This document shows positions 1-64,000 of a stretch of 64,000 bases of DNA, in pieces. The DNA is taken from assembly GCA_013316825.1 (NCBI GenBank), contig WSLY01000011.1:1-64000 (forward strand). Direction: 5' to 3'. The translations under genes and the position numbers were made by a program. Within the stretch, counting starts at the first letter, position 1. Each line of letters opens with the position of its first letter. The DNA comes from Lachnospiraceae bacterium. GTDB lineage: Bacteria > Bacillota > Clostridia > Lachnospirales > Lachnospiraceae. The notes under the pieces are model-generated. The model was not told where the DNA came from. It worked only from the letters and a program-made list of their open reading frames with translations, and did not search any database.

Positions 1-340
1 CTCTCATTCTATAGTAAAAAAATTCATTTTTATTTTCAATTCTTTCATTCGGATGCTTTTGCTTTTCAAACACATATTTCCTTTGATTTTCCTCATATAT
101 TTTTTGTATTTCGTCAAGTTGAAGTCTAACTGTTACATAAGAATTCTTTATTTCCTGATAAAACAAAAACAGTTTTTCATTCAAATCGTTTATAATTGCC
201 TGCTTTGGTTCAAGAAAAAAATATAGTGCGCCACCACCCAAAAATGGTTCTATATACCTGTCATAATCTAATGGCATGTAATTTACAAAATGGGAGATTT
301 CTTTAGATTTCCCACCTCTATATTTTAACATTGGATTCAT
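1..340 (-). CDS. DNA adenine methylase, D12 class (partial, cut by left edge)
   Basis: Transfers a methyl group from S-adenosylmethionine to adenine N6 in DNA. The visible N-terminal 113 residues begin MNPMLKYRGGKSKE and carry the D12-family SAM motif EPFLGGGA followed by NDLN. The gene runs off the window, so motif IV (DPPY) and the target-recognition part are not seen. The ATG at 340 is preceded by AAAGGAGGT. The gene is clearly AT-rich compared with the ribosomal region, which fits a transferred accessory methylase. It is a different protein from the broken D12 gene at 1950-2712. It may be a restriction-modification methylase or an orphan; the partner gene would lie outside the window. Confidence 0.85.
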   Translation of the reverse strand, partial: MNPMLKYRGGKSKEISHFVNYMPLDYDRYIEPFLGGGALYFFLEPKQAIINDLNEKLFLFYQEIKNSYVTVRLQLDEIQKIYEENQRKYVFEKQKHPNERIENKNEFFYYRMR

Positions 341-531
341 CTATATACCTCCTTTATAGAGATGACTTTTTTAAAGTATACAACACTTTAATCTGCTTTT
401 CCATTACTTTCACTATGAAATCAAATTTTATCAGTTGAATTTATTTTTCGAAACTGCTACTATAAATAAAGATTGCGGAACCATACGAAAATTTATCTGC
501 AAAACAACATTTTGACGTGGAGGAGATTACG

Positions 532-1125
532 ATGAAAAAACGGATTTTATTTTTTGCCTGCGCTTTTATTCTGATGACGGTTTTCCTTTTGGGCTGCGGA
601 GAATCAGGAACGCCGCCTGTGCTGACTGTTGATGGAAAGGACATTACCGTTGGCGAATCCACCCCTTTCAGTCTGCCGGAAGGTTTTGAGTTTACCTTTG
701 CCGGAAATTATCTGCCCATTGGCACAATGCCCGGCAATAGCTGGATGTCAGACCTCTTATCCGCCAAAAAAGACGGTGAGACCTATGCTTATGTTTATGT
801 CTATAATCCCTCAAAGGAAGATGTCACCTACTTAGGCGCTACAATCTATAAAGCAAGCTTTACCATGAACTCAGAGGATGCTTCTTATTGGGCAGTAAAC
901 AATATTCTGGTAAACGGAATCAATTTTTACGGCATGAATATCGAGGAAGTAAAGGCTGCCATGCAGGAATACAAAGCACCGTCTGAATCTACTTACGGTG
1001 ACCGGACCACCTTGCTTTACAAAGACGGAAGTTATTACTATACCATCCGCTTTGGCGAAAACGGTCTTGTCGATGAAGTTCAGGTAGAAAAGACAATTGC
1101 AAAGAGCTACTCTGAGATATCATAA
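532..1125 (+). CDS. Small lipoprotein, tandem paralog 1
   Basis: Predicted surface lipoprotein of 197 residues. The start at 532 follows GGAGGAGATTACG; the ORF-track GTG start at 517 overlaps that ribosome site and is rejected. The N-terminus MKKRILFFACAFILMT is a signal peptide ending in a lipobox (FLLGC). The mature part shares GTMPGNSWMSDLL and NNILVNGINFYGMNI with the next gene, so the two arose by tandem duplication. I do not recognise the family and assign no function. Two bases separate its stop from the upstream extension of the next ORF, so they are probably co-transcribed. Confidence 0.8.
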   Translation: MKKRILFFACAFILMTVFLLGCGESGTPPVLTVDGKDITVGESTPFSLPEGFEFTFAGNYLPIGTMPGNSWMSDLLSAKKDGETYAYVYVYNPSKEDVTYLGATIYKASFTMNSEDASYWAVNNILVNGINFYGMNIEEVKAAMQEYKAPSESTYGDRTTLLYKDGSYYYTIRFGENGLVDEVQVEKTIAKSYSEIS

Positions 1126-1142
1126 GAATGGAGGAAATCACC

Positions 1143-1724
1143 ATGATAAAACGAATTTTAACTTATGCCTGCATCATTGTTATGCTAACAACCTGTCTTA
1201 CCGGCTGTGGCGGTAAAAAGGGTACGCCGCCTGTGCTGACCTTTGACGGAACCGACATTACCATCGGCAGCTCCAGTCCCTCTGCATTGTCCGGTCAAGG
1301 CTTTGCTCTTACTTTTATCGGAGGTTACGAGCTCACCGGCACAATGCCCGGCAACAGTTGGATGTCCGACCTGCTAATTGCCGGCAAGGATGATGAAAGA
1401 TACGGGTATTTCTACATTTATAATCCTGAACGTGTAGAAACTTCTTGCTTAAACGCTACTATTTATCAGGTAAGCTTTTACATACATTCGGAAGAGTATG
1501 CCGATTGGACCAAAAACAATATTCTGGTAAACGGAATTAACTTTTACGGCATGAATATTGACGACGTAAAGGCTGCCATGGCTCCCCTTACAACCTCAAG
1601 CAGCGGTCCTTATCTGGTTTTCAACGACGGGGACTATACCTATCTTATCACCTTAGGCGCCGACGGGCTGGTAGAAGAAGTGGAAATAGAACTGAACTTT
1701 TCAAAAAGCTTCGATCAAATTTAA
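1143..1724 (+). CDS. Small lipoprotein, tandem paralog 2
   Basis: Predicted lipoprotein of 193 residues, paralogous to the gene before it. The start at 1143 is chosen because GGAGGAAATCACC precedes it, almost identical to the site of paralog 1. The signal peptide ends in the lipobox CLTGC, followed by a GGKKGTPPVL linker shared with paralog 1. The same two signature blocks (GTMPGNSWMSDLL, NNILVNGINFYGMNI) are conserved, while the stretches between them have diverged. Function is unknown. A strong hairpin follows the stop. Confidence 0.8.
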   Translation: MIKRILTYACIIVMLTTCLTGCGGKKGTPPVLTFDGTDITIGSSSPSALSGQGFALTFIGGYELTGTMPGNSWMSDLLIAGKDDERYGYFYIYNPERVETSCLNATIYQVSFYIHSEEYADWTKNNILVNGINFYGMNIDDVKAAMAPLTTSSSGPYLVFNDGDYTYLITLGADGLVEEVEIELNFSKSFDQI

Positions 1725-1735
1725 TCTATCATCAA

Positions 1736-1786
1736 AGAGGGTACGCCTCCCCCGATTCATGATTTGCATCGGGAGGGATACCCTCT
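1736..1786 (+). terminator. Hairpin after the tandem lipoproteins
   Basis: An imperfect hairpin with arms AGAGGGTA and TACCCTCT, plus inner CCTCCC/GGGAGG pairing, starts 12 bases after the second lipoprotein stop. The trailing T-tract is weak (TTCTATTTCTTTC), so it is a probable rather than textbook intrinsic terminator. Confidence 0.6.
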
Positions 1787-1949
1787 CTGATTCTATTTCT
1801 TTCAAACAATACCGCTTCAAAGTTTCCTTAAAATTCTGTCACGAGTTCGCTTTTCATGCAGCTTGCTGATTATGATTTCCGAGATGGTATACATGATAAC
1901 GAGTCCTCATTGAGTTTCCTGCTGACTGTCGGCTTTCGGATACCGTCCT

Positions 1950-2712
1950 TTAATAGTTGCATATAATCACTTCCTCTCCCACTCTGTTCGAGGCATCGGA
2001 GTTAATCATACGTTTTACACTCACAACATCTATTCGATAACCCTTATTGCCATACAATTCATTTATCAAATCTGTATTATGATTGGTATGCATACAATAA
2101 CAGCCTTTCGCTGTCAGTTCATCATAAAGGCTTGCCAATCTCCTGTGGCTTTCTATCGAAAATCCCTCTTTGGTAAACGCTGTTAAAGAGGTAGGGTTAA
2201 GAGGTGCATAGGGACTATCCAGAAATATAAAATCGTACTTTTTTGCAGTCTTGCAGGCTGCTTCAAAATCTCCGGCTGTTATTATACGGAACATTAAAAA
2301 GCCCCTTGCCATTTACCCGATACAAACCGTTAAAACAATGCTTATTGATAAATACAAACAAGGCAGCCAACTCTGCATCATACTCTGCCCGCACCAGCTT
2401 ATCATTGTAACGTTCCCTGAGAGAATAGTAATACGCTCTGCCATCCTCCCACATTTTTGCATCCAGTTGTTTTATTTCCTTTAAAAATACTTCCGGTGCA
2501 TTACCTATCTGCTTGTATGCATTTATCAATGCCTTGTTACTGTCATTTATCAGCGCATTTTCAGGCAGCAATTCAAATACTACCGCGCCTCCGCCTACAA
2601 ACGGCTCATAGTAGCCATTATATTTTTCGGGCATTCTCTCTTTTATCTGCGGAAGCAACTGGCGCTTTCCGCCGGCCCATTTCACAAATGGAACCGCTTT
2701 TGCATCACTCAT
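1950..2712 (-). pseudogene. Broken D12-class DNA adenine methylase
   Basis: Two overlapping frames together make one Dam/DpnM-like methylase. The N-terminal part (2263-2712, start after AAGAGGATTTGAA) has FVKWAGGKRQLLP, the SAM motif EPFVGGGA and the family block INKHCFNGLYRVN. It then runs out of frame. The C-terminal part (1950-2312) resumes in another frame with AGDFEAACK and motif IV. In intact family members about 25-35 residues normally lie between the NVPY block and the GDF block; here they are missing, so the lesion is a deletion plus frameshift, not a single-base error. Motif IV reads DSPY where DPPY is expected. The protein is very probably inactive. Confidence 0.8.
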
Positions 2713-2865
2713 TTCAAATCCTCTTCCTTATGCCATAAAAGAACTTCTTTTCACGTATTCATTATACTTGCAAACTTACAGAATAACAACCTGAACTTCA
2801 CTCTTTATAAATTCATTTTCTTCTGAAACAGAAATGGAAGCAAAACCTGTTCCCGCCTTTTTTAT

Positions 2866-2902
2866 AAAAAAACCCACAAACGAACTCCGTCTGTGGGTTT
2901 TT
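2866..2902 (-). terminator. Terminator of the rplM-rpsI operon
   Basis: Hairpin with arms AAAACCCACA and TGTGGGTTTT. On the minus strand it is followed by a run of T. It lies 27 bases beyond the rpsI stop. Confidence 0.9.
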
Positions 2903-2928
2903 CATATATTTTCTTTTGAAACTCAAAA

Positions 2929-3324
2929 TTATCGCTTGCTGAACTGCGGAGCGCGACGAGCCGCCTTGAGGCCGTACTTCTTACGCTCTTTCATACGAGG
3001 GTCACGGGTTAAGAAGCCTTCCTTCTTGAGGATAGGTCTGTAGTCCGCGTCTGCCTGACAAAGCGCTCTTGCAACACCATGACGGATTGCGCCTGCCTGA
3101 CCTGTCGTACCGCCGCCGCAGACATTTACCAAAATGTCAAACTTGTCAACGGTTTCTGTTGCTGTCAGAGGCTGGCGAACGATAACCTTTAAGGTCTCCA
3201 GTCCGAAATAGTCGTCAATGTCCCTTTTATTTATGGTAACTTTGCCTGTTCCAGGCATTAAGTATACTCTTGCAATGGATTTCTTTCTTCTACCTGTACC
3301 GTAGTATCTTTCTGATTTAGCCAT
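2929..3324 (-). CDS. rpsI: 30S ribosomal protein S9
   Basis: Small-subunit protein S9, 131 residues, full length. The family start [14 protein letters not shown] and the C-terminal tail APQFSKR, which reaches the P-site tRNA anticodon in ribosome structures, are both present. It follows rplM by 24 bases in the usual bacterial L13-S9 pair and ends at a strong terminator. Confidence 0.98.
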
Positions 3325-3348
3325 TTTTATTTCCTCCTTTCAGTCCCG

Positions 3349-3777
3349 TTAGAATGTTAATACTTCAGGCTTCTGCGCTTCGTGCTTATGCTCAGGTCCT
3401 GCGTATACATGCAGCTTGGTATACATCTGTCTGCCTAAAGGTCCTTTGGGAAGCATACCCTTTACAGCAAGCTCTACAACCTGCTCAGGTTTCTTTGCTA
3501 ATTTATCACGCAGTGTGGTCTCTTTCATACCACCTACATAATCAGAATGTCTGTAGTAAATCTTCTGGTCCAGTTTCTTTCCCGTCACCTTAATCTTCTC
3601 TGCATTGACTACGATAACATAATCACCGGTATCCATATGAGGTGTAAAAATCGGCTTGTTTTTTCCTCTCAGAACCTTGGCAACCTCAGATGCCAGACGT
3701 CCCAATGTCATGTCTGTAGCGTCTACTACATACCATTTTCTATCGATTGTAGCCGGACTAGCCATAAATGTTTTCAT
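3349..3777 (-). CDS. rplM: 50S ribosomal protein L13
   Basis: Large-subunit protein L13, 142 residues, an early assembly protein binding 23S rRNA. The start at 3777 ([20 protein letters not shown]) is preferred to the ORF-track start because TATGGAGGAAATATC precedes it and the 13-residue extension is not family-like. It is first in the rplM-rpsI operon, with its own consensus promoter at 3981-4009 and a leader of about 200 nt. Confidence 0.97.
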
Positions 3778-3975
3778 GATATTTCCTCCATACATGGTAA
3801 AATCCAAAAGCGGCATTCCACTTTGCTGCTTTTGAGAATCCTTCTTTTGCTTTTCGGGAATCTTACCCGGCAGATGTCCGGCTGCCTCATAAAATCCTTC
3901 AAAACATCTTCGTCCCTGCGGTTTTCTCCTGTGTCACCGGGGCTTTGGTTTCACATTTTGATACACCGCCACAGT
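3778..3975 (-). promoter_or_regulatory. Candidate structured leader of rplM
   Basis: The mapped promoter gives a leader of about 200 nt before rplM. In the transcribed sense it contains a CAAAAGC...GCTTTTG hairpin close to the ribosome site and a GGCAG...CTGCC hairpin further upstream. Autoregulatory L13 leaders are known in Firmicutes; I cannot match this leader to that family by eye, so the regulatory role is inference. Confidence 0.45.
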
Positions 3976-3980
3976 AATAT

Positions 3981-4009
3981 ATTATATTATATGAAACCGA
4001 ACCTGTCAA
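3981..4009 (-). promoter_or_regulatory. Promoter of rplM-rpsI
   Basis: Perfect sigma-A type promoter on the minus strand: TTGACA (4004-4009), 17-base spacer, TATAAT (3981-3986). The -35 box overlaps the truA stop codon, so rplM-rpsI can be transcribed apart from the ecf-truA operon. Confidence 0.9.
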
Positions 4010-4746
4010 CTAGTAAATTCATATTTTATCAGCATAAGCCCACATGCCGGCGCTGTGGGTCCGGCTTGGGTCCTGTCACATGAGGCAAGTGCTTCTTCCA
4101 CCCTCTGCGGCTCCCATCTTCCCCTTCCGACTTCCAGTAACGTCCCCGCTATAATCCGCACCATATTATATAGGAAGCCATTGCCGCAGACACGGATAAC
4201 CACATCTGCGCCTTCCTCCGCCACCTCGATAGCATAAATCGTCCGTACCGTACTTTCCACCACGGCTGCCGCCGCGCAGAAGGCTTTGAAATCATGCTCC
4301 CCGATCAGGTATTGCGCCGCCTTACGCATTTTATCCACGTTAAGCGCATGGTAGGTAAAGCAGGAATAAAGCCGCTTTACCGGTACGGGGAACTGCCCCC
4401 TCGTAATTCGGTATTCGTAGGTTTTTCTGCTCTCACAGTGTCTTGGATGAAAGTCCGGCGCCGCCTCTTCCGATTTTTGAATCCTGATATCCTCCGGCAG
4501 CCCCGCATTTAGCGCATAGGCAAGCTTTTCTGCCGGAATGGCGGTATCCGAATCAAATACCGCCACATTGCAGAGGGCATGAACGCCAGCATCGGTCCTG
4601 CTTGCGCCGATGACACGAATCTCCTCCCGCAAAAGTCCGCTCAGGGCACGATTCAGTTCTCCTTCTATGGTCGGGCAGTTCTTTTGCACCTGAAAGCCCG
4701 CATAAGCAGTGCCGTCATATGCGACGGTCAGCATAAAGCGTTTCAA
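4006..4746 (-). CDS. truA: tRNA pseudouridine synthase A
   Basis: Converts uridines 38-40 in the tRNA anticodon arm to pseudouridine. At 246 residues it is normal length. The N-terminus MKRFMLTVAYDGTAYAGFQ and the catalytic motif ASRTDAGVHA, with its essential Asp, are clear, as is the C-terminal FLYNMVRIIAGTL block. It starts 16 bases after ecfT in the common Firmicutes order ecfA1-ecfA2-ecfT-truA-rplM-rpsI. Confidence 0.96.
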   Translation of the reverse strand: MKRFMLTVAYDGTAYAGFQVQKNCPTIEGELNRALSGLLREEIRVIGASRTDAGVHALCNVAVFDSDTAIPAEKLAYALNAGLPEDIRIQKSEEAAPDFHPRHCESRKTYEYRITRGQFPVPVKRLYSCFTYHALNVDKMRKAAQYLIGEHDFKAFCAAAAVVESTVRTIYAIEVAEEGADVVIRVCGNGFLYNMVRIIAGTLLEVGRGRWEPQRVEEALASCDRTQAGPTAPACGLMLIKYEFTS

Positions 4747-4761
4747 CTCTTTTCTCTCCGG

Positions 4762-5685
4762 TTATTTTATTTTGTATATAATGGCTTGCGCCTCCACATG
4801 CAGGTCGTCGGATTCTGCACAAGTCTCCGTAAGCACCCTCTCCGTCATAACAGCCTGTTCTTCCGCAGGCGTTTTCGCTATCATATTGGGTATCCTGTCC
4901 ACCACAATACTGCCGGCTAAAAAAGTAAACAAAAGCAGGTACGCCGCTGCGTCCCGTTTTTTGTAAACAAGCGGCTTCATCTTGGTTCTGCCCTCGCCGC
5001 CCCTGTAACAGCGCGCCTCCATCGCCATCGCCAAATCGTTGGCACGGCGGAACGCCGATATAAAAAGCGGCACCAAAAGCGGCACCATGGCTTTTGCCTT
5101 TTTAAATATATTGCCGCTCTCGAAATCCGCGCCTCTGGCTATCTGCGCCTTCATGATTTTGTCCGTCTCTTCCATCAATATCGGGATAAACCGGAGCGCA
5201 ATAGACATAATCATGGCAATTTCATGCACCGGCAGGTGAAACAGCCTTAAGGGGCGCATTGCCTTTTCCATGCCGTCCGTCAGATTGTTGGGCGTTGTCG
5301 TCAGCGTCATCAAGGAGGAACCGATAATCAGCATAGTCAGCCTGATTACCATAAACACGGCTATCCGAATGCCTTCCTTTGTAATATGCAGCTTCCAGAT
5401 GGTAAGCACCGTCTCCCCAGGCGTCAAAAACAGGTTAAACACCACGGTTATCAACAGCAGAAACAAAATGGAACGCATACCTTTTATCATAAACTTAAAC
5501 GGCACCTTGGAAAGCTTCACAACGGCAAACAAAAACAGTGCCGCGCACAAATATCCCCATACATGATGAAAGCAAAACAAAGATATAATATAGATAACAG
5601 TGCCAGCCAGCTTTACGCGCGGGTCAAGCCTGTGTATGACGGATTCCGTCTGATAGTATTGTCCTAACGTAATATCCCTAAGCAT
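4762..5685 (-). CDS. ecfT: ECF transporter transmembrane protein EcfT
   Basis: Membrane scaffold of the energy-coupling factor module that vitamin-specific S components share. It is 307 residues with several hydrophobic segments and the two family coupling motifs near the end of the cytoplasmic region (QIARGADF and EARCYRGG), which contact the two ATPases. Its ATG overlaps the ecfA2 stop by one base, indicating translational coupling. No S component lies in the window, so the substrate cannot be inferred and the module is probably shared (group II). Confidence 0.95.
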   Translation of the reverse strand: MLRDITLGQYYQTESVIHRLDPRVKLAGTVIYIISLFCFHHVWGYLCAALFLFAVVKLSKVPFKFMIKGMRSILFLLLITVVFNLFLTPGETVLTIWKLHITKEGIRIAVFMVIRLTMLIIGSSLMTLTTTPNNLTDGMEKAMRPLRLFHLPVHEIAMIMSIALRFIPILMEETDKIMKAQIARGADFESGNIFKKAKAMVPLLVPLFISAFRRANDLAMAMEARCYRGGEGRTKMKPLVYKKRDAAAYLLLFTFLAGSIVVDRIPNMIAKTPAEEQAVMTERVLTETCAESDDLHVEAQAIIYKIK

Positions 5686-6548
5686 TACAATGTCCGTGTC
5701 CTTTCCGTCAGCACGCGGTAAATTTCCTGTGCGGCTTCCTTTATGGTTGTGGCATTCTCGTCCACACGAAGACCCGCTTCTTTCAGATTATGCATAATAT
5801 AAGTCACCTGCGGGGCGGCAAGTCCGACCTCCTCCAGCTCCTTATAGTGCTTAAATACCTCCTTCGGTACATCATCATACATAATGCGCCCCTGATTCAT
5901 CACCAGAATACGCTCCACATACTCTGCCACATCCTCCATACTGTGTGACACCAAAATGACCGTGATATTGCTCGCTTCCTTTAATTTGCATATCTGCCCC
6001 AGAATTTCTTCCCTTCCTTTTGGGTCGAGCCCTGCCGTAGGCTCATCTAATATCAGCACCTGCGGTTTCATGGCAAGCACGCCGGCGATTGCCACTCTCC
6101 GCTTTTGCCCGCCGGAAAGGTCAAAGGGCGACTGGTAAAAACACTCGTCCGGCAGCCCCACTTTTTTCAGGGCTTCGTATGCCAGAAGCTCCGTCTCTTT
6201 CTTCGACAATCCTAAATTTTTAGGTCCAAAGCATACGTCCGAAAACACATCGACTTCAAAAAGCTGATGCTCCGGATACTGAAATACCAGCCCCACCTTG
6301 CTGCGCAGCTCTTTTTTATGAAAATCTTCGTCGTCTATATCCTGCCCGTTAAAATAAATATTGCCTGACGTTGCACGTAAAAGCCCGTTTAAATGCTGCA
6401 CCAGCGTAGATTTTCCTGAGCCGGTATGTCCAATCAATCCGATAAACTGCCCGTCCGGTATCACCAGACTGATGTCGTCCAGTGCCTTTACAGCAAGGGT
6501 GGTATCGTCACCATAGACATGGCTTACATGGTCTAATATAATCGGCAT
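5685..6548 (-). CDS. ecfA2: ECF transporter ATPase EcfA2
   Basis: Second ATPase of the energy-coupling factor module, 287 residues. Walker A is GHTGSGKST near residue 40, the signature is LSGGQKRRVAIAG, and Walker B is LILDEPTAGLDP; all are intact. It starts two bases after ecfA1 and overlaps ecfT by one base. It pairs with EcfA1 to hydrolyse ATP and drive micronutrient uptake through EcfT. Confidence 0.95.
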   Translation of the reverse strand: MPIILDHVSHVYGDDTTLAVKALDDISLVIPDGQFIGLIGHTGSGKSTLVQHLNGLLRATSGNIYFNGQDIDDEDFHKKELRSKVGLVFQYPEHQLFEVDVFSDVCFGPKNLGLSKKETELLAYEALKKVGLPDECFYQSPFDLSGGQKRRVAIAGVLAMKPQVLILDEPTAGLDPKGREEILGQICKLKEASNITVILVSHSMEDVAEYVERILVMNQGRIMYDDVPKEVFKHYKELEEVGLAAPQVTYIMHNLKEAGLRVDENATTIKEAAQEIYRVLTERTRTL

Positions 6549-6550
6549 GG

Positions 6551-7417
6551 CTACCTCCCTTCTTTGCGGCTGTATTTTACGATTTCATCTGTCAGCTCTT
6601 CTATGCTGAGAATGCCATCCGGCAGCGCAATTCCTTTTTTTTGTAGTTCATAGGCTAAAAGTGTAACCTGCGGCACATCAAGCCTAAGTTCCTTCAGCTC
6701 CTCCACTTTAGAGAAAATCTCTCTCGGCGTCCCCTGCATGGCTATTCTGCCCTTATCCATGACAAATACCTTGTCCGCATGGATAATTTCTTCCATGTAA
6801 TGCGTAATCAGAATAACCGTCACATTTTCCACGTCATTCAGCGCGCGCACGGCACGTATCACTTCTTTTCTGCCGTTGGGGTCAAGCATGGCAGTGGGTT
6901 CGTCTAACACAATGCATTTGGGGTGCATCGCCAAAACGCCCGCAATGGACACCCGCTGCTTCTGCCCGCCTGACAGCTTATTGGGCGAATACTTTCGGAA
7001 TTTGTACATACCGACGGCTTTTAGGCTCTCCTCCACTCTTTCCCAGATTTCGGCGGTGGGAACGCCCATATTTTCGGGTCCGAATCCTACATCTTCCTCT
7101 ACCACCTGCCCAATTATCTGGTTATCCGGATTTTGAAAAACCATACCTGCCGTCTGCCTGATATTCCAGACCTCCGATTCCTCCCTTGTATCCCTGCCGT
7201 CCACCCATATACTGCCCTCCGTAGGGCAGAGTATGGCATTCATATGCTTTGCCAGCGTGGACTTGCCTGAGCCATTATGCCCTAAAATAGCAATAAAGTC
7301 ACCCTGCTTAATCTTCAGCGTCACTTCATCCACTGCGCGGGTGATGCCCTCCACATTGCCGTCCTCATCCCGCCTGATATATTCAAATACAAGCTTATCC
7401 GTTTTTATAATACTCAT
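6551..7417 (-). CDS. ecfA1: ECF transporter ATPase EcfA1
   Basis: First ATPase of the energy-coupling factor module, 288 residues from the start at 7417 (MSIIKTDKLVFEY). That start is chosen because AGAGGTGG precedes it and because a promoter lies at 7482-7510, inside the ORF-track extension. Walker A GHNGSGKST, signature LSGGQKQRVSIAG and Walker B IVLDEPTAMLDP are intact. First gene of the ecfA1-ecfA2-ecfT-truA operon. Confidence 0.95.
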   Translation of the reverse strand: MSIIKTDKLVFEYIRRDEDGNVEGITRAVDEVTLKIKQGDFIAILGHNGSGKSTLAKHMNAILCPTEGSIWVDGRDTREESEVWNIRQTAGMVFQNPDNQIIGQVVEEDVGFGPENMGVPTAEIWERVEESLKAVGMYKFRKYSPNKLSGGQKQRVSIAGVLAMHPKCIVLDEPTAMLDPNGRKEVIRAVRALNDVENVTVILITHYMEEIIHADKVFVMDKGRIAMQGTPREIFSKVEELKELRLDVPQVTLLAYELQKKGIALPDGILSIEELTDEIVKYSRKEGR

Positions 7418-7481
7418 AATACCACCTCTGCTTTCAGACATGGCGCCGGTCAGATTCCCTCGGGATACCTGCGCGCTTTCT

Positions 7482-7510
7482 ATTGTACTAAACTTTTTCG
7501 GGAAATACAA
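7482..7510 (-). promoter_or_regulatory. Promoter of the ecf-truA operon
   Basis: Minus-strand TTGTAT (7505-7510), 17-base spacer, TACAAT (7482-7487), about 65 bases before ecfA1. It is back-to-back with the plus-strand promoter at 7515-7543. Confidence 0.75.
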
Positions 7511-7514
7511 CCAT

Positions 7515-7543
7515 TTTACAAAATAGCAGGATAATGATACACT
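7515..7543 (+). promoter_or_regulatory. Promoter of the M15 peptidase gene
   Basis: TTTACA (7515-7520), exactly 17 bases, TACACT (7538-7543). Transcription would begin near 7550, which makes the ORF-track start at 7548 unusable. Confidence 0.7.
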
Positions 7544-7586
7544 TATCATGTGCGGCTATACAGTTCCTAAACACTGCCCCACGGAA

Positions 7587-8606
7587 ATGAGGATTTACTT
7601 GAAAAAAAATGTGTGGAAAAAATATATAAAAAGCCTGCCAAAGCTGACGCCGGCAGGGAAAAAAGCGCTTCTAAAATATGGCGCCATATTACTTTTTATT
7701 ATATTGGGATTTTCTCTTTTATCGCGCGCCCTGACCCATAACGGGCAGACGCTTGCCCAATACGGCGAAGCCAATCCCTCTCTGCAGGGAAGCCTTTCTG
7801 TTTCCGGCGGCGATGCAGCGCCTGCAGGCGGCAGCTCAGGCAATGCCGGCGTATCAGGAAACAGCGCGGACATGCTGACAGACAGTGCCGGTACTGATGC
7901 CGAAGACGGACAGGGAGATAACGGGCAGGAACATGAGGATACCGCATGGCAGGTCTCTGCAGATGGACTAACCGGCAATGGCGGTACAGAAAGCCCGAAA
8001 CGCGTTACCTACAAACCTGATTTTTATTACGAGCCCCTATCGGAAAACCTTATCGGCTACATCACAGGCTGTTCGTATCCTGATGATGATTCTGCTGAAA
8101 TCAGCCTGTCAGAATTAAACTATGTGCACATTCTGCATTATAATTTTGAGGGAAATATTGCAGAGGGAGAGTTAATCTGCAACAGTGCCATTGCACAGGA
8201 TTTGGTGGAAATTTTTTACGAGCTGTATACTGCTGAATACCGGCTTGAGCGGGTGCTGCTGATAGATTACTACGATGCGGATGACACCACCTCCATGATG
8301 GCAAACAATACTTCCTGTTTCAACTACCGGAATATAGACGACACGGACAAGCTGTCCCGACACGCCTTCGGTCTTGCCATAGATGTCAATCCTTTTTACA
8401 ATCCCTACATCCGCTTTACAAAAGACGGCGGTCAAATCATCTCACCGGAAAGCAGCGAAGCCTACGCCGACCGTACACAGAGCTTTCCTTACAAGATTGA
8501 CGCCGACGATTTGTGCTGCCGCCTCTTTTTGGAACATGGCTTTACATGGGGCGGAAACTGGAACTCCAGCAAAGATTACCAGCATTTTCAAAAAATAATA
8601 GATTAA
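7587..8606 (+). CDS. M15-family (VanY-like) peptidoglycan carboxypeptidase, membrane-anchored
   Basis: Zinc D-alanyl-D-alanine carboxypeptidase-like protein acting on the cell wall. A basic N-terminus and one membrane segment (YGAILLFIILGFSLL) are followed by a Gly/Ser/Asp-rich linker of about 100 residues and an M15 domain. Zinc-site motifs are visible: SRHAFGLAIDVNP (His and Asp) and the terminal YQHF. Start choice: the mapped promoter puts the RNA start near 7550, so 7587 (ATG) or 7599 (TTG, preceded by ATGAGGATTTAC) are the options; I use the ATG. The exact substrate (tetra- or pentapeptide, or LD bonds) cannot be told from sequence. Confidence 0.85.
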   Translation: MRIYLKKNVWKKYIKSLPKLTPAGKKALLKYGAILLFIILGFSLLSRALTHNGQTLAQYGEANPSLQGSLSVSGGDAAPAGGSSGNAGVSGNSADMLTDSAGTDAEDGQGDNGQEHEDTAWQVSADGLTGNGGTESPKRVTYKPDFYYEPLSENLIGYITGCSYPDDDSAEISLSELNYVHILHYNFEGNIAEGELICNSAIAQDLVEIFYELYTAEYRLERVLLIDYYDADDTTSMMANNTSCFNYRNIDDTDKLSRHAFGLAIDVNPFYNPYIRFTKDGGQIISPESSEAYADRTQSFPYKIDADDLCCRLFLEHGFTWGGNWNSSKDYQHFQKIID

Positions 8607-8608
8607 AA

Positions 8609-8638
8609 ACAGCCGTCAGGTTTGTCCTGACGGCTGTT
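8609..8638. terminator. Bidirectional hairpin between M15 peptidase and chemoreceptor
   Basis: Perfect stem AACAGCCGTCAGG / CCTGACGGCTGTT starting three bases after the M15 stop and lying between two convergent genes. The T-tract is better on the minus strand (TTTTTAATC), so it can end transcripts from both sides. Confidence 0.75.
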
Positions 8639-8682
8639 CCTGTATCCGCAAATGCTTGTGTTCTGAAATGCCACACCTTTGT

Positions 8683-10380
8683 TTACAATTTAAAGATTGC
8701 CATGCTCTCGTCCATCTTGTCCGCGATGCCCTTCAACTGTTCTGCACGCGCCGATATATCAGCAACCGCATTGGCAATTTCTATAATGGAAGCGGAAGTC
8801 TCTTCTGTGCTTGCCGCATTTTCTTCTGCTATGGCTGTTAAATTCTGCACCGAATCCACCACGCTTACCTTCGCACCATTCATCTTTTCTGCCTTATCCG
8901 CAATCCCGCCTATGGTTTCAATGGATCTTTCAATGCCTTTTAACACCTCCCCGAAGCACTCGTCCGTCCGCACCACATTCTGACTCTGCTTGTCCATAAT
9001 ACCTCTCACAATATCCATCGTCTCCACAGACTTGTCAGAATCTGCAATTAAGTCGGATATAATATCTTCAATCTGCTTTGCGGATTCATTGGACTGCTCT
9101 GCGAGCTTTTGAATCTGAGAAGCCACCACTGCAAATCCGCGTCCCTGTTCTCCTGCTCTTGCCGCTTCAATCGCAGCATTGAGGGAAAGAAGATTGGTCT
9201 CTTCCGCAATGGAAGTAATTAGATTCGTTGCCTCCTTAATCTTCTGCGCAGACTGGTTTGTCGTATTGGTCTGCTCATAAATCACATCAATGGATTGCTT
9301 TGCCTCTTCATTGATGCGCTGCAGTTCATGCAGGGTATCAAACGCTTCCTGTCCCAGCTTACGCATATTCTGTGCGCTTTGGTTCATTTCATCTGCTTCG
9401 TTTGCCGTCTCTTCTACCATATGACCCATATTGACAACATTGTCCGTCGCCATCTGCGTCTCTTCTGCCTGGTTGGTTGCCCCTTCCGCAACCTCACCGA
9501 CAGCCCGCTCTACCTGTAACAGAGAATCGGAGGTTTCCGCCGTTCTGTTCTGCAGGTAAGCCGCTGCGCCGTTCAATTCATCGCTCTGGGTCTTAATCAC
9601 CGCGATTGTACCTGACAGCTCTTCCTTCAGGCGCATAATTGCCCTGCTGATATTGCCGATTTCATCTTTTCTCTTGAGCACGGCTTTGTCAAGCTCCACA
9701 TTCAAATCGCCATGCGCAACCTGTTCCAACGCAACAGAGCCCTTTCGCAGAGCCTGTACCAGCCTGCGCACAATAAACACCAGAAAGATTGCGGCAAGCA
9801 CAGCCGTGGCGAGTACGATGCCAACCATCACCAGTAGTATACGCAGAATCTGCGCCTTGGCATCTGCCTGCGGAATCCCGGCAAAAACCATCCCTACAGG
9901 AGTTCCTTCATTATTGTACAAGGGAATGTAATAGCCGAAATACTTTTCACCATATACATCTACATTTTTGGAAAAATATTCATTGCCGTTCTCTATAACC
10001 TCCTTTACCACCTCGTCGCCTGCTCTTGTACCAATCATGCGGTTGTCTGAGCTGTCAAGCAGAGAAGTCATGTAACGGATATTTCCATAAAATATCGTAA
10101 TGTCAATGTCGGATGCCTCTTTGATGTTATCTACAAGCTCAGGGCTTTTGCTGATATTAAACTCTCCCTTACAAAACTTGTTGTTTCTGTCAAACCCATA
10201 GTCGCCTTCGTCCACGTATGTCAGCGTATCGCGCACTGCGACTGCGGCGCTTTTCAGACCGATCATTATACTGTCTGTCACCACAGTATTAATGCGCGCA
10301 TTGCTGAGCAGTACAATGATAATGCCCAGTACGGCAAGCGGTCCTAACGCAACCATCAAAATTTTTGATTGTATCTTCAT
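8683..10380 (-). CDS. Methyl-accepting chemotaxis protein with extracellular single-Cache domain
   Basis: Chemoreceptor of 565 residues. N-terminal membrane segment (about 7-28), extracellular ligand domain of roughly 150 residues resembling single-Cache receptors ([24 protein letters not shown]), second membrane segment (about 183-205), HAMP region, then a long coiled coil. The signalling tip [20 protein letters not shown] and [18 protein letters not shown] is intact. No CheR-tethering pentapeptide at the C-terminus. It signals to CheA/CheW, which are not in the window. The ligand is unknown. Confidence 0.93.
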
Positions 10381-10511
10381 CGTAATTCTCCCCTCCCGTT
10401 TGTCTAACTTGTCTCTATTATAATCTAATTATGAGATTCTTTCTACATATTTCACAAATTTTTTTAAGAAAGTGAAAAAAGCCATTTGCAGCAATATTAC
10501 GCCTGCATAAA

Positions 10512-10548
10512 AAAACGTGGAAAGGGTTCAAAACTCTTTCCACGTTTT
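10512..10548 (-). terminator. Terminator of the alpha operon (after rplQ)
   Basis: Stem AAAACGTGGAAAG / CTTTCCACGTTTT, perfect over 13 bp, with a T run on the minus strand. It ends the ribosomal cluster about 115 bases after rplQ. The 61-residue ORF drawn across it is spurious. Confidence 0.9.
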
Positions 10549-10663
10549 GCTTATTATTAAGCTTATTTACATATCTGACGACATTATAGCATGTGCTCCG
10601 CACATACTATGCGCTTTGCGATGCACACTCGCTTCGCTCGGCGCAGTATAATGTAGTTAGACA

Positions 10664-11269
10664 TTATACCAACTCAAGAACAACTTCTAATGCGCCGTCA
10701 CCTTTCCGCTGTCCGATTTTGATGATTCTGGTATAACCGCCGTTGCGTCCTACATATTTGGGCGCTATCTCGTCAAACAGCTTCGCTACCATGTCAACTT
10801 CCTTGGTATTTCTCTTCTTACCTGCATTGGCAGCCGGAACCTCGGTCACAGGGTTTAACACCTTTAACATCTGATGTCTTGCATGCAGTCTGGAAGGCAT
10901 ATCCTTTTTGATTTCCTTCTCCACCTCATCGAAAACCGTAACGGTAACGCCGTTTTCGATTCTCAGGATTTTGCCGTCCTTATCGCGATGGGTTTCGGAA
11001 AGCACCTTGCCGGTATCCTTATCCACAATCTGTTTCACCCTCTTGCCGTCCTTGTCCTTGCGGGGAACCTTCGCGGTAACCTTAACGGTCTCAAAATTGT
11101 CCTTTTCCTTTACAGCCATTGCAATCAGGCCTTCCGCAATCTTGCGTACTTCCTTTGCCTTTGCTTCCGTGGTAACAATTTTACCTCTGTACAAAAGAGC
11201 TGTAACCTGATTTCTCAGTAACGCTTTTCTCTGGCTGCTGGTTCTGCCAAGTTTTCTGTATTTTGCCAT
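10664..11269 (-). CDS. rplQ: 50S ribosomal protein L17
   Basis: Large-subunit protein near the exit tunnel, 201 residues. The family N-terminus [19 protein letters not shown] and C-terminal [17 protein letters not shown] are intact. The middle (about residues 68-145) is a charged insertion rich in KDKDG-type repeats, making it some 70-80 residues longer than E. coli L17. To my knowledge long L17 forms are seen in Lachnospiraceae, so this supports the taxonomic call. Last gene of the alpha operon. Confidence 0.96.
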
Positions 11270-11419
11270 TTTCTTAAATCCTTTCTCATTTCATGGTGCA
11301 TCCGGCTATGCTCCTTGGTCTTACTTGCCGAATACAATTTCTAATGCCAATCATGATACATGCCCGCGCACCCTTTGGCTTTACCGCAGACCGTATTCAT
11401 ATAAATTCCCGTGTCCTAA

Positions 11420-12379
11420 TTATTCATCACTCGGGTTAAGCTGAAGTCCTAACTCTTTTAACTTTGCAAGTACTTCCTCCAAAGACTTGCGGCCCAGATT
11501 ACGAACCTTCATCATATCTTCAGAAGTCTTGTTGGTAAGCTCCTCTACCGTATTGATTCCTGCTCTCTTTAAGCAGTTGTAGGAACGAACGGACAGCTCC
11601 AGCTCATCAATGCTCATCTCCAGCACCTTTTCTTTTTCATCATCTTCTTTTTCTACCATTACCTCTGCGGTCTTGGCATTTTCGGATAAATCGATGAAAA
11701 GACTCAGATGTTCGCTCAGCACTTTTGCCGCCAGACTTACCGCTTCGTCAGGAACAAGCGTACCATTGGTATATACATCCAAAGTAAGCTTATCATAATC
11801 TGTAATCTGACCAACACGGGTATTTTCTACTGTAACATTTACTCTTTCTACCGGAGTATAGATAGAATCGATTGCAATTACGCCGATAGGCAAATCCTCG
11901 TGCTTATTCTTGTCCGCACTGATATAGCCCCTGCCCTTTGTAATCGTCAGCTCCATGTATAGCTTTGTTTCTTTACCGCCGCACAAAGTTGCAATCACCA
12001 AATCAGGATTTAATATCTCAATATCCTGATCTGCCTGAATGTCGGATGCCCTTACAATTCCTTCGCCATCATACTCGATATATGCAGTTTTCGGCTCATT
12101 GGTGTCACTTATGTTTCTAATAGCAAGACTCTTGATATTCATGATAATCTCAGTCACATCTTCCTTAACACCCGGAATGGAACTGAACTCATGCAATACG
12201 CCTTCTATCTTGACCTGACTGACTGCCGCGCCAGGCAGGGAAGAGAGCATGATTCTCCGAAGAGAGTTACCAAGTGTGATACCGTATCCTCTTTCCAAAG
12301 GCTCTATCACAAATCTGCCATACTTTTTGTCTTCAGAAATTTCAGCAACCTCAATATTAGGTCTCTCAAAATCAAACAC
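11420..12379 (-). CDS. rpoA: RNA polymerase subunit alpha
   Basis: Alpha subunit, 319 residues. The N-terminal assembly domain includes [18 protein letters not shown]; the C-terminal domain, which contacts UP elements and activators, contains [17 protein letters not shown] and [12 protein letters not shown]. The start is GTG at 12379 behind AAAGGAGGG. It lies between rpsD and rplQ as in other Clostridia. Confidence 0.98.
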
Positions 12380-12416
12380 TGCAAATACCCTCCTTTACGA
12401 ACTATGTCATCACGGC

Positions 12417-13010
12417 TTATTTGGAATATAATTCGACAATAAGCATTTCATTTACAGGAACATCAATCTGTTCTCTGGTAGGAAGTGCTTTTACAGTTCC
12501 CTTCAGGTTTTCAATATCTACATCCATCCACTCGGGAGTCAATCTGCCTGCAGTTACCTCCAAAATATCCTTATATCTCTGTAAGGATCTGGATTTTTCT
12601 CTGATTTCAACGACATCCCCTGCCTTAATCAGATAAGAAGGTATCTGAATTCTCTTGCCGTTTACAAGCACATGCTTATGTCCGACAATCTGTCTTGCTT
12701 CCCTTCTGGTTCTCGCAAAGCCCATTCTGAATACTACGCTGTCCAGCCTTCTCTCCAGAAGAACCATCAGGTTTTCACCGGTCATACCCTTCATTCTGTC
12801 TGCCTTCTCATAGTAATTTCTGAAAGGCTTCTCCAAAACGCCATAGATAAATTTTGCTTTCTGCTTCTCTCTAAGCTGCAGACCATATTCACTCATCTTC
12901 TTGCCGGCTCTTGCATTGGTTCTGTTGGATTTTTTGTCATAACCAAGATATGCCGGCTCCAATCCTAAACTTCTGCATCTTTTCAGTACAGGTACTCTAT
13001 TTACTGCCAT
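12417..13010 (-). CDS. rpsD: 30S ribosomal protein S4
   Basis: Primary 16S-binding assembly protein, 197 residues, with the S4 RNA-binding fold [19 protein letters not shown] followed by [10 protein letters not shown]. The N-terminus lacks the four-Cys zinc knuckle found in some S4 proteins. In other bacteria S4 is a translational repressor of its operon. It sits between rpsK and rpoA. Confidence 0.97.
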
Positions 13011-13106
13011 GATTCATATTCCTTTCTGCGGGACTTCGTCCCAATTATTGTTTACAGCATCCGCACGCAGATGCTTTCTTCCAACGGGTTATTTGAACTT
13101 TCCATA

Positions 13107-13145
13107 GATATTCTTAGGCGGCGTCTTTCGGCGCCTTAGAATATC
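13107..13145 (-). ncRNA. Intergenic RNA hairpin, CTAAG family copy A (rpsK-rpsD)
   Basis: Directly after the rpsK stop the transcript forms a 14-bp stem (GATATTCTAAGGCG with CGCCTAAGAATATC) with one A-A mismatch. The same TTCTAAG...CTAAGAA frame recurs after rpsH and rpsN (copies B and C). Possible roles are RNA processing or segmental mRNA stability; neither is shown. Confidence 0.6.
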
Positions 13146-13153
13146 CTTTTGCA

Positions 13154-13555
13154 CTAGACGCGGCGTCTCTTGGGAGGACGGCATCCATTATGAGGTACGG
13201 GAGTTACGTCACGGATACTGGTAACTTCCAGTCCACATGCCTGCAATGCACGGATTGCTGCCTCACGTCCTGAACCGGGACCTTTTACAAATACATCCAC
13301 GGTCTTTAAGCCATGAACCAGCGCAGCCTTGGTTGCAGTCTCTGCTGCCATCTGTGCTGCATACGGAGTAGATTTCCTTGAACCTCTAAAACCAAGACCA
13401 CCGGCACTTGCCCAGCTAAGTGCATTGCCTTCCGCATCAGTCAATGTAACAATGGTATTGTTAAAAGAAGACTGAATATGTGCCTGTCCACGTTCAACGT
13501 TTTTCTTTACGCGCTTTTTAGCGACTTTCTTATTAGCTGCTACTTTCTTAGCCAT
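13154..13555 (-). CDS. rpsK: 30S ribosomal protein S11
   Basis: Platform protein of the 30S subunit, 133 residues, with the conserved [21 protein letters not shown] and C-terminal [18 protein letters not shown]. The lysine-rich N-terminus ([16 protein letters not shown]) is somewhat long. Normal position between rpsM and rpsD. Confidence 0.98.
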
Positions 13556-13616
13556 TTAAACTAACCTACTTTCTCAAAATTGTTTGCAGTTCCACAAGTT
13601 ATTTGCAATTTGGGGT

Positions 13617-13694
13617 TATTTCTTCTTATTTGCCACAGTTCGCAAAGCGAACGGCATGCGACTCTGCTATTTCTTCTTATTTGCCACAGTTCGC
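13617..13694 (-). repeat. Duplicated 3' end of rpsM
   Basis: Two identical 27-base copies, 13617-13643 and 13668-13694, start 51 bases apart. The second is the real end of rpsM, encoding the final TVANKKK and overlapping the stop; the first lies in the rpsM-rpsK spacer. In the transcript the join forms a small GTTCGC-TTT-GCGAAC hairpin. It looks like a short tandem duplication. Confidence 0.85.
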
Positions 13695-14038
13695 TTTGGT
13701 CCCTTGCGAGTTCTCGCATTGGTCTTTGTTTTCTGACCGCGAACCGGAAGGCCTTTACGATGACGAACGCCGCGATAGCAGCCGATTTCCTGTAATCTTT
13801 TGATGTTAAGGGCAATTTCTCTCTTCAAATCACCTTCCACCATAATGTCCAGCTTCTCGATTGCTTCACTGATTTTCTTTACTTCATCATCGGTTAATTC
13901 TCTGACACGGGTATCAGGATTTACTCCTGCCTCTGCCAGAATCTTATTGGAGCTTGCCCTGCCGATACCATAAATATAAGTCAGGCCAATTTCCACGCGC
14001 TTCTCTCTGGGTAAGTCTACACCTGCGATACGAGCCAT
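13667..14038 (-). CDS. rpsM: 30S ribosomal protein S13
   Basis: Head protein of the 30S subunit, 123 residues, contacting the P-site tRNA and L5. [21 protein letters not shown] and the C-terminal [17 protein letters not shown] are typical. Its last 27 bases are repeated just downstream. It begins the rpsM-rpsK-rpsD-rpoA-rplQ segment, separated from rpmJ by an unusually long 281-base gap. Confidence 0.98.
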
Positions 14039-14319
14039 TTACGTTTCCTCCATTTTCTTTTCATTACTAAGTTGACTGGGGCTTTCACCCAATCGGACAG
14101 TCCTCCGACCTTTCCATGACAGCTTCTGCCATGGTATCAACAAGTAATCTCCCGTAAGCTCTTCCATTATATATAAACTGCACCTTCTCGCCTGTTTGCT
14201 GCCACCGCTCCGTACCGAAGACAGAGGAAAGACAAAAAGAGCCAAAAGGATGCACTTTCAGCCGCATACAATAATGGGACAAGAACTCACATACTTAAAT
14301 TGCAAATTTAAGCCGGTGA
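14039..14319 (-). other. 281-base spacer between rpmJ and rpsM
   Basis: The longest untranslated gap inside the ribosomal cluster. I see no convincing ORF; both track ORFs here lack family-like sequence. It contains small inverted repeats: CTTAAAT...ATTTAAG just after the rpmJ stop and CCATG...CATGG in the middle. A leader for S4-mediated control of the alpha operon would sit here, but I cannot demonstrate one. Confidence 0.4.
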
Positions 14320-14433
14320 TTATCCTTGTCTCTGTTTGTGTTTCGGATTCTCACAGATTACTCTGATACGTCCTTTTCTTTTAATGATTTTGCACTTTTC
14401 GCAAATCGGTTTTACTGATGATCTAACCTTCAC
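14320..14433 (-). CDS. rpmJ: 50S ribosomal protein L36
   Basis: Too short for the ORF track. 37 residues ([20 protein letters not shown]... ending KHKQRQG) with the Cys/His zinc-ribbon ligands of the zinc-binding L36 form. The start is GTG at 14433 behind GAAAGGAGGGTTTAAC. It lies between infA and rpsM as expected. Confidence 0.95.
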
Positions 14434-14512
14434 GTTAAACCCTCCTTTCAAAAAAGACCGTTTTACATTATAGCATGTAGTTTCCTTATTTACAAGTGTT
14501 TTTTAGGGATTT

Positions 14513-14731
14513 TTACTTATCTCTCCAAATAATACGTCCTTTGGATAAATCATAGGGGGATAACTCCAAGGTCACCTTATCTCCCGGAAGAATCCGGATG
14601 AAGTTCTGCCGCAGCTTACCGCTGATATGTGCCAAAACTCTGTGCCCGTTTTCCAGCTCCACCTGAAACATGGTATTGGGCAGCTTTTCCACAACCGTTC
14701 CTTCAATTTCAATTACATCCGCTTTCGACAT
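14513..14731 (-). CDS. infA: Translation initiation factor IF-1
   Basis: A 72-residue OB-fold protein that occupies the ribosomal A site during initiation. [20 protein letters not shown] and GRIIWRDK are typical. The start overlaps the end of the upstream KOW-protein gene by 23 bases. Confidence 0.98.
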
Positions 14732-15008
14732 CTGCGTCCTCCTTGCACATAAAATCTTTTATTGCTTTTTTAATCTCCTCGTTTCGCACCGGCAATCCGC
14801 GCCTTATACGCTCTCCCAAAGCTTCATCACAGCACTTTTTGACAAGCTGGATATGCTTCTTGTTTTTTTTCTTGGGATTTTCTATGGGTCTGCGCTTTCC
14901 GTCGCTTACATATACATATTCCGCCTCTTCGCCCGTTATCATATAAACTGACTGCTTATCATGACCGGCTTTGGAAAATGCCAGCATACCTATCATAAAT
15001 CTTACCAC
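14709..15008 (-). CDS. KOW-domain (L14e-like) RNA-binding protein
   Basis: 99 residues (GTG start at 15008; an ATG at 14996 is an alternative). The N-terminal [18 protein letters not shown] is a KOW-type motif, followed by [14 protein letters not shown]. Small proteins of this kind sit between map and infA in many Clostridia and are annotated as L14e/L6e/L27e-like RNA-binding proteins. The role is not established; ribosome binding is likely. Confidence 0.8.
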
Positions 15009-15056
15009 ACCTTCCCGGTCTCTGACAGGCGGCTTCCCGCAGAATATTTCCCCCGC

Positions 15057-15806
15057 CTAAAGCGTCAGTATCTCAGGTTCGCCATCCGTAATCAGAATCG
15101 TATTTTCATAATGGGCTGACAGAGAATCATCCTCCGTCACGACCGTCCAGTCGTCGTCCATCCAGCAGACATCCGCCCTTCCCATATTGATCATGGGCTC
15201 TATGGCAAGCGTCATACCCGCACAAAGCTTTATTCCTTTTCTTCTTTGGGCAAAATTCGGGATTTCCGGCGCCTCATGAAGCTTCCTTCCGATACCATGC
15301 CCAACCAAATCCCTGACGATTCCATAGCCAAACCCTGACACATAGGCGTCTATGGCATTGGAAATATCATGCAGATGATTGCCCGCTTTTGCTTTCTTTA
15401 TACCTTCAAAAAAACTCTGGCGCGTCACATCAATCAATTTCTGTGCTTCGGGAGAAATCCGGCCGACAGCATGGGTTCTTGCTGCATCGGAATGATAGCC
15501 CTTATAAATCAGTCCTGCATCGAGACTGATAATATCCCCTTCCTCCAGAATCCTTTTTTTGCTCGGAATGCCATGCACTACCTCGTTATTGACAGAGGTG
15601 CAGATAGAAGCAGGATATCCGTTATAGTTTTTAAAATTGGGAATACACCCCATCTTTCTGATAAGGGAATCACCCAGAATATTAATATCCATCGTGGATA
15701 TTCCGGGTCTGATGGCATTGCCGAGCTCATTGTGTACCTCGGCAAGCAGCCTGCAGGATTCCCTCATCAATTCAATTTCTTCAGCAGATTTAATTGTCAC
15801 CGGCAT
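15057..15806 (-). CDS. map: Methionine aminopeptidase, type I
   Basis: Removes the N-terminal methionine from new proteins. 249 residues from the ATG at 15806 (MPVTIKSAEEIELMRES), preceded by GGAGATTTTGGACA inside the end of adk; the ORF-track start is too far upstream. Metal-ligand motifs: SLDAGLIYKGYHSDAART (two Asp), GHGIGRKLHEAPEIPN (His) and the two Glu at AIEPMIN and YENTILIT. Its start overlaps adk by 17 bases, so it is translationally coupled. Confidence 0.96.
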   Translation of the reverse strand: MPVTIKSAEEIELMRESCRLLAEVHNELGNAIRPGISTMDINILGDSLIRKMGCIPNFKNYNGYPASICTSVNNEVVHGIPSKKRILEEGDIISLDAGLIYKGYHSDAARTHAVGRISPEAQKLIDVTRQSFFEGIKKAKAGNHLHDISNAIDAYVSGFGYGIVRDLVGHGIGRKLHEAPEIPNFAQRRKGIKLCAGMTLAIEPMINMGRADVCWMDDDWTVVTEDDSLSAHYENTILITDGEPEILTL

Positions 15807-16446
15807 TGTCCAAAATCTCCACAATGGCATCAAATACGTCCTTCATATCCACCGTACCGTCTACCGTTTTCAGCACGCCCTTTTCACTATAGAAGTCAAT
15901 CAGCGGCTGTGTCTGCTCATGGTACACATGCAGCCTGTTCTGTACGGTTTCCGGTTTGTCATCATCGCGAAGCACCAACGGCTGTCCGCATTTGTCGCAC
16001 ACGCCTTCCGTCTTGGGCAGAATATGCTCGATATGGTACGTAGCGCCGCAGGAAAGACATGCGCGTCTGCCTGACATTCTCTTAATGATATTCTCATCAG
16101 GCACATCTACGTTAATGGCATAATCAATGGCATCTCCCAGCTCCACAAGCGCTTCGTCAAGCACCTTTGCCTGCGGAATGGTTCTGGGAAAACCGTCCAG
16201 CACATATCCGTCCTTGCAATCCGGCTGTGCCACCCTGTCAAGCAGGATTTTTACGGTGAGCTCATCCGGAACCAGCAATCCCTGATCCATATACTTCTTT
16301 GCTTCCATCCCCAGTTCCGTTCCGTTTTTGATATTGGCACGGAAAATATCCCCTGTGGAAATATGGGGAATCTGATACTTGTCTGCAATCATTTTCGCCT
16401 GCGTGCCTTTTCCCGCGCCCGGCGCACCCAACATAATAATTTTCAT
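15790..16446 (-). CDS. adk: Adenylate kinase
   Basis: Interconverts ATP + AMP and 2 ADP. 218 residues with P-loop GAPGAGKGTQA and the long lid carrying a four-Cys zinc site (CLSCGATYH and CDKCG), typical of Gram-positive enzymes. First gene after the secY terminator and directly behind a consensus promoter, so it heads a transcript leading into map, infA and the alpha operon. Confidence 0.97.
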   Translation of the reverse strand: MKIIMLGAPGAGKGTQAKMIADKYQIPHISTGDIFRANIKNGTELGMEAKKYMDQGLLVPDELTVKILLDRVAQPDCKDGYVLDGFPRTIPQAKVLDEALVELGDAIDYAINVDVPDENIIKRMSGRRACLSCGATYHIEHILPKTEGVCDKCGQPLVLRDDDKPETVQNRLHVYHEQTQPLIDFYSEKGVLKTVDGTVDMKDVFDAIVEILDNAGDN

Positions 16447-16481
16447 ATGATACCATACCTTTCTAGCAATCTAGTAGTAAC

Positions 16482-16510
16482 ATTTTACCGTTATTTCAGC
16501 CTTTTTGCAA
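16482..16510 (-). promoter_or_regulatory. Internal promoter before adk
   Basis: Minus-strand TTGCAA (16505-16510), 17-base spacer, TAAAAT (16482-16487), just downstream of the secY terminator. It restarts transcription for adk-map-infA and the alpha operon. Confidence 0.8.
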
Positions 16511-16525
16511 TAAGATAATGTAAAA

Positions 16526-16557
16526 AGTATCCGGAGAAAACGACTTCTCCGGATACT
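16526..16557 (-). terminator. Terminator after secY
   Basis: Perfect 13-bp stem AGTATCCGGAGAA / TTCTCCGGATACT followed on the minus strand by TTTTTACATT. It separates the S10-spc transcript from the adk transcript. Confidence 0.88.
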
Positions 16558-16575
16558 CTGCTCACCTTCAGGCAA

Positions 16576-17889
16576 TTAATCATTCAAGAAGCCTTTGTAA
16601 TTACGCACCAGCATCTGTGACTCAATCTGCTTCATCGTCTCAAGCACAACACTCACGATAATAATCAGGCTGGTTCCACCAAAAGAAACGCTTGCCTTGA
16701 AAAGCCCGTTAAATACAAAGGGCAGCACACCGATAATCGTAAGTCCTACCGCACCGATAAAGATAAGATAGTTCAACACCTTCGTCAAATAATCACTGGT
16801 AGGCTTGCCCGGTCTGATACCCGGTATGAATCCACCCTGCTTCTTCATATTGTCTGCAACCATCAATGGATTAAATGTGATGGATGTATAGAAATATGCA
16901 AAGAAGATAACCAGTACGATATACAGCAATAATCCGATGGAATAAAGCGGTTTCTGGGTATTGCACCAGTTTTCCGAATTGAGTCCCGCCAGCACCTCTC
17001 CCCAGAAGCCTGTTCCCTGATACCCCACAAAAGAGCATATGATAAGCGGGAACTGCATAAGGGACTGTGCAAAGATAATTGGAATCACGCCTGCCGTATT
17101 TACCTTTAGGGGAATACTGGAGGATTGTCCGCCCACCATCTTTCTGCCCTGCACCTTCTGCGCATACTGTACGGGAATTTTACGTGTACCGCCGTTCAGG
17201 AAAATAACCATCACGACCATCGCAATAATAATTGCCAAAATAATAACTACAGCCAAAGCCTGCGTTGCAAAAGGCTTGCCCTTTACAAACTGTTCAAACA
17301 GCTTCTTCAAATCCTCAGGCAGGCGGGAAATAATATTGATAACCAGAACAATGGAAATACCATTTCCTACGCCCTTTTCCGTAATTCGTTCGCCAATCCA
17401 CATCAAAAATGCACTTCCGGCTGTCATTGCCGCGACTGCCGTAATAATGCTCATTGCATTGTAGTTGACTAAAAGCCCCTGTCTGCCAAAGCCTACCGAC
17501 ATCGCCGTGCCCTGAATCAGCGCCAGAGCCACCGTGACATATCTGGTGATAGCAGCGATTTTCTTTCTGCCGTCCTCGCCGTCCTTCTGCATTTCCTCCA
17601 GCTTCGGAATTGCAATCGTCAAAAGCTGCATGATAATGGAAGAAGTAATGTATGGGTTGATACCTAGCGCCAACAGCGACATGCTGGCAAAGGAACCACC
17701 GGTAATGGCATCGAAAAATCCCAAGGCGCCTCCGGCATTCTGCTCAAAAAAGCTCCGAAAATAAGCTCCGTTTACGCCCGGCACAGGAAGCTGTGATCCG
17801 ATACGAATCACAACCATCATGAGGAACGTAAAAAACAGCTTCTGTCTTATTTCTTTTATTTTAAATGCATTCTTAAGGGTTGTAAGCAT
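16576..17889 (-). CDS. secY: Protein translocase channel SecY
   Basis: Central channel of the Sec translocon, 437 residues with about ten membrane segments. The start at 17889 (MLTTLKNAFKIKEIRQK) follows GGAGATGTAAT; the ORF-track extension overlaps rplO and is rejected. The plug region SQLPVPGVN and the conserved loop GIRPGKPTSDYLTKVLN are present. The C-terminus (MLVRNYKGFLND) is normal. Last gene of the spc operon before a strong terminator. Confidence 0.97.
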   Translation of the reverse strand: MLTTLKNAFKIKEIRQKLFFTFLMMVVIRIGSQLPVPGVNGAYFRSFFEQNAGGALGFFDAITGGSFASMSLLALGINPYITSSIIMQLLTIAIPKLEEMQKDGEDGRKKIAAITRYVTVALALIQGTAMSVGFGRQGLLVNYNAMSIITAVAAMTAGSAFLMWIGERITEKGVGNGISIVLVINIISRLPEDLKKLFEQFVKGKPFATQALAVVIILAIIIAMVVMVIFLNGGTRKIPVQYAQKVQGRKMVGGQSSSIPLKVNTAGVIPIIFAQSLMQFPLIICSFVGYQGTGFWGEVLAGLNSENWCNTQKPLYSIGLLLYIVLVIFFAYFYTSITFNPLMVADNMKKQGGFIPGIRPGKPTSDYLTKVLNYLIFIGAVGLTIIGVLPFVFNGLFKASVSFGGTSLIIIVSVVLETMKQIESQMLVRNYKGFLND

Positions 17890-17890
17890 A

Positions 17891-18349
17891 TTACATCTCC
17901 TCTGCTGTTCCACCAAGCGCCCTAATCTTTTCCTCAGCAGCTTTGCTGAACAAGTCAACTCTTACATCAAGCTTTTTAGTCAGTTTTCCTTTTGCAAGAA
18001 CCTTCACGCCGTCTTTTCTTGCATGGATAATGCCTGCCTCCAGCAAGGTATTGATATCCACAAGGCTGCCGTCTTCAAACCGCTCAAGCTGACCGATATT
18101 CACAATTACGATTTCCTTCTGGTTTCTGGGCGTAAAGCCTCTCTTCGGAATACGTCTATACAAAGGCATCTGTCCGCCTTCAAAGCCGGCTCTGGGTGCT
18201 CCTGAACGAGCCTTCTGTCCCTTATGACCTTTGCCGGCAGTCTTGCCGTTACCTGAACCGTGCCCGCGGCCTCTTCTGAAATTATTGCTATGCTTTGAGC
18301 CTTCTGCAGGTCTTAAATTCGATAATTCCAATGAGTGCTCTGTACTCAT
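17891..18349 (-). CDS. rplO: 50S ribosomal protein L15
   Basis: 152 residues, with [19 protein letters not shown] and the glycine-rich [22 protein letters not shown]-binding extension. One base separates its stop from the secY start, suggesting coupled translation. Confidence 0.98.
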
Positions 18350-18369
18350 ATTGCCACCTCCTTATCCGT

Positions 18370-18564
18370 TTATACTTCTTCTACTTTAATCAAATGACTA
18401 ATCTGGCGAATCTGTCCTCTTGTCGCTGCATTATCCGGCAGGATAACAGACTTGTTCAGCTTTCGCAGTCCCATGGATATTGCCGTAGCCTTGTTCTTGG
18501 GAACAGCGCCAATCGTGGATTTAACCAAAGTAATTTTCAACATCTTTTCATTCTTTTCTGCCAT
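18370..18564 (-). CDS. rpmD: 50S ribosomal protein L30
   Basis: 64 residues, LKITLVKSTIGAVPKNKATA with LRKLNKSVILPDNAATRGQI, normal length. Preceded by AAAGGAGAGAG. In the spc operon between rpsE and rplO. Confidence 0.97.
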   Translation of the reverse strand: MAEKNEKMLKITLVKSTIGAVPKNKATAISMGLRKLNKSVILPDNAATRGQIRQISHLIKVEEV

Positions 18565-18608
18565 CGTCTTCTCTCTCCTTTCAAGCCATAAAGCGAAACG
18601 ATTTCGCC

Positions 18609-19118
18609 TTAAGCCATAACCTCGTCTACAGCTTTACCGCGGTTTTTCGCCACTTCTTCCGGAGACTTTAACTGGCTCAAGCCCATAATGGTTGCAAGAA
18701 CTACATTCTGCTTATTGTTGGAGCCTAAAGACTTTGTACGGATATTCTTGATGCCGGCAAGCTCGCACACAACACGGGCAGGACCGCCTGCAATAATACC
18801 GGTACCTTCGGGAGCCCTCTTTAAAAGAACGCTTGCAGAACCGTATTTACCAATAAAATCATGTGTAATACTATTGTTATCGTCTAACGCAACATTTACA
18901 AGATGCTTCATTGCATCCTCTTTTCCCTTGCGGATTGCCTCGGGAATTTCCGTTGCCTTTCCAAGACCGGCGCCCACATGACCGTTACCATCGCCAACAA
19001 CTACCAAAGCTGTGAAACGGAAGTTACGACCACCCTTTACAACCTTAGTTACACGTTTGATTGTAACAACTTTTTCAGTCAATTCCAACTGACTCGCATC
19101 AATGATTGCATGTTTCAT
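18609..19118 (-). CDS. rpsE: 30S ribosomal protein S5
   Basis: 169 residues. The fidelity-related loop [19 protein letters not shown] (the region where spectinomycin-resistance changes map) is unmodified in outline, and the C-terminal [13 protein letters not shown] is typical. Confidence 0.98.
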
Positions 19119-19136
19119 GGTTTCTTTCTTCCTTTC

Positions 19137-19505
19137 CTAGAATTGCAGGCCAGCTTCTCTGGCTGCTTCAGCTAATGCTGCGATTTTTCCGTGATATATA
19201 TAGCCGCCTCTGTCAAAGACCACTGTTGTAATACCTTTTTCCATTGCTCTCTTTGCAATAACAGTTCCTAAATATGCTGCCGCATCAACGTTATTGGTTT
19301 TTTCAAGCTCAGCCTTTACCTCTTTTTCAAGGGTAGAAGCAGAAACCAGAGTGTTTCCAACGGTATCGTCGATAATTTGAGCATACATATGATTATTGCT
19401 TCTGAACACAGCCAGACGCGGTCTTTCAGCAGTACCGCTGAAACGGTTACGAATTCTCTTGTGCTTTTTCACACGAACTTCTTGTCTTGATTCTTTTCTA
19501 ACCAT
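19137..19505 (-). CDS. rplR: 50S ribosomal protein L18
   Basis: 5S rRNA-binding protein, 122 residues. The second ATG (19505, [17 protein letters not shown]) is preferred over 19511 because GGAG lies only three bases before the first ATG but nine before the second. Conserved [20 protein letters not shown] and [18 protein letters not shown]. Confidence 0.97.
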
Positions 19506-19525
19506 TTTCATACTCTCCTTATCTG

Positions 19526-20068
19526 TTATTTCTTACCAGTCTTACCAACTTTACGTCTGATAGTCTCATCAGCATATTTGATTCCTTTGCCCTTATAAGG
19601 CTCAGGTCTTCTCTTATCTCTGATTTCAGCAGCGAATTGGCCAACTTTTTCTTTATCAATGCCCTTAACGATGATTACATTCTGTCCTTCCAGAACGGTT
19701 TCAATTCCTTCAGGATCCGTCATCTCTACCGGATGGGAATAGCCTAAGGATAAGGTCAGAACCTTACCGGACTTTGCTGCCCTGTAACCAACACCATTTA
19801 CCTCAAGCTTCTTCTCGTAGCCCTCGGTAACACCTACAACCATATTGTGAATCAGTGTTCTGGTCAATCCGTGAAGGGACTTCATTTTCTTTAAATCATT
19901 CGGTCTTGCTACAGTTACTTCCGCACCCTCAAGTTTGATTTCCATCTCCTGAGGAAGCACTCTTTCCAGAGTACCCTTGGGACCTTTTACGGTCACTTTG
20001 TTATTTTCTGCAATCTCCACAGTTACGCCTGCAGGAATCGCGATTGGCATTCTACCTATACGTGACAT
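19526..20068 (-). CDS. rplF: 50S ribosomal protein L6
   Basis: 180 residues from the ATG at 20068 ([15 protein letters not shown]), which follows AGGAGGTACGGGC; the ORF-track extension lies in the structured spacer. The two repeated L6 domains and the C-terminal [16 protein letters not shown] are intact. Confidence 0.98.
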
Positions 20069-20119
20069 GCCCGTACCTCCTATTATTTTCTTGTTTAACA
20101 AATTACTGCTCTTTTTCAC

Positions 20120-20210
20120 TGCGGAGAATTTGCTTTGCAAATTCTCTTAGGGACGAAACATAGTATTTCTTAGGCGATGTTCTTTATCGCCTTAGAAATT
20201 CTTTTCGTCC
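20120..20210 (-). ncRNA. Intergenic RNA structure, CTAAG family copy B (rpsH-rplF)
   Basis: Begins at the base after the rpsH stop. Outer stem GGACGAA/TTCGTCC encloses a 14-bp TTTCTAAGGCGAT-type hairpin with one mismatch, followed by a second hairpin GAGAATTTGC/GCAAATTCTC. Copy C after rpsN has the same plan with different but still paired bases, so the pairing, not the sequence, has been kept. Confidence 0.65.
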
Positions 20211-20612
20211 TTACCAGACGAACGCCAACACTTCGCCGCCAACCTGCAGCTCTCTTGCTTTTTTATCCGTGACAACACCCTGATTGGTGGAAATAATGGC
20301 AATCCCGAGACCGCCTAACACCTTAGGCAGTTCATCCTTGCCGGCATACACACGAAGTCCGGGCTTGCTGATTCTCTTGATGCCGGAAATAATTCTGTCG
20401 TTCTTGTCCGCGCCATATTTGATGGTAATGCGGATGGTCTTGAAAGCTCCGTCATCAATCACATCATATTTCTTGATATAACCTTCTTCCAACAGAATCT
20501 GGGCAATCGCCAGCTTCATCTTGGAAGCAGGAACATCTACTGTATCATGCTTTGCAGTATTTGCATTACGGATTCTTGTAAGCATATCTGCAATAGGATC
20601 ACTCATTGTCAT
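20211..20612 (-). CDS. rpsH: 30S ribosomal protein S8
   Basis: 133 residues, [17 protein letters not shown] to the C-terminal [26 protein letters not shown]. Start at 20612 fits AAGGAGGAAACTAAATC. In E. coli S8 is the translational regulator of the spc operon. Structured spacers lie on both sides of this gene. Confidence 0.98.
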
Positions 20613-20697
20613 GATTTAGTTTCCTCCTTATCTACTTTTGACTTGAATCATGCTCCTCTTTTCATCGGAGAATTTGCTCCTTCGGAAAATTTGCTCC

Positions 20698-20788
20698 TTC
20701 AGAGAATTTGCTCTGCAAATTCTCTTATAGGCAAAACATAGCAATTCTTAGTCAGCGTTTTTTGCTGACTTAGAATTTCTTTTTGCCT
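20698..20788 (-). ncRNA. Intergenic RNA structure, CTAAG family copy C (rpsN-rpsH)
   Basis: Starts directly after the rpsN stop. Outer stem GGCAAA/TTTGCC, inner stem ATTCTAAGTCAGC with GCTGACTAAGAAT (one mismatch), then a GAGAATTTGC/GCAAATTCTC hairpin. Relative to copy B, GGCGAT has become GTCAGC and its partner changed to match, as has the outer stem. Two extra truncated GAATTTGCTCCTTC-like units lie further downstream (20667-20700). Confidence 0.65.
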
Positions 20789-20974
20789 TTACCAACTGGC
20801 TTTCTTCACCCCGGGAATCTGTCCTTTATAAGCCAGCTCGCGGAAGCAAATTCTGCAGATTCCATATTTTCTCAAAACAGAATGAGGACGACCGCAAATC
20901 TTGCAGCGTGTATATGCCCTTGTGGAGAATTTCGGTTTGCGCTGCTGTTTTAATTTCAAAGATGTCTTAGCCAT
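20789..20974 (-). CDS. rpsN: 30S ribosomal protein S14, zinc-binding type
   Basis: 61 residues with a CKIC...CRIC zinc site ([22 protein letters not shown]), the short zinc-containing form common in Gram-positive bacteria. Normal position between rplE and rpsH. The GVKKASW C-terminus is typical. Confidence 0.98.
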
Positions 20975-20988
20975 TCATTTACCTCCTG

Positions 20989-21528
20989 TTATTTTGCGAA
21001 AGGCATGTTGAATAATCTCAGCAATTCACGCGCCTCTTCGTCTGTCTTTGCAGTTGTTACGAAAATGATATCCATACCTCTTACTTTGTCAATTTTATCA
21101 TATTCGATTTCAGGGAAGATAATCTGCTCCTTGATGCCAAGCGCATAGTTGCCTCTTCCGTCAAATGCATTCGGGTTTACGCCCCTAAAGTCACGTACAC
21201 GAGGTAATGCCAGATTTACAAGGCGATCTAAAAACTCATACATCTTCTCACCGCGCAGGGTTGTTTTACAGCCAATCGACATACCTTCACGGATTTTAAA
21301 GTTTGCTACCGATTTCTTTGCCTTAGTCAGAACCGCTTTCTGTCCGGTGATGGTTTCCATATCCTTGACAGCGCTTTCCAGAACCTTTGCATTTTCCTTT
21401 GCCTCGCCAACGCCCATATTGACAACAATCTTGTCAAGCTTCGGAATTTCCATCGTATTCTTGTAGCCAAACTTCTTCGTCATAGCTGCAGCGATTTCGT
21501 TTTTATATAAATCTTTTAGTCTGCTCAC
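20989..21528 (-). CDS. rplE: 50S ribosomal protein L5
   Basis: 5S rRNA-binding central-protuberance protein, 179 residues. The GTG at 21528 ([21 protein letters not shown]) is chosen because GGAGGAAACAAAC precedes it; the ATG at 21558 lies inside the upstream rplX gene and lacks a site. Conserved [20 protein letters not shown] and the C-terminal LLRLFNMPF are present. Confidence 0.95.
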
Positions 21529-21550
21529 GTTTGTTTCCTCCTCCCTGCTG

Positions 21551-21862
21551 TTAGTCAATCACTTCACCGGTAGACTTGGCAAAACGTACTTTCTTTCCGT
21601 CTTCCACCTTGAAACCGATTCTGGTTGCTTTTCCCTTATGAACATACATAACATTGGATATATCAAGCGGCGCTTCCTTCTGCATAATGCCGCCGTTGGG
21701 ATTTGCCTGTGTAGGCTTCGCATGTTTTGTAATCATATTTACGCCTTCCACAATAACCCTGTTCTTTTTTCTGTCAATGGCAATTACTTTGCCCTCTTTG
21801 CCATTATCTTTACCGGTAATTACTTTTACAGTATCACCTTTTTTGATTTTTAACGTAGCCAT
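21551..21862 (-). CDS. rplX: 50S ribosomal protein L24
   Basis: 103 residues, with the KOW motif [20 protein letters not shown] near the N-terminus. An assembly-initiating large-subunit protein. Followed closely by rplE. Confidence 0.97.
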
Positions 21863-21873
21863 GCAGTACCTCC

Positions 21874-22242
21874 TTATAATACTTCGGGAGCGAGGGAAAC
21901 AATTTTCATGAACTGTTTCTCACGAAGCTCTCTAGCTACCGGTCCAAAGATACGAGTTCCTCTCGGGGTCTTGTCATCCTTGATAATTACGGCAGCATTT
22001 TCATCAAATTTGATGTAGGAACCATCTTTACGGCGTGCGCCTTTCACGGTGCGAACGACAACAGCCTTTACTACATCGCCCTTCTTTACAACGCCGCCTG
22101 GTGTTGCATCCTTAACAGAGGCAACTATAATATCGCCAATCTGTGCATATCTTCTTGTTGAGCCGCCCATAACCCTGATGCAGAGAAGTTCCTTGGCGCC
22201 TGTGTTATCAGCAACTTTCAGTCTGCTCTCCTGCTGAACCAT
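21874..22242 (-). CDS. rplN: 50S ribosomal protein L14
   Basis: 122 residues, starting [20 protein letters not shown] with [23 protein letters not shown] at the end; normal length. Lies at the subunit interface. Confidence 0.98.
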
Positions 22243-22275
22243 ATTTATTCTCCTTCCAATATAGTAACCGTACGA

Positions 22276-22530
22276 TTATTTCGCTCTTTCAACAATTTCA
22301 ACAAGTCTCCATCTCTTATCCTTGGACAAAGGTCTTGTCTCCATTACCTTGACAGTATCGCCGATATTACATTCGTTGTTCTCGTCATGTGCCTTCAGCT
22401 TGTAGGTATCCTTTACAATCTTTTTGTAAAGAGGATGCTTTACGCGGTTCTCGATAGCAACAACGATTGTCTTATCCATTTTATTGCTTACCACCTTACC
22501 GGTACGTGTTTTTCTTAAATTTCTTTCCAC
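22276..22530 (-). CDS. rpsQ: 30S ribosomal protein S17
   Basis: 84 residues, OB-fold 16S-binding protein with [20 protein letters not shown] and the C-terminal [15 protein letters not shown]. Standard position after rpmC. Confidence 0.97.
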
Positions 22531-22598
22531 GGTTAAATCTCCTTTCTGAAATCCCGCCCACGATATGGGCTATCTGAGTGATAGGGAACGCTCCAAAA

Positions 22599-22802
22599 TT
22601 AAGCATTGGCTTTTTGTGTCATAATCGTCTGAATACGGGCAATGTTCTTTCTCACTTCTTTAATTCTTGCCGTATTATCCAACTGGTTTGTCGCGTTCTG
22701 GAATCTCAAATTGAAAAGCTCTTTTTTCGCAGCAACTAATTCGTTTGCCAATTCTGCTTCTGATTTATTTCTCAAATCTTCTACATACTTACTCTTTTTC
22801 AT
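22599..22802 (-). CDS. rpmC: 50S ribosomal protein L29
   Basis: 67 residues from the ATG at 22802 ([18 protein letters not shown]). The ORF-track start lies 117 bases upstream inside rplP and is rejected. The start overlaps the rplP stop by 14 bases. Two-helix protein with the conserved [15 protein letters not shown] motif, near the tunnel exit. Confidence 0.96.
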
Positions 22803-23229
22803 TTGACACACCGCCTTCCAAATCTGCTTTAGAAACAATCTTACACTTACAAGGGAGTTTGTGCATTGCAAGACGTAATGCTTCTTTTGCGGACTCCTCG
22901 GGAACTCCTGCGATTTCAAACATTACACGTCCAGGTTTCACAACTGCCACCCAGTATTCCAGGGAACCTTTTCCGGAACCCATACGTGTTTCTGCCGGTT
23001 TTGACGTAACCGGTTTATCCGGGAAAATCTTTATCCATACTTTACCGGTACGCTTTGTATAACGTGTCAGAGCGATACGGGCTGCTTCTATCTGATTGGA
23101 CTTAATCCAGCAGGGCTCCGTAGCCACCAGACCGTACTCGCCATAAGTAAGCGTATTGCCTCTTAAAGCCTTGCCTGCCATACTGCCACGGAATTGTTTA
23201 CGACGTTTTACTCTCTTAGGCATTAACAT
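22789..23229 (-). CDS. rplP: 50S ribosomal protein L16
   Basis: 146 residues, starting [19 protein letters not shown], with [20 protein letters not shown]. Contacts the A-site tRNA elbow. Two bases from the rpsC stop; overlaps rpmC. Confidence 0.98.
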
Positions 23230-23231
23230 AA

Positions 23232-23885
23232 CTATTTCTCGCTCCCTTCCTTGTTTTTAGTGGGAAGAACTTCGCCTTTGTATATCCATACCTTAACGCC
23301 AACCTTGCCGTATGTGGTATCAGCCTCAGCGAAGCCGTAATCAATATCTGCTCTCAATGTCTGAAGGGGAATGGTTCCCTCGCTGTAAAACTCAGTACGA
23401 GCCATATCAGCGCCGCCCAGACGTCCGGAGCAGGATGTTTTAATTCCCAGTGCGCCCGCCTTCATTGTTCTGCCCATGCAGGATTTCATGGCGCGTCTGA
23501 AAGATACACGGTTCTCAAGCTGCTGCGCAATATTTTCCGCAACAAGCTGTGCATCCTTATCCGGTCTCTTGATTTCTTTGATATCAACGAGAACCTTCTT
23601 GTTGGTAAGCTTTGCAAGCTCATTTTTGGTCACTTCAATCTCAGCGCCGCCCTTGCCGATTACAACACCGGGCTTTGCTGTGTAAATCACGACTTTAACC
23701 CTGTCGGATGCTCTTTCGATTTCAATTTTGGAAACACCGGCAGCATACAATTTCTTTTTCAGGTACTTTCTGATATTGTAATCTTCAACTAAATAGTCTG
23801 AGAATTCTGCTTCAGCGTACCATTTGGAATCCCAATCTTTAATAACGCCGACTCTAAGGCCGTGAGGATTAACTTTCTGTCCCAT
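23232..23885 (-). CDS. rpsC: 30S ribosomal protein S3
   Basis: 217 residues with the N-terminal KH domain ([11 protein letters not shown], a GxxG loop) and the C-terminal [20 protein letters not shown]. Forms the mRNA entry channel with S4 and S5. Confidence 0.98.
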
Positions 23886-23905
23886 AAATACTGCTCCCTT
23901 CCTTC

Positions 23906-24295
23906 CTACTTCTTCTCATCCAAAATGATGGTAATGTGGCTCATCTTCTTCTCAATCCTGTAAGCCCTGCCCTGCGCTCTGGGCCTTACGCGCTTCATGG
24001 TAGGTCCTTTGTTGGCAAAGCACTCTGCAACATACAGGTTTTCCGGATTGCAGCCATTGTTATTTTCGGCGTTTGCAATCGCTGATTCCAACAGCTTCTT
24101 TATCACGCTGGAAGCGTATCTGGGATTGTATGTCAGTACTGCAATCGCAGTCTGCACATCCTTGCCTCTGATGGCGTCCAGTACGAAACATGCCTTCTGA
24201 ACAGAAACCCTTGCGTAAGATAACTTTGCTGAAGGTCTTGTATCTTTTACGGCATTTCTTTCTCTCTTAATTTGACTTCTATGTCCTTTAGCCAT
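23906..24295 (-). CDS. rplV: 50S ribosomal protein L22
   Basis: 129 residues. The exit-tunnel beta-hairpin region ([19 protein letters not shown]) is intact, with no insertion of the kind linked to macrolide resistance visible. Confidence 0.98.
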
Positions 24296-24350
24296 AGAAT
24301 TTGTCCTCCTTTCAACTTGCCGTCCGCTTGAAGCTTATCGACGGACGTTT

Positions 24351-24632
24351 CTATCTTACCTTGGATTTCTTTTCGTCTTTTCCATGTCCTCTGAAAGTTC
24401 TGGTTGCAACAAACTCTCCAAGCTTGTGTCCTACCATATCTTCCGTTACATATACCGGAACGTGCTTTCTGCCGTCATGTACTGCAAATGTATGTCCCAC
24501 GAAAGAGGGGAATATTGTGGAGCGGCGGGACCAGGTTTTAATAACCTGTTTCTGCCCCGAAGCATTCATGGCGTCTACCTTTTTCAGTAAGCTTGCGTCA
24601 GCGAACGGTCCTTTTTTCAGTGATCTAGACAT
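24351..24632 (-). CDS. rpsS: 30S ribosomal protein S19
   Basis: 93 residues, [18 protein letters not shown] and [21 protein letters not shown]. Forms a complex with S13 in the 30S head. Confidence 0.98.
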
Positions 24633-24648
24633 TGTCTTTCCTCCTTAA

Positions 24649-25491
24649 CTATTTGATAGCCTTGCCGTCTCTTCTTCTCACAATCAGCTTATTGGACTTG
24701 TTTTTCTTCTTACGAGTCTTATAGCCGAGTGCGGGCTTGCCCCAAGGTGTGCTGGGACCCGGACGTCCGATACCGGTCTTTCCTTCACCACCGCCATGAG
24801 GATGGTCGTTGGGGTTCATAACAGAACCGCGTACTGTGGGGCGAATGCCCATATTGCGCTTACGGCCTGCTTTACCGATATTAACCAGATTGTGGTCGGC
24901 GTTGCCTACAATACCCACCGTTGCCCTGCATACCAGAGGAACCATTCTCATCTCGCCGGAGGGAAGTCTCAGGGTAGCATACTTACCTTCTTTTGCCATG
25001 AGCTGTGCGCTGTTGCCTGCAGAACGAACAAGCTGTCCGCCCTTGCCGGGATACAATTCAATATTGTGTAACTGCGTACCTACGGGAATCTCGGATAAAG
25101 GAAGGCAGTTGCCCACTCTTACTTCCGCCGTAGCGCCGTTCATTACCTTCATGCCATCGGTCAGTCCCTGCGGTGCAAGGATATAAGCCTTCTGTCCGTC
25201 CGCATAGCAGATTAACGCGATGTTGGCAGACCTGTTAGGGTCATATTCAATACCGATTACCTTTGCAGGGATACCATCCTTGTTTCTCTTGAAATCGATA
25301 ATTCTGTATTTTCTTCTGGAACCGCCTCCGCGGTGTCTTACCGTGATTTTACCTTGATTGTTGCGACCAGCATTCTTTGCCAAAGATACGCAAAGGGATT
25401 TCTCCGGTTCCTGCTTGGTAATCTCAGAGAAATCAGAGCCTGTCATATGCCTTCTGGAAGGTGTATATGGGTTATATGTCTTGATTCCCAT
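24649..25491 (-). CDS. rplB: 50S ribosomal protein L2
   Basis: 280 residues. [20 protein letters not shown] start and the C-terminal peptidyl-transferase-region block [20 protein letters not shown] are intact. Confidence 0.98.
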
Positions 25492-25568
25492 CGTTATATC
25501 TCCTTTACTTGTGATTATTTGCGCAGCGCTCTGCGCCGCATACCTTAACCTGCCGGATATCTTTTATT

Positions 25569-25868
25569 TTACAAACCGGCAAAAATCTCGATATCCTTGC
25601 TGTCGTCCGTAAGCTGTACGATAGCCTTTTTGGTCTTCACCGTTTTACCGTAAGTCATGCCGCGTCTTTTGGTTTTACCTGCGCAGTTCATGGTGTTGAC
25701 TTTCTTTACCTTGGTGCCTTCGAACATCTTCTCGACAGCTTCCTTAATCTGTGTCTTGTTTGCTTCCGGATGAACCAGAAAAGTATACTTCTTCTCGCTC
25801 ATACCAGCCATACTCTTTTCAGTGATAACCGGTTTGAGGATTACGTCATAATATTTAACATCTGCCAT
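25569..25868 (-). CDS. rplW: 50S ribosomal protein L23
   Basis: 99 residues from the ATG at 25868 ([19 protein letters not shown]), preceded by GAGGAGGTATACGGTA. Overlaps the rplD end by 14 bases. Docking site for trigger factor and SRP at the tunnel exit. Confidence 0.97.
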
Positions 25869-26505
25869 TACCGTATACCTCCTCAATCTTTTCAACAGCC
25901 GCCTTGGTTACCACCAGCTTGTCGGCGTTCATCACATCATATACATTGATGGTATTTGTCATCGCCGTCTTTACCTCGGGAAGGTTCCTTGCGGAAAGAA
26001 CCACGTTTTTATAACGGTTGTCAGTGATATTATCCTTTGATAACACAACCAGCGCTTTGCCTGCATTCAGGTTATCCATTACTGCTTTAAACTTCTTCGT
26101 CTTAATTTCATCAAGCTGCAGCTCGTCGACCACAATCAGCTTGTTGTCAACCACTTTGCTGGTAAGTGCGGATGTCAGCGCCGCCCTCTTTTCCTTTTTG
26201 TTCAGCTTAAAGGAATAGTCTCTCGGCACGGGAGCAAATACCACGCCGCCGCCCTTCCACTGGGGAGCTCTGATAGAACCCTGTCTTGCATGACCGGTTC
26301 CTTTTTGTCTCCAAGGCTTTCTTCCGCCGCCGGATACCTCGGAACGTGTCTTTGCTTTCTGTGTGCCCTGACGCTTATTTGCAAGGTGCTGTACGACTGC
26401 CATATGCACCAAATGCTCGTTTATCTTGGCTCCGAAGACAGCATCGCTCAAATCCATCGTGCCGACTTCCTTGCCTTCCATGTTGTAAACAGATACTTTT
26501 GCCAT
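25855..26505 (-). CDS. rplD: 50S ribosomal protein L4
   Basis: 216 residues. The extended loop [20 protein letters not shown] lines the exit tunnel. In E. coli L4 also represses the S10 operon through its leader; whether that applies here is unknown, but this operon does have a long structured leader. Confidence 0.98.
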
Positions 26506-26544
26506 CTCTGTTAAGTCCTCCTTTCATCCAGACCATCATTAAGC

Positions 26545-27222
26545 TTACGCCTTAACGGTTTCTTTGATTGTTACTAAAGCCTTCTTAGGTCCGGGTACCG
26601 CACCTTTTACCAAAAGTAAGTTCTTGTCAGCATCCACTCTTACTACTTCCAGATTCTGAACCGTTACTTTTACACAACCCATATGTCCGGGCATTCCTTT
26701 TCCCTTAAACACACGGCTGGGTGAGGAGCAGGCGCCGTTGGAACCCTGATGGCGGTGGAATTTGGAACCGTGCGCCATAGGTCCTCTGTGCTGTCCGAAT
26801 CTCTTGATAGCACCCTGAAATCCTTTACCCTTTGAAATTGCGGAAGCGTCTACCTTATCGCCTGCGGCAAAAATGTCCGCCTTAATCTCTGCGCCAAGCG
26901 TATACTCTTCTGCATTTTCAAACTTAAACTCTCTCAGATATCTCTTGGATGTCACGCCCGCCTTTTTGAAATGTCCCTGCATAGCCTTGTTTGTACCATG
27001 CATATGGATAATTTCCTTTTTGCCGCTTGCATCCTTGTTGATGATTCTGTCCTTCTTATCAACGAATCCTACCTGTACGGCACTGTAACCGTCATTCTCA
27101 AGCGTCTTAACCTGCGTCACGACACAGGGACCTGCCTGAAGCACCGTTACGGGAACCAGCACACCGTCTTCATTGAAGATTTGGGTCATTCCGACTTTTG
27201 TTGCCAAAATTGCTTTTTTCAT
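26545..27222 (-). CDS. rplC: 50S ribosomal protein L3
   Basis: 225 residues. [20 protein letters not shown] start and the loop [18 protein letters not shown] near the peptidyl-transferase centre. Begins an early 23S assembly step. Confidence 0.98.
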
Positions 27223-27303
27223 GTTTTCCTCCTGTTTTTTCTACAGCGGGACGCTCTGCGTCCATACTAGTAGGGGATATGATTTTGTTTCATCAAGAAA
27301 AAC

Positions 27304-27624
27304 TTATTTGTTTTTCATCTTGATATCGATGTAAACACCCGCAGGCATTTCCAATCTCTGCAGCGCATCCACCGTCTTCTGTGTCGGTGCAATGATATCA
27401 ATCAGCCTCTTGTGGGTTCTCTGCTCAAACTGCTCGCGGGAATCCTTGTACTTATGCACTGCCCTTAAGATAGTAATCACTTCCTTCTTGGTGGGAAGGG
27501 GTACCGGTCCGCTCACCTGAGAACCGTTCTTCTTAACTGTTTCGATGATTTTTTTGGCAGATGCATCAACCAACTGATGATCATAAGCTTTCAGTGTAAT
27601 TCTCATTACTTGACTTGTTGCCAT
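27304..27624 (-). CDS. rpsJ: 30S ribosomal protein S10
   Basis: 106 residues, [20 protein letters not shown] with [17 protein letters not shown]. First gene of the S10 operon; also known elsewhere as NusE in antitermination. Ribosome site AAAAGGAGGCGAC precedes the ATG. Confidence 0.98.
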
Positions 27625-27896
27625 AAAAAAAGTCGCCTCCTTTTCGCACTTTTACTTGAAGTACGACAAGCGGTGACTGTACACTCTCCCGTGTGTATCC
27701 CGATTGCAGATATAACTACTCACTCTGCTTTCTTCGTTTCTCACGGTTGTTTCTGCCCTACGGCAGACTTTATTGTCTGTACAGTGACTTGTCGTCAGTT
27801 TCCTAACTTGACATTCGCTCCACGGAAAACCTGCCATCCGGCATTACCATTGGCAGCAACCTCGCGTTTCATCGCTATCATGCCACAGCAAAAATT
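27625..27896 (-). promoter_or_regulatory. Structured 5' leader of the S10 operon
   Basis: The mapped promoter gives a leader of about 265 nt. A long-range stem closes it: 27778-27795 (ACGACAAG plus ACTGTACA in transcript sense) pairs with 27663-27683 across about 95 nt, with a small internal loop. Inside is a perfect hairpin TCTGCC-GTA-GGGCAGA. The ORF drawn here (27652-27837) is spurious. Leader control of the S10 operon is known in gammaproteobacteria; this structure is only a candidate. Confidence 0.6.
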
Positions 27897-27925
27897 AGTA
27901 TACATGGTATTTTCTTGGATTGCAA
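27897..27925 (-). promoter_or_regulatory. Promoter of the S10 operon
   Basis: Minus-strand TTGCAA (27920-27925), 17-base spacer, TATACT (27897-27902), with A/T-rich sequence upstream of -35 (AAAATTTTTCTAAAAAA in part) that could act as an UP element. Confidence 0.85.
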
Positions 27926-27999
27926 GGGGTTTTTTAGAAAAATTGTATTTTTTTACGTACAACTTCAAATTATTCCTCATATCCCTTTGTGGTTTTGTC

Positions 28000-29049
28000 T
28001 TACGGAAAATATTTTTTGATATCGCTTTCCGTCATTCTTTCCACCAATGCGCCAAGCCGCGCCATCTCTTCTTTATAATTCTCTTCTGTCAAAAGATACT
28101 CGCTTCCATTAAGCTGCCCCACTATCCACTGATTGATATCTGCCGAAAAATGCATGGAATCCATATAAAAGTTCAGGTCGCAGACAATATCCTCCTCTGC
28201 CAGAAAGCTGTATAAATGTACATTCCCGCAGCCTGTCAGCGCCTCCGCCGCCCTGCCTGCCGCATAGAGGAATGTTTCCGTCCTGCCGTCCCTGTTCACC
28301 GTATCCCACCACAGCAGGGAATACGGCGGATAAAAAAAGTAAAACTCCGTCTCCGGATGCGATTTGGCCATCTGTACCAACAACGCCACATTCGCATCGA
28401 TTAACCGCTTTTCTTCTTCCCCCATTCCTTTTTCCTCCGAAATGGGAGAACGCTCATAATGCAGCAGCGCAGCCTCCTCCGAAAAGGTTTTGTACTGCGC
28501 CCAGTTATAGCTCGCCCCTTCGTCATAATCCTGCTTCAAAGAGGAAGCAAGCTGATAGGGAATATATTCAAACAGCACATCTTTATTGAACAGATAGCTC
28601 ACATCATCCAGAATCGTATCATTATATAAATAGAGCGGCATCCCCTCATCCGCAAAATGGTGTTTTAATTCCGCATTCAGGGCAAACAGGTCCAGATTAT
28701 AAAACACATACCCGAGCGCATGGTTCCGATACGCTTCCTCCAGATAATACAGCAAATCCATCGTAGTCGCCGAGCTTTTAATTCCCTTGATTGTGGTACA
28801 GCCAAAAGCTTCGTCAAACCACCTGTTATTATAGTTTTCCGCCATTGAAGAGCCAAGGAGGAGTCCGTCATATTTAAAATTGCGGATTGTCCCGATACAC
28901 TGGTATTCTGCTTTATTGACAACTGCCTTAAGGCCCGCTGCCGGCGCGTGGTAATGGTAGAACGGGTCTGTGTACGCCACAACAGCGCCAATCAGCAGCA
29001 GAAGCGACAGCGATTGTATCAGGAAACGTTTGGTGAATTTTTTTTCCAT
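28000..29049 (-). CDS. SGNH-like membrane-anchored acyltransferase partner (AlgJ/DltD-like)
   Basis: 349 residues: an N-terminal membrane anchor (LIQSLSLLLLIGAVVAYTD) and an extracytoplasmic SGNH-hydrolase fold. The nucleophile block is LLLGSSMAENYN and the Asp/His pair is DSMHFS near the C-terminus. It starts 22 bases after the MBOAT gene, so the two probably work together: MBOAT passes acyl groups across the membrane and this protein places them on a surface glycan. The acceptor polymer is unknown, and no glycan biosynthesis genes are next to it. Confidence 0.8.
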   Translation of the reverse strand: MEKKFTKRFLIQSLSLLLLIGAVVAYTDPFYHYHAPAAGLKAVVNKAEYQCIGTIRNFKYDGLLLGSSMAENYNNRWFDEAFGCTTIKGIKSSATTMDLLYYLEEAYRNHALGYVFYNLDLFALNAELKHHFADEGMPLYLYNDTILDDVSYLFNKDVLFEYIPYQLASSLKQDYDEGASYNWAQYKTFSEEAALLHYERSPISEEKGMGEEEKRLIDANVALLVQMAKSHPETEFYFFYPPYSLLWWDTVNRDGRTETFLYAAGRAAEALTGCGNVHLYSFLAEEDIVCDLNFYMDSMHFSADINQWIVGQLNGSEYLLTEENYKEEMARLGALVERMTESDIKKYFP

Positions 29050-29071
29050 GGAGGGCTCCTTTTCCTATTTT

Positions 29072-30577
29072 TTAAAAGTTAAAGTACAAAAATGTGCTGA
29101 CGCCTGTGAGGGAAATGACGGACCATACAAAAAGGATTGTCATTTTCCATGAAAGCGCTGCGGTCAGCTTTCTGTTCTCGAGGCGTTCCTTCGTCGTCTT
29201 TCCAAATGCCAGAAGCATACTCACAAAAAGAATTGCAAGGCAGACATACATGCGATAATCTCTAAGAAAAGCGGGAAACATCATGGTAATTATCTTGGTC
29301 GGAACATACAGCTCCGCATAAGACAGCTCGTCCGCAATGTATTTTACAAAATGATAGCTGTCTCCGGAAAACAGCCGTTTCATAAAGAGAAAACCGTCCG
29401 CAACGGAATCGCTTCTAAAAAAAACAAAGGCAAGGCATACGAATCCAAAGGTAACTGCCTGACAGACAAAGCGGCGCAGCCGTTTTAAAAAGCCGCTTTT
29501 CTCCTGTTCCGTTTCCTTTTTCTGCGCGGGGACAAACCGCCTCCATATCACGTTTGCAGAAACCCCCAGCCCGTGCAGAAAGCCCCACAGGACAAAGCTC
29601 CAGTCCGCGCCATGCCACAGCCCGCTCAAAAGAAAAACAATCATGGTGTTGAAAACGGTCCTGAATGTACCTTTTCTGCTGCCGCCAAGCGGAATGTAGA
29701 CATACTGCGTAAAAAATCTGCCCAGCGTTATATGCCATCTTTTCCAAAACTCCTTTACAGAAGCCGATCGGTACGGGGCATTGAAATTGTCCGGTATCCT
29801 GATGCCAAACATCCTGCCAATTCCAATCGCCATGTCGCAATAACCGCTGAAATCAAAATACAGCTCCAGTGCAAAAGAAACCGCAACCATGGCCGCCGCC
29901 GGCGTATCCAGCTTTGCAATTTCCGAAAACCCATAGTTTACGACGCCGGCAAGCGTATCCGCAAGCAATACTTTTTTTGACAGCCCAAAGACAAAATAAC
30001 AGATGCCATACGCAAAATCATTCACCTCAAATTTACGTCTGTCCACATTCTGAAACTGCGGGATAATTTCCGTATGCAGCACAATCGGTCCGGCTATCAA
30101 CTGCGGAAAGAAGGTCACAAAACTCAAATAATCCGTCAGACCATAATGAGGCGCTTTCTCCTTGCACCTATCTATTACAAAAGAAAGCTGTTGGAAAGTA
30201 AAAAAGCTGATTCCTAACGGCAGAAGAATGTTTTTGCCTGTAAAACCCGCATGAAATACCGCATTCAGGTTTTCTACACAAAAATCATAGTATTTAAACA
30301 CACCAAGGATTCCCAGATTCACGATACAGCCCGCAAGCAGTACGACCCTATGCAGCGCAGGCTTCTTTGCGAGAATAAAGCTGAAAAAATAGTTTATGGC
30401 ACAGCTTCCCAGAATCACAGCAAGATAATAGCTGTTAAAATACGCATAAAACCACAGGGACATGGCAATCAAAAAAATTTGTGCCGTCTGATATTTCTTT
30501 ATTCTGTTAAGCCCATACCAGCCAAGCAGTGAAATGGGAAGAAACAAAAAAATAAAGATGTAAGAATTAAATAACAT
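29072..30577 (-). CDS. MBOAT-family membrane O-acyltransferase
   Basis: 501 residues, about ten or more membrane segments, start at 30577 (MLFNSYIFIFLFLPISLLG) behind GGAGCAGGGC. The family blocks SVKEFWKRWHITLGRFF, YVYIPLGGS and SGLWHGADWSFVLWGFLHG (catalytic His) are intact. Relatives are AlgI, DltB and PatA. Paired with the SGNH gene downstream for O-acetylation of a cell-surface polymer. Not DltB proper, since dltA and dltC are absent. Confidence 0.92.
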   Translation of the reverse strand: MLFNSYIFIFLFLPISLLGWYGLNRIKKYQTAQIFLIAMSLWFYAYFNSYYLAVILGSCAINYFFSFILAKKPALHRVVLLAGCIVNLGILGVFKYYDFCVENLNAVFHAGFTGKNILLPLGISFFTFQQLSFVIDRCKEKAPHYGLTDYLSFVTFFPQLIAGPIVLHTEIIPQFQNVDRRKFEVNDFAYGICYFVFGLSKKVLLADTLAGVVNYGFSEIAKLDTPAAAMVAVSFALELYFDFSGYCDMAIGIGRMFGIRIPDNFNAPYRSASVKEFWKRWHITLGRFFTQYVYIPLGGSRKGTFRTVFNTMIVFLLSGLWHGADWSFVLWGFLHGLGVSANVIWRRFVPAQKKETEQEKSGFLKRLRRFVCQAVTFGFVCLAFVFFRSDSVADGFLFMKRLFSGDSYHFVKYIADELSYAELYVPTKIITMMFPAFLRDYRMYVCLAILFVSMLLAFGKTTKERLENRKLTAALSWKMTILFVWSVISLTGVSTFLYFNF

Positions 30578-30609
30578 GCCCTGCTCCGTTATCGTTACAA
30601 TTTTCACTC

Positions 30610-30638
30610 ATTTTATCAAATTTCCTTTCTTAAGTCAA
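30610..30638 (-). promoter_or_regulatory. Promoter of the MBOAT-SGNH pair
   Basis: Minus-strand TTGACT (30633-30638), 17 bases, TAAAAT (30610-30615), about 35 bases before the MBOAT start. Confidence 0.75.
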
Positions 30639-30660
30639 AACAAACACTCTGATTTTCGCA

Positions 30661-30689
30661 TTGTATTTCTTGCTGCATTGTTGTATATT
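30661..30689 (+). promoter_or_regulatory. Promoter of the methyltransferase gene
   Basis: TTGTAT (30661-30666), 17 bases, TATATT (30684-30689). Transcription would start near 30696, so the coding start must be the ATG at 30757 rather than the ORF-track start. Confidence 0.65.
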
Positions 30690-30756
30690 TACATCATGCG
30701 GTTACTCGACAAGATGTTGCATTATCATCATAATAAGAAGAAAAGGAAGCTGTCAT

Positions 30757-31617
30757 ATGTGGATTGCAGATAATTGGAAGGATTATGAAGTACTGGATAC
30801 TTCTTCAGGAGAAAAACTGGAGCGCTGGGGAAGCTATATTCTCGTCCGCCCTGACCCGCAGGTCATTTGGGACACCCCCCATGCACACAAAGGTTGGAAG
30901 CAGAAAAATGCACATTACCACCGCAGTCAGAAAGGCGGCGGTGAGTGGGAATTTATTGATTTGCCGGATGAATGGGCTATCCGCTACCGAAATCTGACTT
31001 TTCACTTAAAGCCCTTCAGCTTTAAGCATACGGGACTTTTTCCCGAGCAGGCGCTAAACTGGGACTGGTTCTTTGGTCTGATTCAGAATGCCAAGAAACC
31101 GGTCCGCGTACTCAATCTTTTCGCCTATACAGGCGGCGCAACCCTGTCCGCTGCCGCTGCCGGCGCACACGTTACCCATGTAGACGCCTCCAAAGGCATG
31201 GTGGGCTGGGCAAAAGAAAACGCCGCCGCATCCTCACTTGCAGACGCCCCCATTCGTTTTTTGGTAGACGACTGCGTCAAATTTGTGGAGCGGGAAATCC
31301 GCCGCGGCAACAAGTACGACGCCATTATCATGGACCCGCCCTCTTACGGCAGGGGGCCCAAGGGCGAAATCTGGAAAATGGAGGACAGCATCTGGCATTT
31401 CCTTGAGCTGACGGTTCAGATATTATCCGAAGAGCCGCTTTTCTTTTTGCTGAACTCCTACACCACAGGACTGCAGCCTGCCGTACTCTCTTATCTGCTG
31501 CATATGACCGTTGGAAAACGTTTTGGCGGCGTGGTGGAAGCAGACGAAGTGGGACTGCCCGTATCGGAAAGCGGGCTTGTCCTTCCCTGCGGTGCATCGG
31601 GACGCTGGCATAGATAA
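30757..31617 (+). CDS. Class I SAM-dependent methyltransferase, RlmI/RlmK-like
   Basis: 286 residues from the ATG at 30757 (MWIADNWKDYEVLDTSSGEK). SAM-binding motif VLNLFAYTGGATLSAAAAGA, acidic loop VDASKGMVGWAKENA, and catalytic DPPSYGRGP. This arrangement matches bacterial 23S rRNA methyltransferases of the RlmI/RlmK group, though the N-terminal PUA domain of RlmI is missing. Target base uncertain. The monocistronic gene converges with the HD-GYP gene. Confidence 0.85.
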   Translation: MWIADNWKDYEVLDTSSGEKLERWGSYILVRPDPQVIWDTPHAHKGWKQKNAHYHRSQKGGGEWEFIDLPDEWAIRYRNLTFHLKPFSFKHTGLFPEQALNWDWFFGLIQNAKKPVRVLNLFAYTGGATLSAAAAGAHVTHVDASKGMVGWAKENAAASSLADAPIRFLVDDCVKFVEREIRRGNKYDAIIMDPPSYGRGPKGEIWKMEDSIWHFLELTVQILSEEPLFFLLNSYTTGLQPAVLSYLLHMTVGKRFGGVVEADEVGLPVSESGLVLPCGASGRWHR

Positions 31618-31641
31618 AGGGCTGCTTTTTACAGCCGCCCT

Positions 31642-32907
31642 TCACATATCAAATCCTTTAAATCTTTCATAAATATTTTCATACTGCTCGTTGATTTCCA
31701 TGTACCGCTCCATGGTCTCATTGCGCTCTTTTTCGTAATCCCGTATAATCACGTCAAAATTATCTATCACGACCTGTACGACCCGTCTGCAGATTTTTCC
31801 TTTTGCTGCATCCGTAACAAGAATGCCCTGTATCTTATCTGCCGAAAAAGAATCCTTGTAGCTCCTCTTGCCATAGAGAGCACTTAAGATATCCGCCACC
31901 GCCGCAATCCGCTCAAGCTGTGAAAGATCTGCTGCTGCCAGTCCCAAAGGATATCCTGTGCCGTCGAGCTTCTCATGATGCTTGGAGGCTATATTGACAA
32001 TTTGGTCGTCAAGAACCCCCCTGAGGATTTTGTCCGTAATCACCACATGCGCCCTCATAATGCGCATTTCCTCATCCGTAAGGCGTCTTGGCGCTTCAAG
32101 GATGGAGAGCGGTATCACTATCTTGCCAATGTCATGCAAAAGCGCACCATAATAAAGCATCTGCAATTCTTCTTTTGACACCCCAACCAGCCTGCCGATG
32201 GACAGCGCAAAGGTCTTGGTTGACATGGTATGGATAACCGTCTGCTGGCTTCTGAAATCGATGGCATACACCAGCATCTCCAGAAAGCCCTTCTTTTTCT
32301 TTTCGCTTAAATGTACCCGCCCAAACAGACTTCCCAGCTCCTGCTGGTACGCATCTGTCTTCATTTTTTCCATAAAATTAAACTTTGCCTGCGCCGCCTG
32401 AAAAGTCTCCATGGCACGCGACGAAAACCGGACGTTGACCTGTCTGGCAAAATAGTCCTTTTCCATGCCGTGTCCTTCCATACGCATAAACACATCCATT
32501 TTATCCGCAAGCGCCAGAAAATCGGTCTCTTTTAAACGTCTGCTCTTGATATGGGGATATAGCTGATAAGGCAGATGGTGATACAACACAATCTCCGCCA
32601 TATCGTCCACAGGAGAAAGATATTTTAAAAACAAATACCCGTATATGGAATGCGCCCACACATTTGTAATCTCACAGTTCACAATATCGCCCTTATAGCC
32701 GGTCTTCAAAAGTCCGATATCATGCAGCATACCGATAAGCGTATATTCCGCCAGCTCCGTGTCCGTATAGTTTCCATCCGCTTTGAGCATATTGTAAAAA
32801 ATATAACCCGTAATTTCTCCGTGCAAAAGCAGCTTGCTGTCCATGCAGCCAAGCGCTCTTCTTATCACATTATATATGCTCAGCGTACTGACAAGCTCCG
32901 TTCCCAT
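31642..32907 (-). CDS. Tandem HD / HD-GYP domain protein (putative cyclic-di-GMP phosphodiesterase)
   Basis: 421 residues from the ATG at 32907 (MGTELVSTLSIYN), behind GCGGAGGAAGGAT. The N-terminal half has an HD-like site (LIGMLHDIGLLKTGYKG... LYHHLPY) and the C-terminal half a full HD-GYP (LLHDIGKIVIPLSIL, later KHHEKLDGTGYPLGL). Known HD-GYP proteins break down cyclic di-GMP. No receiver or sensor domain is attached. Two HD-type metal sites in one chain is less common than one. Confidence 0.85.
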   Translation of the reverse strand: MGTELVSTLSIYNVIRRALGCMDSKLLLHGEITGYIFYNMLKADGNYTDTELAEYTLIGMLHDIGLLKTGYKGDIVNCEITNVWAHSIYGYLFLKYLSPVDDMAEIVLYHHLPYQLYPHIKSRRLKETDFLALADKMDVFMRMEGHGMEKDYFARQVNVRFSSRAMETFQAAQAKFNFMEKMKTDAYQQELGSLFGRVHLSEKKKKGFLEMLVYAIDFRSQQTVIHTMSTKTFALSIGRLVGVSKEELQMLYYGALLHDIGKIVIPLSILEAPRRLTDEEMRIMRAHVVITDKILRGVLDDQIVNIASKHHEKLDGTGYPLGLAAADLSQLERIAAVADILSALYGKRSYKDSFSADKIQGILVTDAAKGKICRRVVQVVIDNFDVIIRDYEKERNETMERYMEINEQYENIYERFKGFDM

Positions 32908-32991
32908 ATCCTTCCTCCGCCCTATTCCCACCGCCTCATTCCGGTCGGCAATATAACCATTGTAGCATATTTTCTTTCCAAAAGAAACCAA

Positions 32992-33029
32992 AAGATTTCA
33001 GCCGGCAGTACAAAACCGGCTGAAATCTT
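32992..33029 (-). terminator. Terminator of the ABC exporter operon
   Basis: Perfect 14-bp stem AAGATTTCAGCCGG / CCGGCTGAAATCTT. On the minus strand it is followed by TTGGTTTCTTTTGG. Lies 20 bases past the second exporter gene. Confidence 0.8.
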
Positions 33030-33048
33030 TACTAGGAAAGAATCCTGT

Positions 33049-34908
33049 TTATGCGCTGGCTTCTTCGAACTGCGAATTGTACAGGGACGCATAGAAGCCG
33101 TCTTTTTGAAGCAGCTCCTCGTGGGTGCCCTGTTCCACGATATCGCCGTCTTTCATCACCAGAATTACATCTGCATCTTTTATGGTAGAAAGTCTGTGGG
33201 CAATGACAAAGCTGGTTCTTCCCTTCATCAGGTTGTTCATCGCCTTCTGAATCCTGATTTCCGTTCTGGTATCCACGGAGCTGGTCGCCTCGTCTAAAAT
33301 GAGTATCGGATTGTCTGCCAGAATCGCCCTTGCAATCGTCAGAAGCTGTTTCTGCCCCTGCGACACATTGCTTGCCTCCTCGTTCAGCTCCATCTGGTAA
33401 CCGCCCGGAAGCGTCTGGATAAAGCGGTGCGCATGTGCCGCTTTTGCCGCCTCGATAACCTCCTCGTCCGTGGCATCCAGCCTGCCGTAGCGGATATTTT
33501 CCATGATGGTTCCCTTAAAGAGCCATGTATCCTGCAGCACCATGCCGAAGCCCTCCCGCAATTCGCTGCGGTTAAAGTCCTTTACGTTGTGCCCGTCCAC
33601 ACAGATGGCGCCGCTGTTGACGTCATAAAAGCGCATCAGAAGCTTCACCATGGTAGTCTTGCCCGCACCGGTGGGGCCTACTATCGCCACCGTCTGTCCC
33701 GGCTTTACATCACAGGAAAAGTCCTTGATGATAACCTTATCCGGATTGTAGCCAAACTGTACATGGGAAAAGGACACCGCCCCCTCCATTTTCGGAAGCC
33801 GCACCGGATTCTCCGCCTGCATATCCTCCTCTGCCTCGTTCAAAAATTCAAAAACACGCTCCGCGGACGCCGCGGTGGATTGTAACAGGTTGGACACCTG
33901 TGCGAGCTGCGTAATGGGCTGGGTAAAGCTCTTGACATATTGGATAAACGCCTGAATTTCACCCACGTCAATGACCCCGCGGATTGCCAGCATACTGCCG
34001 CTGACTGCCACCGCCACATATCCCAAATTGCCTACAAAGGTCATAATCGGCTGCATCATGCCGGAGATAAACTGTGATTTCCACGCGGAACGGTACAGCT
34101 CGTCATTGGTTTCCTTAAATTCCCGCAGAGATGCCTCCTCCCTGTTAAATGCCTTCACAATATTGTGGCCTCCATAGGTCTCCTCAATCTGCCCATTGAT
34201 TTTTCCAAGGGAATTCTGCTGTGCCACAAAGTATTTCTGCGAATGCTTTACCACGACGCCGATTAGCATACCGGAAACCGGCAGTATCACAAGCGCAATC
34301 AGCGTCATCAGCGGGCTGATGGAAAGCATCATCACCAGTACGCCGATAAGAGTTGTCACGGAAGTAATCAGCGTTGTAATGCTCTGGCTTAAGCTCTGTC
34401 CTAAGGTATCCACATCATTGGTAATTCGGGAGAGCACCTCGCCCACCGTTTTGGATTCAAAATACGCCATCGGCATCCGGTTGATTTTTTCGGAAATTTC
34501 CCGCCGGAAACGGTAACAAAGCTTCTGCGACACACCTGTCATAATATATCCCTGTATAAAGGAAAGCAGGGCGCTTACCACATACAATCCAAGCAAAAAC
34601 AGTAAAATCCTTGCAATACGTACAAAATCAATACTGCCTGTGCCTCCAATCTTCGCCATCAGTCCTTCAAAAAGCGCCGTTGTCGCATGGCTTAGCACCT
34701 TCGGCCCCACAATATCGAACGCCGTGCCGCCCACGGCAAATATCATGACAAAGACAATGGCAATCTTATACCTGCCCATATAAGCCAGCAGCTTCTTTAG
34801 GGTGCCCTTAAAATCCTTCGCCTTTTCCCCGGGCATCATACCGCCGTGTGGTCCGCCCATGGGCCCGCGCCTTGGAGGTCTTTTTACACTGTTTTCCTGT
34901 TCACTCAT
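33049..34908 (-). CDS. ABC exporter subunit B (permease-ATPase fusion, canonical ATPase)
   Basis: 619 residues: an N-terminal tail of Gly/Pro/Met (RRGPMGGPHGGMMPGEKAKD), six membrane segments, then an ATPase with Walker A GPTGAGKTTMV and Walker B LILDEATSSVD (catalytic Glu present). The signature is VSQGQKQ rather than LSGGQ. It overlaps subunit A by four bases (ATGA). Together they form a heterodimeric exporter of the LmrCD/BmrCD/TM287-288 type; substrate unknown, possibly drugs or lipids. Confidence 0.92.
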   Translation of the reverse strand: MSEQENSVKRPPRRGPMGGPHGGMMPGEKAKDFKGTLKKLLAYMGRYKIAIVFVMIFAVGGTAFDIVGPKVLSHATTALFEGLMAKIGGTGSIDFVRIARILLFLLGLYVVSALLSFIQGYIMTGVSQKLCYRFRREISEKINRMPMAYFESKTVGEVLSRITNDVDTLGQSLSQSITTLITSVTTLIGVLVMMLSISPLMTLIALVILPVSGMLIGVVVKHSQKYFVAQQNSLGKINGQIEETYGGHNIVKAFNREEASLREFKETNDELYRSAWKSQFISGMMQPIMTFVGNLGYVAVAVSGSMLAIRGVIDVGEIQAFIQYVKSFTQPITQLAQVSNLLQSTAASAERVFEFLNEAEEDMQAENPVRLPKMEGAVSFSHVQFGYNPDKVIIKDFSCDVKPGQTVAIVGPTGAGKTTMVKLLMRFYDVNSGAICVDGHNVKDFNRSELREGFGMVLQDTWLFKGTIMENIRYGRLDATDEEVIEAAKAAHAHRFIQTLPGGYQMELNEEASNVSQGQKQLLTIARAILADNPILILDEATSSVDTRTEIRIQKAMNNLMKGRTSFVIAHRLSTIKDADVILVMKDGDIVEQGTHEELLQKDGFYASLYNSQFEEASA

Positions 34909-37061
34909 GCCGGCATACCTCCCTTCAATTCTTTTTCGGAAAGCTGGGATTTCGCAATCTCCCTGTAAGTTTCACAGCTTTCCAAAAGCTCCTCATGCTT
35001 TCCCAGCCCCACGATGCTGCCATTGTCCAGTACGATAATCTGGTCTGCATGCAGGATGGTGCTGATACGCTGCGCCACAATGATTACCGCGGCATCTGCT
35101 ATCTTCTCGTTCAGTGCCTTTCTGAGCACCACGTCCGTCTTGTAGTCGAGCGCGGAAAAGCTGTCGTCAAACAAAAATACCTTCGGATTCTTTGCAATCG
35201 CCCTTGCTATGGAAAGCCGCTGCTTTTGTCCGCCCGATACATTGGTGCCTCCCTGTGAAATCGGACTGTGATAGCCATCCGGCTTACTCTCGATAAATTC
35301 CACCGCCTGCGCTATCTGTGCCGCTTCCTCCATCTTTTCGTCGTTAATGTCCTCCCCGCCAAATTTAATATTGGATGCAATATCTCCTGAGAACAGCACG
35401 CCCTTCTGCGGCACATACCCCAATACGCTGCGCAGCTTTTTCTGGGAAATGTCCCGTATATCCGTCCCGTCCAGCGTAATCCGCCCCTCCGTCACATCAT
35501 AAAAACGGGGAATCAGATTCAGCAGCGTCGATTTGCCGCATCCGGTACTGCCGATAATTGCCGTCGTCTGCCCGGGCTTTGCCGTAAAGGTTAAATGGTG
35601 CAGCGCATTTTCCTCCGCCCCCGGGTACTTAAAGCAGACGTCCTCAAAAGCAATTTCTCCTCTTACCGCTTCCAAATGTCCATCCTGTACATTTTCTTTA
35701 TCATGAATGGTAACCTCCGTTGCCAGTATTTCCTCGATACGCCCCGCGGCAACGCCCGCTCTGGGCAGCATAATGGAAATCATGGTAAGCATCAGGAAGG
35801 ACATGACTATCTGCATGGTATAAGTGATAAACGCCAGCATCTCGCCCACCTGCAGGCTGCCCGCATCGATTCCATGTCCGCCAAACCACACTATCATAAT
35901 AGAAATACCATTCATAATCAGCATCATAACCGGCATCATGAAATTCATGACTCTTCCCGTAAAGAGCTGCGTACTCATCAAATCTTTGTTTGCCGCATCA
36001 AACCGCTTTTCCTCGTAAGCTTCGCGGCTGAAAGCACGAATCACCGGTATTCCCGTCAGGATTTCTCTCGAAACAAGGTTTACACGGTCTACCAGAGACT
36101 GCATTTTTTTGAATTTGGGCATGGCAACTGCCATCAGCACCAACACCAGTGCCATAATACTTCCCACCGCCACGCCGATAATCCAGCCCATGCCGGTTCC
36201 CGTCGCCGCCACCTTCATCACGCCGCCCACACCAATGATGGGCGCATACAGCACCATGCGCAGCAGCATGACAATTACCATCTGCACCTGCTGAATATCG
36301 TTGGTGCTCCTTGTAATCAGGGAAGCCGTGGAAAATTTATCCATCTCGGCACTGGAAAACGAGACCACCTTATTGTACACACGGCTGCGCAGATTCCGCC
36401 CCGTCCTAGCCGCCGTGCGGGAAGCCAGAAGACCGATAAGGATTGCCGCCGCCATCATCAAAAGGGAAAGCCCTAGCATCTTCAGTCCCGTCCGCAGCAG
36501 ATAATTTGTCTGTACCTTTCCGGTATCCATGCCCATCGCCTCATATTCTGCCTGCACAAACTGTACCGCCCTTGCGGAGACCATGGACTCACTCATATCG
36601 CCCATTCCTGCAAGCGCCTGCTCCCTGACTGCCACTATCTGTTCCTCGGTTATCATGCCGTTTTCCCGCATAAAGCGCAGCGTCTCGACATCATATTCCG
36701 ATTCCCCGCTTTCCAAAAAAGACAAAAGCACCATGGGCAGCCCCATTTTGCTGTCAATCTCCTGAAGCCGCGCCTCTTTCTTTTCCTGCAGGATAAAACT
36801 GCCGTCCGCCGCCTGCTCATAAGCTGCATCGCATACCGCCTTTTCCTCCTTTGTCATAAAAAGCTGCAGATTGGCATACGTTTCCTCCCTCATTTTTTCA
36901 GGAGCCGCGTACGCAATGCCGCCCTGCCCGATACCCACATCCACAATTCCCGAAGTATACTGCGGAAGCTGTAAGTCACAATACGCCTGCACAAACAAAA
37001 GCAGTATAATGGCAAGCACTGCCGCCCAGGACTCTTTTAAATACTTAAAAATCTTTCCCAT
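34905..37061 (-). CDS. ABC exporter subunit A (permease-ATPase fusion, degenerate ATP site)
   Basis: 718 residues. Between membrane segments 1 and 2 lies an unusually large outward loop of about 130 residues (PEKMREETYANLQLFM onward). The ATPase has Walker A GSTGCGKSTLL and signature VSGGQKQR, but Walker B reads VFLFDDSFSALD, with Asp in place of the catalytic Glu. This Walker B and the deviant VSQGQ signature of subunit B would meet in the same composite site, the expected pattern for one degenerate and one active site in heterodimeric exporters. Confidence 0.92.
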   Translation of the reverse strand: MGKIFKYLKESWAAVLAIILLLFVQAYCDLQLPQYTSGIVDVGIGQGGIAYAAPEKMREETYANLQLFMTKEEKAVCDAAYEQAADGSFILQEKKEARLQEIDSKMGLPMVLLSFLESGESEYDVETLRFMRENGMITEEQIVAVREQALAGMGDMSESMVSARAVQFVQAEYEAMGMDTGKVQTNYLLRTGLKMLGLSLLMMAAAILIGLLASRTAARTGRNLRSRVYNKVVSFSSAEMDKFSTASLITRSTNDIQQVQMVIVMLLRMVLYAPIIGVGGVMKVAATGTGMGWIIGVAVGSIMALVLVLMAVAMPKFKKMQSLVDRVNLVSREILTGIPVIRAFSREAYEEKRFDAANKDLMSTQLFTGRVMNFMMPVMMLIMNGISIMIVWFGGHGIDAGSLQVGEMLAFITYTMQIVMSFLMLTMISIMLPRAGVAAGRIEEILATEVTIHDKENVQDGHLEAVRGEIAFEDVCFKYPGAEENALHHLTFTAKPGQTTAIIGSTGCGKSTLLNLIPRFYDVTEGRITLDGTDIRDISQKKLRSVLGYVPQKGVLFSGDIASNIKFGGEDINDEKMEEAAQIAQAVEFIESKPDGYHSPISQGGTNVSGGQKQRLSIARAIAKNPKVFLFDDSFSALDYKTDVVLRKALNEKIADAAVIIVAQRISTILHADQIIVLDNGSIVGLGKHEELLESCETYREIAKSQLSEKELKGGMPA

Positions 37062-37118
37062 GAAATGCGCATTCCTTTCCTTTTATTCGCAATCGCCTAT
37101 ATTCACAATCTGCTATTT

Positions 37119-37147
37119 ATTGTATTTTTTCCCAAATCAATAGTCAA
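37119..37147 (-). promoter_or_regulatory. Promoter of the ABC exporter operon
   Basis: Minus-strand TTGACT (37142-37147), 17 bases, TACAAT (37119-37124), about 55 bases before the first exporter gene. Confidence 0.75.
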
Positions 37148-37185
37148 TTAAGAAACTATTAAAAAAGTGAGAAAAAAAATCCGCG

Positions 37186-37207
37186 AAAAAGACAGGACGC
37201 CATCCTG
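37186..37207 (-). terminator. Probable terminator of the GH3 gene
   Basis: Short hairpin CAGGA-TGGCG-TCCTG followed by TCTTTTTC on the minus strand, 39 bases past the GH3 stop. The stem is only five perfect base pairs. Confidence 0.5.
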
Positions 37208-37245
37208 ACGCCCTGCCTTTTGGTACGGATTGTCTTTGATACCCA

Positions 37246-39513
37246 TTATCCTGCATCCTGCAGCCGGTTCAAACGCTCTATCAATTCCTCTACCTGCGCA
37301 AGCTTCACCTGTCCGCCCGAGAAAGAAAGTGCAGAACGCAGAGGCATATACTGCATCATTGCATCCACCATATCCGCTGTTCCCTCGCCCATACTGCCGT
37401 CGCTGCCGGAATCGGCAATCCCCATCTGCGCCACCAGCGCTTCCAAGATTTCCTTCGCGCCTGCAATTTTCATAATATCGCCAAACGTAGTATCCATGGT
37501 GACAAAAATACGCTTTCCGGAAGTATCCTTTACCGCCACCTTTTCCGACAAGCAGATATCCCTCGACGATTTTCCAATCTCTATCCGGTATTCCCCTGTA
37601 GGAACCCTGAAATCCGATATCTCCGTATCATAATAGGCAAAAGCGCGCTTACGCAGTTGAAAAGAAACCGTCTTTCTCTCACCAGGCGCAAGCTCTACTT
37701 TCTCAAATCCCCTAAGCTCCCTCACGGGGCGGATGATATCTCCGTCCTCCGGCGCCGCCACATAAAGCTGTACGACCTCTTTGCCCGCGCACTGTCCTAC
37801 GTTTTTCACCTCCACAGTCACAAGCAGCTCTTCCGTATCACTCATCCGTTTTTTGGAAAGCTTCAGATTGGTGTAGAGGAAGCTTGTATAAGAAAGACCG
37901 TGCCCGAAAGGAAAAAGCACTTCCATTTTCTTTTTGTCATAATACCGGTAGCCTACAAAAACGCCTTCTCTGTACTCTACCTTATCGCCCTCGCCGCTGT
38001 AGAAAATATAGGACGGATTATCCTCCAGCTTTAAGGGAAATGTCTCCGGAAGCCTTCCGCTGGGATTGACGTCCCCGTAAAGCACGTCGAGAACAGCGCC
38101 GCCTACTGCCTGCCCGCCCAGATACGCTTCCAGAACACCTTTCACCTTATCAATCCACGGCATTTCCACGGGGGAGCCGTTGTGAAGCACCACAATGGTA
38201 TTGGGATTGGCATCGCTCACTGCTTCTATCAATTCATTCTGGCACTTTGGCAGATGCATATGCACACGGTCAAAGCCTTCTGATTCATAGGCATCCGGAA
38301 GTCCGGCAAACACCACCGCAGTATCTGCAAGTGATGCCGCCCGAATTGCCTCGGAAAGCAGCGTATCATCCATCCTGTCCGCACCTGCACTGTAGCCCTG
38401 TGCATAAATCACATGGGACTTATCCGCCATTTCCCATGCGGATTCCGTCCTGCAGGTATTGATATGGGAACTGCCTCCGCCCTGAAATCTGGGTTTTTCA
38501 GCAAATTCACCGATGAAAGCAATCCTTGCCCCCTTGCGCAAAGGCAGGACGCCGTCATTTTTTAAAAGCACCATACACTCCGCCGCCGCTTTGCGCGCCA
38601 GCCTGTGATCTGCATCCATGTCGTAAACAGCCCCCTCCTTCCGGTTAGCCGCACTCTTTTCCACAATAGTCAGGATACGCTCCACTGCCTTATCCAGCAC
38701 TTCTTCCGCAAGCTCTCCCTGCTCCACCGCTTCCACAATTTTCTTATCACCAACGCCAAAGGAAGTCGGCATCTCCAAATCAAGTCCTGCCTCCAAATCG
38801 GCAGCTCTGTCGTTGACTGCGCCCCAATCGCTTACCACAAAGCCGTCGAAGCCCCATTCGCCGCGCAGCACATCCGTCAGGTATTTTTTATTCTGCGCCG
38901 CATATACGCCGTTTATCCGGTTATAAGAACACATCACGGTCCAAGGCTTCGCCGCCTTTACCGCTTCCTCAAAAGCCGGCAGGTATATTTCGCGTATCGT
39001 CCGTTCGTCCGCCTCGCTGCTGGAGCTCATCCGCCTGTGTTCCTGACTATTCAAAAGAAAATGCTTGATGCTGGTGCCGACGCCCTGACTCTGCACGCCT
39101 TTTACGTAGCTTGCAGCCGCCTGTCCCGCAAGATACGGATCCTCGGAAAAATACTCGAAATTTCTCCCGCAGAGAGGAGAACGTTTGATGTTTACCGCCG
39201 GCCCCAAAAGTACGCCGATTCCCTCCGCCTGACATTCCTTTCCCAAAGTCTCTCCCAGCAAACGAAGCAGCTTTCTGTCAAAAGAAGCGGCAGTAGCGCA
39301 GCCTGCCGGAAAGCAAACGGCTTTCACGCTCTCGTCCAGTCCCAGATGGTCTCCCGTCTCTTCCTGTTTCCGCAGTCCGTGCGGTCCGTCGCTTACCATC
39401 ATCTGCGGTACATCGAGACGCTCCACTGCTTTGGTGCGCCAAAAATCTGCGCCGGAACAAAGCCCTGCTTTTTCTTCCAGTGTCATTTTCCGTACGATTT
39501 CTTTCACATTCAT
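37246..39513 (-). CDS. Glycoside hydrolase family 3 beta-glycosidase
   Basis: 755 residues, cytoplasmic (no signal peptide). The GH3 N-domain contains the nucleophile motif GFDGFVVSDWGAVND and substrate loops SDGPHGLRKQ and IKHFLLNSQEHRR; the GH3 C-domain and a fibronectin-III-like domain (VEVKNVGQCAGKEVVQLYV) follow. An extra 80-residue tail of unknown role ends in ELIERLNRLQDAG. Likely a beta-glucosidase or beta-xylosidase on imported oligosaccharides; specificity cannot be read. It has its own promoter. Confidence 0.95.
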   Translation of the reverse strand: MNVKEIVRKMTLEEKAGLCSGADFWRTKAVERLDVPQMMVSDGPHGLRKQEETGDHLGLDESVKAVCFPAGCATAASFDRKLLRLLGETLGKECQAEGIGVLLGPAVNIKRSPLCGRNFEYFSEDPYLAGQAAASYVKGVQSQGVGTSIKHFLLNSQEHRRMSSSSEADERTIREIYLPAFEEAVKAAKPWTVMCSYNRINGVYAAQNKKYLTDVLRGEWGFDGFVVSDWGAVNDRAADLEAGLDLEMPTSFGVGDKKIVEAVEQGELAEEVLDKAVERILTIVEKSAANRKEGAVYDMDADHRLARKAAAECMVLLKNDGVLPLRKGARIAFIGEFAEKPRFQGGGSSHINTCRTESAWEMADKSHVIYAQGYSAGADRMDDTLLSEAIRAASLADTAVVFAGLPDAYESEGFDRVHMHLPKCQNELIEAVSDANPNTIVVLHNGSPVEMPWIDKVKGVLEAYLGGQAVGGAVLDVLYGDVNPSGRLPETFPLKLEDNPSYIFYSGEGDKVEYREGVFVGYRYYDKKKMEVLFPFGHGLSYTSFLYTNLKLSKKRMSDTEELLVTVEVKNVGQCAGKEVVQLYVAAPEDGDIIRPVRELRGFEKVELAPGERKTVSFQLRKRAFAYYDTEISDFRVPTGEYRIEIGKSSRDICLSEKVAVKDTSGKRIFVTMDTTFGDIMKIAGAKEILEALVAQMGIADSGSDGSMGEGTADMVDAMMQYMPLRSALSFSGGQVKLAQVEELIERLNRLQDAG

Positions 39514-39576
39514 ATACCAGCCTCCTGTTCTGCTATCTTTTGGGATTTTACTGCTTCCGAACCTAAGTCTAAGTTT

Positions 39577-39605
39577 ATTATATACGAAACGCAGATAGCT
39601 GGCAA
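39577..39605 (-). promoter_or_regulatory. Promoter of the GH3 gene
   Basis: Minus-strand TTGCCA (39600-39605), 17 bases, TATAAT (39577-39582), immediately downstream of the solute-binding lipoprotein stop. Confidence 0.75.
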
Positions 39606-39612
39606 TTTGAAT

Positions 39613-41811
39613 TTAACGACTTTCATTCAAATACAACTGCACCCTGTTTTCCATAATCCCGCATACTTCTTCCAGACTTTTGCTGCCATTAAAATAATCT
39701 GCCGCCTCTTCATAAATAATATCGAGGATGGGTGTGGTGCGTATCGGGTATGCACGCGCTTCCTCCAGCGCCTTTTTGTATGCCTCTATTTTCTCCTCCG
39801 TAATGTCCTCCGCAGTATAAACCTCCGTCCACTGTTCACCCGCCGCACCGTTTTCGCCTATCATTGTAACCGTAATGACAACCTTCTTTCCGCCTGCCAC
39901 CCTTTCCTTCTGCCCGTCCATCAACAAGTCAAAAGCGCTTTTAAGAGCCGGCATATTACCCTGCGCAGCATAAGTATTCTGCGCCTCCTCTTCCAACAGA
40001 AAACAGATAAATTCCCAAGCGCCTTCCTTGTGGGCAGAATTTGCATTGACTGCCAGCGCTGAAAACGGAAAAAACGCCATATGACATCCGTCATCGAACA
40101 GAACGCCCAACGTTACCATTTCTCTTTCTTCCTGCTCCTTGGGACCATGAAAATAAAAAATATCCGAATAATTGCGTCCTAAGTCCTGTGCCAGACTCGG
40201 AAAGCGTCCTCCTCTGCCGTCATCCCCATACCGCTTTGCAAGCTCCAGTATATTCCGAAACAGCTCCCCGCTGAAATCGCAGGTTCCCTGTTCCCAGTCC
40301 ACGCTTCCCCACAGCGTTTCCGTTCCGCCTAAAAACACCTCCAAAAGCTTCTGGGGACCATAATTTTTCATGTATACCGCCTCTTCCTGCCAGGAAAGCA
40401 GGGCATCCACCAGTGTGCGGATATCCGGCTTACGTCCGCCCAGAACCTCTTCTGCAATCTCCGCCCCTTCTCCGCCGGAAAATCTTGGACAGATTCCATA
40501 GATTCTGCCCTCCTCCCGCCAAAGATTGAACGTAAAGGGAAAATAATCCTCCTCCCTGATACCGCTCTCTTCTACATAAGGGCTTAAATCCTCCAAAGCT
40601 CCTTTTTCCAGCATACCGGTAAGATAGTCCTCCAGCAATTCCCCGCACAAAATATCCGGTCCTTCCCCTGTAGCAATCTGAACGCTGGTTAATCTTGCAT
40701 AATCTGCTATATCGCCCGGTCCGCAGCTTTCTATTACCACATGGTAGGTATCGCTTCTTGCATTAAACAAAGCTGCCTGTCCGGAAATCCAGCCGTCGAC
40801 GGCAATGCCGCCCCTGATAACAATCGGAATTTTATCCACCTTTTTTATCTGCAGTCTGTCGCATATGGCTTTCGTGCCATCCCGTTCGGCATACAAAAGC
40901 TCCACGCTTCCATCCTCCAGCACTCTGAAATCCCAACGCTCCATTTCATAGGAATCATAGGTATATTGAGGATTATAGGATGTTCCCTCAAAAGAAAAGA
41001 GACTGTTTTCTGTTCCATCCGCCATGTTCAGCTCTGCAATTTCTCTGCCCCGTATAAAGCTGTTATTGTACAGAAGCAGCGTATCGCTTCCCGCTCCAAG
41101 ACTCTGTTCGCCCTCTCCCGGGTTTGCCAGCCTGACCTGTTTTACTTCCTCCGTCTGACCTGTCGCAGGGTCAAGCTCCATCAGCCGCCTTACCCGCGCC
41201 TCTTCCAGAATCAGATACACTCTGCCATCCGGCAGGCTGCAAATATCCTTTATCTCTCTGCCGTCCGTCCATTCCCTTGTAAAAAGAATTTCCCCCTCCG
41301 GCAGATATTTGACAAGCGCAGAACGGACCGCCTTTGCCGCCGCCCCTTCTCCCTCATAGGTATTCCCCCAGCAGTAGCCATTTCCTTTTGTATCAAGATA
41401 CACCTCATAAATAAAGTCCAAAGAAGTCTGCCATAACAGCTCGCTGCTTCCGTCATTCCTGTACAAATACACATCCGAATGGGAATAATTGCCTGTATCG
41501 TCACGGCAGATTTTTTCCCAAAGCTGTACCGGCTCGCCCTGATAAAACTGCATACCACGCAAATACATTTCCGAATCGGACAAGGGAGATTCCCTTTCGC
41601 TTTCCTCCCATGCAAAAATGACCTGCGGCTCTGCATAAATATCGTAATATTCTGCCTGTCCCAAAGGCTCTTCATCTGCCGCTCCCGAAGCCAAATCTTT
41701 TGCTGCAGGTTTGGTATCCTGCACCCCTTCCGCTTCATGCGTCTCCTGCTTTCCGCAGCCTGTAAAAAGCAAAACGCACCATATCCATAATAAAAAACAA
41801 AATTTTTTCAT
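39613..41811 (-). CDS. Lipoprotein with N-terminal propeller-like region fused to an extracellular solute-binding domain
   Basis: 732 residues. Signal peptide with lipobox LLFTGC. Residues about 50-340 form repeated beta-rich units (DDTGNYSHSDVYLYRNDGSS, DTKGNGYCWGN, LPDGRVYLILEE) like a propeller. From about 345 it matches family-1 sugar-type solute-binding proteins (TSVQIATGEGPDILCGELLEDYL, GALEDLSPYVEESG, WEFICFLLEEE). No permease or ATPase is adjacent. Its ATG overlaps the BlaR1-like stop (ATGA), so it may act in the same sensory system rather than in transport. Confidence 0.8.
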   Translation of the reverse strand: MKKFCFLLWIWCVLLFTGCGKQETHEAEGVQDTKPAAKDLASGAADEEPLGQAEYYDIYAEPQVIFAWEESERESPLSDSEMYLRGMQFYQGEPVQLWEKICRDDTGNYSHSDVYLYRNDGSSELLWQTSLDFIYEVYLDTKGNGYCWGNTYEGEGAAAKAVRSALVKYLPEGEILFTREWTDGREIKDICSLPDGRVYLILEEARVRRLMELDPATGQTEEVKQVRLANPGEGEQSLGAGSDTLLLYNNSFIRGREIAELNMADGTENSLFSFEGTSYNPQYTYDSYEMERWDFRVLEDGSVELLYAERDGTKAICDRLQIKKVDKIPIVIRGGIAVDGWISGQAALFNARSDTYHVVIESCGPGDIADYARLTSVQIATGEGPDILCGELLEDYLTGMLEKGALEDLSPYVEESGIREEDYFPFTFNLWREEGRIYGICPRFSGGEGAEIAEEVLGGRKPDIRTLVDALLSWQEEAVYMKNYGPQKLLEVFLGGTETLWGSVDWEQGTCDFSGELFRNILELAKRYGDDGRGGRFPSLAQDLGRNYSDIFYFHGPKEQEEREMVTLGVLFDDGCHMAFFPFSALAVNANSAHKEGAWEFICFLLEEEAQNTYAAQGNMPALKSAFDLLMDGQKERVAGGKKVVITVTMIGENGAAGEQWTEVYTAEDITEEKIEAYKKALEEARAYPIRTTPILDIIYEEAADYFNGSKSLEEVCGIMENRVQLYLNESR

Positions 41812-44372
41812 GGTATCTCCTCGAGCTTCCTATCCTTCAGACTCAACGTCTCATAATTATATTTATCTGCTTCCGATATCTGCTCTGTCCGTATCTCTCC
41901 ATCCTGCGTGCTCAGAATCAGACGGCTGTGCTCCAGATAATATGTCATGGGCGCTACCCATTCTTTCAATAAATCGTCCCTGTATTCCGTCGCAAGTCCC
42001 CATTCAAACAAAGAACTCGCTATCAGCCGGATTTCTCCCTCTGCGGAAAGCCTGTATACCCAGTATCTATACGCGCCGGTATCGTACCTGTCTTCTATAT
42101 GCACGCCCATAATAAAGCCTGTGCCGTCTATCTCTCCCAGATAAACATTATTCCAGTCCACCCGTGCCACATGTGCAAATTCAGAATGCAGCAGGCTGCC
42201 GGACGCATCCCGAAACAGCACCCAGCCGCTGTCGCCGTCTCCTGCATCGCCGATATATATCTCTATCTGCTCATCACCCGCACTGTCCGCCACATCAAAG
42301 GTTTCCGTTCCGACAAGCGTATAATACCTCTCCAGCATATCCTCGCCATAAACTTCCTGCGTATAGTACGAATAAATGGGATCCGCCGGCTTTGGCACAT
42401 ACTCTATGCCATACATGCATAACGGACTCATCACTGCAGCTTCCACAATCACATTATCTATCAACGTAATCCTGACGCCATCATAAACACCATTCTCCCG
42501 CCTTGGCAGGGTATCTATAAACTCCTCGCAGGAGACCTCCTTGTAGTTTACGGTTTCCATTGCCGTATTCACCTTATAAACACAGTCCTCTGCAAATACA
42601 AGAGACTCTCCTTTGTCCGCAAGCTGTTCTCCGGTATCCATGTACAGACTATACGATGCAATTGTCATCGGCTCTTTCTCTGACAGCTCGCTGAAATATA
42701 CCGTCCCCGTCACCGCCTCTTTTTGACTGCCGCCCGCTCCTCCATTCTCTCCGCCGGCTTTATCCGCACCGCCGTCTTCCTCTGACCCGCTATTCTCCGG
42801 CAAAGCGTTTCCCCCCTCATCCTGCGCCTTGATATAAACCCGCGACATGGTATAGCTTATTTCTGCAAGAAATATCTTAGTATCCTCAGCAGAAAGCTCT
42901 ATCGTAGCCTGATTCTTTTCCTTATCTACTTCCAGAACCGGCACCATGCGCCAAGGCTCTTCCTTTTCCCCTGATATGTCAGTCCGGTAGATTTGCAGCA
43001 TATCTCCCGCCTCCACTTCTTCACCGCCTATCACTGCCGGTCCTTCTATAGGAAATGAAATACGGTAGCGGTCTTCCCCTTCATAAGAAAGCGCCACGCC
43101 GCGCCGCATAATATAGACATGCTCCACAGGCTCCGAAAAGGTTGCCGGAAACGTTTCCCGTACCAGCACATCCGCTCCCGGGGCAAACAAAAGCTCTACC
43201 AAATCTCCCTCTCGCAGGTCCTGTCCATCCTCGCCGGGCTCAAAATAAGTTTCAATTTCATCTGCATGCAGTTCCACTACACCAAGCACCGGAATCACCA
43301 CCACATGCCTGCCGTCATACTCTTCGACAACGCCATAAAGCGCCTCCGGTACGGTCTGCGTCTCCCCGTCCGCCAAATTCTTCTCATCCTGTGCGCCACG
43401 TTTGGAAGGATTGGCAATCAGCACCACCCCCACGGCAGCCGTCGCCAAAGCCGCTATGCAGAGAATTGCGATTGCCGGTTTTTTATAGCGGAGCACATTT
43501 TGAATCCTGCTGCCCGTATCTCCCTCTCCAAAGGCAAGCGGCACGCCGCCCACAATCTGTCTGCCCGTGGCAAGATTTAACAAGGAAGCAGAATATTCCT
43601 TTTTGACGCCGCTTCCCATTTTTCGGATAACCGCCTCGTCGCAGGACATTTCCATATCCCTGCCGCACAAGAAAAACGCTGCCCACACCAGAGGATTAAA
43701 CCAGTGCACGCACAAAGCCAGCCAAAAGAAAGCCTTAACAAGATGGTCTCCCCTCCTGATATGTGTCTGCTCGTGCAATAAAATATACGCCCTCTCCTCT
43801 CCTGCAAACGCTTTAGGCAGATAAATTTTCGGCAGGAAAATGCCGCACACAAAAGGCGTCTCCAAATTCTCCTTTGTATATATATTGCCTCGTTCATGTT
43901 CCGCCGACTTTAATTTTCTCTTGAGTCCCGCCAGCGACGCCACACTATATACCAAAAGAGCCAGCACGCCCAGCAGCCAAATCCGTGAGCCCGCCGTAAG
44001 CGCCGTCTGCATTCTATTTGCGGCGGGCATCTTATCGGGCGCCCCTCCCTGCAAATCTGCCGTTCCCTGTACTGCTGCCGCAATCGGCGGCGTATCCGCC
44101 GCAGGCAAAGTCATTTCACCCTCGTTTACCGAAATATAAGCAATCTGTCCCCCCGCCGTCTTCGGCGCATCCAAAACCCCCAGCAGGGAAAACGCCGCCG
44201 AAAAAGAAAACGGACAAATCAGGCGAAACAGCACTACTGCCCACAAAACATAGGAAAAAATCTTTGGCGCCCTTCTCAGCAGAAGCCTAAGCGCCATGAC
44301 AAAAGGTATAATGATTCCAGCCGTCAGGCTCATATTCAAAATCCCTATAAAAAGCTTCTCCAACATTGACAT
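41808..44372 (-). CDS. M56-family BlaR1/MecR1-like membrane metalloprotease with a non-beta-lactam sensor region
   Basis: 854 residues. The N-terminal membrane domain has the zinc protease motif LLHEQTHIRRGDH after family segments SYVLWAVVLFRLICP; a further membrane segment (AIAILCIAALATAAVGVVL) leads to a C-terminal region of about 530 residues. In BlaR1 this would be a penicillin-binding domain, but no SxxK/SxN/KTG set is visible here; it is acidic and beta-rich with an EDGGADKAGGENGGAGG linker. By analogy it is a sensor that cleaves or inactivates the upstream BlaI-type repressor. Ligand unknown. Confidence 0.85.
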   Translation of the reverse strand: MSMLEKLFIGILNMSLTAGIIIPFVMALRLLLRRAPKIFSYVLWAVVLFRLICPFSFSAAFSLLGVLDAPKTAGGQIAYISVNEGEMTLPAADTPPIAAAVQGTADLQGGAPDKMPAANRMQTALTAGSRIWLLGVLALLVYSVASLAGLKRKLKSAEHERGNIYTKENLETPFVCGIFLPKIYLPKAFAGEERAYILLHEQTHIRRGDHLVKAFFWLALCVHWFNPLVWAAFFLCGRDMEMSCDEAVIRKMGSGVKKEYSASLLNLATGRQIVGGVPLAFGEGDTGSRIQNVLRYKKPAIAILCIAALATAAVGVVLIANPSKRGAQDEKNLADGETQTVPEALYGVVEEYDGRHVVVIPVLGVVELHADEIETYFEPGEDGQDLREGDLVELLFAPGADVLVRETFPATFSEPVEHVYIMRRGVALSYEGEDRYRISFPIEGPAVIGGEEVEAGDMLQIYRTDISGEKEEPWRMVPVLEVDKEKNQATIELSAEDTKIFLAEISYTMSRVYIKAQDEGGNALPENSGSEEDGGADKAGGENGGAGGSQKEAVTGTVYFSELSEKEPMTIASYSLYMDTGEQLADKGESLVFAEDCVYKVNTAMETVNYKEVSCEEFIDTLPRRENGVYDGVRITLIDNVIVEAAVMSPLCMYGIEYVPKPADPIYSYYTQEVYGEDMLERYYTLVGTETFDVADSAGDEQIEIYIGDAGDGDSGWVLFRDASGSLLHSEFAHVARVDWNNVYLGEIDGTGFIMGVHIEDRYDTGAYRYWVYRLSAEGEIRLIASSLFEWGLATEYRDDLLKEWVAPMTYYLEHSRLILSTQDGEIRTEQISEADKYNYETLSLKDRKLEEIP

Positions 44373-44396
44373 TTTCTCCTCCCATCCTTCTATTCT

Positions 44397-44753
44397 CTAT
44401 TCACTTTCCTCTATCATTCTTTTCAGCTCCGCGATTTCCTTCTCTCCCAGCTTATTTCTTCTGGAAAACGCCGCCAGAAAGCGGGGCAGGGAACCGCCGA
44501 AGGTCTCTTTGATAAACTGTTCTCCCTGTGCCGCTTCAAATTCCTCCTTAGAAGTCAGCACTGTAACCGTACCGTTTTCGTTGACAAACAGCCCCCGCTC
44601 GCACAGCCTTTTTAACATCGTGTACGCCGTCGTCCGCTTCCAGTCAAATGCCTGTTCACACAGCTTTGCCAGCTCCCCCGATGCAAGCGGAGCGTTCTCC
44701 CATATCAATTCCGCAAGCCTGCGCTCCATCTCTCCCAGCTTATACCGTTCCAT
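44397..44753 (-). CDS. BlaI/MecI-family transcriptional repressor
   Basis: 118 residues: a winged helix (MERRLAELIWENAPLASGEL, TTAYTMLKRLCERGLFVNE) and a C-terminal dimerization helix region. 24 bases upstream of the BlaR1-like gene, in the classic repressor-protease order. Two dyads covering its promoter (44827-44873) are its probable operators. Confidence 0.93.
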   Translation of the reverse strand: MERYKLGEMERRLAELIWENAPLASGELAKLCEQAFDWKRTTAYTMLKRLCERGLFVNENGTVTVLTSKEEFEAAQGEQFIKETFGGSLPRFLAAFSRRNKLGEKEIAELKRMIEESE

Positions 44754-44826
44754 AAAATCCTCCGTTTCCTATCCTGTTTCCTATCATGTCAAAAACTTGT
44801 TTTCTCCTTGTTATGTATCGCAAGCA

Positions 44827-44855
44827 AAAACTGTCTAATACCATTAGACAGTTTT
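44827..44855 (-). promoter_or_regulatory. BlaI-type operator 1
   Basis: Perfect dyad with 13-base arms, AAAACTGTCTAAT, ACC centre, ATTAGACAGTTTT, lying over the transcription start. The core TGTCTAAT half is shared with operator 2. Confidence 0.8.
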
Positions 44856-44884
44856 AGTCTAACAGTATTAGACAGTTTTGTCAA
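44856..44884 (-). promoter_or_regulatory. Promoter of the blaI-blaR1-lipoprotein operon with operator 2
   Basis: Minus-strand TTGACA (44879-44884), 17 bases, TAGACT (44856-44861). A second dyad GTCTAA-CAGTA-TTAGAC (44857-44873) covers the -10 box and spacer. Two adjacent operators on one promoter indicate tight autorepression. Confidence 0.85.
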
Positions 44885-44885
44885 T

Positions 44886-44931
44886 ACTTCCGTCAAATTC
44901 AGGTCAAAACTTCCGTCAAATTCAGGTCAAA
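44886..44931. repeat. Tandem 23-bp repeat upstream of the blaI promoter
   Basis: Two perfect copies of a 23-bp unit containing CCGTCAAATTCAGGTCAAA. On the minus strand each unit gives TTGACC and TTGACG, both -35-like, in line with the real TTGACA next to them. They run into the 3' end of the small gene at 44934. Confidence 0.85.
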
Positions 44932-44933
44932 AC

Positions 44934-45140
44934 TTACTCCGAAAGCAGCTCTTCCACACCCTTATATCCATAAAGCTCCAACGTATTTTCTATCCCCGCT
45001 TTTATCTCCTCTCTGGAAAAATCCGCCTTTTCCAAAAATGCATCCGAATAAGTGTTAAGATGCCCGTAAAAAAGAAGTGCCAGTTTCAGCCGCTCCATAT
45101 CGTGAATCAGGCGCATAATATAATCCTGCTCATAATACAT
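44934..45140 (-). CDS. Small acidic protein, possibly a shortened DUF6483-type protein
   Basis: 68 residues, start ATG at 45140 after AGGAGAACGTGCA. Sequence MYYEQDYIMRLIHDMERLKL then ALLFYGHLNTYSDAFLEKAD and FSREEIKAGIENTLELYGYKG. From memory the start and end resemble the two ends of a longer Lachnospiraceae family (DUF6483), with the middle missing. If so it is an in-frame internal deletion. Function unknown. It sits between the chemoreceptor pseudogene and the blaI promoter. Confidence 0.55.
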   Translation of the reverse strand: MYYEQDYIMRLIHDMERLKLALLFYGHLNTYSDAFLEKADFSREEIKAGIENTLELYGYKGVEELLSE

Positions 45141-45190
45141 TGCACGTTCTCCTGTCTGCCGTATGTCTGTAGAAACTGCCGCAAACCATA

Positions 45191-47232
45191 CTACTCCAGA
45201 ATAAAGCTGTCCACAATTTCTTTCAGACTGCCGGCATTGCTGCGGTTCATCTTCGCCAGCTCTTCTTCATCCGCCATGCGCTGTACAATGTCGGTGGTCT
45301 TCTCCGCAATATGGGAAATCCCTACCGCAGACTCTCCGGTCATACGTCCGATTACACCGCTCGCCTCTCTGATATCCTCAATGGCTTCCTCCAGCGTATG
45401 TACCGCCTGCATAATATCTTTCATACTCTTTTCATAGTTTTCTGCGTCAAAAGCATACTGCTCGCCGACATGCATAAATTCCCCATAATCCTCCAGCACC
45501 GTTTTTTCCAAAAACTCCGTGGAGGAATGCAGACATGCCGACATGCCTTTTACCGCCGCATAGACCTCTTCAATAATCACATTAATATTTTTCACCGTAT
45601 TCTGCGTCTGGCTGGCAAGACTTCCGATTTCCTCCGCCACCACCGCAAATCCGCGCCCTGCGTCACCGGCGCGCGCCGCCTCTATGGAAGCGTTCAGGGC
45701 AAGCAGGTTGGTCTGGGCGGATATCTCCAGAATATTCTGCGTCAGCTCATTGATTTTTTCTACTGCCCTTGATTTTGCAATCGCCCCTTCCGTCTCCTGC
45801 CGCATCTGCTCATACATCGCCTTGGTGCGCTCCGTCGCCTCCCTTGTCGTATGGCTGAGCGCCTGCGCGCGCTCCGATATCCTTCCTGCATCCGCCTCGC
45901 CATTCCGGGAAAGCCTTGCTATCGTGGATGCCTTGTCATCAACCGTCGCCACATCCCTGTTGATAGTCTCTGCCGTTGCTGCCGCTTCCTCCATGGCTGC
46001 CGCAAGCTCCTCGGTGGTAGCAGAATTGTCGCTGCACATTTCGCCTACTCTGCCGGAGCTTTCATTAATCTGCTCCGCACTGGACAGCACCAGCTCGCCG
46101 GTTCCCTCTAAACGCTTTACAATTCCCCGCAGCCGGTCGTTCATCTCCTTGACGGCTCTCGCCATCGCTCCCGTCTCATCCTTCAGCTTTTCCAATTTTT
46201 CCAGTCTGTTATCCGGTTTCAGATTAAGCTGCGCATTCTTTCTTACAATTTCCGTCATCTGCTTTAGCGGTTTTGCAATACCGCTGCTTAAAAAGAACCC
46301 TACAAGCGCGGAAAAGACCACCGCCAGAACGCCGGAAAGCAATATCGTTAAAAGCAGCCTTCCCGACTCTGCCCTGACCTCCGACTTTGGTGCGGTCAGC
46401 ACAAATTTCATACCATTTGCAAGCGACTTATAACAGCCGATTTTCTGTACCCCGTTATAGCTGTAACGAATCTCACTGCCTTCCTTCGAGGCATCCAAAA
46501 GTGCTGCATAAAGCGCTGAAAGACTGCTGCCTTCTATGTCCGCAATGGCGGTGCCAAATGCCACTTCGTCATGGTATACCACCTGATTGCCGGAATTGAC
46601 AAGAAATGCAGAGCCCGTATCATATATTTTTACACTGCCCGTCAAATTCTCTATACTGCCAAAATCAATATCCATGCCCACAATTCCCACAGAAACACCG
46701 TCCACAAAAATGGGAACCACATAAGAAATCATGTAGACGTCAATATTTGCGTTCAGATATGGATCCATCCAAGTGGCGGTTCCGTTCTGCACCGGTATGT
46801 AATACCAGCCTACATGCGCTGTATCACTAGGGTCATACATCGAAAAATCCGTGGGGACAAGCTGCTCAAATTCCTCAGCCGCTGAGCTTCTGCTGGCAAA
46901 AATACCGGAAGTCTATTGTTTGCAAATTCCAGTGCGACAGAGCGCAGGGATTCCGTATACTTTTCCACATAGCGGGAATCTGTTTTAAACTTGTCAATAT
47001 CCGTCAGCGACTGCTCCATAATCCGCGCCAGCGTATCCACGGACTGCTCCACCCGAATCAGCGTCGTATCGATTTCCTGTCCGCTGTTCTCACACTGCAT
47101 TGCCATTTGCTTCGCCATATTCTGATTGGAAACAGACTGCGTCCGCAAAAGACTCAAACCTCCGCAGATACACGTCGAGACGACAGCGCAGATTATCACC
47201 AGCGCCACCACTTTTGCCTTTAATGATTTCAT
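45191..47232 (-). pseudogene. Methyl-accepting chemotaxis protein with Cache domain, broken by a frameshift
   Basis: Two frames make one chemoreceptor. The N-terminal part (start 47232 after GGAGGAAAAT) has the first membrane segment and coiled Cache helix up to LEFANN. The C-terminal part reads TSGIFASRSSAAEEFEQLVP, then DFSMYDPSDTAHVGWYYIP, second membrane segment, HAMP and signalling tip [20 protein letters not shown]. Relatives carry about 15-20 residues (a strand like AxxVYIRFNP) between FANN and TSGIF; these are missing and the frame is shifted. So the lesion is a small deletion. Translation restart at MYDPS would give a receptor lacking a first anchor. Confidence 0.8.
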
Positions 47233-47327
47233 ATTTTCCTCCATTCCCCTTGTTGTATCTTTTTGAGGATTTTTATCCCCCTATATCCATTAAACCACAA
47301 AACCGGCACTTTTCAAGCCTTGCATTT

Positions 47328-48575
47328 TCATAAGTGAAAATAAGCTTTTACAAGCAGGCAGAACATGGAATTTGCCCACGCAAACCAAGGACGTGTATAC
47401 CGCTGCGGTTCATCCGCATCCACACCCTCATGCATATACCCGGTGCCCGCCGTCGTACTCACCAGCATATCGAGCATCTCCTTCTGCTCCTTGCGGCTCT
47501 GCGCCGTCAGCCCTCTTATCGCGACTGCAATATGCCAGACATAGCCCTTAGGCGTGTGGGGACTCCCCACCCCTTCTGCCGCCCTTCCTTTATAATAATA
47601 CGGATTGCTCTCACTCAGCACAAAACGCCTTGTATTCCGGTAAATCCCATCTTCCTTTTCGCAAAAGCCAAACCACGGCGCCGCCAGCAAACTCGGCACA
47701 TTGGCGTCATCCATCAGATTATAATGCCCCATTCCATCCGTCTCATAGGCAAAGATTTCACCATATGCCGGATGCCTGACAATCCCATAACGGTAAATCC
47801 CCTCCGCAATCTCCTCCGCAAGCTTTTCTGCCCTGCATGCAGTCTCCTTCCCCACGGACAGCTTGCACAGCCTTCTTAGGGCGCTAACCGCCAGCATATT
47901 AGCGGGTAATAGATAGTGATACCGGCAGGCGTCATCGCTGGGTCTGAAACCGGACCAAGTCATGCCCGTGTAGGAGACAGGCGTTCCTCTGCCCTGATTC
48001 TGCAGGGTTTCCGTCTCCAATTCGCTGTCACGTTCAAAAGTATAAGAAGAGGATTCATGATGCTGCTCCGTTTCCCAGACCTCCAAAATTCTTTTCAGCG
48101 CAGCAAGCACACGCTCCGTAAAAATGTCCTGTCTGCCCGTCGCCGCAATATATTCTGCCAGCAGTAAAATCGGAAAAGCCAGCGAGTCCACCTCATATTT
48201 TCTCTCCCAGATAAAGGCGCCCATCTTTGTTTTATCGCGGCTGTAGCAGCTAAAATCCCCCTTCTTGTTAAATGCGTTGGCATAGGCATCCGTCAGAATC
48301 AGCTCCGCCTGCTTTCGGATAAGCCCTCTAAGCGCCCGCTCCACCGTCTCATCCGAAACCGCCCTGAAATAAGGCAGCACCTGCATGGAGCTGTCCCGAA
48401 GCCACATCGCCCCAATATCTCCGGTAATCACAAAGGTACTGCCGTCCTCCTCCATGGAAAGCGTCGTCTCCCAAGTGCTCCGAAAGCATTTTTGGTAAAC
48501 CTGGCAAATCTTTTCGTCCCCTATTTTTTCACAGTCTGCACGCAGCAGCTCCTGTAGTCCCTCTGTCAATTCCAT
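47328..48575 (-). CDS. Glycoside hydrolase family 125 exo-alpha-1,6-mannosidase
   Basis: 415 residues, no signal peptide, so cytoplasmic. The family block FVITGDIGAMWLRDSSMQVLP and NKKGDFSCYSRDKTKMGAFIWERKYEVDSLAFP are clear, with the C-terminal MHEGVDADEPQRYTRPWFAWAN. GH125 enzymes are metal-independent inverting mannosidases trimming alpha-1,6-mannose from N-glycan or yeast-mannan fragments. Suggests use of host or dietary glycoproteins. Confidence 0.92.
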   Translation of the reverse strand: MELTEGLQELLRADCEKIGDEKICQVYQKCFRSTWETTLSMEEDGSTFVITGDIGAMWLRDSSMQVLPYFRAVSDETVERALRGLIRKQAELILTDAYANAFNKKGDFSCYSRDKTKMGAFIWERKYEVDSLAFPILLLAEYIAATGRQDIFTERVLAALKRILEVWETEQHHESSSYTFERDSELETETLQNQGRGTPVSYTGMTWSGFRPSDDACRYHYLLPANMLAVSALRRLCKLSVGKETACRAEKLAEEIAEGIYRYGIVRHPAYGEIFAYETDGMGHYNLMDDANVPSLLAAPWFGFCEKEDGIYRNTRRFVLSESNPYYYKGRAAEGVGSPHTPKGYVWHIAVAIRGLTAQSRKEQKEMLDMLVSTTAGTGYMHEGVDADEPQRYTRPWFAWANSMFCLLVKAYFHL

Positions 48576-48597
48576 AATTCCCGTCCTCTCCCATTCG

Positions 48598-49656
48598 TCA
48601 GTCAGAACGCCTATAAAAATCTTCCATCATTCGAAACTCCTCAAAGGGAATGACAATATCCGTCGCCCCCTCTGCATAGGAAGCAAGCTCATAAACATCA
48701 TAGCTTAAGCCAATCCCGTCCCCCGTCAAACACATAACAGTTGCTCTCGTACATGCCATGAGCGCCCGGAAACCAGTAAGCTTCATGCGTCAGGTATAAC
48801 GAATTTACCCCCGCCGTGAACCCCTCGGGCAGCGTAATTTCTTCCCATTCCTCACTGTCCGCCGCAACCCGTCCCAGCCCGCCTTCCTCATTGTATACAA
48901 GAAAGAAACCAAAGTTTCTTGCACAGTAAGGAAACGTATAGCAGTCCGGATAATATTTCGACCGTGATACAGAATAGCCGTAGGGCATTGATGGTGGTAT
49001 CCTATAGGGCAGATCGGTGGTAATGTCAGCCGGTTCCACTTCTCCTGCCCCATTCAACCGATGACAAGTTATCTTATCTCCTCTCACCAAATATAAAACA
49101 TTCTCGCAAATATCCATCGTTAGATAGCTTTGATATTCGTATCCGTCGTAAAGCTGTCCGGCATCAGGCACATTCTCATCCAGCAAGGTAAGCTCCGTTC
49201 CATCCTTCCTTACCCTGTACAGCAGTATCTTTTTTCCGTAGGGGCTGATGTCCGGCACCTCCAAAAAATAAACCCAGTCGCCGTAAAGACAAAACCATTC
49301 GCCCCGCTGCTCGGAAGCCGCCTCATACAGTACGGTCCTTTCCAGCGTGTCCGCATCATACCGCCCCAGTATCCGTAAAAGTATCCGTCCTCCGTCTGCA
49401 CAAGCCTTCCCGTATTATCCTGAAAGTACGGCACGCTGCCAAAGACCGGCTCATTTTCCGCCCCGCCCGTTTCCTGCACAGCATTCTCTTTTCCGTCCGG
49501 CAGCCCTGCCATACAGCCATTTTCCCCGTCCGGCAGCCCTTCCACACCGCTGTCGAAGATGGAAGTCTCTTCCTTGTTTTCTTTGAAAGGCATCACACAT
49601 GCGGCAACTGCTGCCGTCATCAAGCAGGCTGATATAAAAAACACTGCTTTTTTCAT
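48598..49656 (-). pseudogene. Decayed lipoprotein paralog of the propeller/RsiV-like protein
   Basis: Paralog of the intact gene just upstream (49764-51668). The N-terminus (ATG 49656 after AAAGGAGAATACAG) has a lipobox AVAAC and VPYFQDNTGRLVQTEDGYFY. After GYWGG the frame is lost by a 13-bp deletion; it resumes as YDADTLERTVLYEAASEQ and PDISPYGKKILLYRV (ORF 48698-49264). A second, larger deletion joins LYLTHE to YWFPGAHGMY, dropping about 250 residues. A third joins YVF to LTGDGIGLSYDVYELASYAE out of frame. Three lesions make it non-functional. Confidence 0.88.
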
Positions 49657-49763
49657 CTGTATTCTCCTTTTCTTTTTAATCACTTTTTAGGCGTTTGCAA
49701 AACTCAGTAATTATTCTGTTGTCATTGTGCGCCTTGTATATTCTAACGCAGACGCGCTTCCGT

Positions 49764-51668
49764 CTATGGCATCATGCCCTCTTTTATCCGAAACGCCTCA
49801 TAGGGGATAATGATATCCTGCGCGCCGTCCGCATAACTGGAAAGCTCATAAACGTCAAAATGTATGCCGATGCCCTCCTCCGTTAGGAAAAAACGCTCCG
49901 GCTCCTGTGCAATTCCCTTTGCCTCCGACGGCAGTCCGCACAATTCCAGATATGTCGAAACAAGCGCCTCGACTTCTTCCTCTGTATTATCGACAAAGTC
50001 CAGAAGAGCAAGACGATCCCCCGTTCTTCTGTCAAACACGTAATAGTCATCCCAATACATGCCGTGCGCCCCCGGAGACCAGTAAGAATATTGCGATATA
50101 TCCACCACAAGGTACCTTTCACTTACATAGGATACAGACGCGCATATGGTGACAGTGCTTTCTTCTGCAACTGCCCTCTTCTCCTCTTCTTCTATATCCG
50201 GATTTTCTTCCAAAACCTTACAAAATACCTCATTTGCTTCTGCAAGAACCGCTTCATGCTCCCGATACAGTTTCTTTAAAAAAGCATTGATTTTTCTGTC
50301 TGCCTCCCCCTGTTCATACAAATACAGCTTGTCAAGCTGTGTGGGCAGGGCTATCACATCGCCCTTCGGCCCTGTCTTTACACTCTCTGTATAGCCAAGT
50401 TCATTCGTTTTATCCTCATCATAAATACATACAAGCTGCGGCCAAACATCCGCTCCTCGTTCCGCCTCTGCAAGCGGCAGCCGATAAATACTCCCGCCTT
50501 GCTCCGTCACAGCAAAATAGTACAAGTAATCTCCCAGCACAAAAAAACGCTTCATCGGAAATCCCATTGGGTATTCCGAGAAATAGTGTTCGCCCTCCAT
50601 GGAAAACAGGCAGGTACGCTCCCCCTCCCAGTTTATCCGGTAAAGCAGCCACACGCCCTGCTGCTCTTCTTCTCCTTCCATCCATGCCTCAAAGTACATG
50701 CCGCTTTCGTCATAACTGCAAAAGCGAAGCTCCTGCTCAGATTCATACCACACTTCCCACTCACTTTCGCTTTCCTGCCCGCGCCGCATCCAAATCTTTT
50801 GGTCCACACTGTAAAATAAAGAATTATGGGTAAACAGCAGATGGTCGGAATAACGCAGGCTTTCCGGCAGACCCGCCGTTATATTTTCCACGATTCCGCT
50901 TTCCGCATTCACGCGGATTAACCACCCATATTCCTCGCTGCAGGCAAAGAAATAGCCCAAGTTTCTCACACAGTAAGGAACCGACGGCATGTTCCAGTAA
51001 GAAAGGTAGGTGTCGCTTGTATGAGGCGCACGAAATCCTTCCGGCACCATGCCATACAGGGTATCCGCCATATCTATCCGCTCCACGCCGCCGTCCGGTT
51101 TTATCCGGTAGCAGACTACCGCTTCGTCATGCATCAGGTACAGAATATCTTTCTCTATGTCCATCGCCGTATACTGCCGATAGCTTGACCCGCCGGCATA
51201 CATACCCGTATCCGGCACATTTTCATCCAGCGCCGTAAGCCCTGTCCCGTCCTTTTTTACACGGTACAGGATACTCTTTTTCCCATAGGGACTGATATCC
51301 GGTATTTCCAGAAAATAAATATACGACTCGTCCATGCAGAACAGCCTGCCATTCTGCTCGGAAGCCGCCTCAAACAGCACTTCCCGTTCCAGTGTATCCG
51401 CATCATACCGCGCCAGCACACCGCCCCAATAACCGTAAAGATATCCGTCCTCCTCCTGTAAAAGCCCTCCCGTATCATCTCGAAAATACGGCACATCGGA
51501 AAAAGAGCTGCGCACTAAATAAGTGCGGCAGCTCTCAGACAAACCCTTTTTCTGCATATCCCATGCTGCCCGCAGGGATTCTCCCTGTCCGGTGACAGAA
51601 TCCCAATTTGCCACAGCAGCTCCCATCAAAAATACTGTTGCCCACAGCGCCGTTTTTTGCCACATCAT
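49764..51668 (-). CDS. Membrane-anchored propeller-like protein with RsiV-like C-terminal domain
   Basis: 634 residues from the tandem ATG at 51668 (behind AAGGGTAAGGCAATAT); the track start at 51725 is TTG. A short cytoplasmic end and one membrane segment (MWQKTALWATVFLMGAAVAN) precede a long outside region with repeated YRVKKDGTGL / DGYLYGYWGG blades, like DUF5050-type propellers. The last 110 residues (YSYWSPGAHGMYWDDYYVFD, LTEEGIGIHFDVYELSSYA, IIIPYEAF) resemble the DUF3298 domain of RsiV, which binds lysozyme in Bacillus. Likely a surface sensor or binding protein. Ligand unknown. Confidence 0.7.
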   Translation of the reverse strand: MMWQKTALWATVFLMGAAVANWDSVTGQGESLRAAWDMQKKGLSESCRTYLVRSSFSDVPYFRDDTGGLLQEEDGYLYGYWGGVLARYDADTLEREVLFEAASEQNGRLFCMDESYIYFLEIPDISPYGKKSILYRVKKDGTGLTALDENVPDTGMYAGGSSYRQYTAMDIEKDILYLMHDEAVVCYRIKPDGGVERIDMADTLYGMVPEGFRAPHTSDTYLSYWNMPSVPYCVRNLGYFFACSEEYGWLIRVNAESGIVENITAGLPESLRYSDHLLFTHNSLFYSVDQKIWMRRGQESESEWEVWYESEQELRFCSYDESGMYFEAWMEGEEEQQGVWLLYRINWEGERTCLFSMEGEHYFSEYPMGFPMKRFFVLGDYLYYFAVTEQGGSIYRLPLAEAERGADVWPQLVCIYDEDKTNELGYTESVKTGPKGDVIALPTQLDKLYLYEQGEADRKINAFLKKLYREHEAVLAEANEVFCKVLEENPDIEEEEKRAVAEESTVTICASVSYVSERYLVVDISQYSYWSPGAHGMYWDDYYVFDRRTGDRLALLDFVDNTEEEVEALVSTYLELCGLPSEAKGIAQEPERFFLTEEGIGIHFDVYELSSYADGAQDIIIPYEAFRIKEGMMP

Positions 51669-51756
51669 ATATTGCCTTACCCTTCTCTTTTGTCGCCTGA
51701 TTTTATCATACCTGATTTTTTCCAAAACCGCAACAAAGAACGTTATTTGCCGGCGC

Positions 51757-54123
51757 TTAATCTTCCGAAAGCATCTTTACCGGTTCTATCCGGCGTATTC
51801 TTGCCGCACTGATAAAGCAAGAGGCAACTGCAATCACTAAAATTCCTAAAACCGTGACCCAAAGCCATACAGACGCAATCTGTATCTCGCATTTTTGAAT
51901 ACCAAAACCGGAGAGAAATACCGTGACAAGCCTGCTGATGCACACGCTCCCTATTGCAGCTCCCAAAATGGCTCCTGCCAGTATCACCGGTATATTGACA
52001 AGCAGCGTCTGCATAATAAGCTGCCCCGTCGTAAATCCAAGCGCCTTGTCGATGCCGTAATTCTTCCTTTCTTTTGTAATTTTCGCTTTTACCAAAAGCA
52101 GCTCCACCATAACCACTACTACAATCGTAATACTCACAAAAATAAGGCAAATCAGCTTCATTGCAAAACAAATCGTGAACATAGAATCCTCTGTCAGCTT
52201 TTCCGATTCAGAAATATTCAAATCCGGAAATGCCTCCGTCAGTTTTTGCTGCACATCCGCAAAAGAAATCCCCTCCTTCAGATACACGTAAAGCGTCACG
52301 GACGGCATTTCCCCATTCAGGCGCCGCGCACCCTCGCTGTTCATCATCGCCTTGATTCCGGCATTGTTAAATTTCTGGTCCACACCCGAAACCATATAGT
52401 CTTTACGTTCGCCGATACCCTCCGCGTAAATCATATCGCCTACCCCGACGGAAAGCCTTTCTGCCACTATCGTCGTTACCACAATCTCATTGTCATACAG
52501 TGGAAGCCGTCCCTCCAGCAGCATTTCATTTTTGATATCCTGCGGTGCATTGTATACGTCGCAGGTCAGGCTGATCTGCTCTTCTCTTTCATTATAAAGC
52601 CGAACAGAACAGTTATTGTAATAAAGCACCTTTTCTACCTCCTGCCAGTCCTCTAACAGCCTGCCCACGTCATCAAGATTTTCCCCCGTCACAAAAACAT
52701 CCCCTACTTCAAGACCGCTCATCTGCATGAGTTTATCCTGATTTGCCGCAAAATTCTGATACATGCCAAATCCGATTACCGTCACAAACGCCTGCAATGC
52801 AATAATACAAAATACTGACAGATTTTTTCGTTTCTCTCCCAATATGCTTTTTCCTGCAATGGCAAGGTTTTTCGGCAGCCTGCAGGTATGAAGCGGAAAA
52901 TGGTTTTTCTTAAAATTATGCGTGTGAACGCCGCCCCGCAGCGCGTCAAGCACCGTAACCCGGCCGTATACCCGCCCCGCCCAAAACGTTGTCAGGAAAA
53001 CTACGCCCAAAAGCATAAAAAGAGAAGTACCCGCTGCCGGCAGCGAAATCCCCATTTCCCAGCTAAGCCCCAACAGCATACCTTCCAGACTGCCAACCAG
53101 ACGGCTTCCCAGAACTCCGGCCAAAAGTCCAAGCACGCCGCCCAAAACGGCAATCCCCATCATTTCCAAAAGCAGCGCCGCCCGAAGCTGCACCGATGTA
53201 TATCCTGACGCTTTTAGAATGCCAATATTTTTCAAATTCAACTCCACAAAATCCCGTACGGAAAACCGGATGATAATAACCGCTACCGCCAGAATCAGAA
53301 CAGAAAACAAAAAAATAATACCCATCCCGATATCGGACATAATGGAAACACCATGGCTCATGGCTGTCCAGTTTAATCCCAAATTCATGCCATTTGCCAG
53401 CTCCGGAATTTCCTTCGTCAACAATAACGACACCTCTTCATCAAATCTCCACGCGCTTTCTCCTTTCTTCAAACGCGCCTTGTACTGACGGTAACAATAT
53501 TCTGCAATTGCCGGTTCCTCTTTCAGCATATCCCCCATACATGCATCCGTAATATAACAGCTGTAAATATTAATATTCAGAGGATTGGCAAAAAGCGGAT
53601 CGTCCACAAAGCCTGCCACCGTAAACCGGTACTCCTTCTCGTAGAGCGTCAGATAAATGGCATCACCGATTTCATATCTTCCCCCATATTTTAAATAGCT
53701 TGGCAGCAAAATCGCATCATAAGCGGGATTCTCCACCGCAGGTATCTGTCCAAGACGCCGTGTCTCTTCCATGGGCGCAAACAGAAAACCGTATTCCGCC
53801 GCTTCCATCTCCAAATCTTTCCGATACTTTGCGCCAATCACGTAGAGACAGCCGCCTGCTTCAAATTCCTCCACCTCTTCCAAATCCGTAAGCAGCGTTG
53901 TCAAGCGCTCTTCGCAGTCAATATTTGTCATATAAAACCAGTCCGGCGTATGCATCGCCTCGTATGCTTCCTCAATTACCCTTTCCGTTCCTGTCAGCAC
54001 CGATATGCTGACATACAAAAGCAATGCTGCAAGCGCCGTTAAAAACAGCAGGACAACCGTATCGCCTTTTTTCTTTTTGATATTGTTTTTGGCAATAAAC
54101 CACAGAGAACCCATCACTACCAC
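51757..54123 (-). CDS. FtsX-family ABC transporter permease (two FtsX domains)
   Basis: 788 residues. Start GTG at 54123, placed seven bases after GGAGG; the ATG four codons on is possible. N-terminal membrane segment, outside domain of about 220 residues, first FtsX domain (about 265-390), second outside domain with TLYVYLKEGISFADVQQ, and a second FtsX domain (about 660-775). Such permeases export peptides or lipoproteins or act as peptide-sensing resistance pumps. Overlaps the ATPase gene by seven bases. Confidence 0.92.
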   Translation of the reverse strand: MVVMGSLWFIAKNNIKKKKGDTVVLLFLTALAALLLYVSISVLTGTERVIEEAYEAMHTPDWFYMTNIDCEERLTTLLTDLEEVEEFEAGGCLYVIGAKYRKDLEMEAAEYGFLFAPMEETRRLGQIPAVENPAYDAILLPSYLKYGGRYEIGDAIYLTLYEKEYRFTVAGFVDDPLFANPLNINIYSCYITDACMGDMLKEEPAIAEYCYRQYKARLKKGESAWRFDEEVSLLLTKEIPELANGMNLGLNWTAMSHGVSIMSDIGMGIIFLFSVLILAVAVIIIRFSVRDFVELNLKNIGILKASGYTSVQLRAALLLEMMGIAVLGGVLGLLAGVLGSRLVGSLEGMLLGLSWEMGISLPAAGTSLFMLLGVVFLTTFWAGRVYGRVTVLDALRGGVHTHNFKKNHFPLHTCRLPKNLAIAGKSILGEKRKNLSVFCIIALQAFVTVIGFGMYQNFAANQDKLMQMSGLEVGDVFVTGENLDDVGRLLEDWQEVEKVLYYNNCSVRLYNEREEQISLTCDVYNAPQDIKNEMLLEGRLPLYDNEIVVTTIVAERLSVGVGDMIYAEGIGERKDYMVSGVDQKFNNAGIKAMMNSEGARRLNGEMPSVTLYVYLKEGISFADVQQKLTEAFPDLNISESEKLTEDSMFTICFAMKLICLIFVSITIVVVVMVELLLVKAKITKERKNYGIDKALGFTTGQLIMQTLLVNIPVILAGAILGAAIGSVCISRLVTVFLSGFGIQKCEIQIASVWLWVTVLGILVIAVASCFISAARIRRIEPVKMLSED

Positions 54124-54872
54124 CCCATTTCCTCCAAAAACTTTTTCAACCTTTCATGCCTTTCCCCATCGCCGCTCTGATATGCGCCAAGCTGTAATTC
54201 TCCCGTAATTACGCCATCCTTTAAATACAGCACTCTGCTCCCGCGCCGCGCCGCCTTCATATCGTGCGTCACCATCACAATTGTCTGCCCGTTTTCATGA
54301 ATCTTCGTCAAAATATCCAGAAGCCGCCTCGTGTTCTCAGAATTTAGGGCGCCGGTCGGCTCGTCTGCAAAAAGTATCTCCGGTGCATTGATAATACCCC
54401 GCACCATCGCCGCGCGCTGCTGCTCACCGCCGGAAAGCTGCGTCGGAAATTTGTAAAAAGCATTTTCCGAAAGCCCGACTGCAAGAAGCAGCTTCTTCGC
54501 TTCCTCTGCAAGCTCCTTCCTGCCCCGTCCCGACAAAAAACCGCTTACCATAACATTGTCCAGAACACTCATGGTATCGTTTAAATAATTTTGCTGAAAC
54601 ACAAAACCACAGTGCTTTCTCCTGAAAACCGCAAGCTTATCATTTGTATATTTCGATATTTCTTCTCCCCTGTAGGAGATGCTTCCCAGCGTCGGTCTGT
54701 CCATACCCGACAGCGCATACAACAGCGTGCTCTTTCCGGAGCCGGAGTTTCCCATAATAACGGCAAACTCTCCCCTCTCCACCGTCAGATTCAGATTTTT
54801 TAACACATGCTGCTGCACGCTTTCATTTGAAAATGTCTTGCACAAATCCTTAGCCGTAAGTATTGCTTCCAT
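54117..54872 (-). CDS. ABC transporter ATPase (LolD/MacB/BceA type)
   Basis: 251 residues from the ATG at 54872 (MEAILTAKDLCKTFSNES), chosen for GGGAGCGGAT. Walker A GNSGSGKST, signature LSGGEQQRAAMVRGI, Walker B ILFADEPTGALN all intact. Partner of the FtsX permease. The kinase/regulator pair further upstream and the repeated boxes in its promoter suggest a BceRS-BceAB-like logic, now separated by the inserted element. Confidence 0.93.
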   Translation of the reverse strand: MEAILTAKDLCKTFSNESVQQHVLKNLNLTVERGEFAVIMGNSGSGKSTLLYALSGMDRPTLGSISYRGEEISKYTNDKLAVFRRKHCGFVFQQNYLNDTMSVLDNVMVSGFLSGRGRKELAEEAKKLLLAVGLSENAFYKFPTQLSGGEQQRAAMVRGIINAPEILFADEPTGALNSENTRRLLDILTKIHENGQTIVMVTHDMKAARRGSRVLYLKDGVITGELQLGAYQSGDGERHERLKKFLEEMGW

Positions 54873-54920
54873 ATCCGCTCCCATCTGCGCTGCTTTTATC
54901 CTGCCAGCCGTAAGGCTTAC

Positions 54921-54985
54921 GGATTTGCGCCTCCCGTATACGGGGCTGCAGCGCACAGGCGCAAATCCTATGGGGAATTCTCCCC
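54921..54985 (-). promoter_or_regulatory. Nested inverted repeats in the leader of the ABC transporter operon
   Basis: A perfect 12-bp stem GGATTTGCGCCT / AGGCGCAAATCC (54921-54932 with 54957-54968) encloses a perfect palindrome CCCGTATACGGG. A separate hairpin GGGGA-ATTC-TCCCC lies just upstream (54972-54985). All are downstream of the mapped promoter, so they would be transcribed. Role unknown: attenuator-like RNA or protein site. Confidence 0.65.
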
Positions 54986-54995
54986 AGGCATCTCC

Positions 54996-55060
54996 ATTAT
55001 AAAATGCAGCATTTAAAAAATCTTAAGCCGATTCCTGTTTATTTCTTAACTGATTCTTAA
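54996..55060 (-). promoter_or_regulatory. Promoter and response-regulator boxes of the ABC transporter operon
   Basis: Minus-strand TATAAT at 54996-55001 has no consensus -35 (AAGATT). Instead TTAAGAA-type boxes lie at 55054-55060 and 55043-55049, exactly 11 bases apart, and TTAAGAT at 55020-55026 covers the -35. This spacing is typical of OmpR/PhoB-family regulators binding as direct-repeat dimers. The nearby response regulator (62536-63291) is the obvious candidate. Confidence 0.65.
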
Positions 55061-55160
55061 ATAAGGCGGTTTTTTGAGATTTTTCATTCTCCGGCGTATC
55101 TAAAGAAACCCTTTATTTATGGGCTTTTTCCCACATTTTCATTTTTTCTTTCATGCCGCT

Positions 55161-56135
55161 TTAAATTCTACTAGTGACATTACTAGTGACACTTTTCTTT
55201 GCCATATCCTCCAGTGCCACCCGCTCTGTTGAGCTGGTCCATGTTGTACTAAAACGCCCTGCGCCGTTTCCCCTTATACCCCTGCTGTAAATGTTGTTAT
55301 ATTCCGGAAGGAACGAACGTAGCAGCATGGAAGCCCTCGAAAGGCGGAGCCTGCGCAGCGCCTTTTGCTCTACGCTCCTAACCTTTGCCTCACCGACTCC
55401 TGTGCATGCGCCAATTTCCCGATAGGTACGCCTGCTACAATACCTCTGCCGCAGGACAAAACCCTGTTCAGCCGGCAGCCTGTCTACCTGAACCCACAGT
55501 ATACGGGCAAGCTGTTCACGCTGCAGCCGTTCCAGCACATCTATTTCCAAATTATCGGCAGCAGGCAGCAGTTCTCCCAGCTCCCTATTATGGCTGCTGC
55601 CGGCAGCAGGCGCTTCTAGGCTCTCCGCCCTTTCCATGGCGGCAAACCTTTCCAGTTCCCTTACATGGCTTACGGGCACACCCATTCTTTTAGCTGCTTC
55701 CTCCCTTGTAGGCGCCCTGCCGGCACATAGAAGGAATGCATTGAAAAACTCTTTATACCCTATAAGCTCCTTTACCGCATAATCCGGCATGCTGGCGGTA
55801 TTGCCTGCCGCTTGTGCATATCGGGACAGGCGGCGCTTTATCAGGTATCCCGCATAGGTAATGAACTGGCACCCGCGCCCCGAATCGTACCCCTCTACGG
55901 CGTCATACAGGGCAAGAAAGCCTTCCTGTGTTATGATGTAAATGCGTAAAGTGCCTATATCTCCTTTCCCTTCCGGTTGGGCTGCATATAGGTGCGTAGT
56001 GTGTGTTACCGGTTTCCGGTAACCGCCCCGTGGGAAGGTGGTGCTTCTTACGGGGCTTTTTCTTTTGTTCCGGTTCTGCCCTGCGGAAGGTGGTGCTTCC
56101 TGCAGGATGCCTTGTCCTGACTGATTATTTTTCAT
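55161..56135 (-). CDS. Sigma-70-like factor of the integrative element (N-terminus doubtful)
   Basis: 324 residues. Region 2 is recognisable (ITQEGFLALYDAVEGYDSGRG), then a helix-turn-helix (APTREEAAKRMGVPVSHVRE), and region 4 (RTYREIGACTGVGEAKVRSV). The C-terminal NGAGRFSTTWTSSTERVAL resembles sigma-like proteins of Clostridia phages and conjugative elements. The first 75 residues do not look like sigma region 2.1 and carry repeated GGTGCTTCC DNA, so the true N-terminus may be lost. The final SVTSNVTSRI is encoded by the attachment repeat and host DNA. Confidence 0.65.
   Translation of the reverse strand: MKNNQSGQGILQEAPPSAGQNRNKRKSPVRSTTFPRGGYRKPVTHTTHLYAAQPEGKGDIGTLRIYIITQEGFLALYDAVEGYDSGRGCQFITYAGYLIKRRLSRYAQAAGNTASMPDYAVKELIGYKEFFNAFLLCAGRAPTREEAAKRMGVPVSHVRELERFAAMERAESLEAPAAGSSHNRELGELLPAADNLEIDVLERLQREQLARILWVQVDRLPAEQGFVLRQRYCSRRTYREIGACTGVGEAKVRSVEQKALRRLRLSRASMLLRSFLPEYNNIYSRGIRGNGAGRFSTTWTSSTERVALEDMAKKSVTSNVTSRI
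55170..55196 (+). repeat. Left attachment repeat (attL)
   Basis: 27-bp repeat built from ACTAGTGAC-ATT-ACTAGTGAC followed by ACTTTT. The same sequence with one change occurs at 59667-59693 in the same orientation. The two ACTAGTGAC units are probable recombinase core arms. Confidence 0.85.
56005..56023. repeat. Perfect hairpin inside the sigma-like ORF
   Basis: GTTACCGG-TTT-CCGGTAAC, a perfect 8-bp stem, lies inside the non-sigma-like N-terminal part of the sigma ORF. Nearby GGAAGGTGGTGCTTC occurs twice. These support a non-coding or rearranged origin for this stretch. Confidence 0.5.
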
Positions 56136-56304
56136 TCGTCATCAGGTACGAATGGACTGTTTACTACTTGCCGTTCCTCTCCTGCCTGCTTTGGCAGCAG
56201 CCTTATGGAATGTGGTGCTTCCAAGTAAGGCGCTTCTCCTTTCCCTTCCGCTTGTGCCGTCATGCACTGCTGCCGCCTGACCCTTTCTGTGCGGCGTCGC
56301 ACTA

Positions 56305-56517
56305 CTATTCGATGATTTCTGTTACGTCCACACCCAGAGCGGCGGCTATCTTTCCCAAAGTGGCAATTTTACAGCCACCTTGCTTCATAATGCGGCGGTA
56401 TGCCGCATAGCTGATACCTGCGGAACTGCAGAGGTCATAAGGATTCATGGATTTTCTTGCCATTGCAAGCTGAACTTTGTCCTGACTGATTTTTAGGTTA
56501 GACATTACTGTTGACAT
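56305..56517 (-). CDS. Small XRE-family (Cro-like) regulator
   Basis: 70 residues from the ATG at 56517 (MSTVMSNLKISQDKVQLAMA), behind AGAGAGGAAAACAA; the ORF-track extension crosses its own promoter. Single helix-turn-helix MNPYDLCSSAGISYAAYRRI. Divergent from the next XRE gene with shared operators, a phage-like cro/cI arrangement. Confidence 0.85.
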   Translation of the reverse strand: MSTVMSNLKISQDKVQLAMARKSMNPYDLCSSAGISYAAYRRIMKQGGCKIATLGKIAAALGVDVTEIIE

Positions 56518-56545
56518 TTGTTTTCCTCTCTTTCTAAGAAAATTA

Positions 56546-56574
56546 TTGACAGAACAATTTTGTTCTGATATACT
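56546..56574 (+). promoter_or_regulatory. Plus-strand promoter of XRE regulator 2
   Basis: Perfect -35 TTGACA (56546-56551), 17 bases, TATACT (56569-56574). Operator 1, AGAACAATTTTGTTCT (56551-56566), fills the spacer. Confidence 0.88.
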
Positions 56575-56630
56575 TATTTTACAGTACATTTTTGTTCTTG
56601 TCAATACCATTTTAGTACATTTTTGTTCTT
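56551..56630. promoter_or_regulatory. Three-copy operator array, AGAACA type
   Basis: Operator 1 is the palindrome AGAACAATTTTGTTCT (56551-56566). Operators 2 and 3 are identical 17-base sites AGTACATTTTTGTTCTT (56583-56599, 56614-56630), 31 bases apart, about three helical turns. They cover both divergent promoters, so either XRE product could switch between them. Confidence 0.8.
56576..56604 (-). promoter_or_regulatory. Minus-strand promoter of the small XRE regulator
   Basis: TTGACA (56599-56604), 17 bases, TAAAAT (56576-56581), back-to-back with the plus-strand promoter. Operator 2 fills its spacer. Confidence 0.85.
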
Positions 56631-56679
56631 TATATTTTCGTTTAATTATGCTATGCTACATTTACGGAGGCTTAGCATA

Positions 56680-57090
56680 ATGACAGTTGGTGAAAAAATT
56701 AAAGAACTACGGATACAAAAGGGTATGACACAAAAAGAGCTAGGTAAAAAGTGCGGTTTTGCTGATTCTGCTATAAGGCGTTATGAGTTGGGCAATGCCA
56801 ATCCCAAGCTTGAAACCATTCAAAAGATATCCAATGCTTTAGAAGTTCCCATATGGACACTTTTAGGTATATCAAAGCAGGAAGCCGTACTGGCTTACGA
56901 AAATGATTATTTCAACAAAACCGAATACGAAACTTCTGAATTATCACCAATGATAAAAAACAATATAATTCAAGAAGCCCGATTCAACAAACTAAAGAAC
57001 GCCTACAACTCGTTAAATGATTCAGGACAGCAGGAAGCAATAAAGCGAGTAAAGGAACTAACTGAAATCAGGCGTTACACTGAAAAATAG
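56680..57090 (+). CDS. XRE-family repressor 2
   Basis: 136 residues from the ATG at 56680 (MTVGEKIKELRIQKGMTQKE) after ACGGAGG; the 19-residue ORF-track extension has no site. Helix-turn-helix in residues 1-60 (GKKCGFADSAIRRYELGNAN), then a C-terminal region with LNDSGQQEAIKRVKELTEI, an end motif shared with repressor 3. AT-rich. Likely binds the AGAACA array that covers its own promoter. Confidence 0.9.
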   Translation: MTVGEKIKELRIQKGMTQKELGKKCGFADSAIRRYELGNANPKLETIQKISNALEVPIWTLLGISKQEAVLAYENDYFNKTEYETSELSPMIKNNIIQEARFNKLKNAYNSLNDSGQQEAIKRVKELTEIRRYTEK

Positions 57091-57124
57091 CACCATGACA
57101 ATGTACTGTTGCCATTTGATTACC
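57091..57124 (+). repeat. Possible remnant of a third Hol-Tox promoter
   Basis: CACCATGACAATGTACTG...TTTGATTACC follows the XRE 2 stop. CACCATGACAAT and the end GATTACC match the promoter region of toxin module 2 (57999-58025) and partly module 1, but no toxin ORF follows. Confidence 0.5.
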
Positions 57125-57142
57125 TTGTTTTCTTTTTTTGTC

Positions 57143-57171
57143 TTGACAGATGAAAAATCATCTGTTACAAT
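57143..57171 (+). promoter_or_regulatory. Promoter of XRE regulator 3
   Basis: TTGACA (57143-57148), 17 bases, TACAAT (57166-57171). The first AGATGA-type operator overlaps the -35 and spacer. Confidence 0.88.
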
Positions 57172-57228
57172 ATATACTATCAGATGACTTTTTATCTGTC
57201 AAGGTTTTTTTAGATGATTTTTTATCTT
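57147..57228 (+). promoter_or_regulatory. Three-copy operator array, AGATGA type
   Basis: Sites CAGATGAAAAATCATCTG (57147-57164, perfect dyad), CAGATGACTTTTTATCTG (57181-57198) and TAGATGATTTTTTATCTT (57211-57228). They cover the promoter, transcription start and leader of regulator 3, implying autorepression. The sequence differs from the AGAACA array, so the two XRE proteins have separate specificities. Confidence 0.85.
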
Positions 57229-57274
57229 CTCTATGTTATAGTGTAGTAAGTAAGTAAGCAACAGGAGGCACACT

Positions 57275-57679
57275 ATGACAGCAGGCGAACGGATAAAAGC
57301 AGCACGAAAAAAAAATAATCTTACGCAAAAAGCACTTGGTGAAAAATGCAATATGCCAGATTCTCAAATAAGGCAATATGAACTTGGTATGGTAACTCCT
57401 AAGCTAGATACCTTACGCCGAATAGCTACCGCCTTAAATATTCCTATTAGTGACTTAATTGGCGATTGGAACGATTATTCTTATGATGAACTTAAAAAAG
57501 ATTCTATGAGAAATACTGTCCAACTTGATGAATTAACCGAATGTATAAGAAAAGGTCGAATAGATACAATAAATAGTTTTCTAGACTTGATGAATGATGA
57601 AGGTCAAAAAAAAGCCGTAGAACAAGTAGAGTTGCTTACCAAAATACCAGAGTTTCAAAAAGAAAATCCATATCAATAA
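57275..57679 (+). CDS. XRE-family repressor 3
   Basis: 134 residues, MTAGERIKAARKKNNLTQKA, start after AACAGGAGGCACACT. Helix-turn-helix LGEKCNMPDSQIRQYELGMV, C-terminal LMNDEGQKKAVEQVELLTKI. Paralogous to repressor 2 with the same domain plan. Probably binds the AGATGA array in its own promoter. Followed directly by the toxin modules. Confidence 0.9.
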   Translation: MTAGERIKAARKKNNLTQKALGEKCNMPDSQIRQYELGMVTPKLDTLRRIATALNIPISDLIGDWNDYSYDELKKDSMRNTVQLDELTECIRKGRIDTINSFLDLMNDEGQKKAVEQVELLTKIPEFQKENPYQ

Positions 57680-57781
57680 TTTTGTGACTTTCATTAAACC
57701 ATGACAATATAATATACTTACCAAGGAGCCGGAGGGGCGACACATTCCAGCCACCTACTACATAGAAAGGAGCTGGTGCCG

Positions 57782-57868
57782 GTGATAACATGGATAGACC
57801 TTTTTACATTTATCATCATGCTTTGTGCTGTTATAACCCTTGTCAGAAATGATAAGCATAAAAAATAG
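57782..57868 (+). CDS. Hol-Tox-type hydrophobic toxin peptide 1
   Basis: 28 residues, GTG start at 57782 after AAAGGAG. Peptide MITWIDLFTF then IIMLCAVITLVRNDKHKK: one membrane helix with a basic tail, matching the putative holin-like toxin (Hol-Tox) family of Bacillota. Below the ORF-track limit. Predicted membrane-active toxin kept silent by antisense RNA 1. Confidence 0.8.
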   Translation: MITWIDLFTFIIMLCAVITLVRNDKHKK

Positions 57869-57900
57869 CGCCCTCTCCCTGACAAGGTAGGCGCTATTTT
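57862..57900. terminator. Bidirectional terminator of toxin module 1
   Basis: Perfect 11-bp stem AAAATAGCGCC / GGCGCTATTTT overlapping the toxin stop. The A-rich left and T-rich right sides give a U tract in both directions, so it can end both the toxin mRNA and the antisense RNA. Confidence 0.85.
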
Positions 57901-57955
57901 GTAGTACTGACTTGCCGGGGTGGCTGGGACGAATCCAGCTTCCGGCTCCCTTGTT
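57862..57955 (-). ncRNA. Predicted antisense antitoxin RNA 1
   Basis: About 94 nt, from the promoter at 57962-57990 to the shared terminator. Complementary to the 3' end of the toxin 1 mRNA, including the stop codon and terminator stem. Its 5' end also resembles the toxin mRNA 5' end. Confidence 0.7.
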
Positions 57956-57961
57956 AAGTAT

Positions 57962-57990
57962 ATTATAGGTCACACACCGTCAAAAGTCAA
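57962..57990 (-). promoter_or_regulatory. Antisense promoter 1
   Basis: TTGACT (57985-57990), 17 bases, TATAAT (57962-57967): much stronger than the facing toxin promoter, as expected for an antitoxin RNA. Confidence 0.85.
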
Positions 57991-58085
57991 ACAAAACCGC
58001 ACCATGACAATATGATATGATTACCAGGGGAGCCGAAGGGGCGATATGCCAGCAGCCGGACGTTTAAGGAAGGGAGCTGGTGCCA

Positions 58086-58175
58086 ATGGTTACATACAGC
58101 GATTTATTCACTTTTGTAATTATGCTTTGCGCGGTTATAACTCTTGTTTTAACTCTAAAGAAACGCAAAAAATAA
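58086..58175 (+). CDS. Hol-Tox-type hydrophobic toxin peptide 2
   Basis: 29 residues, ATG at 58086 behind AAGGGAGCTGGTGCCA. Peptide MVTYSDLFTF then VIMLCAVITLVLTLKKRKK: the same LFTF-IMLCAVITLV core as peptide 1 with a lysine tail, the classic Hol-Tox pattern. Tandem duplicate of module 1 with diverged ends. Confidence 0.82.
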   Translation: MVTYSDLFTFVIMLCAVITLVLTLKKRKK

Positions 58176-58212
58176 GCGCCCTCGCTCTGACAAAGTAAGG
58201 CGCTTATTTTTT
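58167..58212. terminator. Bidirectional terminator of toxin module 2
   Basis: Perfect 14-bp stem AAAAAATAAGCGCC / GGCGCTTATTTTTT, overlapping the toxin 2 stop and with U tracts in both directions. Confidence 0.88.
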
Positions 58213-58264
58213 TAGCTATACTCTGCCGGCGGCTAGGTGTATTCTAGCTTTCGGCTCTCTTGTT
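58167..58264 (-). ncRNA. Predicted antisense antitoxin RNA 2
   Basis: About 98 nt from the consensus promoter at 58271-58299 to the shared terminator; overlaps the 3' end of toxin 2 mRNA. Its 5' end (TTAACAAGAGAGCCG) matches the plan of antisense RNA 1. Confidence 0.72.
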
Positions 58265-58270
58265 AAGCAT

Positions 58271-58299
58271 ATTATAGCAGTACGGCGGTTTATTGTCAA
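58271..58299 (-). promoter_or_regulatory. Antisense promoter 2
   Basis: Perfect consensus on the minus strand: TTGACA (58294-58299), 17 bases, TATAAT (58271-58276). Confidence 0.9.
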
Positions 58300-58462
58300 T
58301 AAAATACTGCGGCTCCCGCGCCAACGGGAACCGCACCGATAGGACTATACAGGCACTTGCAGCCGGTATATATGCCACCTCACAGGCATATTATACCATT
58401 CCTGCACCTGTTTTGTACAGGTGTATTTTTTATACCCTTCTTGCAGATAGGAGCGTGATAGA

Positions 58463-59635
58463 ATGCCACTAACCCAATGCCCCGAGTGTGCCGGCAAAAT
58501 AGGCAGCAGGGCTTTCCTATGCCCGCATTGCGGCTTTCCCCTGCTGCCTGCTGCCAGCAAGTATACAGGCAGGCAGTCAAGGAAGCGCCGCCCCAACGGG
58601 TCCGGTACAGTAGTAAAAATGTCCGGCAGGCGTAAAAACCCGTACCAGGTACGCGTAAATACCCATATCAATGAGGACGGCTACCCTGTTTATGACGTGC
58701 TTGCAAGCTATCCGGACAGGGTAAGCGCAGAGATTGCCCTTGCGGAATACAACAAGGCGCCATATAACCCACAGGACAGAAAGAAGCTGTTCAGCGAGGT
58801 ATTTGCTTCATGGTATCTCTGGAAGTACAAGGAACCCATCACGGCAGCAGGCAAAAAGACCAGCTCCCAATACTGTACCGTGTCAGCATACAGGAAATGC
58901 CCCACCCTCCACAATATGCCCATGTGGGACATACGCGCGGTTGACCTGCAGGCACTTCTTGACAATCAGGAGCTTTCACATGCCATGCTGGAGCATATGC
59001 GGAACCTGTTTAGGCAGATGTACAAATACGCCATACAATTCGAGCTGGTGCCGAAAGACTATTCGCAGTATGTGACGATAAGCAAGGCTGATGATGACGT
59101 GCATGGCGTCCCATTTACGCCTGATGAACTGCGGGCACTATGGGCGCACAGGGAAATCCCATTTGTAGATACCGTCCTGATATACTGCTACTCCGGTTTC
59201 CGGATTAACGAGCTTGCAGGCATGCCGCTTGATGATATCGACCTTATAGGGCGCACCTTCACGGGCGGGCTGAAAAACCGCTACAGCCGTAACAGGACTG
59301 TCCCTATCCATTCCGCCATCTATGACATGGTATGCCGCAGGTATAACCGGCAGTTCCCGAGCCTCATATACCACACAGCAACGGACAGCATAACCGAGCC
59401 GCGCTACAGGGAATACTTTAACAGCGCCCTGCTCTCCTGCGGTATCACTACAGGGCATACGCCCCACGACTGCAGGCACACCTTCAATGTACTGCTTGAC
59501 CGTGCCGGCGTTGAAAGAACCGTCCGCTATAAACTCATGGGGCATAAGGGACAGGACATCAACGAAAATGTATATACACACAAGGATTTAGACCAGCTCA
59601 GGGCAGCAGTCGAAGCGATAAAGGCAGGGGCATAA
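58463..59635 (+). CDS. int: Tyrosine recombinase (integrase) with N-terminal zinc ribbon
   Basis: 390 residues. Residues 1-25 are a zinc ribbon (CPECAGKIGSRAFLCPHC). An AP2-like arm-binding segment (PYQVRVNTHINEDGYPVYDV), core-binding domain, and catalytic domain follow. The catalytic set is complete: Arg in YSGFRINELAG, Lys in GGLKNRYSRNR, HDCRHTF, GHKGQD and Tyr in ENVYTHKD. The gene ends 31 bases from attR, the usual place for an integrase. No excisionase is recognised; one of the XRE proteins could serve. Confidence 0.95.
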   Translation: MPLTQCPECAGKIGSRAFLCPHCGFPLLPAASKYTGRQSRKRRPNGSGTVVKMSGRRKNPYQVRVNTHINEDGYPVYDVLASYPDRVSAEIALAEYNKAPYNPQDRKKLFSEVFASWYLWKYKEPITAAGKKTSSQYCTVSAYRKCPTLHNMPMWDIRAVDLQALLDNQELSHAMLEHMRNLFRQMYKYAIQFELVPKDYSQYVTISKADDDVHGVPFTPDELRALWAHREIPFVDTVLIYCYSGFRINELAGMPLDDIDLIGRTFTGGLKNRYSRNRTVPIHSAIYDMVCRRYNRQFPSLIYHTATDSITEPRYREYFNSALLSCGITTGHTPHDCRHTFNVLLDRAGVERTVRYKLMGHKGQDINENVYTHKDLDQLRAAVEAIKAGA

Positions 59636-59666
59636 CGCAGGCTAATGCGCTGTACCCCTGTTTTTT

Positions 59667-59693
59667 ACTAGTGACATTACTAGTGGCACTTTT
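59667..59693 (+). repeat. Right attachment repeat (attR)
   Basis: Matches the left repeat at 26 of 27 positions (second unit ACTAGTGGC instead of ACTAGTGAC). Together with the adjacent integrase it marks the right end of the element. Confidence 0.85.
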
Positions 59694-59736
59694 TCTCAAG
59701 AATGCCGTATTTACTGAATTTCCAGCGATTTTCGGT

Positions 59737-59752
59737 TTAACTGATTCTTAAA
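59737..59752 (-). promoter_or_regulatory. Second copy of the response-regulator box pair
   Basis: TTAACTGATTCTTAAA is identical over 16 bases to 55046-55061 on the other side of the element. The surrounding CTCAAAAA and GAAAA...AAAGCCC stretches also align, so an older duplication of the promoter region is likely. No good -10 follows in this copy. Confidence 0.6.
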
Positions 59753-59866
59753 CAGCCCTGTTTTTGAGGGTTTTCTTTTTTGCGGGCTTTTCAAAATTTT
59801 CTTTTTAGAGAAATTATGATAATATGCAGACCCCATGAAAACTCATCTGCAGCATAAGCGTCCCCC

Positions 59867-60226
59867 TCATTCCAGTTCCCCGACAATCTGCCTCAGCTTG
59901 TCAATCTGCTCCGCCGAAAGCTTTTTCCTGCCAAGCAGCGCTGCAAACAATTTGTCGGCACAACCGTCGTAAATCTTATTTATCAATTCATTCGTCTCCG
60001 CCTCCTGCACCTGCTCCTTCGGTATCAGCGCATGGCACATAAAATTCGGTTCGGAGCGCGCAATCGCACCCTTTTTGATACATCTCTTAATCAGCGTATA
60101 CGTTGTGTTTATATTCCAACCCGTTTCCTCTCCCAAAACGCCCGCTATATACTTGGCTGTACAATCCCCCTCCCGCCAGAGCACACCCATCACTTTAAGC
60201 TCTGCGTCAAACAATTTGATATCCAT
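59867..60226 (-). CDS. BlaI/MecI/CopY-family repressor
   Basis: 119 residues: winged helix (MDIKLFDAELKVMGVLWREG, NINTTYTLIKRCIKKGAIAR) and C-terminal dimer region ending LRQIVGELE. No BlaR1-type partner is next to it. A very long palindrome containing the MecI-like half-sites GTAGTA/TACTAC covers its promoter, so it is almost certainly autoregulated. What relieves repression is unknown. Confidence 0.92.
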   Translation of the reverse strand: MDIKLFDAELKVMGVLWREGDCTAKYIAGVLGEETGWNINTTYTLIKRCIKKGAIARSEPNFMCHALIPKEQVQEAETNELINKIYDGCADKLFAALLGRKKLSAEQIDKLRQIVGELE

Positions 60227-60259
60227 CCGTTTCTTCTCCTCCTCTTTTCTCTAAAACAC

Positions 60260-60307
60260 ATAAGACTGCGGTAGTATATTTGTGCCTGTATACTACCGCA
60301 GTCTTAT
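60260..60307. promoter_or_regulatory. 19-bp-arm palindromic operator, also a possible terminator
   Basis: Arms ATAAGACTGCGGTAGTATA and its exact complement TATACTACCGCAGTCTTAT, with a 10-base centre. Contains the TACTAC half-site known for MecI/BlaI. It follows the acetyltransferase stop by 13 bases and so could also form a terminator hairpin for that gene. Confidence 0.8.
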
Positions 60308-60318
60308 ATGCTTGTCAA
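60290..60318 (-). promoter_or_regulatory. Promoter of the BlaI-type gene
   Basis: TTGACA (60313-60318), 17 bases, TAGTAT (60290-60295) on the minus strand. The -10 lies inside the palindrome arm. Confidence 0.82.
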
Positions 60319-60319
60319 T

Positions 60320-61201
60320 TTATTTTACTTTTTCATAAAAAGCAAACAGTTCTTCCAACGAATGATTCTGCAGGATGGGGACTGCCTGCCAAATCAATTC
60401 CCTATCCCAATCCCACCATCTTATCTCCAGCAGTTTTTGAATATCCGTATCGCAAAACCTTTTCTTTATCGGTTTTGCCGGTACGCCCCCGACAATGGTA
60501 TATGGCTCTACATCCTTCGTCACACATGCATTTGCAGCAATAACGCTCCCATCGCCAATGGTGACGCCGGACATAATCTTCGCGCCGCCCGCTATCCATA
60601 CGTCATTTCCAATCGTAATATCTCCTTTTGAACATGGATGTCCGGTTATATAGGAAAACTCCGGCATAATTGCGTTGAACGGGTATGTGGTACACCAGTC
60701 CGTCCGGTGTCCTCCCCCCAGCACGATTCTCACATCAGGACCTATGGAACAAAATTTCCCTATTTTCAGCCTTGTATCATCCCCATAATCCTCTATTGTG
60801 GGGATTCCATAGGTAAAATCGCCAACCTCGATATGAGGGCTGCCGTATACACTTTGATTTCTTTGCCGCAGCCTCTGCGCAAAGTAATCCATTTTAAGGC
60901 GGGGAGGCAGAAATTCTACAATTTCAATCTCCATCTTGATTGTTTCAGGCGGAAACTGCCGCAGGCACAAAATGCGGTGGTATTTCCTGTTCAGACTCAT
61001 ATCGCTGCATAAAAAAACAATATCATAACAAGGAAGTACTGCTTCCATTTCCGACACCGATTTTATTTCACATTCGAACAAGTCAGAGCTTGTTCTGTCC
61101 TCTGTCATCACAAGCTCCAGTTCAAACAGCTCTTCCGCACACGAGAGCCACTTTAACAGGCGTTCCATATCATCCATTTTTCCAATTAACAATGTTTTCA
61201 C
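60320..61201 (-). CDS. CatB/Vat-like hexapeptide-repeat O-acetyltransferase with N-terminal extension
   Basis: 293 residues (GTG at 61201, GGGAGG 11 bases upstream). Residues 1-110 form a Rossmann-like segment (MKTLLIGKMDDMERLLKWL, CYDIVFLCSDMSLNRKYH). Residues 115-285 are a left-handed beta-helix: GKFCSIGPDVRIVLGGGHRT with the catalytic-type His, GDITIGNDVWIAGGAKIMSG, VGGVPAKPIKKRF. Relatives acetylate streptogramin, chloramphenicol or surface sugars. The N-terminal domain makes a sugar or glycan substrate more likely than a drug. Confidence 0.8.
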   Translation of the reverse strand: MKTLLIGKMDDMERLLKWLSCAEELFELELVMTEDRTSSDLFECEIKSVSEMEAVLPCYDIVFLCSDMSLNRKYHRILCLRQFPPETIKMEIEIVEFLPPRLKMDYFAQRLRQRNQSVYGSPHIEVGDFTYGIPTIEDYGDDTRLKIGKFCSIGPDVRIVLGGGHRTDWCTTYPFNAIMPEFSYITGHPCSKGDITIGNDVWIAGGAKIMSGVTIGDGSVIAANACVTKDVEPYTIVGGVPAKPIKKRFCDTDIQKLLEIRWWDWDRELIWQAVPILQNHSLEELFAFYEKVK

Positions 61202-61248
61202 AGTCTCACATTCCTCCCGCCGCAGATTCCTTCTGTTTTTCGCTGCCG

Positions 61249-62478
61249 CTACACCTTTTTGACATACAGTCTCACAAAAAATCCCTCGTCATTGCCGTAT
61301 TCCATGCCGCCTCCCATCCGCTCCATAAACATTTTGGCAAGATACAGCCCAAGTCCGGCGCCTTCTTTTCCCCGTGCATTCTCCCCTCGGTAAAACTTTT
61401 CGCACAGCAATGCCAATTCTTCCTCCGGCACGCCGCAGCCCTTGTCCTGAATCAGAATATACACCCCGTCATCAGCCTCTTTAAAGGAAACCGTTACGAC
61501 ACCGCCCGCGTATTTAAACGCATTGTTCACGATATTATCTATGACTTGAGACAGCCGCATCCTGTCAATATGTACAAGGCATTCGGGAATCCTGTTTAAC
61601 AGCAGGATTTCTCCATAATAGCGCAGCTCGGCAAACATTTCTTCAATCACGAGCGAGCTTTCCTCCGCCGGCTCCACCCGCAGCACCTCCAGTTCTTCAA
61701 GCGTCGCTTTTAACATATTATCCGTCAGCTTCTCCATCATCTTTGCCTTGGCTGCAATAACTGCCACCTTCTCTAACGTATCCTGATTTTTCTCCTTGAC
61801 CTGTATTACCTCGCACGCCGCCTTGATTGTGGCAATCGGCGTCTTCATGTCATGAGACAGCCCTGCCGTCAGCTCCTTTTTACTTTTGTTGGCACGATAT
61901 TCGCTCTCCTTCGCCCGCTTGAGCTCCTCTCGCATCATATCGAAGCTCTCCGTAAACGCACCAAACGTATTGTGTTTTTCCATGGGAAGCAGAAACTCCA
62001 GATTTCCTTTTGCAATCTGCGCCGCAAATATTTTCAGACGCACAAAGGGGCGGACAAACCAAAACCACACTGCAAACAACAAAAGGAACCCTGCCGCCAG
62101 AAAGAGAAGGCAAAAAAACAGACTGCCCCGCATAAGCGACTGCCTCGACTCTTCCCACAAGACGGCACTGTCATTCCATGCCGCCTTTCCTACGAGTTCT
62201 CCTTTTTCATAATAGTCCAGTATCACCGCTCCTGACTGCAGCAGTTCATTCATCTGCAGCTTATAGTCCTTGTCAGTAAAAAGAAGAAGTCTGCAGCCCA
62301 GCCTTTCCGCCCCGTCTCTCCCCTCTTTCGCAACACATTCCGACAGCATTTGCATTCTCTCATTAAATAATAGCGTATCCCGCGCCCTGTATTCCGCTTT
62401 AGAACATATCGAAAACAGGAAAAACAGTGCGCATGCTGTCACGGCAATATGCATCAGCACCAAATATCTTATCTTCAA
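61249..62478 (-). CDS. Sensor histidine kinase
   Basis: 409 residues. The start is uncertain; a TTG at 62478 has GAGGGATACCA before it and is used here (alternatives GTG 62496, TTG 62511). Two membrane segments (about 8-28 and 130-152) flank an outside domain of about 100 residues; HAMP; H-box LSHDMKTPIATIK; N-box IDNIVNNAFKY; G-boxes DKGCGVPEEE and GAGLGLYLAKMF. All catalytic parts are present. Acts with the response regulator encoded just upstream. Confidence 0.92.
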   Translation of the reverse strand: MKIRYLVLMHIAVTACALFFLFSICSKAEYRARDTLLFNERMQMLSECVAKEGRDGAERLGCRLLLFTDKDYKLQMNELLQSGAVILDYYEKGELVGKAAWNDSAVLWEESRQSLMRGSLFFCLLFLAAGFLLLFAVWFWFVRPFVRLKIFAAQIAKGNLEFLLPMEKHNTFGAFTESFDMMREELKRAKESEYRANKSKKELTAGLSHDMKTPIATIKAACEVIQVKEKNQDTLEKVAVIAAKAKMMEKLTDNMLKATLEELEVLRVEPAEESSLVIEEMFAELRYYGEILLLNRIPECLVHIDRMRLSQVIDNIVNNAFKYAGGVVTVSFKEADDGVYILIQDKGCGVPEEELALLCEKFYRGENARGKEGAGLGLYLAKMFMERMGGGMEYGNDEGFFVRLYVKKV

Positions 62479-62535
62479 TGGTATCCCTCGCCTCACATTC
62501 CCTCTGCACAATAAAACGCTGCAAAAGCCTCTTTG

Positions 62536-63291
62536 TCAAGTGTCAGTGGACAGCATATACCCTACTCCCCATACTGTCTGAATCAGCTTCGGTTCGCCGG
62601 GATTTTCTTCCAGCTTCTCCCGCAGCTTGCGGATGTGCACATTGAGCGTACCGTCACCATAGCATTCATCTCCCCATACCGCCAGAAAAAGCTTTTCCTT
62701 TGTCACAATTTTATTCCGGTTATCATAAAGACATTGCAGCAGGGCAAACTCTTTCGCCTTAAGCTGCACCCGCCTGTCTCCTATCACAGCCGAAAGCGTC
62801 TCTTCCGACAAAGACAGGCTCTGACTGCCGCCGTCCTTTGGCTTTTCCTCACATCCGACGCAGACCTTTCCCTCGCCGCCTGACTCCCCGCCACGTGCCG
62901 ATACCGTCCGCCCCGCTTCCATGGCACGCTGCATCCGGTTTAAAAGCACCTTCACCTTGGCAAGCAGTACGCTTAAGGAATAGGGTTTTTTGATATAATC
63001 GTCGCCGCCTATGTTGAGCGCAATCAGCACATCATCATCGCTCTGTCTTGCACTGATAAAAAGTATGGGCATATCTGTCTGCTCCCGCAGCCGTTTGCAG
63101 AGTGTAAAACCGCTCTCCTCGGACAAATTGATATCAAGCAGCAGAATATCCACCGTATTCTGCTCCAAAAAAGCAAGACACTCCTGCGCACTTTTTACAA
63201 ATGCGCAGGAGGTGTCAAACATATTAAAATATTCACATGTCATTTCAGCCAGTTCTATTTCGTCGTCCACAAGCAGGCAATTATAATGCAT
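62536..63291 (-). CDS. OmpR-family response regulator
   Basis: 251 residues from the ATG at 63291 (MHYNCLLVDDEIELAEMTC) behind GGAGGATACC. Receiver domain with phospho-acceptor Asp in ILLLDINLSEESG and Lys in YIKKPYS; winged-helix domain ending LIQTVWGVGYMLS. The linker (about 130-165) is longer than usual and Gly/Ser/Glu-rich with a CVGC motif. Probable regulator of the ABC transporter promoter with 11-bp-spaced TTAAGAA boxes. Confidence 0.93.
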   Translation of the reverse strand: MHYNCLLVDDEIELAEMTCEYFNMFDTSCAFVKSAQECLAFLEQNTVDILLLDINLSEESGFTLCKRLREQTDMPILFISARQSDDDVLIALNIGGDDYIKKPYSLSVLLAKVKVLLNRMQRAMEAGRTVSARGGESGGEGKVCVGCEEKPKDGGSQSLSLSEETLSAVIGDRRVQLKAKEFALLQCLYDNRNKIVTKEKLFLAVWGDECYGDGTLNVHIRKLREKLEENPGEPKLIQTVWGVGYMLSTDT

Positions 63292-63346
63292 GGTATCCTC
63301 CATTACAAAGCGTTGCCCTACAAAAGGCACGTTCTTCCTTCTTTTC

Positions 63347-64000
63347 TCAGTATTCGGAACCAAGCACCGCCAGCTTCTCTTTGATTTCATTTGCCGTTCC
63401 CAGAATCATGCTGACGGATGCCGCAATCTCCTGTGCCGCAGCCGCAAGCGTCTGTGTCCTTCCGTTCACGCCGTCTACGGTGTCTAAAAGCTTGCGTGTA
63501 TCTGTGATGATACTGCTGACCGAATGCATAATCCTGCCCTGACTGGCATTGCTGCGTGTTGCCGTATCCCTTGATTCGGTAGCCAGCTTGTTGATTTCGT
63601 CCGCCACCACAGCAAATCCTCTGCCGGCCTCTCCTGCCCGCGCCGCCTCTATATTGGCATTGAGCGCAAGAAGATTGGTCTGCGAAGCAATACTGACAAC
63701 TTCATCATTATTTTGCGCAAGCTCCTTCAGGAAATCACTGATTTCATCCATAGAACGCGACAACGCTTCACAGAAAGCTGTGACATCTTTGATATCCGAG
63801 GAAATCTCTGCACTGTCCGCCGCATTGTTTTCGTTGCCCGCCGCCATATCGTCAACCGATTGGTACAAAACATCAAACTCCTGATTGATTTCCTGCAGGG
63901 TGTGCAGTATCAGCTCCTTCTGCTCCTCGATATGCTGCTTATCCGCCGCAAGCTGGGCAGCCAGCTTTTCAGCCGTCGCCTTCTGCTCTTCCACTTCTTT
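63347..64000 (-). CDS. Methyl-accepting chemotaxis-type signalling protein (partial, cut by right edge)
   Basis: C-terminal 217 residues visible, reading open to the window end. Coiled coil [20 protein letters not shown] and the signalling tip [20 protein letters not shown] then [18 protein letters not shown]. The sensor or membrane part lies outside. The stop is 55 bases before the response regulator start. Confidence 0.88.

Follow-up and report, generated by a model that had tools for sequence, protein, structure and literature searches.

A BlaI/BlaR1-type operon with a sensor lacking penicillin-binding motifs and an accessory solute-binding lipoprotein gene in a Lachnospiraceae bacterium

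The BlaI/BlaR1 pair is known as a penicillin alarm. The locus described here, found in a window of 64,000 nucleotides (the whole stretch of DNA analysed) from a Lachnospiraceae bacterium, raises the question of what such a switch perceives and controls when its sensor carries no penicillin-binding domain and a lipoprotein gene follows that of the protease. In the ORF list of the window, three minus-strand genes are arranged head to tail, i.e., a blaI-family repressor (118 aa; 44397-44753), an M56 membrane metalloprotease with a non-PBP ectodomain (854 aa; 41808-44372) and a lipoprotein (732 aa; 39613-41811), and the last two overlap by 4 bp (ATGA, 41808-41811). The first-pass annotation had described an operon of this composition with this overlap, and the ORFs and strands agree with it; its interval, 41808-44884, covers blaI and the M56 gene, but the lipoprotein gene falls outside. 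No beta-lactamase or PBP gene was found within the operon from the ORF list and Pfam. We consider, with a probability of about 0.65, that the locus encodes a self-regulating switch of the BlaI/BlaR1 type with a non-penicillin sensor and with the solute-binding lipoprotein as a regulated cargo, for which the membrane topology, the cleavage of BlaI and the derepression are predicted.

The Penicillinase_R winged helix (PF03965) spans the full length of the profile in the repressor (1.3e-21, positions 1-115 of 115), and the protein aligns with the MecI/BlaI structures. S. aureus BlaI is cleaved at Asn101-Phe102 (PMC9834060), and the residue aligned with this Phe102 is Phe96 of the window protein (44466-44468, minus strand), the putative P1' cleavage residue; 80 of 82 relatives carry Phe at this position. 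The M56 protein matched Peptidase_M56 (PF05569) at 3.5e-58 over residues 11-292. Its zinc motif HEQTH (residues 200-204; 43761-43775, minus strand) was aligned with the BlaR1 residues, and H200, E201, H204, the downstream Glu ligand E241 and D245 are invariant in 31 relatives. In the protease region, where the zinc ligands match, a profile built from these relatives could be aligned with S. aureus BlaR1 (8exp). Phe281 is also invariant in the family and probably corresponds to the BlaR1 autocleavage residue Phe284, as judged from the spacing (81 versus 83 residues past the first zinc His), the alignment itself ending at 266. Because the zinc ligands and the cleavage Phe of BlaI are conserved, the cleavage chemistry looks intact at the level of sequence, and cleavage of BlaI would be expected.

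The operon promoter, TTGACA-17-TAGACT with an extended TG (44856-44884, minus strand), is overlapped by two exact 17-bp dyads of the form GTCTAA-N5-TTAGAC (both unstranded). Operator 1 (44857-44873) lies between the -35 and -10 elements and over the -10 element, and operator 2 (44833-44849) lies 24 bp downstream. The earlier claim that two dyads cover the promoter was thus borne out by exact 17-mers at these positions, far above chance. Dyad operators at its own promoter are a trait of the BlaI/MecI family, seen here as two conserved 17-bp dyads. The exact 17-mer was found nowhere else in the genome assembly (2.37 Mb, 73% complete). When 18 genomes were searched for the 41-bp pair, with up to three mismatches allowed in the 24 fixed bases, the pair was present in 17 of them, recurring 5' of blaI in related operons, and the control gave zero hits. 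All copies save one were at blaI-M56 operons, and almost every relative with this sensor has the pair, at the 24-bp pitch, in front of blaI. The only pair away from a blaI-M56 operon is an extra tandem operator with a TTGACA promoter in genome G023 (C98; L262:1416-1456), which faces a gene on the minus strand (233 aa, weak F420_ligase match). A wider regulon in the genome of the window was considered and rejected, since only three single-mismatch operator sites were obtained, fewer than the control count of 16.

The lipoprotein has a lipobox Cys19, a beta-rich N-terminal part and a C-terminal solute-binding domain, and matched SBP_bac_8 and SBP_bac_1 with 36.6 and 35.5 bits (cut-offs 27 and 26). 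The closest solved relative of the solute-binding part is CbpC (7x0o, 3e-20). The protein resembles CUT1-type solute-binding proteins and CbpC in this domain, including its C-terminal tail, and differs from them in the extra beta-rich N-terminal part of about 270 residues and in the lack of an adjoining permease. This N-terminal part shows a weak periodicity of about 35 residues and no Pfam match, and the structure model of the lipoprotein (pLDDT 40, with few relatives in the alignment) was too poor for a fold search. The lipoprotein had been described as a fusion of propeller-like and sugar-binding parts; the solute-binding domain stands, while the propeller is unproven and sugar binding holds at the family level only, with CbpC as a counter-case, which bound no sugar and had a blocked pocket in one study (PMC9601137). 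No relatives of the lipoprotein were found on viral contigs.

The nearest competitor of the main explanation holds that the lipoprotein is an ordinary solute-binding protein serving an ABC importer whose genes lie elsewhere, and that its control by the switch has no functional meaning. This would fit with the multicopy nature of the family, of which this genome has about 13 other members, with the matches of all 25 aligned relatives to SBP_bac_1/8, and with a cluster at G000:C17:59795-76367, where solute-binding lipoproteins of this family lie with two BPD_transp_1 permeases. On the other hand, the lipoprotein is kept at this locus in G017 and G027 with 73–75% identity over the full length, and no permease was found in the operon or adjoining the lipoprotein gene, as had been said from the first reading of the sequence. 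We regard this alternative as possible at about one chance in four; it overlaps with the cargo reading, and the sole difference is whether the regulation matters.

The C-terminal ectodomain of the M56 protein, about 534 residues, contains neither KTG/KSG nor SxN/YxN, and its single SxxK, at residue 467, has no partner motifs, so that the motif scan agrees, this isolated SxxK included, with the first reading of about 530 residues without the SxxK/KTG set. Pfam gave no match in the ectodomain, including PF00905, and the NCBIfam model blaR1_generic matched only residues 163-355, at 67.5 bits where the cut-off is 400. From the structure model and the alignment, two beta-rich modules were delineated, module 1 at residues ~343-515 (42828-43346, minus strand) and module 2 at residues ~555-835 (41868-42710, minus strand), which is the best conserved part of the sensor. 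The model had a mean pLDDT of 74, with values of about 90 in much of the range 590-850. Among the 50 PDB matches listed, there was no penicillin-binding fold except BlaR1, itself matching on the protease, and hence no structural match of the ectodomain to a beta-lactam sensor. The remaining PDB matches were DDB1 propellers with TM-scores near 0.09, which we did not count as support for a propeller fold of the ectodomain. The proposal of a proteolytic switch of the BlaI/BlaR1 type whose sensor is not penicillin-binding is upheld by the conserved residues and by the lack of any sequence or fold match of the sensor to a beta-lactam sensor among those searched.

The same holds for the relatives. 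Among 83 related M56 ectodomains, none (0/83) had a transpeptidase domain; the domains detected were DUF4825 (14), Peptidase_M23 (2), DUF5301 (2), FG-GAP (2) and others, and one related M56 protein had an outside SH3_3 domain. This sample was collected by similarity to the M56 protein of the window, and is therefore uninformative on M56 proteins at large. Nor is a transpeptidase domain present in the two further M56 proteins of this genome, and the three transpeptidase domains of the genome belong to non-M56 proteins. Because of the 0/83 count and these two proteins, M56 sensors of the non-penicillin kind are, as judged from domain content, the norm in this group, and the sensor of the window is less unusual than the first-pass annotation had taken it to be. 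The repressor and protease are thus combined with sensors of other kinds in a large group of gut Clostridia, for which the annotation "beta-lactam sensor" or "resistance" is misleading. M56 genes are expanded in some genomes, with 25 (G059), 15 (G081) and 14 (G026) matches per genome, where some open frames exceed 1000 aa and the ectodomain lengths are very varied.

The operon was compared with known systems; literature searches on M56 sensors without penicillin-binding domains yielded only a mention of M. tuberculosis and a DAP-seq study of C. thermocellum. The operon shares with S. aureus BlaI/BlaR1 (8exp, 1sd4) the winged-helix repressor, the Phe at the cleavage site, the M56 zinc ligands, an outside sensor and dyad autoregulation, but it has no penicillin-binding sensor and no beta-lactamase/PBP2a output, and the gene order is blaI-M56-lipoprotein. 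C. thermocellum BlaI_0696, as determined by DAP-seq and EMSA, recognizes inverted repeats of GTCTAT with a 5-nt spacing, of which each target has two, and its target operon encodes BlaI, two BlaR1s and a hypothetical protein (PMC8457756). That system is alike in its tandem inverted-repeat operators, its BlaI-BlaR1 operon with hypothetical genes and its regulons, which are small and centre on the operon itself, and the BlaI_0696 operon with its two BlaR1s resembles those of G017, G027 and L064 with two M56 genes; it is unlike in the half-site (GTCTAT versus GTCTAA here) and in the cargo gene, and the likeness is drawn from operators and gene content. M. tuberculosis BlaI/BlaR (Rv1846c/Rv1845c) is also a BlaI paired with an M56 protease without a penicillin-binding sensor domain (PMC9834060), although BlaR has no equivalent sensor at all, in contrast to the ectodomain of another kind, with ~534 residues, found here.

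These comparisons bear on a second alternative, in which the protein would sense beta-lactams or cell-wall stress indirectly, e.g., through peptidoglycan fragments. The C. thermocellum operons, whose operators share this design, were interpreted as responding to beta-lactams (PMC8457756), the sensorless M. tuberculosis homologue is discussed in a beta-lactam context (PMC9834060), and Peptidase_M23 (two cases) and SH3_3 (one) are among the outside domains of related M56 proteins. However, the window protein has no penicillin-binding motifs or fold, its operon carries no beta-lactamase or PBP gene, and the exact operator occurs at no other locus in the genome. Indirect detection of this kind is unlikely, at perhaps one chance in five.

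In the cargo reading, which we prefer, the operon promoter would be kept shut by BlaI dimers on the two dyads. The M56 protein would span the membrane, with the zinc protease on the inner side and the beta-rich modules, about 530 residues, on the outer side, and an extracellular signal bound or felt by these modules would activate the protease. Cutting of BlaI before Phe96 would then derepress the operon, and the solute-binding lipoprotein would be made as the regulated cargo. Since the tandem operator is strict and the cleavage-site Phe conserved, a simple reporter would suffice to test for the signal.

The distribution of the genes shows how closely the lipoprotein belongs to the switch. The sensor is common to about 30 Lachnospiraceae operons. 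The operonic lipoprotein was found in the window, in G017 (twice) and in G027, and also beside a distant M56 in G020 (L165), whereas about 26 sister operons with the same sensor lack it. In L064 (CAMWUP010000023.1), the order GH125-blaI-M56-M56-GH3 is kept with a sensor of 69% identity, and only the last codons of the lipoprotein gene are left between M56 and GH3. A second M56 is present in G017, G027 and L064, without ectodomain module 1, while the window has a single M56 gene of the full-length kind. In the M56 pairs of L064 and G017, the proteases are 83–87% identical, versus 63–72% for the outside parts. Contigs C28 and C45 of G017 share 95–99% identity in their aligned parts and are possibly strain variants. 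Because about 26 operons lack the lipoprotein and it was deleted in L064, it is not needed for sensing in general, and a regulated cargo is the simpler reading; it is an occasional passenger, not a required part of the switch, though it could have a feedback role within its own clade.

Among the 30 cases with this sensor, 12 have a convergent next gene, and many of the operons therefore have no dedicated cargo gene. The preferred explanation does not account for what the switch would control in these cases, which counts against it. In a third alternative, the switch is closed on itself and the protease is its output, which would cleave other proteins of the membrane or cytoplasm, with cargo added occasionally. 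It draws on the tandem operator being almost always at the own operon only and on at least 12 of 30 operons having a convergent neighbour with nothing downstream co-transcribed. We consider it improbable, slightly more so than indirect stress sensing; if true, the signal would be read by an uncharacterised ectodomain family.

The earlier proposal that the lipoprotein presents the ligand to the protease was not supported. In this reading, the lipoprotein is a co-sensor, which would bind a solute, possibly a glycan, and hand it over to the ectodomain of the M56 protein, in the manner of XylFII and LytS, a precedent cited in PMC9601137. The shared operon with its 4-bp overlap, the solute-binding domain, the second, distant BlaI-M56-lipoprotein operon of G020 (L165) and the GH125 and GH3 genes flanking the locus would favour it. 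Against it, about 26 operons have the same sensor without the lipoprotein, the gene is deleted at the same place in L064 next to a similar sensor, and the relatives are multicopy, some beside a permease pair. Among 12 genomes rich in both families, the M56-lipoprotein adjacency was found in G020 only, by our estimate about what chance allows. An obligatory presenter is rejected as the main reading by the distribution and the L064 deletion, and a co-sensor in any form is doubtful, at odds of roughly one in eight.

The GH3 gene (37246-39513, minus strand), which flanks the operon downstream, could be taken as its output, as no terminator was found between the lipoprotein and GH3 genes, but it has its own promoter, TTGCCA-17-TATAAT (39577-39605, minus strand), conserved in L064 and L146. 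On the other side of the operon lies a gene of the alpha-mannosidase family GH125 (47328-48575, minus strand). GH125 and GH3 are conserved neighbours of the operon in G017 and L064, and a link to glycan use is possible. Between GH125 and blaI, a methyl-accepting chemotaxis protein gene (45191-47244, minus strand) is frameshifted in the dCache region into ORFs of 144 and 549 aa, and is a pseudogene or an assembly error; L146 and L064 have no such gene at this place. A second lipoprotein gene (48698-49683, minus strand) is likewise split by a frameshift, into ORFs of 157 and 188 aa, and two neighbouring genes are thus frameshifted.
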